The translations under genes and the position numbers were made by a program. Positions 1-36,019 of a DNA stretch of 36,019 nt are shown one piece after another. The stretch spans positions 1 through 36,019 of the forward strand of contig JAAYPO010000061.1 in the NCBI GenBank assembly GCA_012519745.1, read 5' to 3'. A model generated the notes under the pieces. That model made no database searches. It was given only the letters and a program-made list of their open reading frames with translations, and had not been told where the DNA came from. The stretch is from Clostridiaceae bacterium (GTDB lineage: Bacteria; Bacillota; Clostridia; Acetivibrionales; DTU013). How positions within the stretch are numbered: position 1 is the first letter of the stretch; each line of letters begins with the position of its first letter.

Positions 1-422
1 GCCATACTGAAATGGGAAAGGGTGCATTGGAACAGATCAGATTTTTTACAGACCGCAAGGTGCCTGTCGAGTCCATCATCATATGTCATCTTGACCGGGA
101 CCTCACAGACATGGGCTATTTGATGGAGGCCGCATCAACAGGTGTTTATCTGGAGCTTGATACCATAGGCAGACACAAATACCACTCTGATGATGATGAA
201 GCCGGATTCATATCAAAGCTGCTGGAAAATGGATATGAGGACAGGCTCCTGCTGGGCCTTGACACGACCCGCGAGCGCATGAAAGCCTATGGCGGACCCA
301 TAGGACTGGACTATATGTTTGAGATCTTCTTCCCGCTTCTTAAGAGCTACGGGATAGATGAAAGGTATATAAGCAAGTTTACAGTAAGCAATCCTGCAAA
401 AGCATTCACAATAAAACAGTGA
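1..422 (+). CDS. Phosphotriesterase-family metal-dependent hydrolase (probable sugar-phosphate lactonase), C-terminal part
   Basis: The reading frame is open from the left edge (first full codon at base 3, CAT) to a TGA ending at 422, so this is the last ~139 residues of a protein of normally ~310-330. The visible part matches the C-terminal half of the amidohydrolase-type TIM barrel of the phosphotriesterase family. It opens with H-T-E, continues with the ICHLDR segment that carries a metal-binding His, and has GLDTT, the position of the conserved Asp ligand. The family also ends with a helix like SNPAKAF. Several bacterial members hydrolyse phosphorylated sugar lactones rather than organophosphates. 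The position in front of a dehydrogenase, an isomerase and KDPG aldolase favours that role, but the substrate is inference. The ATG at 12 is internal, not a start. Confidence 0.8.
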   Translation, partial: HTEMGKGALEQIRFFTDRKVPVESIIICHLDRDLTDMGYLMEAASTGVYLELDTIGRHKYHSDDDEAGFISKLLENGYEDRLLLGLDTTRERMKAYGGPIGLDYMFEIFFPLLKSYGIDERYISKFTVSNPAKAFTIKQ

Positions 423-497
423 GGCATTCCCATGGCAAGCAACTAGTGAGCAGTCGGGAGTGTCCCTAAAAAACACAGCAATGAAAGGAGCACAACT

Positions 498-1448
498 ATG
501 AAACTGCCAGGAAAGGCAACACAACCAACATTCTATTTTATCGGCGTCACCACCACCAAATCCTCCATCATGAAGATATTCCCGCTCTGGGCAAAGGCAC
601 TGGGGCTCAAGGACGCCATCATCAAGGGCATCGACATCGAGATACATGCTCAGCCCGAGGTTTACAGAGAGGTGGTCGAATTCATCAAAAACGATGAATT
701 ATCTCTGGGTGCGCTGGTCACGACCCACAAGATCGACCTTTACAATGCGGCAAAGGATCTGTTCGATTACCTTGATCCCTATGCGACTATGTTCAGCGAG
801 CTCTCCTGTATCTCCAAAAAGGACGGCAGACTGGAAGGCTATGCAAAGGACCCCATCACAGCAGGATTGGCCCTGGAGGCCTTCGTACCGAACAACTTCT
901 TCAAGGATCACGGCGGAGACGCGCTGCTGATCGGTGCAGGAGGAAGTGCCATTTCCATGGCTGCATACCTTCTCAACGAGGATAAGGGCGACAACATACC
1001 AAACAGACTCATTGTCGCCAACAGAAGCAAACCAAGACTGGATGCCATCGAAAGGATAGTCGGTGGGATAAAGCCCGATGCAAGCGCTGAATTCCATCTG
1101 ACCCCGGAGCCGGGGCAAAATGATGTGTTGGTAGAAAAGCTCAAGCCCTATTCCCTCATCGTCAACGCCACGGGCCTTGGAAAAGACAGACCCGGCTCAC
1201 CGTTGACCAATGATGTGGTGTTCCCTGAAAACAGCCTTGTGTGGGAAATAAACTACAGAGGCGACCTGCTCTTCATGCACCAGGCTCTGGCTCAAAAGGA
1301 CGCTAAAAAGCTGCATGTGGAGGACGGCTGGATATACTTTATCCACGGCTGGACTCAGGTCATTGCAGAAGTGTTCCATATCGAAATAACAAAAGAGCTG
1401 TTCGATGAGTGCAGGAGAATAGCAGACGAAGTCCAGAAAAAAGGCTGA
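498..1448 (+). CDS. Shikimate dehydrogenase-like (AroE-family) NAD(P)-dependent oxidoreductase
   Basis: The protein has 316 residues, and AGGAG lies 8 nt before the ATG. The N-terminal substrate domain contains VTTHK, whose Lys78 matches the catalytic Lys of AroE. Asp118 in YAKDP matches its catalytic Asp partner. The C-terminal Rossmann domain has GAGGSA at about 146-151 and the NATGLG motif typical of the family. The key residues are therefore present and the enzyme is probably active on a cyclic or acyclic polyol/keto substrate. It is longer than ordinary AroE (~270-290 aa) and has no aromatic-pathway genes around it. It sits between a lactonase-like gene and a cupin isomerase/KDPG aldolase, so I infer a catabolic dehydrogenase and not shikimate biosynthesis. 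The exact substrate is unknown. Confidence 0.8.
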   Translation: MKLPGKATQPTFYFIGVTTTKSSIMKIFPLWAKALGLKDAIIKGIDIEIHAQPEVYREVVEFIKNDELSLGALVTTHKIDLYNAAKDLFDYLDPYATMFSELSCISKKDGRLEGYAKDPITAGLALEAFVPNNFFKDHGGDALLIGAGGSAISMAAYLLNEDKGDNIPNRLIVANRSKPRLDAIERIVGGIKPDASAEFHLTPEPGQNDVLVEKLKPYSLIVNATGLGKDRPGSPLTNDVVFPENSLVWEINYRGDLLFMHQALAQKDAKKLHVEDGWIYFIHGWTQVIAEVFHIEITKELFDECRRIADEVQKKG

Positions 1449-1485
1449 TCCGAACTGATAATATCAATGAAAAGAGGAGAATATC

Positions 1486-2061
1486 ATGAGTGACAATAAA
1501 GTAAATCCTTTTACGATCTTTTTTGATCTGCAAAATGGGATGTCCGACGAGAGAAAACCTACAAGGCGCCTCCTTTCACAAATGAAGGGAATGTATGCTG
1601 ATGACACAGCTTTTGAAGCCGCGGTAAAAGCCAATGATGACACGGTCTATGATTTTTATGAGCTTGGCTTGCCGGAGACTTCGGGAGATCTGCTTTTTGG
1701 GACCAGCATCGTATATCCAGGCAAAGTCGGCAATGAATATTATATGACAAAAGGACACTTCCACACTATCCTAGACACAGCCGAGGTCTATTACTGCCTG
1801 AGCGGCAAGGGCTACATGCTCATGGAAAACCCGGAGGGCGACTGGGATGCTCAGCTGCTGACGCCGGGCAAGGCAGTTTATGTTCCCGGAAGATATGCTC
1901 ACAGGAGCATCAATATAGGGGATGAAAAGCTGGTGACCTTCTTCGTGTTCCGTGCCGATGCAGGCCATGATTATGGAACCATCGAAACAAAGGGTTACAG
2001 GAAGCTGATAGTTGAAAAGGACGGAAAGCCTGTAATCATAGACAATCCGAAATGGAAATGA
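1486..2061 (+). CDS. Cupin-type glucose-6-phosphate isomerase
   Basis: The protein has 191 residues, and AGAGGAGA precedes the ATG. It is a single cupin domain of the archaeal-type glucose-6-phosphate isomerase family, which interconverts aldose and ketose 6-phosphates using a bound metal. The metal ligands are visible: His91 and His93 in KGHFH, Glu100 in DTAEVYY and His139 in GRYAHRS. The length fits the family (~190 aa). It lies 37 nt after the AroE-like gene and 30 nt before the KDPG aldolase, so it is almost certainly co-transcribed. In this setting it may act on an unusual sugar or sugar-acid phosphate rather than serve as the glycolytic enzyme. That is inference from context. Confidence 0.85.
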   Translation: MSDNKVNPFTIFFDLQNGMSDERKPTRRLLSQMKGMYADDTAFEAAVKANDDTVYDFYELGLPETSGDLLFGTSIVYPGKVGNEYYMTKGHFHTILDTAEVYYCLSGKGYMLMENPEGDWDAQLLTPGKAVYVPGRYAHRSINIGDEKLVTFFVFRADAGHDYGTIETKGYRKLIVEKDGKPVIIDNPKWK

Positions 2062-2091
2062 AAATAAAGCCTTTGGGAGGTTTGTACTGAC

Positions 2092-2730
2092 ATGAGTAAA
2101 AAGTGGGAGATCATTAAGAAAATAACCGATTCAGGTCTGGTTGTTGTAGTGCGTGCCGATAATGCCGACACGGCAAAGAGGATAACAGATGCATGCCTTG
2201 AAGGCGGCGCTGCTGCAATAGAAATAACGTATACAGTACCGGGTGCGACCAAGGTCATCGAAGAGCTGTCAAAGGAATACGCAGGTAAGATAATCATAGG
2301 TGCCGGGACTGTGCTCGATCCCGAAACCGCAAGGATAGCCATCCTGTCCGGTGCACAGTATGTCGTCAGTCCCTTCCTCAGCCGTGAGACCCTAAAGCTG
2401 TGCAACCGCTACCAGGTGCCCTGCATGCCGGGTGTCATGACGATAGAGGGAGTTGTGGAGGCAATGGAGCTAGGTGCTGATATCCTGAAGGTATTCCCGG
2501 GTGAGGCTTTTGGACCTGGTATAATCAAGTCGATAAAGGGTCCCCTGCCCCAGGCTAACATGATGCCTACCGGCGGAGTCAGCATTGACAATGTGGATCA
2601 GTGGATCAAAGCCGGCGCAGTTGCGGTAGGTGCGGGCGGCAGCCTGACAGCAGGCGCAAAGACCGGTGATTATGCAAGCATAAAACGCCTCGCCGCCGAG
2701 TTCGTCGCCAAGATAAAAGCGGCAAGATAA
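2092..2730 (+). CDS. eda: KDPG/KHG aldolase (2-dehydro-3-deoxyphosphogluconate aldolase)
   Basis: The protein has 212 residues, the usual size for this class I aldolase, and GGGAGG lies 11 nt before the ATG. The Schiff-base Lys is Lys133 in ADILKVFPG, the catalytic Glu is Glu44 in AIEIT, and Arg21 after the VVVV strand matches the carboxylate-binding Arg. The MPTGGV phosphate-binding segment and a second Gly-rich loop follow. The reaction cleaves 2-keto-3-deoxy-6-phosphogluconate to pyruvate and glyceraldehyde 3-phosphate; relatives also act on 4-hydroxy-2-oxoglutarate or the galacto epimer. It is the last gene of the plus-strand operon. A long hairpin starting 3 nt after its stop codon probably ends the transcript. 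Confidence 0.92.
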   Translation: MSKKWEIIKKITDSGLVVVVRADNADTAKRITDACLEGGAAAIEITYTVPGATKVIEELSKEYAGKIIIGAGTVLDPETARIAILSGAQYVVSPFLSRETLKLCNRYQVPCMPGVMTIEGVVEAMELGADILKVFPGEAFGPGIIKSIKGPLPQANMMPTGGVSIDNVDQWIKAGAVAVGAGGSLTAGAKTGDYASIKRLAAEFVAKIKAAR

Positions 2731-2732
2731 TT

Positions 2733-2803
2733 CAGGGGATCAGGCTTGTATGATTGCCTTATTCAATTAAAGGAGAATGGGCAATTATGCAAGCCTGCCC
2801 CTG
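2733..2803 (+). terminator. Long hairpin between convergent genes, also a dispersed repeat
   Basis: Bases 2741-2758 pair with 2780-2797 over 18 bp. In the plus-strand transcript the only two non-Watson-Crick positions are G-U pairs, whereas they would be A-C mismatches in the minus-strand RNA. Outside this, CAGGGG (2733-2738) pairs with CCCCTG (2798-2803), leaving a 2-nt bulge. The loop is 21 nt. Only a short T-run follows, so the terminator role for the eda operon is inferred. The right arm overlaps the 3' end of the opposing small gene. An exact 17-base piece of this element recurs at 35701. Confidence 0.6.
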
Positions 2804-3117
2804 TTTGCTATCAGATCCATGAGATAAGGTATGTTTTCACCATATATATAATTATAGAGTGTTGTGCGTTCACCGCTCTTCTCGATTATATCGAAGCTGG
2901 CATCCTTTTTCATTTTGATCAGGGGATACATTGAGTCCTCCACCCTATCGATGGCTGTATATGGGATATCTTTCAGTACACGCTTGAAAACCATACCTGC
3001 TATTACTACTCTTTCGCTGGTTATATATACCAGTACATCATGATGCCCTATATTGATCTTTCGCAACTTTGCAGTGTGCACAAGCACCTCACTATCCCTT
3101 AGTACAAATCTTGCCAT
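2785..3117 (-). CDS. Small PH-domain-like protein of unknown function
   Basis: The protein has 110 residues from the ATG at 3117, which is preceded by an AGGAAAGG stretch about 9-11 nt upstream. An in-frame ATG at 3159 would add 14 residues but has no ribosome binding site. The protein alternates strands (a VLVYITSERVVIAG segment near the middle of the first half) with no signal peptide or membrane span and a terminal helix. The pattern resembles a small bacterial PH-like beta-barrel, a fold-level guess only. It follows rhamnulokinase by 64 nt on the same strand and converges on eda. I do not recognise a specific function. Confidence 0.6.
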   Translation of the reverse strand: MARFVLRDSEVLVHTAKLRKINIGHHDVLVYITSERVVIAGMVFKRVLKDIPYTAIDRVEDSMYPLIKMKKDASFDIIEKSGERTTLYNYIYGENIPYLMDLIANRGRLA

Positions 3118-3181
3118 CTCTGCCAACACCTTTCCTGCATTTCCAGATCGCCAGCACATATTCTATGGATTATCCATAATC

Positions 3182-4672
3182 CTATAGCCTTTCTTCAAGT
3201 CCGGTGACCCTAATGAACCTGTGGTATTGCTCATCCCAGCGTTCTGATCCGTGTGGTGGGAATATCTCAGGCGGAAAGCTGCTCCTGATTATGCTTCTTG
3301 CCTGTGTATAGTCAGACAGCTCTCCTAGTGATATCAACTGCACAAGTCCGTTACCAAGAGCTGTCGCTTCAGACGGTCCCGCATACACAGGCCTGCTGCA
3401 GCAGTTGGCTGTAAATGCGTTCAGCAGTGCGTTCTGAGAACCTCCGCCCACTATGTGGATCCTTTCATATTTATTGCCTGTGATCCTTTCAAGCCCTTCG
3501 ATCACATACCTGTATTTGAAAGCCAGGCTCTCTAGTACTATCCTTACGATGCTGCCCGTATCCTCCGGAGCCTTCTGCCCTGTCCTGATGCAGTATTCTC
3601 TAACAGTCTCCGGCATATCGGAGGGCTCGTAAAATGCTTCATCATCGGGGTCTATGAACGCGCTGAATGGCTCTGCCGCCTCAGCAAGACTGCTGAGCTC
3701 AGAGAATGTGTATCTCCTGCCGTCCACAGTCAGCTTCCGCCGGATCTCCTGCATTATCCAAAGACCCATGACGTTTTTGAGAAGCCTGATCCTGTCATTG
3801 ACGCCGCCCTCGTTGGAATAGTTCAAACGATAAGCTTCGGCATTGATCACGGGAGTATCGGTTTCTGTACCGACGATGGACCATGTCCCGCTGCTGATAT
3901 ACAGTACCGGTCCATCCAACTCCGGCACGGCCGCCACTGCAGATCCGGTGTCGTGAGAGCCTACAGCCGTCAGTCTCAATTGATCTATACCTGCTTCTGC
4001 GGACAGAGAGGGCATTACCCTGCCGATCTCTGTACCGGGCATTACTATTGAGGAGAATATCCTGCGGGGTATCCCGAGCATCTCCATAAGCCCCTGATCC
4101 CAGTCCGACATTTCATAGCTGTAAAGCTGGGAAATAGTTGCCATGGTGTATTCGTTATACTGCTCCCCTGTCAGATGATAGGCCAGCAGATCCGGCAAAA
4201 ACAAAACTTTGTCGGCCATTTCCAGGATGTAGGGTCTGTCCTTTGCCAGGTGGTACATTTGATACATGGAGTTCATCCGTACCTGCTGTATACCGTTCCT
4301 GGAATACAGCTCCATACCGCCAAGCCTTGAGTTGACCTCTTCAACAAGGCCGGCGGTGCGGTTGTCACGATGACTGTATGGATTTTCTATCATATAGCCC
4401 TTCTTATCAAGCAAAACAAAATCATTCCCCCAGGTATCGATGCCCAGGGAGGCTATCTCGCTGCCGCCGGCACATACTTCCTGAAGTCCTGATATCAGGC
4501 CCCTCCATATCCCCAGTATATCCCAGTAAAGGCTCTTGCCCATAATGACAGGACCGTTGTTGTATCTGGCTATCTGCCTTATATCCAGTCTGCTGCCGCT
4601 AAAGCCTATTTGCAGCATTCTTGTACTGCCTCCGCCTGCATCGAATGCCAGGACATTTTTTTGAGCACACAT
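3182..4672 (-). CDS. rhaB: Rhamnulokinase-type FGGY sugar kinase
   Basis: The protein has 496 residues, and GGAG lies 9 nt before the ATG. FGGY kinases phosphorylate ketoses or polyols with ATP; rhamnulokinases make rhamnulose 1-phosphate. The N-terminal actin-like domain opens with FDAGGGSTRM (the RhaB variant of the DxGxxS/T phosphate loop). The second half carries GSHDTGSAVAA with the catalytic Asp241, a SSGTWS segment and a late GGGSQN plus ATALGN, all RhaB-like. It is downstream of a DeoR regulator and a class II aldolase, which would cleave a ketose 1-phosphate to dihydroxyacetone phosphate and an aldehyde. The real sugar may be rhamnulose, fuculose or a related ketose, and no rhamnose isomerase of the usual kind is visible here. 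Confidence 0.85.
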   Translation of the reverse strand: MCAQKNVLAFDAGGGSTRMLQIGFSGSRLDIRQIARYNNGPVIMGKSLYWDILGIWRGLISGLQEVCAGGSEIASLGIDTWGNDFVLLDKKGYMIENPYSHRDNRTAGLVEEVNSRLGGMELYSRNGIQQVRMNSMYQMYHLAKDRPYILEMADKVLFLPDLLAYHLTGEQYNEYTMATISQLYSYEMSDWDQGLMEMLGIPRRIFSSIVMPGTEIGRVMPSLSAEAGIDQLRLTAVGSHDTGSAVAAVPELDGPVLYISSGTWSIVGTETDTPVINAEAYRLNYSNEGGVNDRIRLLKNVMGLWIMQEIRRKLTVDGRRYTFSELSSLAEAAEPFSAFIDPDDEAFYEPSDMPETVREYCIRTGQKAPEDTGSIVRIVLESLAFKYRYVIEGLERITGNKYERIHIVGGGSQNALLNAFTANCCSRPVYAGPSEATALGNGLVQLISLGELSDYTQARSIIRSSFPPEIFPPHGSERWDEQYHRFIRVTGLEERL

Positions 4673-4695
4673 AAACTATTTCTCCGTTCAGTTAT

Positions 4696-4741
4696 ATTCA
4701 TAGTCAATGCGCTTTGCTGTCATTCTTATTCAATGCGCCTT
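4696..4741. repeat. Imperfect 20-bp direct repeat between the DeoR gene and rhaB
   Basis: Two copies of a 20-base unit, at 4696-4715 and 4722-4741, agree at 17 of 20 positions and share the core TCAATGCGC. They repeat with a 26-base period. They fill the 85-bp gap between the regulator stop and the rhaB start, so they may be binding sites or a local duplication. No promoter motif is obvious inside them. Confidence 0.55.
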
Positions 4742-4757
4742 GTTCGGTTCGCCTTCC

Positions 4758-5537
4758 TTAGTCTTCACAAACTACTATTTCCATATCCGGCCTGCTATGC
4801 TTCAGCTGCCTGATCAGATCGCCGGAGGGCTTTTCGTCTGTTATCAGAACATCGCATATCTCCAACCCTCCCAGCCTTATCGGTCCGAGCTTGCCGAATT
4901 TGGTATGGTCAATAAGAAAATAGACCTTCTCCGCCAGGCTGATCATTTCACGTTTTAGCCCGACTTCGTGCAGATTCCCGTCCGTAAATCCATATTCATC
5001 AGATATACCGTGACAGGATATAAAGGCCTTGTTGGGGAAAAACTCCCGGGTAAACTTGTCCGACACAGCTCCGGACAGGGACAGGTTGGCTTTATTGAAC
5101 ACGCCTCCTGTACATAACATAGATATGTTTTCTTTCCTGTACATGGAGTACTCCTGCAAAACCTTAATAGAGTTTGTCAGAATGGTCAGCTGCATATTAT
5201 CATCCAGATGCTTTATCAGGTTCACCAGTGTCGAGCTGTTGTCGATGAAGATCATATCACCCTCATTTATGAAGCCCACAGCTTCTCGGCAAAGCCTGTC
5301 CTTCTCAACGGCATTCTTCATGACCCTGACCTGTACCGGGTACTCCCTTTCTTTTTGATTTACTGCCACCGCTCCGCCATGGGTCCTCTTCAGGACACCC
5401 TGCGCTTCGAGTTCGCGCATGTCCCTGCGTATCGTCTCGGCAACCACACCAAGCATTTTGGACAGAGTATTGACCTCCGCTTTACCGTGCTGCTCCAGGT
5501 ATTCTATTATCCTGCTCTTTCTCTCATACGCAAGCAT
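4758..5537 (-). CDS. DeoR/GlpR-family transcriptional regulator
   Basis: The protein has 259 residues. The N-terminal DeoR helix-turn-helix (about 6-58) includes the family signature around VAETIRRD and ends with the THGGAV stretch. The C-terminal sugar-phosphate-binding domain has the expected DNSST, LTNS, CTGG and DHTKFGK motifs. These regulators are usually repressors released by a phosphorylated sugar. The ATG has a run of Gs instead of a strict GGAGG. The gene lies between a class II aldolase and rhamnulokinase on the same strand, so it most likely controls this island. A shared 10-base element in two promoters nearby (7381 and 9190) is a candidate target. Both assignments are inference. 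Confidence 0.88.
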   Translation of the reverse strand: MLAYERKSRIIEYLEQHGKAEVNTLSKMLGVVAETIRRDMRELEAQGVLKRTHGGAVAVNQKEREYPVQVRVMKNAVEKDRLCREAVGFINEGDMIFIDNSSTLVNLIKHLDDNMQLTILTNSIKVLQEYSMYRKENISMLCTGGVFNKANLSLSGAVSDKFTREFFPNKAFISCHGISDEYGFTDGNLHEVGLKREMISLAEKVYFLIDHTKFGKLGPIRLGGLEICDVLITDEKPSGDLIRQLKHSRPDMEIVVCED

Positions 5538-5610
5538 TGTGCTGCCCCCGCCCCATAACTTTATATTTTGGAATAATTATAGCATATTGTACCAGCAAAT
5601 ATAATTATCT

Positions 5611-6213
5611 TCACACCAGCTTTCCAAAGATATTACATTTAGCATCGCATTCTATGCGCTCCACAACGCTGAAGGCCTGTTCCAGATGCTTGCCCACTGC
5701 AACGGTGCCATGGAGGGGCAGCAGTGCGCAAAGACCGCTCCTTTTGAGTATCTCACGTTTGTCCTTGAAAAAGTCATAGACATGCTCCGCCAGATCCAGT
5801 GAATAGGCCTTTGCCTGTTCGATATGAAGGCAGTCCCCCATCTTCTGCGTGGCTTCCGTCACCGACGGGATAGGTTTTCTGGCTGCTACATATACCATTG
5901 TGTATTCAGGATGGGCATGTATCGCAGCGCCGATCTCGGGGATGTTTTTCAGAAGCAGGGCATGCATCCTGCACTCTCTGGAAAGCACACCATCGCCCTC
6001 AAGTATATTCAGGTCATAGTCACACAGCAGTATATTCTCAGGGCCGATTTCACAGTGCCTGTGCTCAGACATCATCGACGGTGTGACGATTATCCTGTTT
6101 TCATCAACACGCATTGCGGCATTGCCGCCGGCTGCGTTGGTTAGCTTTCTATCAAACAGCAGCTTCATTGTTTTTGCAAGCTTTTTACGTTCCTCCAGAT
6201 AACTGATAGACAT
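5611..6213 (-). CDS. Class II aldolase/adducin-family protein (fuculose/rhamnulose-phosphate aldolase type)
   Basis: The ATG at 6213 is chosen because GGAGG precedes it by 4 nt; an upstream in-frame ATG at 6258 has no such site. That gives 200 residues, close to FucA length. The zinc ligands and catalytic acid of the family are all visible: Glu80 in SRECRMH, His99 and His101 in IHAHPEY, and His168 in LPLHGTV. The Gly-rich phosphate loop is GGNAAMR. The enzyme would split a ketose 1-phosphate into dihydroxyacetone phosphate and a short aldehyde, or act as a ribulose-phosphate 4-epimerase relative. The neighbouring rhamnulokinase could supply its substrate. It lies 109 nt after the PfkB kinase gene on the same strand. 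Confidence 0.85.
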   Translation of the reverse strand: MSISYLEERKKLAKTMKLLFDRKLTNAAGGNAAMRVDENRIIVTPSMMSEHRHCEIGPENILLCDYDLNILEGDGVLSRECRMHALLLKNIPEIGAAIHAHPEYTMVYVAARKPIPSVTEATQKMGDCLHIEQAKAYSLDLAEHVYDFFKDKREILKRSGLCALLPLHGTVAVGKHLEQAFSVVERIECDAKCNIFGKLV

Positions 6214-6322
6214 ATTTCCTCCTTGTGTCGGGCAAGACCGGCTTTCCATGCTGTTCATACAGATCCCATATGATCGCAGACAGATGGAGCGGCCGGACTT
6301 CCCTTGCTGATAATATTATTAT

Positions 6323-7258
6323 TTAAAATACTAATTCTTTTACTGTGACTTCTGCTTCGAGTCTTGCGGCAATTTCCGGATCGAATCCGACAGTTGCTTC
6401 ATTCATTGCTGTTGCTGCAGCTGCAGCTGTTGCTTTTTTAAGGATATCAACGGTAGACAGCTTCATCTCATAACCGGCAACGATACCTGAGAGTAGCGCA
6501 TCACCGCATCCGACAGTATTTTTTACTGCCACCTCAGGCGAAAGGATTCTGTATAGTCTTCCGTCAAGCAAGGCATAGCTGCCGTCTCCTCCGCAGGATG
6601 CGATGATATTTTCCGCACCGTTTTCATTCACTTCCCTCAGCGCTGATATGATATCAGCTTCGGTACTCAGCTCCCTGCCGCAAAGACAGCTTAACTCATC
6701 CAGATTGGGCTTGATCAGGAAGGGCCTTTTTCTTATGCCTGCCTCCAGATGCACCCCGCTGGCATCCAGACAAAAGCGGGCGCCTTTTTCAGCGGCGATA
6801 TCCATGAGCTTTTCCTGCAGCCCGGTATCTTTCTGATTCGAGGCATCGCCTGAAATGACCACCATATCTCCTCTTTCCACCAGTGTTGAATAATGACTGA
6901 CGAATTGGTCTATGACAGTCTGGTCCATCATCTCTCCCTTTTCCGATATGAGAGTACAGTTTCCATCGCCGTCCGTCAGTACATAATTAGTCCTTGAATT
7001 GCCCTCATCCAATCTGATAAATCTCAGATCGATATCGTACTGGGAAAGCCTCTTTAGGATCTCGTCGCCGGTAACACCCATCACCACGCCGGCAGCCTTG
7101 CTTCTGATCCCCATCAGGCTGAGGTTTATCGACACATGGGTTCCTTTTCCCCCTACGCAGCACATTTTTCTTTGTACTCTATTTGTTACATTCAGACGAA
7201 ATCTGTCCAATGCCATTACCAAATCCATTGCAGGATTTATTGTAACCGTTACTACCAT
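6323..7258 (-). CDS. PfkB-family hexose-phosphate kinase (1-phosphofructokinase/tagatose-6-phosphate kinase type)
   Basis: The ATG at 7258 has GGAGGAGG 4 nt upstream, giving 311 residues, the normal size. A longer in-frame reading to 7420 crosses the promoter and is unlikely. The start reads MVVTVTINPAMD, the TxNPxxD opening of the 1-phosphofructokinase subfamily. The substrate loop GGKG is at 36-39. The C-terminal ATP/catalytic motif is NTVGCGDALLSG with Asp253 as base. The enzyme phosphorylates a sugar phosphate to a bisphosphate. The aldolase that follows is of the ketose-1-phosphate type, so whether the two act in sequence is open. A TTGATT-17-TATAAT promoter lies 76 nt upstream. Confidence 0.88.
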   Translation of the reverse strand: MVVTVTINPAMDLVMALDRFRLNVTNRVQRKMCCVGGKGTHVSINLSLMGIRSKAAGVVMGVTGDEILKRLSQYDIDLRFIRLDEGNSRTNYVLTDGDGNCTLISEKGEMMDQTVIDQFVSHYSTLVERGDMVVISGDASNQKDTGLQEKLMDIAAEKGARFCLDASGVHLEAGIRKRPFLIKPNLDELSCLCGRELSTEADIISALREVNENGAENIIASCGGDGSYALLDGRLYRILSPEVAVKNTVGCGDALLSGIVAGYEMKLSTVDILKKATAAAAATAMNEATVGFDPEIAARLEAEVTVKELVF

Positions 7259-7333
7259 ATTGCCTCCTCCAGTTGTCATCACTGCCATGAGATACACAAA
7301 GGCCTCTGATGAATATTTTGATGCAATACAGAA

Positions 7334-7362
7334 ATTATAACAGAAAACATCACGCAAATCAA
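7334..7362 (-). promoter_or_regulatory. Sigma-A promoter of the pfkB-like gene
   Basis: On the minus strand, TTGATT (7362-7357) and a perfect TATAAT (7339-7334) are 17 nt apart. Transcription would start near 7327, leaving a leader of about 70 nt before the ATG at 7258. Confidence 0.75.
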
Positions 7363-7380
7363 CATTTACAAATACTTTAT

Positions 7381-7395
7381 AACATTTTCGAACAT
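7381..7395. promoter_or_regulatory. Candidate operator AACATTTTCGAACAT
   Basis: This 15-base stretch contains an imperfect palindrome around TTCGAA and lies about 20 nt upstream of the pfkB -35 box. Its first ten bases recur exactly in the spacer of the divergent promoter at 9180. The local DeoR regulator is the obvious candidate ligand, which is inference. Confidence 0.4.
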
Positions 7396-7535
7396 AATCA
7401 CAAATGGAACAACATGCCAATGATATGGCTCAAAATGTTTATCAAAGATAATTGTCCCATAACTTGATATAACATCTTGCCTAACCTTTTATAGGTCGAC
7501 TCCGCTGGAACATCGAATCAACACCCCGCCTGGCC

Positions 7536-7581
7536 TGTATATCCTAAGGAGCCTGGATCTACCGGCTCCTTTGGATATACA
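7536..7581. repeat. Near-perfect inverted repeat, 18-bp arms
   Basis: Arms 7536-7553 and 7564-7581 match at 17 of 18 positions around a 10-nt loop, beginning TGTATATCC and ending GGATATACA. There is no T-run on either side. It lies between the terminator-like hairpin of the old yellow enzyme gene and the pfkB promoter. It could be an RNA structure, a second terminator or the remnant of a small mobile element. Confidence 0.6.
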
Positions 7582-7597
7582 CAGCATTTCAGCAAAA

Positions 7598-7634
7598 CAG
7601 CCGGTACCCTTATAGAGGTGAGAAATACCGGCTG
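7598..7634 (-). terminator. Terminator-like hairpin after the old yellow enzyme gene
   Basis: CAGCCGGTA (7598-7606) and TACCGGCTG (7626-7634) form a 9-bp stem with a 19-nt loop. On the minus strand the stem is followed by TTTTGC. It begins 62 nt after the stop codon of the gene that ends at 7696. Confidence 0.5.
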
Positions 7635-7695
7635 CCTTGCTATATAATATTGAAAGAAGGGATGTGCTCTTCTCAAAGCTGGACAGTACAGATGA

Positions 7696-8937
7696 TCAGG
7701 TATGATTCTGCTTGAGTCTGCCCTTTTCTTTACGTGTTTTGACCAGCACATCAGTATAGAACTTGTTGAATGTGCAGCAGCCTATAGGACTCTGCTGTAT
7801 CAGCAATTCAAGGCAGTTATCGCATACAGTGCAGTACTTGATCTCGTCTTCTCTGCCCTCCCTGAGCTTCAGCGGAAGCAGGGGATCTGCAAAAGACTGA
7901 CGTCCAAGTGCGATCATGTCCACATAGCCCTTTTCAATGTTGTTTGCACCAAATGTAAGAAGTGAGCTCTCCTCGGGAGATACTGCACAGAGCCTGTTTT
8001 TGCCGTCACGGAACGGAGAATAGTTGGAGCCGATCACGACGGTTTCGGGCTTCAGATTCTCTCTGAACATCTTTGCAAAGCCCATATGCAGATATGCAAA
8101 GTACGGAGAATTTCTGTCTGCCTGTGTAAGGCTGACAGTAATAGACGGGCTTCCGGCAGATTGCACAAAATACTGTGCCCCTCTTTCTTCAAGTCCCTTT
8201 ATAAGGTCTATCGGCTCTGTCAGATCGATCACCGGCGTATCCGGTCCCGCTGTTCCAAAGCCCCCGGGGAAGCCTTCCCATGCAGATATCTTGGATCCGA
8301 TGAGGAAGTTCTTGTCATTGACTTCCTTCTGGATCCTCTCATAAAGGTCAAATGCAAACTGACGTCTGTTTTCCCATGCACCGCCGTATTTCCATTTGCG
8401 GTCGTTATACGGACGGAGGATCTGTGAACCCAGGTAACCGTGACACAGCTTCATATCTATACCGTCAGCACCTATGCTGTGGACCATTTTTGCAGCAAGG
8501 ACAAAATCGTCCACGATCTGGTCGACTTCTTCTTCGGTGAGTAAATCTCCGCCAAGACCCGGCAGAGGCTTAACAGTCACACGGCGTGAAAAACTGGGGT
8601 TGCTCAGCTCCCCTGAATGTGTCAGCTGAAATATGAACAGTGAATTGGGGTTGATCTCCTTCATGCGCTTAACGAAATTAGCCAGGGCTTTCTCATTTTT
8701 GGGCATTATCAAAAGCTGTTCCTGTCTTGATCTGCTCTTGTCTGTTATCGAAATAGCCTCAAGTGTTACAACGCCTGCCTCTCCGCGAAACAGGTTTTCG
8801 TAGCGCTGGTAGGTCAGCTCCGACGGATTTCCATCCTTATCGGCATCCGTGCACTCCATAGCCTGGATAAAGAAACGGTTAGGACTTGTCCTTGTGCCGA
8901 TCTTGATGGGTGAAAGAAGTGTTTTTCTGTAATCCAT
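7696..8937 (-). CDS. Old yellow enzyme-family FMN oxidoreductase with C-terminal Fe-S-type cysteines
   Basis: The protein has 413 residues, and GAGGAGG precedes the ATG. The sequence is a TIM-barrel flavin oxidoreductase (residues ~5-365). It has the FMN-side start LLSPIKIGTRTSPNRF, the catalytic-region segment CHGYLGSQILRPYNDR, a typical NRRQFAFDLYERI helix and the phosphate-binding IALGRQSFADP. After the barrel comes a C-x2-C-x2-C-x11-C pattern (CTVCDNC ... GCC). This is the 4Fe-4S pattern of 2,4-dienoyl-CoA reductase and bile-acid enzymes, yet the protein stops about 23 residues later and lacks their FAD/NAD domain. Electrons must come from a separate partner or from NAD(P)H directly at FMN. 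The substrate is unknown. It has its own promoter and a structured leader and diverges from the isomerase/dehydrogenase pair. Confidence 0.85.
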   Translation of the reverse strand: MDYRKTLLSPIKIGTRTSPNRFFIQAMECTDADKDGNPSELTYQRYENLFRGEAGVVTLEAISITDKSRSRQEQLLIMPKNEKALANFVKRMKEINPNSLFIFQLTHSGELSNPSFSRRVTVKPLPGLGGDLLTEEEVDQIVDDFVLAAKMVHSIGADGIDMKLCHGYLGSQILRPYNDRKWKYGGAWENRRQFAFDLYERIQKEVNDKNFLIGSKISAWEGFPGGFGTAGPDTPVIDLTEPIDLIKGLEERGAQYFVQSAGSPSITVSLTQADRNSPYFAYLHMGFAKMFRENLKPETVVIGSNYSPFRDGKNRLCAVSPEESSLLTFGANNIEKGYVDMIALGRQSFADPLLPLKLREGREDEIKYCTVCDNCLELLIQQSPIGCCTFNKFYTDVLVKTRKEKGRLKQNHT

Positions 8938-9043
8938 TTAGAATTGCCTCCTCTTTTAGTAGATACTGAACTGCGGTAAATGGTAAGAATATTATTAATG
9001 CTTGCATCATCAGCTATTGAAAATGTGTATCCCTGTGTGTTTC

Positions 9044-9078
9044 AACGAGGTTGGGCGGGGCCCATCATTTACCTCGTT
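9044..9078 (-). promoter_or_regulatory. Two-stage hairpin at the 5' end of the old yellow enzyme mRNA
   Basis: AACGAGGT (9044-9051) pairs with ACCTCGTT (9071-9078), and inside it TGGGC (9052-9056) pairs with GCCCA (9060-9064) around a 3-nt loop. From the predicted minus-strand start near 9086 it would begin about 8 nt into a ~150-nt leader. It may stabilise the RNA or be part of an attenuation device. No antiterminator was identified. Confidence 0.5.
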
Positions 9079-9092
9079 ATAACATCATAATA

Positions 9093-9121
9093 ACTATATC
9101 ATATGCGTATTTTTTTTACAA
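9093..9121 (-). promoter_or_regulatory. Promoter of the old yellow enzyme gene
   Basis: On the minus strand, TTGTAA (9121-9116) is followed after 17 nt by TATAGT (9098-9093). The spacer is A-rich. The implied leader is about 150 nt long. Confidence 0.6.
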
Positions 9122-9179
9122 GCATTTTTAATATTTCATACATTTACTCACATTATACCACTAATTATAATATAATCAA

Positions 9180-9208
9180 TTGACTTTGCAACATTTTCGG
9201 GCTAAAAT
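9180..9208 (+). promoter_or_regulatory. Promoter of the isomerase/dehydrogenase operon with candidate operator in the spacer
   Basis: TTGACT (9180-9185) and TAAAAT (9203-9208) are separated by 17 nt. The spacer contains AACATTTTCG (9190-9199), identical to ten bases upstream of the pfkB promoter. A protein bound there would block RNA polymerase directly. Confidence 0.75.
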
Positions 9209-9269
9209 AAACATAGCATATTCAGGCAATGCTAAATACATAATAAAAATTGAAACGGAGGCAGATTAT

Positions 9270-10247
9270 ATGAAGCTCGGTTTTTTCACAGCAAATTACA
9301 CGGAAAAGCCCCTTGAAGAAGTGGCTAAGCTTGCAGCTGAACATGGCTATGAGGCACTGGAGATCCCCGCTTACGAGGATAACGGCCAGTTCGACCCGAA
9401 GGAAGTTTTAAAGGGTGACAATGCCAAAAAAATCAGATCAATGGTCGAAAGCTATGGTCTGACGATATCCGCATTGAGCAATCATGCAGATTCACTCCTT
9501 ATCCTGGGACCCCACGGTGTTGATACGGACACTATCTATAAAGGTACAAAGGAAGAAAAAATAAAATTCGGAACTGAGAGCCTGCTCAGGACCGCACAGG
9601 CAGCCAGCGCTCTCGAAGTTCCCGTAGTCAACGGCTTTACAGGCGTGACAAACTTCGGCAGGTACTTCCCCTTCCCCCATGCCCAGGGCTGGGAAGAGAT
9701 GGAGAAGGAATTTGTCGAGCTTTTTGTTCCGATACTGGATAAATTCAAGGAATACGGTGTAAAGTTTGCCGTCGAACCCCATCCCAACAATCTGATATAC
9801 GATATCCATACAGCCGAAAGAGCCATCAAGAATGTTGACAACCACCCCTGTCTTGGATTCAACATGGACCCTGCCAACCTTATATATCTGGGACTTAAGG
9901 TCGAAAACTTCATCAACAGGCTGGGCGACAGGATATTCCACGTCCACGCAAAGGACGGAGAGATCGTAGAGCACAATATCCAGGTGGGCGGTATCCTCAT
10001 GCAGGGCGACTGGCAGAGACTCGACCGCACCTTCAGATTCAGGATCCCCGGCTGGGGAAGCGTTCAGTGGAAGAAGATCATCACTGAGCTATCGATGGTC
10101 GGATACAACTATGTGCTCAGTTATGAGCATGAGGATGTGACGATGAGCCGTGCAGATGGTGTGGTCAAAACTGCAGCCTACCTCAAGCCTCTCCTTATAA
10201 ATGCTCCTTATGAAGGCCGCAAGGACAAGCTGTTCCAGGGTATATAA
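9270..10247 (+). CDS. Xylose isomerase-like TIM-barrel sugar isomerase/epimerase
   Basis: The start at 9270 has GGAGG 8 nt upstream, giving 325 residues; an upstream frame opening at 9180 overlaps the promoter. It belongs to the AP-endonuclease-2/xylose-isomerase-like barrel family. The four metal-ligand positions can be followed along the chain: Glu169 in VEPHP, Asp200 in NMDPANL, His224/226 in HVHAKDG and Glu286 in SYEHED. Relatives isomerise or epimerise free ketoses, keto-inositols or sugar acids. The gene is followed after 28 nt by a zinc polyol dehydrogenase, a pairing common in catabolism of rare sugars and polyols. The substrate cannot be read from the sequence. Confidence 0.85.
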   Translation: MKLGFFTANYTEKPLEEVAKLAAEHGYEALEIPAYEDNGQFDPKEVLKGDNAKKIRSMVESYGLTISALSNHADSLLILGPHGVDTDTIYKGTKEEKIKFGTESLLRTAQAASALEVPVVNGFTGVTNFGRYFPFPHAQGWEEMEKEFVELFVPILDKFKEYGVKFAVEPHPNNLIYDIHTAERAIKNVDNHPCLGFNMDPANLIYLGLKVENFINRLGDRIFHVHAKDGEIVEHNIQVGGILMQGDWQRLDRTFRFRIPGWGSVQWKKIITELSMVGYNYVLSYEHEDVTMSRADGVVKTAAYLKPLLINAPYEGRKDKLFQGI

Positions 10248-10275
10248 CAAAATTTTCAGTAACGGAGGTAATACG

Positions 10276-11337
10276 ATGTCTAGAACTATGAGAGCACAAG
10301 TCGTTGAAGAACCCGGCAAGATGGTCCTCAAGCAGGTACCGGTCCCCGAGATATCTTCAGAAGAAGTACTCATAAAGGTTTCCATGTGCGGCATATGCGG
10401 CACCGACTGGAAAATATACAAAGGCGAATATGCATCAGAATTCCTTCCTATGATATCGGGACATGAATTCTGGGGTGTGGTCGAAGAAGTGGGCAGCAAT
10501 GCCAAAGGCCTGAAAAAGGGTGACAGAGTGGCAGTTGACATATGCCTGCCCTGCGGGACCTGCTATTATTGCCGCAAGGGTGACGCCCTTCTCTGCGAGA
10601 CCTTTACCCAGCTTGGGATCCATACGGACGGAGCATTTGCAGAGTATGTAAAGGCTCCCTGGAGAAACTGCTTCCTGATACCGGATGAAGTAGATTCTCT
10701 GTCGGCTGCATTTATTGAGCCTTTGACAGCAGTCATGCAGGCATCCAAGAGAATGGATGTCACGATCGCATCAAGCGTGGTCATTATCGGAGACGGCCTC
10801 GGTATCCTTCACGGAGCCCTTGCCAAACTGCGCGGAGCAGCGCCGGTGATCGTAATGGGCGCCAGCGAAGCCAGACTCAATATGGCCAAGCAGTTTGGAG
10901 CAGATCATATTATCGATGTAACAAAAATAGATGATCCCGTAGCTGAAGTCAAGCGGCTTACAAATGGTATAGGTGCGGATTATGTACTGGAAGCCGTCGG
11001 TACGCCGCAGACTTATGAGCAGGCATTCAGCATGGTCAGAAGAGGCGGCAAGGTCGAAGCCTTCGGCATATGCCCTCCCGACCAGAAGGCATGCTTCTCT
11101 CCTTATGAATTTGTCCTTGGCGAGAAAAAGGTCAGCGGTTCCTGTGCCGGTATAGGCAATGACTGGGGAGATGTGCTCACACTCCTCAAATACAAGCGTA
11201 TAGATCCCAGCTCAATGTTTTCTATGATCGTTCCGCTGGAAGAACTGGAACAGGCACTTAACGAACTTCGCACCAACAAGGACCTGATAAAGGTATTTGT
11301 CGATCCTTCCATAAAAGAGCGCAAGGTGCTCAGATAA
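10276..11337 (+). CDS. Zinc-dependent medium-chain sugar/polyol dehydrogenase
   Basis: The ATG at 10276 is preceded by CGGAGG, giving 353 residues. The N-terminal GroES-like domain has the catalytic zinc ligands Cys41 in CGICGTD and His63-Glu64 in SGHEFWG. The structural zinc set is C-x2-C-x2-C-x7-C (Cys93, 96, 99, 107). The Rossmann domain shows VVIIGDGLGIL, a relaxed GxGxxG. It resembles sorbitol/iditol- and threonine-type dehydrogenases and should oxidise a secondary alcohol with NAD(P)+. It is the last gene of a two-gene operon with the TIM-barrel isomerase and is closed by a strong terminator. Which polyol it uses is not determined. Confidence 0.87.
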   Translation: MSRTMRAQVVEEPGKMVLKQVPVPEISSEEVLIKVSMCGICGTDWKIYKGEYASEFLPMISGHEFWGVVEEVGSNAKGLKKGDRVAVDICLPCGTCYYCRKGDALLCETFTQLGIHTDGAFAEYVKAPWRNCFLIPDEVDSLSAAFIEPLTAVMQASKRMDVTIASSVVIIGDGLGILHGALAKLRGAAPVIVMGASEARLNMAKQFGADHIIDVTKIDDPVAEVKRLTNGIGADYVLEAVGTPQTYEQAFSMVRRGGKVEAFGICPPDQKACFSPYEFVLGEKKVSGSCAGIGNDWGDVLTLLKYKRIDPSSMFSMIVPLEELEQALNELRTNKDLIKVFVDPSIKERKVLR

Positions 11338-11355
11338 TTTACTGCTGCGTATGTA

Positions 11356-11395
11356 AAAAGGAAAGTGCCGGTCATGATGCCGGCACTTTCCTTTT
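11356..11395. terminator. Strong bidirectional terminator
   Basis: The 16-bp perfect arms AAAAGGAAAGTGCCGG (11356-11371) and CCGGCACTTTCCTTTT (11380-11395) enclose an 8-nt loop. T-rich ends occur on both strands. It serves the dehydrogenase operon from the left and the chemoreceptor gene from the right. Confidence 0.9.
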
Positions 11396-11420
11396 GTTCT
11401 AATTTAACTCATCGCTATCG

Positions 11421-13499
11421 CTATATCGTAAACTTGCCCATCATTTCTATCAGGTCTTCTGCCATCTGACTGAGATCTGCCGACATTCTGTCAAGCTCCT
11501 CGATAGTGGCCAGCTGTTCCTCCGTCGAAGCGGAGACCTCCTGCGTCGATGCCGATACCTGCTCCGAAACAGCCGAAATGTTTTCCATACTGGCCAGGAC
11601 CTTTTCCTTGAATATATTCATTTCATTTATCAGCTCACCTGCAATCCCGATATTCTCGGACAACACCTGAGTTGAATTGCTTATGTCGGTAAAGATCCCT
11701 GCGGTTTCGGTCACTCTGCTGCTTTGCTCCAATATTGCGTTCTCTGCATCATTTACCAGCCGCACAGAGCTTTGAGCCTGCCTGTTGATATTTTCAAGCA
11801 GCAGCTGTATATCCTTGGTGTGTTTGTTTGACCGCTCTGCCAGCTTTCTGATCTCATCGGCAACTACGGCAAACCCGACTCCTGCATTTCCGGCCCTTGC
11901 AGCCTCGATCTCCGCATTGAGAGAGAGCAGGTTCGTCTGATCTGCAATCCCTCTGAGGATATTTGTTATCTTATCTATGTTTTTAACATACTGACTCAGC
12001 TCGGTTATTTCTTTGACTACATTTGCCGCAATACTATTAGTCTGCTCTGTTTTTGTACTCAGATCCTTGATGGCCTCTATACCATTGTCGGACAATCTCT
12101 TCATTGCCTCCGAATCAGCCTCCATGATCCTTGTCTTTTCAACCGTCTGTGCGATCCTTTCGGTCAGCTGCTTAACATTCTCCACGCTGCTCTCTATTTC
12201 TGCCGCCTGATTGGACGCTCCCTGGGCCACATCGGACATGGCATTTGCCACATCATTGGATACCAGTGAGGATTTTGATGATATGGACAACATGGTCTGA
12301 GAGGACTCTGCCACGTTGGCTGCCGCATCCTTGCTCTGATGCACAAGCGCTCTGATATTTGCGATCATACTGTTGAAGCTTGCAACAAGCTTTCCGATCT
12401 CATCCTTTCTCTTCATCTCCAATGATACGGTCAGATTTCCCTTCTCTGCCTCATACATGATATTTGTGATAGCCTTCATGGAATTTGTCAGCCTCAGTGA
12501 GAAGATAAACCCGAATATGACGGCAAAAACGGTAAACAGTATGCCCGCTTGCAGCGTAGTCCTCGCTATGGCCGCAGGTCCGCTGTTTATATCCGCCTCA
12601 GGCACTGTTGTAACTACTGTCACGCCTGTATTTTTAGACCTGTGGTATGATACCAGGCATTTTGTGTCATTATCGTAGGAAAGAAAAGTACCGGAGTCTT
12701 CAGTTTTTAGTCTTTCAAGGGTCTCCTTGATAAACTGTCTGTCACTGAGACCTTCAGCTTCTGTTTCTTCAAGATCGGTCATCACCTTTCCCTGAGGTGT
12801 GAGAAGATATGTATTGTCATTTTCGCCAAGCTTTACACTTGACAACACTTTTATCATCGGTTCCTTGTTTACACTTACTACACTTATGCCTATCACCTTA
12901 TACTTATTGGGATGCTTATATATCCTGAGCAATGACATGGGGGCATACCTGTCAGGGTTATTCACCTTGAGAGAGTCGCCGTAGTCGATCCAGACCGCTT
13001 TGCCGTCTCCCTCGATGACCTGCTGATACCAGTCGGTAGCCGATATGGCGTCCATATCCGCCTTCTCTGAAAGGTCACCCAAAGCCTCACCCGTAGAATA
13101 GATTATCATTGCATTCACATCGTTGGATGTGGAGTTTATGCCCATCATGGAGGTATTTGCATCCTTATACAGCTCAAACTTCTCGTACAGCTCCGAGTCA
13201 GTGTCCATATACCGGCTGTACTGCTGTATCGCCGGATCTGCGATCATTTGTACAGATACATTCAAAGCCTTGTCAAGAAACTGATCGAAGCAGTTGGACG
13301 TCTGCAGGGTACTGGTGGAAATGCTGTCCTCCATCTGTTTTAACAGGTCATTTGATGCAGCTTTTGTCGTTATTATACCGATGGTAGTCACGGGTAATAT
13401 GATAAGCACCATAAAAACTGCAACTAATCTTGGAAGAAGGCTATTTGTTGATGTAAGGTCAGAAATAATAGACTTGATAATGCTTGGAATTTTTTTCAT
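11421..13499 (-). CDS. Methyl-accepting chemotaxis protein with extracellular Cache-type sensor
   Basis: The protein has 692 residues, and GGAGGAG precedes the ATG. There is a first membrane span at about 22-46 ([19 protein letters not shown]) and a ~260-residue extracellular region of double-Cache character that includes [14 protein letters not shown] and a [11 protein letters not shown] segment. A second span lies at about 315-337, then a HAMP domain to about 392 and the cytoplasmic coiled-coil signalling domain. The highly conserved hairpin tip is complete ([18 protein letters not shown]). It should report ligand binding to CheA/CheW. No che genes are nearby, and the protein ends without a CheR-docking pentapeptide. 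Ligands of Cache receptors are often small acids, amino acids or sugars, so a link to the neighbouring sugar genes is only suggestive. Confidence 0.95.
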
Positions 13500-13534
13500 A
13501 GCTCCTCCTGGACATTTATCAATATTCTACATAA

Positions 13535-13543
13535 ATTATATCA
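13535..13543 (-). promoter_or_regulatory. Extended -10 promoter of the chemoreceptor gene
   Basis: The minus strand reads TGATATAAT, an extended -10 with a perfect hexamer, in the 70-nt gap before the chemoreceptor start. No good -35 box is seen, as is usual for this promoter class. Confidence 0.5.
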
Positions 13544-13569
13544 TTCAAAGATTCCCAATGATAGTCCGA

Positions 13570-13962
13570 TTACTTGGTTTTCTCGCAGAATTCCAGTATT
13601 ACTCCGTCGGGATCTGTAAAAAGAAGTGCTTTTACTCCAAGATGTGGCAAATCTCTACTCGACATTGTTATGTTAACTCCCCTGGCCCTCAACTCCCTCT
13701 CATGGGCATTGACATCCTCCACCTCAAAGGCAATATGCTTAAGACCGGCATCACTGTCTCCGCGCTCCATCGCCATGCTTTTGCCATGATAGTCGAAAAG
13801 CTCCAGTCTGGCGCCATCGGGCAGTAAAAAATACGTTATGGTATTGTCCCCATTCTCTATAGTCTCCAGCTGTTCAAATCCCAGTATTTCTCTGTAAAAT
13901 TTGCTGGAAGCCTCTATATTGCTGGTGTTTATCGCTATATGCTCTATTCGTTTGATATTCAT
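13570..13962 (-). CDS. VOC-superfamily (glyoxalase-like) metalloprotein
   Basis: The ATG at 13962 has AGGAGG 5 nt upstream, giving 130 residues. Two beta-alpha-beta-beta-beta units of the vicinal oxygen chelate fold are visible. The four metal-ligand positions appear intact: His in IEHIAINT, Glu in ARLELFDY, His in LKHIAFEV and Glu in GVILEFCE. Family members include lactoylglutathione lyase, methylmalonyl-CoA epimerase and resistance proteins. It is 43 nt after the GntR regulator and probably the last gene of the DeoC-FGGY-GntR operon. It might handle a reactive aldehyde such as methylglyoxal from sugar breakdown, but that is inference. Confidence 0.85.
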   Translation of the reverse strand: MNIKRIEHIAINTSNIEASSKFYREILGFEQLETIENGDNTITYFLLPDGARLELFDYHGKSMAMERGDSDAGLKHIAFEVEDVNAHERELRARGVNITMSSRDLPHLGVKALLFTDPDGVILEFCEKTK

Positions 13963-14005
13963 TGCTGCCTCCTGTAATGCTGCATCTGTTTTTGTGTTTT
14001 CTGTG

Positions 14006-14755
14006 TCACATCGCTTTGTGTCTGCCGGAAAGCTTAATTTTATAGGAATAGCGGTCAGCCCTTGAGACTGAGACCACCACCTCCACAGGACGGTCGGTAA
14101 TATCATATGTTACCCTGGTGGCATGGAGCAATGGAAACCCTCTCTTCACATTTAGCATAGAAGCTTCAGACACTTTGGCGGCCTTTGCTTCGACTACCTC
14201 CTCCGCCCTGCTGAGAACGATGCTGTAGTTTTTCTCCAGCATCTCATACAGAGATTCGCACTTGAGTCCTTTATCAAGAAAACCGGGTACGATGGCGGGA
14301 ACCAGGTAGTTAGTCATGATGCATGTTGGCTCATTGTCGGCATAGCGCAGTCTCTCCAGCCGATAAACCGAAGCTCCGATGGGTATGTCCAGCAGTCTTG
14401 CCACATTGACCGGAGCAGGCTCCTGCGAATACTTTATAATCTTTGATTCCGGATGCATGCCCAGGGCGATCATAGTTTCAGCCCAGCTTGAAATCAGATT
14501 GAGCTCCTGGCTTGCTTTAGGCCTGCTGACGTATGTCCCCTTGCCCTGCTGCGTATACAGCAGCCCTTCCTGTACCAGCTCCTGGATAGCCCGCCGTATT
14601 GTTATGCGGCTTACCTTGTACTTCTCCTGAAGCTCTGATTCGGACGGGATCAGGTCGCCGACCTTGAACTGCCTTGTACGTATTTCCTCCAGCAGGCTTT
14701 CCTTAACCTGATAATACAAAGGAATCGGATGAGTTTTATCCAGCAAGTTTTCCAC
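14006..14755 (-). CDS. GntR-family regulator, HutC/UTRA type
   Basis: The protein has up to 249 residues. It has an N-terminal winged helix (about 8-75, with the typical IPLYYQVKESLLEEI opening, PSESEL and the RRAIQELVQEGLL recognition region) and a C-terminal UTRA effector domain that binds sugar phosphates or other small acids in relatives. The first possible start is a GTG that overlaps the ribosome binding site AAGGGG. The TTG at 14746 is better spaced, so the true protein may begin three residues later. It follows the FGGY kinase by 54 nt. The TGGTATAA motif directly upstream also occurs around the deoC promoter, which suggests self-regulation and control of the whole operon. Confidence 0.88.
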   Translation of the reverse strand: MENLLDKTHPIPLYYQVKESLLEEIRTRQFKVGDLIPSESELQEKYKVSRITIRRAIQELVQEGLLYTQQGKGTYVSRPKASQELNLISSWAETMIALGMHPESKIIKYSQEPAPVNVARLLDIPIGASVYRLERLRYADNEPTCIMTNYLVPAIVPGFLDKGLKCESLYEMLEKNYSIVLSRAEEVVEAKAAKVSEASMLNVKRGFPLLHATRVTYDITDRPVEVVVSVSRADRYSYKIKLSGRHKAM

Positions 14756-14758
14756 CCC

Positions 14759-14766
14759 TTATACCA
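14759..14766 (-). promoter_or_regulatory. TGGTATAA half-site upstream of the GntR gene
   Basis: The minus strand reads TGGTATAA 3 nt before the first possible start codon of the regulator. The same octamer is at 17129, with variants at 17187 and 17249. GntR/UTRA regulators commonly bind GGTATA-type half-sites, so it is a candidate operator. Confidence 0.4.
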
Positions 14767-14809
14767 ATAAATCACTTTTCAATTCATGATTATACATTAT
14801 AATTCATAT

Positions 14810-16348
14810 TCAGTCCATTGGGAAGCACAGCTTATCGGATATTTCAGAAAGACTGTGAGCCGCAAAATCGAAGACCTTCAGCAGTCTTTCGTAGATCCTG
14901 TTGTTATCGGTATCAGGCTTCAATTTCTCCGCTGTCTTGTGTATACTGTCCATCCTGCTGAAATCCTTCCATATACCGCAGCCTGCCGCCGCAACCGCGA
15001 CCGCCCCAAGAGCGGCAGCGTCCTGATCTATGTTTGTCTTGATGATATCCATATTGTAGACATCGGCAAATATCCTTCTGTACAGCGGGCTCTTGCTGCC
15101 TCCTCCCACCAGAAGCATCTCATCGTGCAGGCTGCAGTGCATTCTCAATACATCCAGCCTGAGCCGCAGATTCATCGCTATCCCTTCCATACAGGCACGG
15201 ATCAGATCCTCCCTGTTATGCTTCAGATCCAGTCCTATATATGCGCCTCTCAGATTGGCACTGGCATCCTGTGATGTCCCGCCGGCAAGGCTTGGGTTGA
15301 ATATGAGTCTGTTTGCCCCTGCAGGTGAACGCTCCGCCAGCATATCCATCATCCTGTACGCATTCTGTCCTCCCCGTGCTTCACTTTCCTTCAGGTCGGG
15401 GCATAGATTGTCCCTCAGCCAGGTGAAGGAGGTGCCTGCTGAAAATATACTCACTGCAGACGTGTACAAACCCGGGATCACATGAGTGAAAACATAGGGC
15501 TTTGCTTTGAGGTCAAGTACGGGTTCTGATGATGAAACTGCGATCCATGCGGAGGAGCCGAGAGATGTATATACTCTGCCCTCCTCTATGTTTTTTGCAC
15601 CCAGTGCCATACACGAATTGTCCACACCGCCGCACACCACCAGGACATTGGGGCCGAGCCCTGTTTCCGCTGCCGCCTTCGGAGTGATTTGTCCCAGAAT
15701 GCTCGTGGATAATACGATGTCAGGCAGCTTTTCTCTATCGATGCCGCTTGCTTCTATAAAACCGTCATGATAAGCATTGGCCTTCAGATCATATACGCCG
15801 GATCCGGATGCATAGGAGTGGTCGGTTTTTATGATGCCTGTCAGCTTGTAGTTGATATAATCCTTTGTACCGATTATTTTATATGCATTTTTATACATTT
15901 GGTATTCATTATTTTTATACCACATTATCTTGAATACAGTATAAAGGGCTGCAGGAAAACCATTTCCTGTCGTCATATACCATTGGTCATTATCTACTCT
16001 GGAAAAAAACTCTTCCGCCTCCCTGACCGCACGGGTATCTGACCATATCGGAGTCGTATCTCTCAGCAGCACTCCATTTCTGTCCACCGGAACTGCACCG
16101 AGACTATGGCCCGATATTGCAAGACACTCGATATTGCGGCCGTTTTCTCCCGTCTTCTCCAAAAGCCTCCTGGTGCTCTCACAGACAGCCTCCCACCAAT
16201 CCACAGGCCTCTGCTCATGCCAGCCGGCCTGCGGGTATATCGTTTTGTACGGAACAAAGACCCAGGCCAGGCAATTGCCGTCCAAATCGTACAGTGAAGC
16301 CTTGTTGCCGCCCGTACCAAGGTCATATGATATCATCCTGTTGCCCAT
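14810..16348 (-). CDS. FGGY-family sugar kinase (xylulokinase-like)
   Basis: The protein has 512 residues, and GAGGTG lies before the ATG. The N-terminal domain begins ISYDLGTGGNKASLYD, the FGGY phosphate loop. Family landmarks follow: WHEQRPVDWW, a CLAISGHSLG segment and GGVDNSCMALG with catalytic Asp243. The late GGGSKSPLYRRIFADV and AALGAV segments contact the nucleotide. It resembles xylulokinases more than rhamnulokinases and is not close to the other FGGY kinase in this window. It starts 15 nt after the DeoC-like aldolase gene, so the two are surely co-transcribed. I infer that it phosphorylates a ketose or polyol whose phosphate is, directly or after conversion, cleaved by that aldolase. 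Confidence 0.88.
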   Translation of the reverse strand: MGNRMISYDLGTGGNKASLYDLDGNCLAWVFVPYKTIYPQAGWHEQRPVDWWEAVCESTRRLLEKTGENGRNIECLAISGHSLGAVPVDRNGVLLRDTTPIWSDTRAVREAEEFFSRVDNDQWYMTTGNGFPAALYTVFKIMWYKNNEYQMYKNAYKIIGTKDYINYKLTGIIKTDHSYASGSGVYDLKANAYHDGFIEASGIDREKLPDIVLSTSILGQITPKAAAETGLGPNVLVVCGGVDNSCMALGAKNIEEGRVYTSLGSSAWIAVSSSEPVLDLKAKPYVFTHVIPGLYTSAVSIFSAGTSFTWLRDNLCPDLKESEARGGQNAYRMMDMLAERSPAGANRLIFNPSLAGGTSQDASANLRGAYIGLDLKHNREDLIRACMEGIAMNLRLRLDVLRMHCSLHDEMLLVGGGSKSPLYRRIFADVYNMDIIKTNIDQDAAALGAVAVAAAGCGIWKDFSRMDSIHKTAEKLKPDTDNNRIYERLLKVFDFAAHSLSEISDKLCFPMD

Positions 16349-16363
16349 TGCGTCACCTCATCA

Positions 16364-17059
16364 CTATATTGTTACCTGACCGCCCAATGCAATACATTCA
16401 TCAAGAATGGCCTTTCCGCTGCGAAGATTTACTCCGAATCTCGTGACACCGATCCTGTACATCTCAACAAGAGTCTCAAGGGATCTGATGCCGCCGGATG
16501 CCTTTATCCTTATCCTGTCCCCGACGATGGACTTTATAAGCCTGACATCCTCTATCGTAGTGCCCCTTGGCATCCAGCCGGTGCCGGTCTTGACAAAAGC
16601 AGCCCCTGCATCGATACATATCTCGCATGCTCTCTCTACTTCTTTTTCATTCAGACAGGCAACCTCTATGATGACCTTCAGCGGCAGACCCTTCACTGCA
16701 TCTACGACAGCCCTGACGTCCTCCTCCACCTCCCGGCACCTTCCGGAACGGAGCATCCCCACATTCAGGACCATATCGATCTCATCACAGCCTGCGTCCA
16801 CCATCTCGCCTGCCTGACACACCTTCAGGCTGGTGGTGTCGGATCCCGACGGGAAGCTTACATTCCCCACGACCTTTATGTCACGTCTGTCCTTCAGCAG
16901 CTTCTTCACATCGGGAATAAAGCACTGCATAACTGATACATGCCCGCAGTTATAAAGCTTTGCAGTCTCTGCAAGGGCTTTGATATCATTTTCATCACTG
17001 TCGGTCCTTACACAGCTCAAATCATACATCTGTGCAATATCTTCTGCTGTCAATATCAT
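16364..17059 (-). CDS. Deoxyribose-phosphate aldolase-like (DeoC family) class I aldolase
   Basis: The ATG at 17059 is chosen because AAGGGTGGT lies 6 nt upstream; an in-frame TTG at 17077 falls in that site. It has 231 residues, a normal DeoC length. The catalytic set is present: Asp95 in DEIDMVLNVG, Schiff-base Lys157 in AFVKTGTGW and Lys186 in IKASGGIR. The usual TSTG next to the lysine is TGTG, and the phosphate-loop end reads FGVNLRSG instead of the common RIGTS. Substrate shape may therefore differ from deoxyribose 5-phosphate. Being first in an operon with a ketose kinase and a GntR/UTRA regulator, without nucleoside phosphorylase genes, points to sugar catabolism and not nucleoside salvage. 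Confidence 0.85.
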   Translation of the reverse strand: MILTAEDIAQMYDLSCVRTDSDENDIKALAETAKLYNCGHVSVMQCFIPDVKKLLKDRRDIKVVGNVSFPSGSDTTSLKVCQAGEMVDAGCDEIDMVLNVGMLRSGRCREVEEDVRAVVDAVKGLPLKVIIEVACLNEKEVERACEICIDAGAAFVKTGTGWMPRGTTIEDVRLIKSIVGDRIRIKASGGIRSLETLVEMYRIGVTRFGVNLRSGKAILDECIALGGQVTI

Positions 17060-17128
17060 GTTGTTACCACCCTTCAAGGTAATTGATAAAAAGATAGGCT
17101 TATCTTAAAATATGATGCTTCACAATCA

Positions 17129-17256
17129 TGGTATAATGTCATAACAAGTTAAGTCAATAATATCAAATATAGTCCTCTTAGTCAACTGGTATTACAGCGT
17201 TCTGCAATAATATAAATAAATCCATTTTCGCTCACTTGTTATGATAAGTGATACCA
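17129..17256. promoter_or_regulatory. Spaced inverted repeat, candidate GntR operators
   Basis: TGGTAT-AATGT-CATAACAAG at 17129-17148 and, inverted, TGGTAT-CACTTAT-CATAACAAG at 17235-17256 share both ends and differ only in a 5- or 7-nt middle. They flank the deoC promoter, one just downstream of the expected start and one about 50 nt upstream of the -35. A third TGGTAT (17187) abuts the -35 box. The layout suits a repressor that binds on both sides of the promoter, possibly with looping. Confidence 0.5.
17157..17185 (-). promoter_or_regulatory. Sigma-A promoter of the deoC-FGGY-gntR operon
   Basis: On the minus strand, TTGACT (17185-17180) and TATTAT (17162-17157) have a 17-nt spacer. The start would be near 17150, inside or next to the first TGGTAT repeat. 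A second TTGACT just downstream has only a poor -10. Confidence 0.7.
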
Positions 17257-17360
17257 AATAATGTATCACAACAAATCTCTTTGGCTGTTGATGGTCTGCG
17301 GGCGCTGTGTCCGGATGCAGTATGTTTTGCTCTCCCAGGTGCAGTGCAGTTATTAATGCA

Positions 17361-17389
17361 TTGCAAAAAAATAAAACCGATGATAAACT
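17361..17389 (+). promoter_or_regulatory. Promoter of the acyltransferase-like gene
   Basis: TTGCAA (17361-17366), a 17-nt A-rich spacer and TAAACT (17384-17389) preceded by TGA as in extended -10 promoters. The start would be near 17396. That makes the ATG at 17401 too close and supports translation from 17449. Confidence 0.55.
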
Positions 17390-17448
17390 AAGACTGATAA
17401 ATGAGCAGCATAAATCGACAGTTTATACTAAACAGGGGGATTTATCTG

Positions 17449-18327
17449 ATGACAAAGTACAAAAGGCGCTTTGGTGACAGGTATGATGGCAGACGTATTA
17501 GATCTCTGGATCCATTTTACAGGATCGTTCCGTTTATTATGAGATATAGGTCCGATTCACAGAACTTTTTTGAAGAAAAAATCGAGATCGGTCATGCAGA
17601 GTCATATCTACGCAAAAGAAGGAAGAGTACGGGAGTCAAAATATCAATGCTGCATGTGATGATAGCAGCAATGGTAAGGACCATAGCTCTCAGGCCGGCT
17701 CTTAACAGATTCATTGCAGGACAGAATATATATGCCCGCAATGAAATACTCGTATCACTGGCAATAAAAAAGGAAATGAAGGTCGACAGTCCTGAGACCA
17801 CCGTCAAATTCAAATTTGAACCCACCGATACACTTTCCGAGATAGCTCAGAAGATAAACCGCCAGATAGAAGAGAACAAGGTCCCGGACACTAAAAATGA
17901 CACGGACAAGGTCGCCCGTCTGTTCATGCTCTGTCCCGGCCTTCTGGTCAAGCTCCTTGTATTCCTCATAAGATCCATGGATTATCTTGGCATCATGCCA
18001 AAGGTCATACACAGGGTGAGTCCGTTCCATACGAGCTTTTTCATAACGGATCTGGGTTCGATAGGGATACAGCCGATCTATCATCATCTGTATGATTTTG
18101 GCACCACATCGATCTTCATAGCCTTTGGGATAAAAACCAGAGAAAAGGTCATTGATTCCAATAACGAGATAAAGGAAAAGAGATTCATCAAAATGAAGGT
18201 GGCAACGGACGAGAGGATCGTGGACGGTCACTATTATGCCTCGGCCTTCAAGCTGTATAAGGCGCTGGTCCAGAACCCGGAAAGACTCGAGGTCCATCCA
18301 GGCAAGCTGGAGCCGGATATCGAATAA
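17449..18327 (+). CDS. 2-oxoacid dehydrogenase acyltransferase-like protein without lipoyl domain
   Basis: Translation from 17449 is preferred because GGGGG lies 10 nt upstream; the ATG at 17401 lacks a site. The 292 residues correspond only to the trimeric CAT-like catalytic domain of E2 acyltransferases. There is no lipoyl or subunit-binding domain and no E1 or E3 genes nearby. Core signs are the FSLGSIG-like ITDLGSIG segment near residue 205 and the C-terminal signature. The normal DHRxxDG reads DERIVDG (Glu255, Asp259), so the catalytic His is replaced by Glu. A classical acyl transfer to CoA is therefore unlikely. The protein may be structural, or act on another acceptor. I believe similar stand-alone proteins occur in other anaerobes, but none has a role I can name. 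Confidence 0.75.
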   Translation: MTKYKRRFGDRYDGRRIRSLDPFYRIVPFIMRYRSDSQNFFEEKIEIGHAESYLRKRRKSTGVKISMLHVMIAAMVRTIALRPALNRFIAGQNIYARNEILVSLAIKKEMKVDSPETTVKFKFEPTDTLSEIAQKINRQIEENKVPDTKNDTDKVARLFMLCPGLLVKLLVFLIRSMDYLGIMPKVIHRVSPFHTSFFITDLGSIGIQPIYHHLYDFGTTSIFIAFGIKTREKVIDSNNEIKEKRFIKMKVATDERIVDGHYYASAFKLYKALVQNPERLEVHPGKLEPDIE

Positions 18328-18336
18328 CATGTGCAC

Positions 18337-18380
18337 AAAAGGGAGCACCTGACGCAATTCATTCAGGTGCTCCCTTTTTT
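18337..18380. terminator. Bidirectional terminator between convergent genes
   Basis: AAAAGGGAGCACCTGA (18337-18352) pairs with TCAGGTGCTCCCTTTT (18363-18378) around a 10-nt loop. A T-run follows on the plus strand and, from the A-run, on the minus strand too. It ends both the acyltransferase-like gene and the ABC operon. Confidence 0.9.
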
Positions 18381-18398
18381 ATACCGCTATCCTTCCGA

Positions 18399-19196
18399 TC
18401 AATGCTCAATCTTTTTTTCCATTAGCCAGCCCGTTGCCATAAGCAGCAGCGCAAACAGTACTATTGTCATTACAGCCGTACTCAATGCAAAACTCAGGTC
18501 TGCAAACCTGAAGATATATATCGGGAATTTGGCAGTCTGTGACTCCAACGTGCTTATCAATACAGTCATCAGGATGAACGCCATTATTCCTATAGGTACG
18601 GCAATGGAATTTTTATGGGTGAATGACTTTGCCACGGCAATGCACAGGAATATCAAAATGTACAGACATGCAAAGCCGAACAGCGTCAGTGTTATAGCTG
18701 CTATGAAGCCTGCGGGGCTGCTGACGACCATCTGGAGCACCATATCGAAGAATTCAAAAAAGTAGCGGAAATTGCTGTTCACCATAAGGAAGATAAACAT
18801 TGAAAGCAGCGAAAGAGTACCGCATACTACCAGGCTCACAAGGGTCGCCGCCAGCTTGGACAAGACCTTCTGCCAGGCTGCCGCCGGTAGCATCAGCTCC
18901 AGATAGGCCTGCTTTCCCGAAAGGTCCCTTTCAAACCTGTACATGCTTTCAAGGAAGGGATAAGCTCCAAGCATAAAGGATATCGCAAAAAACAAAAGAG
19001 TCAACAGACCAAAGGATGCATTGAAATTTGCCTGGGTCTCACTGTTTATTTCAAAGCCGTCGATTATTCCCTCATTCCATAGGAACACTCTTATGATCAT
19101 CAGCAAGAGCATCTGCACTGCTGCGTATCCCAGCAGGACATACCTCGAAGCTTTCCACTTTTTACGCAGCTCATATGTGATCAGTCTGCCTAGCAT
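18399..19196 (-). CDS. ABC-2 type transporter permease
   Basis: The protein has 265 residues with six predicted membrane helices (about 19-40, 62-82, 113-138, 163-187, 197-216, 232-257). The short basic N-terminus starting MLGRLITYELRKKWK is typical of ABC-2 permeases. Its ATG, with GGGAGG upstream, overlaps the stop of the ATPase gene by 7 nt, so the two are translationally coupled. There is no fused ATPase or large loop. Together with the YtrA-type regulator this is the layout of Firmicute systems that respond to cell-envelope stress or cationic peptides. The substrate is unknown. Confidence 0.82.
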   Translation of the reverse strand: MLGRLITYELRKKWKASRYVLLGYAAVQMLLLMIIRVFLWNEGIIDGFEINSETQANFNASFGLLTLLFFAISFMLGAYPFLESMYRFERDLSGKQAYLELMLPAAAWQKVLSKLAATLVSLVVCGTLSLLSMFIFLMVNSNFRYFFEFFDMVLQMVVSSPAGFIAAITLTLFGFACLYILIFLCIAVAKSFTHKNSIAVPIGIMAFILMTVLISTLESQTAKFPIYIFRFADLSFALSTAVMTIVLFALLLMATGWLMEKKIEH

Positions 19197-19885
19197 GCAA
19201 ACACCTCCCTGTACAGTTCGTCAAGCGATTTGTTTCTTTCACTCCGAAGATCGTCGGTGGAACCGTGGAGCACGATCTTCCCCTCCTTCAAAAAGTATGC
19301 CTCGTCCAGTATATTCTCCACTTCATTGATGAGATGACTGGTAACGAGTATGGTGCTCTCGTGTGAAAAGCTTTTGACGATAGCTCCCAGTATCTGCTCT
19401 CTTGCTACAGGGTCGACGCCGTTCAGAGGCTCGTCGAGGACGATGAGCCTTGCGTTCCGGGAGAGGGTGAGAGCAATTGCAAGCTTCTCCTTCATTCCCT
19501 TTGAAAGTCCTTTAAATTTCATATCAGGGGTAAGGGCCATGAACTGCAGCAGCTCATTGAAACGCGCCATATCAAAATCCTTGAAAAATGCCGCATATGT
19601 ATCGCCCGCCTCCCTGATCGTCATCCAATTATATAGAAATTCCGAGTCAGGCAAAAAAGAGATCATTTCCTTTGCCTTATACCCTATTTCCATGCCACAA
19701 ACCGTAACGCTCCCGCTGCTGGGTCTGATCATACCGATGACCAGCTTCAGGAATGTAGTCTTGCCGCTGCCGTTGGGCCCCAGCAAGCCGATGATCTTGC
19801 CCTGCTCAAGGGAAATATCCACATTTGACAGAGCCCATTTGTTCAAATATTTCTTGCCGACCTTATCAGTCTTGAGTATCATCAT
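19190..19885 (-). CDS. ABC transporter ATP-binding protein
   Basis: The second ATG of a cluster (19885) is the best start because GGAGGG lies 8 nt upstream, giving 231 residues. Earlier in-frame codons lie inside the regulator gene, which this gene overlaps by 20 nt. Walker A is GPNGSGKT (36-43), the signature is LSKGM (127-131), Walker B is LIVLDEPLNGVDP (Asp151-Glu152) and the switch His is in VTSHL. All are intact apart from the common LSKGM variant of LSGGQ. It should power the ABC-2 permease encoded next. Confidence 0.92.
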   Translation of the reverse strand: MMILKTDKVGKKYLNKWALSNVDISLEQGKIIGLLGPNGSGKTTFLKLVIGMIRPSSGSVTVCGMEIGYKAKEMISFLPDSEFLYNWMTIREAGDTYAAFFKDFDMARFNELLQFMALTPDMKFKGLSKGMKEKLAIALTLSRNARLIVLDEPLNGVDPVAREQILGAIVKSFSHESTILVTSHLINEVENILDEAYFLKEGKIVLHGSTDDLRSERNKSLDELYREVFAC

Positions 19886-20249
19886 TCTCATTACCCTCCA
19901 AAACCTTCCTGACATTTTCAAGAATCTCATCCTTGCCCATTCCCAATTCCTGCATTTGGGCCACATACCTGCCGGTATACTTCTGCGCCTGAGTATCTCT
20001 CAGTTTTTCCACCAGCCCGGCCTCTTCACTGATGAATGTGCCGATGCCCCTCTGGGGATAAGCCACACCTTCCCGCTCAAGCTCCATGAAAACTCTCTGC
20101 ACCGTATTGGGGTTCACCCTGAAGCTTTCGGCTACGTCCCTCACAGACGGCAGTTTATGCCCTCCCTTGAGTTTTCCTGCCACTATATCAGCCTTTATTT
20201 TTTCAACGATCTGCAGATAAATAGGCGAACTCTCATTGAACTTAATCAC
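19866..20249 (-). CDS. YtrA-subfamily GntR repressor
   Basis: The protein has 127 residues and a GTG start with GGGAGGT 8 nt upstream. It has a GntR winged helix (about 10-75, with IYLQIVEKIKADIVAG, LPSVRDVA and NPNTVQRVFMELE) followed by only ~50 residues of dimerising helices. That short tail is the mark of the YtrA subfamily. These repress their own operon with an ABC transporter and respond to envelope-active compounds. The gene overlaps the ATPase gene by 20 nt. The promoter upstream has an inverted repeat over its -10 region. Confidence 0.92.
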   Translation of the reverse strand: MIKFNESSPIYLQIVEKIKADIVAGKLKGGHKLPSVRDVAESFRVNPNTVQRVFMELEREGVAYPQRGIGTFISEEAGLVEKLRDTQAQKYTGRYVAQMQELGMGKDEILENVRKVLEGNENDDTQD

Positions 20250-20275
20250 ATATGTTTACCTCCCTGCTATTTCAC

Positions 20276-20301
20276 TAGTGTACTATCATATTAATACACT
20301 A
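20276..20301. promoter_or_regulatory. Operator of the YtrA-type operon
   Basis: TAGTGTA (20276-20282) and TACACTA (20295-20301) form a perfect 7-bp inverted repeat with 12 nt between. It covers the -10 box and the transcription start, an ideal place for repression. GTGTA/TACAC half-sites suit YtrA-type regulators. Confidence 0.75.
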
Positions 20302-20316
20302 TGCAATAATTGTCAA
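20288..20316 (-). promoter_or_regulatory. Promoter of the gntR-ABC operon
   Basis: On the minus strand, a perfect TTGACA (20316-20311) and TAATAT (20293-20288) lie 17 nt apart. The start would be near 20281, about 32 nt before the GTG. Confidence 0.85.
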
Positions 20317-20423
20317 GCAACAATTGAATTTTTTTGCGGAATTACTCAAAAGAAAAGCAGCACCGTCGTTTGACAGATGCCGCCTGCAGAAATCCTATAA
20401 AATACCGCTGTACCTCACCGCTG

Positions 20424-21824
20424 CTACTCTCTTCCATTCCAGCAGTATGTGCATACCCTGCATTTTGGAAGGCCAATGGAATCGATCATATCATCGATCT
20501 CCTGATATCTCAGACTGGTGAATTTAAGCTTTTTTCTGATGCATTCTACCATGCAGTTATATTTCTCGGTCCCCGGATCTGAATAATCATCGATGTTTAC
20601 CGGATCTGTACCCTCCAGCTCCCTTATGGTACGCCTGGTGATCAGATCCATTTCGGAACGCGACCGCGAAAAATTGAGATATTTACAGCCATACAGCAGC
20701 GGAGGGCATGCCGGCCTTATATGTACTTCCCTGGCATTGAAATTGTACAACAGCTCAACGGTCTCGCTCATTTGCGTGCCGCGTACTATAGAGTCATCGC
20801 AGAATAATAATCGCTTGTCCTTCACCAGCTCGGGTATCGGGATCAGCTTCATCTTGGCCACCAGGTTCCTGATGCTCTGATCCTGCGGAATGAAGCTTCT
20901 TGACCAGGTCGGTGTGTATTTTACAAAGGGCCTGACGTATGGGAACCCGGACTTGCCGGAATATCCCAAAGCATGGGCAACGCCCGAATCGGGGACGCCG
21001 GCCACGCCGTCGATCTCCACATCGTCCTTGCGGGCAAGGGCCTCGCCGCTTCTGTACCGCATTATCTCAACATTTTTTCCCTCATAGGAGGATGCGGGAT
21101 ATCCGTAATACACCCAAAGAAAGGCACATATTTTCATTTCCTCTCTGGCCGGAGATATGCTCTCGATACCATCAGGGGTGATCCTGACGATCTCCCCGGG
21201 TCCCAGCTCACGCTTGAGTGCGTAGCCAAGGTTGGGCAGTGCGCTGGATTCGAAGGCGACACAATATGCACCCTCCTTCTCTCCGATCCCCAGAGGAGTT
21301 CTTCCCAGCCGGTCTCTCGATGCATATATTCCCTCATGATTCAGCACCAGCATGGTCAGGGAGCCGTCTATCTCCTCCTGTGCCCTCAGGATGCCATCCT
21401 TTATCGTATCCTCCAGGTCTATAAGGGCTGCCACCATTTCTGTAGGGTTTATCTCTCCCCTGCTCATTTCAAGAAAATGTATATAGTTGACGGCAAAAGC
21501 CTTTTTTACAAGCTCGTTGATATTATTTATACGGCCCACCGTCGTCAGAGCATAGTGCCCGTGGTGGGAACAGACCGTAAGGGGCTGTGCTTCGGTATCA
21601 CTTATACAGCCGATCCCCATATTTCCTTCCATATCGGCAAGATCGTTTTCAAACTTCGCTCTGAACTGAACATTCTCTATGTTATGGATATATCTTGAAA
21701 ATCCGTTGCCGGTATAGACCGCCATCCCGCCTCTGCTTGTGCCAAGATGCGAGTGGTAGTCGGTACCGAAATACAGATCCATTACGCAGTCGTTTTTAGA
21801 TGCAACACCAAATAATCCTCCCAT
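20424..21824 (-). CDS. PurF-like phosphoribosyltransferase with a degenerate glutaminase domain
   Basis: The ATG at 21824 (GGGATGTGG upstream) gives 466 residues. The order is that of amidophosphoribosyltransferase, an N-terminal class II glutamine amidotransferase domain and a C-terminal PRPP-binding domain. The PRPP motif LFCDDSIVRGT is intact, as is GVPDSG and the FIPQDQSIRN region. The glutaminase side is not. The required Cys right after Met is Gly (MGGLFGV), the usual GHxRYST becomes GCISDTE, and the usual HNG oxyanion loop reads TVG. C-terminal cysteines (CRVCTYC) resemble the Fe-S ligands of Bacillus-type PurF. It may make phosphoribosylamine from ammonia or use another amine. No purine genes are adjacent, and arginase is upstream. 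It is unlikely to be the housekeeping purF. Confidence 0.85.
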   Translation of the reverse strand: MGGLFGVASKNDCVMDLYFGTDYHSHLGTSRGGMAVYTGNGFSRYIHNIENVQFRAKFENDLADMEGNMGIGCISDTEAQPLTVCSHHGHYALTTVGRINNINELVKKAFAVNYIHFLEMSRGEINPTEMVAALIDLEDTIKDGILRAQEEIDGSLTMLVLNHEGIYASRDRLGRTPLGIGEKEGAYCVAFESSALPNLGYALKRELGPGEIVRITPDGIESISPAREEMKICAFLWVYYGYPASSYEGKNVEIMRYRSGEALARKDDVEIDGVAGVPDSGVAHALGYSGKSGFPYVRPFVKYTPTWSRSFIPQDQSIRNLVAKMKLIPIPELVKDKRLLFCDDSIVRGTQMSETVELLYNFNAREVHIRPACPPLLYGCKYLNFSRSRSEMDLITRRTIRELEGTDPVNIDDYSDPGTEKYNCMVECIRKKLKFTSLRYQEIDDMIDSIGLPKCRVCTYCWNGRE

Positions 21825-21881
21825 AATTACCACATCCCGTCATGTTTTTTAGATTTATCTACTTGAATAGCACATACTACC

Positions 21882-21909
21882 ATTGTATTTTTATATAGCA
21901 AAGTGTCAA
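21882..21909 (-). promoter_or_regulatory. Promoter of the PurF-like gene
   Basis: On the minus strand, a perfect TTGACA (21909-21904) and TACAAT (21887-21882) are 16 nt apart. The start would be about 50 nt before the ATG. The gene therefore has its own promoter after arginase. Confidence 0.75.
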
Positions 21910-21970
21910 TACATTTATGCAAACAAATAAATATTTGTACAGTAAGCACAGCCGGGACGCGGACCGGTCA

Positions 21971-22879
21971 CTATCTCATTATTCTCTTTCCAAGTACAGA
22001 GCAAAGCAGTGAAACAGCCAGTTCACCTGTTTTGTTTGCATAGTCCAGTACAGGATTCAGCTCCACCAGCTCAATAGACCTCAGCTTGGGCCTTACCGAA
22101 AGCATTTCTACAGCCAGATGAGCTTCTCTGTATGTGATCCCGCCCTTTACAGGAGTCCCCACTCCGGGAGCGTCGGAGGGTGTAACAACGTCGAGATCGA
22201 AGCTGAGATGGATGCCCTCCGTCCCATCCTCAGCTATTTCCACCGCCCTTTGCATGATGCTCCTGAGGCCGTACATATCGATATCCTCCATGGTGAACAC
22301 CGTGACCTTTGACTTTTTCAGCAGCTCCGCCTCTTCCGGATCAAGATCCCTTGCTCCGATGATGACAACCTTTTCAGGATCGATAAAATCGACATCCTCC
22401 CCTTTGAACCTGGCCATGGCCCGCATTCCGGTGCCGGTGGCGGCCGCAAGCGACATGCCGTGGAGATTCCCGGACAGGGTCGTATGCTCGGTATTAAAAT
22501 CACCGTGAGCGTCCATCCAAATAACACCTATATTCTTCAGGCAGCTCTGCACACCGAGCAGAGAGCCTGTGGCTATACTGTGGTCGCCTCCGATGACCAG
22601 CGGCATATTGCCCTGAGCCAGACTGTCTCCGACCATTTTATACAGTGTCTCGTTTATTTCTGTTATTTCATTGATGAATCTCGGACTGTTGGAGATCCCC
22701 TGCTCATAGCTATCGTTTTCGGGTGCGGGAACCGGGATATTCCCAAGATCACGACAGCTCCTGCCCATTTTTCTTATAGCCTGGACCAGTCCCGTATATC
22801 TTATGGCACTAGGTCCCATGTCAACACCTCTGCGGTTCGATCCAAGATCCACAGGTACACCTATAATGTCAATATTCAC
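21971..22879 (-). CDS. rocF: Arginase
   Basis: The protein has 302 residues and a GTG start with a GGGGGG stretch 8 nt upstream. The binuclear manganese ligands of the ureohydrolase family are all present: His100 in GGDHS, Asp123-His125-Asp127 in DAHGDFN, and Asp228 and Asp230 in SFDLDV. The segment VTPSDAPGVGTPVKGG and the N-terminal GVPVDLGSNRRGVDMGPSA are typical of bacterial arginases rather than agmatinases. The reaction splits arginine to ornithine and urea. No ornithine aminotransferase or urease genes are in view. It lies upstream of the PurF-like gene on the same strand with an internal promoter between them. Confidence 0.93.
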   Translation of the reverse strand: MNIDIIGVPVDLGSNRRGVDMGPSAIRYTGLVQAIRKMGRSCRDLGNIPVPAPENDSYEQGISNSPRFINEITEINETLYKMVGDSLAQGNMPLVIGGDHSIATGSLLGVQSCLKNIGVIWMDAHGDFNTEHTTLSGNLHGMSLAAATGTGMRAMARFKGEDVDFIDPEKVVIIGARDLDPEEAELLKKSKVTVFTMEDIDMYGLRSIMQRAVEIAEDGTEGIHLSFDLDVVTPSDAPGVGTPVKGGITYREAHLAVEMLSVRPKLRSIELVELNPVLDYANKTGELAVSLLCSVLGKRIMR

Positions 22880-22976
22880 TGATTTGCCCCCCTGATCTGC
22901 CTACTCTGTTCAAAAGAGTGTATATATAAATCAATAATATCATACAAGCCCGGGATAATCACCAGACAAATTCGGC

Positions 22977-23029
22977 AAAAAAAGCGACACTCCTTGTTAT
23001 CAGCCGTCCACGGCCTATAAAGGAGTGTC
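22977..23029 (-). terminator. Terminator of the SLH-protein gene
   Basis: GACACTCCTT (22986-22995) pairs with AAGGAGTGTC (23020-23029). Inside, GCCGT (23003-23007) pairs with ACGGC (23010-23014). On the minus strand the stem is followed closely by seven Ts (22983-22977). It begins 48 nt after the stop codon at 23077. Confidence 0.85.
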
Positions 23030-23076
23030 AGAAACATCAGATCGTGTTTTTCAGACGAAAATCAAGACTCCGCCTT

Positions 23077-24813
23077 CTATTCATCTATAAGATAAAGTAT
23101 TTTTACCGCATTTCCCGGTACATATTTGCTGCCGTATACTGCTGTGACACTGATATAATATTCGGTGCCATATGTCAGCTTCGAAAAATCACCATTTGAA
23201 TACGGCCTTTCAGTATCGATCTCCACTGATGTGGTATCGGCATCAAAAGCCTTTTCATAGTAACCATTTGCGGGGTATTCAGGATTCTGGTCCTTTTCCG
23301 ATATAACCACACGGTATTCGGTGAGCAGTGACGAATCTGACTTGTTCCACTTGACCACCAGCTTTCCATTTTCATATACGGCGCTGACCCGTGGCGCAGG
23401 GAACAGTACTTCACTGTCTTGCCCATTGTATCGAGCCTTGACCACATTGCCCGGGACCTTCCTGTCTTTGTACTCTGCGGTTATGCTGAAATAGTACTGC
23501 TCACCTTTTATGAAGTAGCCTCCAAAATCGCCGTTTGAATAGGCTGTCAGGTTATCGATCACAGCATAGTTTTTATTGCGGTCGGTGATGGTATAAAGAT
23601 AGCCGTTGTCCGGATATGAAGGGGTATCATCATTCCTTGACGCAACTACTCTGTAAGCAACAAACTCCGATGAGTCGATGCTATTCCATCTGAGAACCAG
23701 CTTCCCGTTTTCTTCCGCTGCTGTGACTATCGGTATTACACTCAATTCCGGATTTTCAGCACCGTTATACTTTAATCTGACAGTGTTTCCGGCAACAGTC
23801 CTGTCTGTATAGACAGCTGTAACACTGATATAGTAGGTTTCACCTTTGGTCAGGTAGCTGCCGAAGTCTCCCTGGTTATATTTTTGTGAGTTATTTATCA
23901 GAGCATATGTCCTGTCTCTGTCGGTGATGCTGTAAAGATAGCCATTGGCAGGATATTCAGGAGTGTTGTCTCCCTTTGATATTACGACCCTGTATTCCCT
24001 GAACTTATCAGAGGTTATTTTGTTCCATCTTAATACCGGTATGTTATTTTCCGTGGAGATGGATACCACCGGCTTTGTGTATGTATTGCTGCTGCCGCTG
24101 TTATTGTCATCATATGTGACTTTGTCCTCATTATATGTGACCTTCTCTTCATTTTGCACAAATGCTTTGCGAAGAAGTGTAGCCGACTGTGCCCGGGTAA
24201 GGTTGCCCTGAGGATCGAAGACAGTCCTGCCGTCTTTTGTATAGCCTTGGATCAGCCCATGCTTTACAGATAATGCGACATACTTCTTAAGATTAGGAGA
24301 AATCTGTGCAGCATCCGCAAATGTATTGAGAATGCTTTCGTTCACTGTATCATTCTGATATCCCAGGGCCTTTACGAGAGCAACAGCCATATCCTCTCTT
24401 ACTGCTGCCTGCTTGGGTTTGAAGTAATCGCCGCTTGCTGTTCTGAAGCCTGTCAGATATGCTTTTGCAGCTTCTACGAAAGGATATTCCCAGGCGGTCT
24501 TCTTCACATCCAGGAATGATGGAGTATCAGGCTTGTACTGCTTGAGCTGCAGAGTATTTACCATCATCTTTGCAAACTCTGCTCTTGTAACTGTGCCGTT
24601 GGGTTCAAAAATGTCCTTGCTCTTGCCATCGATTATCTTTTTTTCGAGCATCCACATGATATCTTCATATGCCCAGTGACCCGGCTTAACGTCCTTGAAT
24701 CCTTTTGAATTGAACAAACTGTTGATATTCTTTGCAAATACCGGAGCCGACATCGAAACTAATAACATCAGACAAACAATCAGTGATATCAGCCTCTTTG
24801 TTCCATTTTTCAT
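23077..24813 (-). CDS. Secreted SLH-domain protein with three Fn3-like modules
   Basis: The protein has 578 residues, and GGGGGAAA precedes the ATG. A signal peptide ends at about residue 27 (APVFA). Three S-layer-homology domains follow, near 38-90, 98-150 and 163-217; the first has the FKDVKPGHWAYEDI and TVTRAEFAKM hallmarks. SLH triplets bind pyruvylated secondary wall polymer, so the protein is held on the wall. A polar linker (219-246) leads to three tandem ~105-residue modules (about 248-351, 359-463, 472-574). They share LRWNK, EYRVVIS, PEYPANGY, NGDF and YYISVTAVY, and look like fibronectin III-type folds. No enzyme motif is seen, so I infer a structural or adhesive role. It has its own terminator and diverges from the membrane LuxR gene. 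Confidence 0.9.
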   Translation of the reverse strand: MKNGTKRLISLIVCLMLLVSMSAPVFAKNINSLFNSKGFKDVKPGHWAYEDIMWMLEKKIIDGKSKDIFEPNGTVTRAEFAKMMVNTLQLKQYKPDTPSFLDVKKTAWEYPFVEAAKAYLTGFRTASGDYFKPKQAAVREDMAVALVKALGYQNDTVNESILNTFADAAQISPNLKKYVALSVKHGLIQGYTKDGRTVFDPQGNLTRAQSATLLRKAFVQNEEKVTYNEDKVTYDDNNSGSSNTYTKPVVSISTENNIPVLRWNKITSDKFREYRVVISKGDNTPEYPANGYLYSITDRDRTYALINNSQKYNQGDFGSYLTKGETYYISVTAVYTDRTVAGNTVRLKYNGAENPELSVIPIVTAAEENGKLVLRWNSIDSSEFVAYRVVASRNDDTPSYPDNGYLYTITDRNKNYAVIDNLTAYSNGDFGGYFIKGEQYYFSITAEYKDRKVPGNVVKARYNGQDSEVLFPAPRVSAVYENGKLVVKWNKSDSSLLTEYRVVISEKDQNPEYPANGYYEKAFDADTTSVEIDTERPYSNGDFSKLTYGTEYYISVTAVYGSKYVPGNAVKILYLIDE

Positions 24814-24998
24814 GATCTTTCCCCCTTTGGTTGATTATGTGATATACATTCGCTGTCGGGGAAAAATTATCTGAGGTGATTTTCAAACGTAATGAAACTG
24901 TAATATAAGAGCATCCTGCTTCGGTACATGGAATTTATTCAAGTGCCGGCTTGTATCTGCTTAGTTTGTTTACATTATTTAGTTTATGTTAGCTTGTG

Positions 24999-25027
24999 TT
25001 GTAATATTTATCCATTCGATGTATAAT
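24999..25027 (+). promoter_or_regulatory. Sigma-A promoter of the MFS-LuxR gene
   Basis: TTGTAA (24999-25004) and a perfect TATAAT (25022-25027) are 17 nt apart. The start would be near 25034, about 32 nt before the ATG. The rest of the 252-bp divergent gap shows no clear promoter for the SLH gene. Confidence 0.75.
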
Positions 25028-25065
25028 GTAACTATCATGTATTTGAGCACGCTAAGAGTGACGAT

Positions 25066-26508
25066 ATGATAAAAGCTGAACATAATATTAAAAAAAGCAT
25101 CCCCGGTTCTTTTTTAGAACTGTTTCGTTCCAAAGACAACATCAACCTCCGCAATGTGCGGCTGGATCATCTGCAATATATGTTGATTTTTCCCTTGGCG
25201 CCTGTTTTTGCAAATATGCAGGGAGCCTTATTCAGCTATTCTGTCAGGCTTCTTGGGCTGGACGCCATGACATTGATGGGCAGCGCGTATTGTGTCGGTG
25301 CCGGGTCGCTGTTTGCCTTTTCGAATGTAAAAAACATGGCAAAGGTTTCCCGGATTTCCGCTATTATCATGGCGGCCGCCTATATACCATGGCTCATGAT
25401 GGGCGAAAGCCTGCTCAGTCTGTTGCTTGCCATCATATTCATGTTCTTTTTGGGCGGCTGCGCTGCCTGTGCGGCATTTGCCTACACCTTTGCACTGAAC
25501 AATACAGAGAGACTGCTGGGTGCGGCAATGATCTCCACATTTTTTGCACTAAATCAGATCGTTTCCGGCCTTTCCCTCCTGTCCGGCCTTTTTGACAGGA
25601 CATATCTGACGGCGCTTATAGCAGGCAGCTGCATATGTCTGCTGCTATACAAAGCCGGTGATTTCACTTTTGCCGAAAACAGGCCAAAAGCTTCACTGAA
25701 CCCCGCACTTAAGCTGACTCTTTATTTCTTTGTGGCTCATTACTTCGTTGAAATATTCTATACTTACCTGCCCGGAGCGTCCAGTCCTGACGCCATGGTC
25801 GCCAACGGAGCCGTCGGCATATTGGTGGTGTGTCTTGCAGTCGTGATGCAGCTTGTCACAAAACGCAGCATCTGGAACATGTGCAATCTTTTCTTTCTGG
25901 CCGAGATCGGTACCTACATGCTGTATTTTATGAAGGAAGGCTCTGTGCTTCGAAGCTTTGCGCGTTTTCTCCACGGCTTCGAACAGATGGGGTATATCGC
26001 GGCGTATTACCTCCTGGGATGTGTATTCAAGAAGCACGGTGATTTTCGCACCTTCAAGCTGAGCCTTGTTACTATCCTGCCGGCCAGCATGCTTTCCTAT
26101 GTGATCCCGGGGATATTGGCCTCCTATGCACCTGATCTGCTCCCGCTTGCGGCCACGCTGACCTCCGGTGTTATATTTATCGTGTTTATACTGATGTCTC
26201 CAGCCTATTCCAGACACCTGTTTTTCGCTGAATGGGCCGATGATTTCTACGGTGTTGACATGGCCGAAGCCGGACAGAAAATCCAGCGATCGGGCATGCT
26301 GGAAAACCTGGGCCTTTCACCCCGTGAGAAGGAAGTAGCCTTATTGCTTTTGCAGGGCCGTTCTGCAAAGGAGATCTCACAGGAATTGGTGATCACCATC
26401 AGTACTGTCAATTTTCACATCAAAAACCTCTATAAAAAACTAAAAATCAGTAATCGTTCTGAACTCTTCGCCCGGTTTTCTTCCCATTCCATATCAATGA
26501 AGGTATAA
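25066..26508 (+). CDS. Membrane-embedded LuxR-type regulator: 12-TM MFS-like domain fused to HTH
   Basis: The protein has 480 residues; AGAGTG before the ATG is a weak binding site. Residues ~38-377 contain about twelve hydrophobic segments in an MFS-like pattern, with a central hydrophilic stretch near 197-210. After the last span and a ~30-residue linker comes a LuxR/NarL helix-turn-helix (about 410-470: LSPREKEVALLLLQG, AKEIS, ISTVNFHIKNLYKKL). Such one-piece fusions of a transporter-like sensor to a LuxR domain are known, mainly from Coriobacteria and some Clostridia, and are thought to sense a ligand at or in the membrane and regulate adjacent genes. Here the adjacent gene, 102 nt downstream on the same strand, encodes the giant surface protein. 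The ligand is unknown. Confidence 0.88.
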   Translation: MIKAEHNIKKSIPGSFLELFRSKDNINLRNVRLDHLQYMLIFPLAPVFANMQGALFSYSVRLLGLDAMTLMGSAYCVGAGSLFAFSNVKNMAKVSRISAIIMAAAYIPWLMMGESLLSLLLAIIFMFFLGGCAACAAFAYTFALNNTERLLGAAMISTFFALNQIVSGLSLLSGLFDRTYLTALIAGSCICLLLYKAGDFTFAENRPKASLNPALKLTLYFFVAHYFVEIFYTYLPGASSPDAMVANGAVGILVVCLAVVMQLVTKRSIWNMCNLFFLAEIGTYMLYFMKEGSVLRSFARFLHGFEQMGYIAAYYLLGCVFKKHGDFRTFKLSLVTILPASMLSYVIPGILASYAPDLLPLAATLTSGVIFIVFILMSPAYSRHLFFAEWADDFYGVDMAEAGQKIQRSGMLENLGLSPREKEVALLLLQGRSAKEISQELVITISTVNFHIKNLYKKLKISNRSELFARFSSHSISMKV

Positions 26509-26540
26509 TGCAGGCTATTTTATGCTGACCTACCAAAATT

Positions 26541-26550
26541 GATAGCTATC
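26541..26550. promoter_or_regulatory. Perfect palindrome GATAGCTATC upstream of the giant gene
   Basis: This 10-bp palindrome, extended to near-symmetry as TTGATAGCTATCCAA, lies in the 102-bp gap before the giant gene. It might be a regulator site. No convincing -35/-10 pair was found in this gap, so the gene could also be read through from the LuxR gene. Confidence 0.3.
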
Positions 26551-26610
26551 CAACATACTTTTCTTTCTATAAAATTGGAAAGGAATGGAGGTCAATAGGG
26601 GGGTTACGAT

Positions 26611-29600
26611 ATGGAATCCATTAAGAAAGCATTCTGTTGGGTACTTATGCAGTTTAGAATTCATACGGTGCGTTCACTGCTGATCACCATCCCCGCCCTG
26701 GTCATTGCTGTCGGCGGGATCCTATGGGCATGCGGTGTTTTTTCAGGCAGCAGCTCCACATACCTGCCCCACCGTGAATATATCCTTACTCCTGCCGAAA
26801 AGCCGGAGCCTCAAACGCTGGAGGAGCTGCTGCACAGCGATTTCCCCAGTGTGGATACGCTGTTGAAAAACCCCGGAGTGGCACAGGAGTTGATACTGGC
26901 TGAAAATATGACGGATATCGTCGATTCTCGCCTGGCGCTGAACAATCTGCGCAGTCTGGATGAACAGTTGAAGCAACGCCTTGAGGAAGAAGCTCCGCCA
27001 GTTGTCGATATAGCTGCACGCTCTTCCGGCAACAACAAGAGGTCCGGAACTGCCGATGATGCAGGCGGGCTGTCCATAACCGAACAGACCTCCGGTGCGG
27101 TGGCTGCAAATCAGCCGGGTGCCGCTGCAACAAGGAGCGGTGATACATCAATACCCCTTGCCGGATCAACGCAACTCGCTTTAAATCACCGTAATAAACT
27201 TGAAACATTAAAGTCTGCCACAGAAAAACTCTTGGCAGTACCGTCCTTCGGCAGTCCTGTAAGGTTTCCTGCGGTTTTGAATATAAAGGGCGTCTGGCAA
27301 TCCCCCGACGAAGCGCTCATCCATATGGTGCCCTCAGGCGACTGGCTGCCCGGTGAGGGCTGCAGGCTCTATCGTGTGGTGAACGGTGAGAAAGTGCTGA
27401 TCGCAGAAAGGCTCGCATCGTCCGAGACAGGCTTGTCCGGAGATCTGGAGCTGGAAAATGCGGATATGATCCGGGCTCTTTATCATCAGGCCGAACTGAC
27501 CCCCGATAAGCTCGGCAAGCTGGGCATGGACTCCGAGGAGTTCCACGAAATGGCCTACCGGACATATTCTCTCGAATCGAGGCCTCGAATAGGCGGAGAG
27601 ACAGACTTTCTGGCTATGAAGGAGGCTCTTGTCACCATCCCGGCAGGCATCGAACAGAAGATACCTGAAACCGACCTTTTGCTCGACCGGCCCATCATCC
27701 TATCCGGCAGACAGCCCAACGGGCAATATGCCAGTGCGGCGATCCAATCATCCGTCTGGAAGAAATTCTCCGTCAGACAGGCTGAAATGCCGGCAGGCAT
27801 AGATGATCTGAAGCTCTTGCCGGATGGCGGGACGAAATTTGAAACCGCAAATGAGATCCTTGCCGCAAGGCAGCGTCTTTCGACACTGGCCTTCGTTGAC
27901 GACGAATTCGCTGAGGAGGCCGGACTCCTCTTCCGTGACGATCTGTCGGGGCTGGGCCTGCCCGACGGAGCCGAAATCAGCTATGTTGCGGAAATGCCCG
28001 CTCACGCCGGCTCCACCCTTCAAATCATCAAAGGAGATGAAAATAACCTTACCAAGCCCCAAAGGCTCATGGGATACGGCATCGACGGCAAAGTACCCCT
28101 GCGCTGGGCAGAAGCAGAGACAAAGAAGGAAAGAAGCATACTGAGCGGATATCATATCGAACGCAGGCTTGACGGTGAAAGCAAATTCACCAGGATCACC
28201 AATGAGCCTGTAGTCATTACACATATGCTTGACGAAACAAACACCTATTTCCAATCGCCGGTCTTTTATGAGGATACGGTAGAAAACGGCCGCACAGCCG
28301 AATACCGCATCTATTCCATCGACGTATTTGGCAGAAGGAGCGGGTATTCGGACGTTTGTACGCTAAAAGTCGAAAAGGTGACTCCGCCTAACGCCCCCGC
28401 AGCAGATGCGCCCGGCCTCACCTATTCCGGAAAGAGCGGGAAATCTCCTGCTGCCGGCAATCCCGTCAATTCCGACGATTCCGGCAATGACACGGAGGTG
28501 TCACCCGCCGTTCATATAGCCAGTGAACTCAATCCGAACAAGCGCGGCATCGCTCTGCCGGTTTTCACCGATTCACCCGATACAGTACGCTTCACGATTT
28601 ACAGAGCGGTAGCTGTAGGCGCAAAGGGATTTGGACCGCCCGAGCTGATCGCCGATCTGGAATATGACAATCCAAAGGCAGCCGCTTCCAACGGGGCACA
28701 GCCGGAGAGTTCTGAAGCAGCATATCCCGGCATTGGTTTGGGACCGTCGCAGACAGTGGATCTTAAAGCAACACAGCAGGGCATTGACTTAGAACCGGTA
28801 CGGCCCGAATTATATCAAACGGCTGTGACGTGGAAGAGCATTTTTGCCAGGAGCAAACACGCACTACTCAAAACTCCTTCCCCCTTAAGTCCTGATCTGA
28901 TATATTTTGATGACGATATCACAGACGGCTGTACATATAAATACTGGGTTTCCGCATGGGATTCGTGGAATAACGAAAGCGCCTGGTCCCAGGCAGTCTC
29001 ATTTGCTTTGCCCACGGATGCCGAGCCTCAGGATCCGGGTGAGCTGTTCATCGCAATGCATCCGCGGATTCTAAACGATTATTCCGCAAATCCTCCGGGA
29101 CTCATACACGATGGCATAGTCACCTACGATGATCTGTCGCTGGCAGCCGAGCTGCCAAAGAGGCCTGTACCGGAAGGCGCCGTAATGGAAACGGTACAGG
29201 ATGCCATCGAGGATGGCGTTGCCATAGGAAGATTCCTTACATATACCGGTATGAGATCATACGGATCGGGCACCGATATGGGAGCACACGGCTCGGGCGG
29301 CAGCACGGGATCGTCTGCCTCCGGCCAAGCTGCCATTGTGGGAGCATCCGGTTCCAGTACCATCACAGGGCCATCCGGTTCCAGTACCATCACAGGGCCA
29401 TCACGCCCGAATATCGCATATTGTCCTCCCTATATCGACATCAGATACGACAACCTTCCGTCAGACAGGTATATGCATGTGTTCTTAGGCGTGCGGGGCG
29501 AGGACGTCCTCCCCGACGGTACAGCGCGCCTCAAATGGCCGGCATACAGCGGCGAAGGATTGGGAGGCTATGTTGTATACCGTCCTTTATTTAATGTAAA

Positions 29601-32600
29601 GTCTCTTGAAGAAATGCAGAAAATGTCGCGGACCGAGCTTCTTCGGATGGGCATGTGGGAGCGTATGAACGAATTGGCTCTGACACAGAACCAGCTGCTC
29701 GTAAGCGGCATGGACCCCACACCTGGAAATCTTGCAGTGTTTCTGATATGCCTTGAGCCCGAAGCATCTGAATCATCTGAATTGGAATCACTGCTTCAAA
29801 GATTTGACGATCTGCATCATATCGGCCGTCAATCCCAGGAATCGACTCAATCTGAAATAAATCCGGAGGGCGGTTATGTCTACATCGACTGGGATGCCCC
29901 TGACGACCCGCAGATCGAATTTTATCGCGTATACCGAAGCGAGGTGCCCTCCTTCAAAAAGCCCGTTGATGAATCCGCCCTCGAATGGACGCTGGTCGGC
30001 GACCGGCTTGTGAACCCCAAATACACAGAACGGGTGGAGCAAACCTTTGCCCATTATTACTACTACAAGATCACATCGGTATCCCCATGGGGCATCGAGT
30101 CGACGGTCGGCAGGGTGCAGCGTTTCCGTGTACCCTCCACCAAGCCGCCGCAGACCCCCAACCTCCTGCTGCCGCTCCAGACAAAGGAGGGTGTGAAGGT
30201 GCAGTTCTCGGCGGTCAGCCACTGCGACCGGTACGAAATATACCGTGCCGCTATTCCCAGACCGGGTCAGGAGGACATAGACGAGCTGCTGTCCCTGGAT
30301 CCTGAACTGCATGCAGTACTGTTTGCATCACCGGCCGAGGAGGATATTTTCCTGAAAAATCTGCTGAGGACTTCTCTTATACCGAACCCTTCGATGAACT
30401 CCGGTCCTGACGGGGCAAACCCTTCACCGGCTGCCGGGCGGTCCGGGACAGAGGCAGGATCGTCTGCACCGCAGAATGCCTCAGGCTCATATCTGCCTGT
30501 TCAGATCAATCCGATCAGCAGGCTTAAAACGCTCACCGGCTTTAACGCAGCCTCAGTGATAGATAATCTCACCGGCCTTGACGATGACCGGCTGCGAATC
30601 ACATACAATACGATCCTGGACAAATACGGCCCCCTTGCCCTGGCAGACTACGATGTCCTGAGCATTGAAATGATGAATAGAGTGAAATGGGTCAAGGTAG
30701 GTGAGCTTCCGTCCGACTACGACACTGTCGAAGCGGTGGACCCTGCCACCGGCCTTTTAAAACCTCTCTCCTTTAATGATACAACAGCCAGATACGGCAT
30801 CACCTACCTCTACACCGTTCAGGCCTGGAACGACGATAACCTGGGTTCCTCAAGACCCGAGCCTGTGAAAGCCACCCCACGCAGAAACCGTGCCTTCGAT
30901 CCCATCGACGGGCTTACGGGAGAGATCGATGATGCCATGAGGCCGAGTCTTGAATGGGATCTGCCCAAAATGTCTCCGCTGACCCAGGAGCAGTGTCTGG
31001 ACGATACAGTTGGCTATATTGTCTACCGTTCGGATACAGAAGATGGGACATATTATCAGGCAAGTCCGCTTCTCTTTACCAACAGCTGGGTGGACGAAAA
31101 TGCCGATCCTTATGCCTATAACTGGTACAGGGTAAAGGTCCTCGATACAGGCGGCTATCTATCGGAATTTTCCGAGCCGGTACTCGTCAGGTATAATAAC
31201 TATATCTCCGTATTAACAACGGAAATACCCGGATTACGCGTGCCCAAAGCGCCTGAAATCAGCATCAGAGGCGAAAGCTTTGCCATAACCGAAGGTGATG
31301 GGTTCAGTGTGGCATACCAGCTCACCGGCGACAAGCCCGTCACAGTCACAGCAAGGGCAGTGAACGCCGCAGGCGCCACAGTTTCAGAGTTTTCGGCGGA
31401 TGAAGGCGCAAATATTGTCAAGGCTCCAAAAAGCCTGAAGCCCGGTACATACCGTGTCACGGTCACAGCAAGAAACACCGCTGGCGTGCATTCAGCCTCC
31501 TTTACTCTTACTGTATCGGCTAAAGCAGTTATCGACAAGCCCCAGATCCCCATCGAAACACCCCAGATCGACGCGCCACAGATCCCCATTGAAATACCTC
31601 AGATCGACGCGCCACAGATCCCCATTGAAATACCTCAGATCGACGCACCTCGTATCTCCTTTGACGGCAACAGCTTCAGAATCACTCAGGGAGACGGATT
31701 TGGGACAGTCTACGAGCTTTCCGGCACCGAGCCTGTCACAGTCACGGTAAAAGCCACCACCGCCGACGGTTCTGCAGCAAGAGGGTTTTCTGCGGATCAT
31801 GCCGCACATCTGGTTAAGGCCGGTCCGGACCTGGCTGTCGGCACATACTATGTCACAGCAACAGCCAAAAATGAAGCCGGCGAGCATTCTGCTTCATTTA
31901 CACTGACAGTACAGGCCAAGGCAGCAATACCGCCCAAGCTCGACGCTCGTGAGGATGACTATAACTTCACGATCCTCGCCGGCTCTGATACATATACGGT
32001 CCGGTTGTCCGCGACAGGCACAAAACCTCTCAGTTGGTCATTGAAGGCGGGTTCTTCGCGTCTTAATATCGTTCCCGCTGAGCTAAGTATCGACAGCAAC
32101 GGCTTGCTGACTGTCGCCAAGGGGATCAAGGCCGGCAAGTACAGCTTCGTTGTCCATGTTGCCAACGAATCCGGCTCAGACGAAAGAGTAGTCAACCTCA
32201 ATGTCATGGCCCGATTCTCACCCATCGGCCTCATCGAACCAAAGCTTCTTGCAATGAACGGTGAGGCAGCCATTCTGCCATCAGTTCAGCAATACAACCT
32301 GTTGGCTGTCACTTCCTTCGAGCAGTCATCAGACCAGTCAGGCATCCATTTGCAGGGACTTCAGGGCACCGGGCCCCAGGGGCTGTCGGGCACCCAGCAG
32401 ACCTCTCCGTCTTCCGTTTCGCAGCAGCTATTTCCGCACACCCAATCGCTCACAACTGCTTATGATCACCAGATCGATCAGATGAGCTGCATGGGATTCA
32501 TCCTGACAGACGTAAAGCTCAACAGGGTCCCCTACACTGATCGCTTTGCCGGAAGGGGTTTGTTGGACATCGGGTACGACATTCCCATCGAGGTCTGGAT

Positions 32601-35600
32601 TACCAACGCCGATTTCGATGATGCAGTCGGTTACAGCACTAGTGTACTGAAAAAAGGATCGGTCTACATATCAGCACCTGCCGAGCTTGAAAACATCGGC
32701 CTGACGTTGATGAGCCTCGATTTATCCCCCGACAGCAAAACGGCAAAGGTCAGCGGTTATATCAAGAGCACGACAGAAGGTCAAAATCTGGCAGGTGATC
32801 TGTACGTGCTGGAATTCGAAGATGCGGCGCTTGAGCCGGGCAGAGTAGTTGTCGGCCAGGGGATCCCTGAAATACGCTGGAAGCAGTTCGTTTTCAAAAG
32901 TCTCAATTATATCAATATATATCTCGGCGCCGTGCAGGACACAGACAAGAAGCTTTTGTCAATGTCAGGCAAAGGCATATACATGAGATCCCATCTCGAA
33001 ACGCTCAGCAACGAGGGTCTGCAATTTGAACAGAGCATAATAAGCTTTGACATGCAAGGCAGAATGGATGCCACCTTCGTCACTGCCAGAGAACAATGCC
33101 TGCAGTTGCTGGTGCCGGGCGGCGCAGGACTGCGGGTCGACCAGGCTGCCCTTCAGTTCAGGAACGGGGAGGTCAAGCCCGGTGGACGTCTCATCGGCAA
33201 ACTGGTGCTTCCATTCGAAAATGCCACCGCCGGCGGCTCCCTGGTACCGGCTGTTTACGCAGGCGGACATCCCGCACACAGCGAGATGGACGACATCGCA
33301 GCCGGCAGCGGCGAGCTTTCTCCGGGGGAAATGGTTGTGATGAATGATACATTGGTACACTATGGTGAAACGGTACAGCAAAACAGCCTTCTCATCCTGC
33401 CAGCCTCCTTTGCACTTCAGGATAAATGTACATCGATCCCTATTGATGTGGCAAACTGGGACGGCGGAGGCTTTGTGGTCAAATCGTCGACCATGGATCC
33501 CGTAAGGGTGACAAATCGTAATCTGGAGGGCGGCTACAGCGAGGATGGTTTTTACATCTATAATCAGCGTGCTCAGGCTGTCGTTGTATCACCCTCGACG
33601 GTGTCGGTGGACCTTGACCGCAAATCCTTCCTGCCGGGCAGCGACAGCTCTCAGAACCAGAACGGCACCGGAGAGATCCTCACACCGAAGGAAGTCGGAA
33701 AACCCTTCTGGGTGGGTGTCGTTATCAACGGCGGAAAGCTGGCTTTGCCATCATCCTACCTTCAGCAGGCTGACGGGGGGACCATCGAGTTTATGCTGGC
33801 AGAGGGTGAGATGATCTACGACCTGAACGGCTTTAATTACCAGAGCTATATGTACAGCAGCGATCCGGAAGGCGTACCTGCCCGTTTCGGCGATAGTCTT
33901 GGCGGCTTTGAGCATGTGAGGATCAAGGACTGCCTCCTGGATATGTATTCAAACCGTGTCAACTTCGAGATCAACGCAATGGTCCGGGTAGATCTCTTTC
34001 ATTATGAATGGGCCGAAGCAAAGCTTTTTACCGACGAAAAGGGAAAATTCATATGCTCGGCAGCTCCCACAATGATCGAAGATTGTCTGGCAAAGGGCGT
34101 GGATGTGAAAATAGACGGAGGCTTTTTTGAACGGGAGGGTCTGAAGATCAGCGGTCAGGTTATACTGCCCCCTCCGGGCACTGCCGGTTACGAAATCGGT
34201 TCGCAGGACCCGCTGGCTTTCACCAGCATGATAGTGCCTGCCGATCCTGAAAAAATACGCGTGCAGAGCAGCACGAACATCTATGCCTCCGTGCCTCTCG
34301 ATAAGCCTGTGAACATCGACTTCCAGGGCTTCCCCATGGAAGTGCGCGGCTTTGACATCAAATACACCGCTCCCAAGACTCCGCAAGTCCTTCCCAGAGG
34401 CGAACACAAAACCGATTTTGCGGAACTGACTCTACACGGAGCAACACAGCTTTCGGACAGCATCGCGCTGTCAAACGACACCACCGACTCTCTTGTGGTC
34501 AAGTGCGCCGATAAAGAGGTCATCCCGTCGGTGCTTTACGATAAGTCATACTCGATACTGAACAACTCCTTCGACGGCTGTATCGACGTTGTAGGCAGGC
34601 TTGTACCCAAAAAGATCCAAAATGCGGGCGGTCGTCTTGTGGAGTTTGAGAGCGAAGAACTGGAGCTCATATTCCTGGGGCAAAATCTCAATTCACTGCC
34701 GGTGGCCCACTACACCCGCTTCGGCAAGGCGGGCAGCAATTTCTACTTCGCGGTGGGACTTGCGCCAATGGGCGGTAAACCCATCAACTTCGGCGCCGGC
34801 AACATAGAAAGATTCACAGGACTTGTAGCCCAAAACATGAAGGTGGATAAGGACGAACAAGGGCGGCTTGCCTTCCCGGAAAATGCCGGCAATATGAGTG
34901 CCTATATCAGAGATCTCCAGGTGGGCGGCGGCAGATTCGCCGGCGGTATCAAGGGCGAGATGACCGTTTTCAGGCTGTGCACCATAAAAAACCTATACTT
35001 CGGCTTCGAGCCCGGTCCGAAGGTCACTGCAGGCGGCGATGTATACGTGCCTCTGGACATAAAATCCATCGTTGATGGAAACCCCTCCAGATATGTTGGA
35101 AAGACTAATATACAATACAGACATGCCGACCGCTATTTCTCCTTCAAAATGACCTTCGACAATATGAACATCGTAATATTTGATTTCGGAGGCAGCATGG
35201 GCCTTGAGTACAGCCCTCGCCTGTTCGGCGTTCAGATCGGGTATCCCGAAACGCTGTACACCAATTTCCAGCTGGGTTTCATCCCCGTCCATGTAGGCGT
35301 CGGCCTTGGCTTTCGCATCGATCAGGATAACGAATCCATGGTTCAGGCTAAACTTGAATTCGGGCTTGAGAAGGAAATAGAAGTTGCCATTGTATATCTG
35401 CACGGCTATATCTATGCAGGCGCTGACGGAGCATATTACTGGGGCGGTCCCGACGGCAGCAGGATCACGCTGGACCTCTATTTGAAGGGCGGCATCGAGG
35501 GCGGTATCGTAGCCTTCGATAAAAGATACAACATCATCAGCTTCTATCTGGACGCCCACGGCACACTGGCATCGGGCGGCGGCTTCAAGAGCTGGGAACT

Positions 35601-35694
35601 CGGATGCAGCTGTACGGTTGGCTATAGCCTGGATCTGTGGCTGGTGGAGATCGAAGGCTCTGTCAATGCGAGTTTCAACACCACGATAGGCTGA
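26611..35694 (+). CDS. Giant (3027-residue) membrane-anchored multidomain surface protein
   Basis: One uninterrupted frame; GGGGG lies 8 nt before the ATG. Residues ~22-44 are a hydrophobic span after a basic start, a signal anchor or, through LWAC at Cys41, possibly a lipoprotein signal. A polar, partly helical part and a Gly/Ser/Ala-rich linker (~133-186) follow. Fn3-like modules lie near 494-589, 645-802, 1089-1180, 1181-1424 (with a large insert) and 1445-1529, each with a IYR/VYRS-type strand. A Ser/Gly linker with a 27-bp duplication sits near 884-934. Two similar Ig/PIG-like domains (~1544-1640 and 1680-1770) flank three PQIPIE repeats, and a third diverged one follows (~1775-1867). 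Residues ~1950-3027 are rich in strands broken by Gly (IKGEM, GGDVYVPL, LKGGIEGG) and match nothing I can name. No LPxTG, SLH, protease or glycosidase motif is evident. The neighbour upstream is a membrane LuxR regulator. Confidence 0.85.
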   Translation: MESIKKAFCWVLMQFRIHTVRSLLITIPALVIAVGGILWACGVFSGSSSTYLPHREYILTPAEKPEPQTLEELLHSDFPSVDTLLKNPGVAQELILAENMTDIVDSRLALNNLRSLDEQLKQRLEEEAPPVVDIAARSSGNNKRSGTADDAGGLSITEQTSGAVAANQPGAAATRSGDTSIPLAGSTQLALNHRNKLETLKSATEKLLAVPSFGSPVRFPAVLNIKGVWQSPDEALIHMVPSGDWLPGEGCRLYRVVNGEKVLIAERLASSETGLSGDLELENADMIRALYHQAELTPDKLGKLGMDSEEFHEMAYRTYSLESRPRIGGETDFLAMKEALVTIPAGIEQKIPETDLLLDRPIILSGRQPNGQYASAAIQSSVWKKFSVRQAEMPAGIDDLKLLPDGGTKFETANEILAARQRLSTLAFVDDEFAEEAGLLFRDDLSGLGLPDGAEISYVAEMPAHAGSTLQIIKGDENNLTKPQRLMGYGIDGKVPLRWAEAETKKERSILSGYHIERRLDGESKFTRITNEPVVITHMLDETNTYFQSPVFYEDTVENGRTAEYRIYSIDVFGRRSGYSDVCTLKVEKVTPPNAPAADAPGLTYSGKSGKSPAAGNPVNSDDSGNDTEVSPAVHIASELNPNKRGIALPVFTDSPDTVRFTIYRAVAVGAKGFGPPELIADLEYDNPKAAASNGAQPESSEAAYPGIGLGPSQTVDLKATQQGIDLEPVRPELYQTAVTWKSIFARSKHALLKTPSPLSPDLIYFDDDITDGCTYKYWVSAWDSWNNESAWSQAVSFALPTDAEPQDPGELFIAMHPRILNDYSANPPGLIHDGIVTYDDLSLAAELPKRPVPEGAVMETVQDAIEDGVAIGRFLTYTGMRSYGSGTDMGAHGSGGSTGSSASGQAAIVGASGSSTITGPSGSSTITGPSRPNIAYCPPYIDIRYDNLPSDRYMHVFLGVRGEDVLPDGTARLKWPAYSGEGLGGYVVYRPLFNVKSLEEMQKMSRTELLRMGMWERMNELALTQNQLLVSGMDPTPGNLAVFLICLEPEASESSELESLLQRFDDLHHIGRQSQESTQSEINPEGGYVYIDWDAPDDPQIEFYRVYRSEVPSFKKPVDESALEWTLVGDRLVNPKYTERVEQTFAHYYYYKITSVSPWGIESTVGRVQRFRVPSTKPPQTPNLLLPLQTKEGVKVQFSAVSHCDRYEIYRAAIPRPGQEDIDELLSLDPELHAVLFASPAEEDIFLKNLLRTSLIPNPSMNSGPDGANPSPAAGRSGTEAGSSAPQNASGSYLPVQINPISRLKTLTGFNAASVIDNLTGLDDDRLRITYNTILDKYGPLALADYDVLSIEMMNRVKWVKVGELPSDYDTVEAVDPATGLLKPLSFNDTTARYGITYLYTVQAWNDDNLGSSRPEPVKATPRRNRAFDPIDGLTGEIDDAMRPSLEWDLPKMSPLTQEQCLDDTVGYIVYRSDTEDGTYYQASPLLFTNSWVDENADPYAYNWYRVKVLDTGGYLSEFSEPVLVRYNNYISVLTTEIPGLRVPKAPEISIRGESFAITEGDGFSVAYQLTGDKPVTVTARAVNAAGATVSEFSADEGANIVKAPKSLKPGTYRVTVTARNTAGVHSASFTLTVSAKAVIDKPQIPIETPQIDAPQIPIEIPQIDAPQIPIEIPQIDAPRISFDGNSFRITQGDGFGTVYELSGTEPVTVTVKATTADGSAARGFSADHAAHLVKAGPDLAVGTYYVTATAKNEAGEHSASFTLTVQAKAAIPPKLDAREDDYNFTILAGSDTYTVRLSATGTKPLSWSLKAGSSRLNIVPAELSIDSNGLLTVAKGIKAGKYSFVVHVANESGSDERVVNLNVMARFSPIGLIEPKLLAMNGEAAILPSVQQYNLLAVTSFEQSSDQSGIHLQGLQGTGPQGLSGTQQTSPSSVSQQLFPHTQSLTTAYDHQIDQMSCMGFILTDVKLNRVPYTDRFAGRGLLDIGYDIPIEVWITNADFDDAVGYSTSVLKKGSVYISAPAELENIGLTLMSLDLSPDSKTAKVSGYIKSTTEGQNLAGDLYVLEFEDAALEPGRVVVGQGIPEIRWKQFVFKSLNYINIYLGAVQDTDKKLLSMSGKGIYMRSHLETLSNEGLQFEQSIISFDMQGRMDATFVTAREQCLQLLVPGGAGLRVDQAALQFRNGEVKPGGRLIGKLVLPFENATAGGSLVPAVYAGGHPAHSEMDDIAAGSGELSPGEMVVMNDTLVHYGETVQQNSLLILPASFALQDKCTSIPIDVANWDGGGFVVKSSTMDPVRVTNRNLEGGYSEDGFYIYNQRAQAVVVSPSTVSVDLDRKSFLPGSDSSQNQNGTGEILTPKEVGKPFWVGVVINGGKLALPSSYLQQADGGTIEFMLAEGEMIYDLNGFNYQSYMYSSDPEGVPARFGDSLGGFEHVRIKDCLLDMYSNRVNFEINAMVRVDLFHYEWAEAKLFTDEKGKFICSAAPTMIEDCLAKGVDVKIDGGFFEREGLKISGQVILPPPGTAGYEIGSQDPLAFTSMIVPADPEKIRVQSSTNIYASVPLDKPVNIDFQGFPMEVRGFDIKYTAPKTPQVLPRGEHKTDFAELTLHGATQLSDSIALSNDTTDSLVVKCADKEVIPSVLYDKSYSILNNSFDGCIDVVGRLVPKKIQNAGGRLVEFESEELELIFLGQNLNSLPVAHYTRFGKAGSNFYFAVGLAPMGGKPINFGAGNIERFTGLVAQNMKVDKDEQGRLAFPENAGNMSAYIRDLQVGGGRFAGGIKGEMTVFRLCTIKNLYFGFEPGPKVTAGGDVYVPLDIKSIVDGNPSRYVGKTNIQYRHADRYFSFKMTFDNMNIVIFDFGGSMGLEYSPRLFGVQIGYPETLYTNFQLGFIPVHVGVGLGFRIDQDNESMVQAKLEFGLEKEIEVAIVYLHGYIYAGADGAYYWGGPDGSRITLDLYLKGGIEGGIVAFDKRYNIISFYLDAHGTLASGGGFKSWELGCSCTVGYSLDLWLVEIEGSVNASFNTTIG
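29345..29398. repeat. Perfect 27-bp tandem duplication inside the giant gene
   Basis: Two identical 27-base units (29345-29371 and 29372-29398) encode SGSSTITGP twice in a Gly/Ser-rich linker. The period is a multiple of three, so the frame is kept. It looks recent because no base differs. Confidence 0.9.
31540..31647. repeat. Three 36-bp repeats encoding PQIPIExPQIDA
   Basis: Units at 31540-31575, 31576-31611 and 31612-31647 encode three copies of a 12-residue Pro/Ile segment (codons 1644-1679) between two homologous Ig/PIG-like domains. Copies two and three are almost identical in DNA; copy one has Thr for Ile. A proline every few residues suggests an extended, stiff spacer. Confidence 0.9.
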
Positions 35695-35700
35695 CCGGGT

Positions 35701-35717
35701 CAGGCTTGCATAATTGC
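35701..35717 (+). repeat. Second copy of the eda-downstream repeat, after the giant gene
   Basis: CAGGCTTGCATAATTGC here is identical to the reverse complement of 2781-2797 and differs at two positions from 2741-2757. It begins 6 nt after the stop codon of the giant gene, comparable to its position after eda. No good partner arm is seen, so it may be half of a decayed element. Confidence 0.6.
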
Positions 35718-35878
35718 ATAATTCATACGAGCATATACAAACACACTGGTGCAGGCTGGTAAAATCGGGGTACAGTTTTAGTATAGGGTAGAATTTTATC
35801 GATTTTTGTCTTCTAAATGGTTCTTATTGTATGGTAAAATAAAGTAAACACATGCATATTCTACACGGGAGATGAAAT

Positions 35879-36019
35879 ATGATAAAGAGCGTTAATACCC
35901 GTATTAAAAATGAGTATCTATATTTTGCTGCACTAATTGGCATCGGTTTCCTTTGGACAGGCACCGCCTATATGATGCAGGTTTACCGTATGCTCGGTTT
36001 TTTGGATGGGGGAACGGTA
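35879..36019 (+). CDS. N-terminus of a membrane protein (possibly a second MFS-like sensor), partial
   Basis: An ATG at 35879 with CGGGAG upstream opens 47 codons running off the right edge. After a short polar start (MIKSVNTRIKNEY) comes a hydrophobic segment at about 12-33 (YFAALIGIGFLWTGTAY), then QVYRMLGFLDGG. That last part resembles the first-helix region of MFS proteins and loosely the SYSVRLLGLD segment of the MFS-LuxR protein encoded upstream. Whether a LuxR domain follows cannot be known from this window. Confidence 0.55.
   Translation, partial: MIKSVNTRIKNEYLYFAALIGIGFLWTGTAYMMQVYRMLGFLDGGTV

Follow-up and report, generated by a model that had tools for sequence, protein, structure and literature searches.

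The window analysed here, 36,019 nucleotides long, is the whole of contig C128 of a 3.07-Mb assembly and encodes a protein of 3,027 residues. The locus raises the question of what such a giant protein does, and whether its front part is a stalk that presents the C-terminal region outside the cell, as had been proposed from the letters alone (the sequence-only reading). The features are collected in Table 1.

Table 1. Features of the giant gene and its upstream neighbour, in positions of the window
Feature	Position	Strand	Basis
12-TM LuxR-type regulator, 480 aa, HTH at residues 417–467	25066..26508	+	GerE, E 6.9e-16
Putative Shine-Dalgarno AGGGGGG	26597..26603	+	7 nt before ATG; sequence
Giant protein gene, 3,027 aa	26611..35694	+	ATG to stop, uninterrupted; dN/dS 0.16
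N-terminal signal anchor, TM residues 23–41, basic N-end	26611..26745	+	Hydrophobicity
Fn3-like region, residues 214–1530, divergent beta modules, several with insertions	27250..31200	+	Module patterns, weak profile matches
Best-conserved Fn3-like core, residues 1083–1528	29857..31194	+	39–82% identity across members
Three PIG/Ig-like modules, residues ~1544–1638, 1678–1768 and 1774–1868	31240..32214	+	He_PIG, mutual profile matches
C-terminal all-beta region, no known-family match, residues ~1950–3027 (~1,080 aa)	32458..35691	+	Conserved in 17 members

The earlier claim of a single maintained 9-kb frame was confirmed. The frame is intact and ends 325 bases before the contig end, and eight other members have complete frames from start to stop (2,456–3,204 aa). 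The dN/dS between the window and its relative L018 was 0.16 over the full length and 0.145 in the C-terminal part; the ratio was measurable in two pairs (0.14–0.16). Judged by these values, the giant gene is under strong purifying selection.

The segment at residues 23–41 is the only strongly hydrophobic one in the protein. Basic residues lie in front of it, as in an N-in signal anchor. A TM helix is predicted in most members and a lipoprotein signal instead in L040 and L041, in L041 with an LTGC lipobox. The earlier reading of a membrane anchor and, apparently, of export was thus supported. No sortase LPXTG-type signal was found at the C-terminus, and Pfam gave no match to SLH domains in the giant protein.

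The C-terminal region had been described as beta-rich, rich in glycine, not rich in cysteine and unlike any recognised domain, and each of these points stood. Glycine makes up 11.3% of it, compared with 7.7% in the front half, and cysteine 1%. The alternation of hydrophobic residues typical of beta strands was well above that of shuffled sequences (z 5.5), and most so in the last 330 residues (z 6.4); there, a barrel, a groove or ordinary sandwiches could all produce such a pattern. Pfam was searched up to E 10 with the C-terminal regions of the window, L013 and L014, without a match. The PDB profile search and the NCBIfam models gave none either, so that no well-described domain family claims the region. 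PHROGs returned a single match at chance level (E 0.36), and internal repeats were looked for and not found. An origin in viruses, phages or plasmids was rejected, as viral contigs, phages and plasmids held no relatives of the region.

Structure prediction, which had been suggested as a check, gave models of low confidence. The AF2 model from six sequences was all beta and had a mean pLDDT of 53; confidence was limited to the first ~180 residues and to stretches of positions 510–640 of the modelled piece. The model of the last 392 residues (five sequences, pLDDT 50) was mostly a continuous antiparallel meander, with strands of 15–20 residues at the end. Almost no helix or alpha/beta core was seen in these low-confidence models. 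The top Foldseek matches of both were mostly outer-membrane barrels (LptD, PapC, OmpT), but the TM-scores stayed below 0.2, the rmsd exceeded 20 A and the models were of low confidence. An identity with such barrels or with LptD was not accepted for this reason, and a viral structure library held no usable match. Antiparallel strands fill nearly the whole of the models, at low confidence, and no fold is given to the region because of the low-confidence models and the TM-scores.

In front of this region, the sequence-only reading had recognised both Fn3-like and PIG-like modules. For PIG, this was borne out. He_PIG (PF05345) matched residues 1606–1636 with 28.1 bits (cut-off 24; E 2.8e-6), the only Pfam domain above cut-off in the protein, and profile comparison matched the three modules to one another with probabilities of 98.7–99.9%. 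Pfam did not recognise the Fn3-like modules. About seven of these were recognised by pattern inspection, but the protein had no match to fn3 (PF00041) at E 0.1, hence none reaching the gathering cut-off, and only one of ten members matched fn3 within the core (E 0.014). In profile comparison with genuine fn3 domains from this genome, the module at residues 480–598 scored best (p 2.7e-4), and the others ranged from 0.001 to 0.9. This module also matched the one at residues 1426–1530 (probability 82%). We therefore call the region Fn3-like rather than Fn3, a name that reflects the module patterns and the weakness of the profile matches. Two open frames of 9,093 and 9,334 aa elsewhere in Clostridia, L068 (G021:C50) and L069 (G180:C4), match the Fn3-like core weakly and represent other giant proteins of the class.

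The Fn3-like modules, which Pfam does not find, contain the best-conserved stretches of the protein. Identity along the window protein was highest at residues ~1101–1200 and ~1401–1500 (47–90%), and most of the C-terminal region was lower. Searched with a profile of the core, the class sample yielded strong matches in ten genomes, and each of these also had the C-terminal region. The C-terminal region occurred without the core in two genomes (G422 and G261), and both loci run off the contig end. Accordingly, in the Clostridia class sample the core accompanied the C-terminal region wherever upstream sequence was present. An exception to this co-occurrence stands in a DTU069 assembly (L099 1–2858, G818:C15), at a locus that has neither the anchor nor the Fn3-like body. 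Its C-terminal fragment adjoins a LuxR gene broken by a frame-breaking internal deletion, and the locus looks like a decayed second copy. From the pattern of conservation, Fn3-like body and C-terminal region act like a single unit and are inherited together.

The PIG block behaves differently. Its copy number varies and it is missing in L021 and L040–L042, so that this block, and this block only, looks like a dispensable spacer. A proline-rich tandem repeat linker, PQIPIEIPQIDA, lies between PIG modules 1 and 2 (residues 1640–1677, positions 31528–31641) and is absent from L018 and L019. The idea that the N-terminal two thirds are an ordinary stalk was thus not supported. Of the stalk-plus-cargo picture, the spacer-like PIG block remains, but not the role given to the Fn3-like body, which seems to act with the C-terminal region. 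The model should be replaced by one in which body and C-terminal region belong together and the PIG block is the spacer.

The C-terminal region forms a conserved family. Protein and profile searches found relatives in two other genomes of the window's own family, on five named contigs (DTU069 and a Ruminiclostridium MAG among them), in 12 of the 391 Clostridia genomes sampled (the own genome counted) and in two genomes from other parts of the phylum. Altogether, the giant protein occurs in at least ten bacterial families, with a patchy distribution. Identity to the window in the C-terminal region ranged from 77% down to 28%. By these sequence matches, the giant protein is a true family.

In the tree of 17 members, the window copy grouped with L018 (99/98) and L019, and G004, a genome of the window's own genus, fell outside this group with full support. 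The contig L018 comes from G818, which belongs to another family (f23). As the distribution is patchy and discordant with taxonomy, horizontal transfer is suggested, and a transferred cassette explains these data most simply. Loss and hidden paralogy are possible, if less simple, alternatives. Misbinning of the contig was considered, as it might have made the tree discordant. In the window, a purF-like neighbour gene (20424–21833) was closest to its own genus and family (77–80%) and 73% identical to G818; this one gene argues against misbinning.

The neighbours of the giant genes were listed as well. Apart from a LuxR-type gene, no neighbour common across lineages was found, and a conserved gene cluster was rejected. 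This conserved neighbour had not been mentioned in the sequence-only reading. In the window it lies 102 bp upstream of the giant gene, and a simple Kyte–Doolittle scan gave 12 evenly spaced hydrophobic segments at residues 40–377. Full-length orthologs (72–83% identical) were found only beside the giant gene, and in the window's clade the regulator always adjoins it. The genes stand in tandem in the window and L018 and converge in L036 and L038. As adjacency was kept through this change of gene order, a functional link is supported. The ortholog was absent from the genus-mates G001 and G003, which also lack the giant gene, and from the giant-gene carriers G004, G007, G406, G238, G149 and G173.

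Two smaller observations concern the surroundings. A short extra LuxR-type HTH lies between the LuxR and giant genes in L018 (1956–2165) and L099 (1243–1581; 112 aa) and is 41–45% identical to the HTH of the LuxR. Moreover, two genomes from a single genus encode a protein of 160–190 aa (55% identical) close to the giant gene (L041 311–805, L042 7368–7928).

Three known systems were compared. Surface proteins with Fn3 and He_PIG domains share the membrane-anchored export architecture, the chains of Ig-fold-like modules and a PIG domain above the Pfam cut-off. In the giant protein, however, the Fn3-like modules are below Pfam detection and among the best-conserved parts, and its 1,080-residue C-terminal region has no counterpart there. 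DUF6603 (PF20248) resembles it in its long, beta-rich, glycine-containing regions and in a patchy occurrence among bacteria and archaea, one of the genomes being from the same order. It was rejected as a hidden relative: its HMM had no match in G000, and profile-profile alignment (hhalign) against seven DUF6603 proteins gave probabilities of 0.1–0.4%, equal to the reversed control. A literature search for a matching giant protein or for DUF6603 yielded nothing relevant. The regulator resembles the 12-TM LuxRs DadR, HcdR and CadR of Eggerthella lenta, which activate nearby genes upon small molecules (PMC9734109). The likeness is one of architecture, with a LuxR-type HTH behind 12 predicted TM helices, and of a gene encoded beside its presumptive target. 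The target there is a metabolic enzyme, whereas here, in Clostridia, it would be a giant surface protein.

The sequences themselves show an N-terminal anchor (TM helix, or predicted lipid anchor in two members), a body and a C-terminal region whose conservation is linked, an optional spacer and, in one clade, a linked regulator. The explanation we prefer, and to which we give an even chance, is a new family of giant, outward-facing beta proteins that are tethered to the membrane, form one unit binding a ligand or a surface and, in the window's clade, are switched by the LuxR. The chain would cross the membrane once with its N-end inside and project from the cell surface, where body and C-terminal region would bind together as an adhesin or binding scaffold. 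In the window's clade, the 12-TM LuxR would turn the giant gene on upon a signal perceived at the membrane; this is suggested by its architecture, the exclusive adjacency and the behaviour of the characterised 12-TM LuxRs. Together, the two genes would provide a giant surface protein under sensor control, which is probably produced on demand. By location and analogy, its most likely function is to attach or to bind a ligand at the cell surface, as an adhesin or scaffold. No ligand, binding motif or known binding domain was found in the giant protein.

The main rival, which we regard as rather unlikely, is an ordinary structural protein of the envelope. The giant would then be a passive fibre whose C-terminal region is merely a set of divergent structural beta domains. 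Beta modules throughout, the single anchor, the lack of a catalytic motif and the other Fn3 and SLH proteins of the same genome fit this. A housekeeping fibre would hardly show so many invariant residues in both halves, a C-terminal region free of internal repeats, a patchy distribution and a regulator of its own. A bolder alternative is that the C-terminal region is a membrane-active beta structure or one with a hydrophobic groove, such as a porin-like barrel, an usher-like channel or a groove for lipid transfer. It would carry a substrate, hydrophobic or polymeric, across the cell envelope, the N-terminal part serving as an arm. We consider it improbable. The strong two-residue alternation near the end, the meander with its long terminal strands and the outer-membrane barrels among the Foldseek matches point that way. 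However, any beta meander could yield such matches at these TM-scores, rmsd and pLDDT values, soluble sandwiches fit amphipathic strands too, and Clostridia generally have a single membrane. Slightly less probable again is a diverged enzyme displayed on the cell, for instance a lyase or hydrolase acting on polysaccharides. Carbohydrate-active enzymes are often part of giant clostridial Fn3/PIG proteins, but no Pfam, NCBIfam or PDB profile matched the region, and the predictions are nearly devoid of helix or an alpha/beta core. The C-terminal region might also belong to a fold class of its own, an amphipathic beta structure of many strands with a hydrophobic groove or channel outside the cell, working with the body as one machine, switched by the LuxR and spreading between families as a cassette; to this we give the same small chance as to the enzyme.

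With these giants, predicted to be tethered at the cell surface, an undescribed family with two conserved parts is found across Clostridia, for the most part in genomes derived from metagenomes. Being linked to it exclusively, the 12-TM LuxR offers a direct handle: the inducing signal would point to the role of the giant protein. The 12-TM LuxR architecture would thereby extend from the control of metabolic enzymes to that of surface structures.
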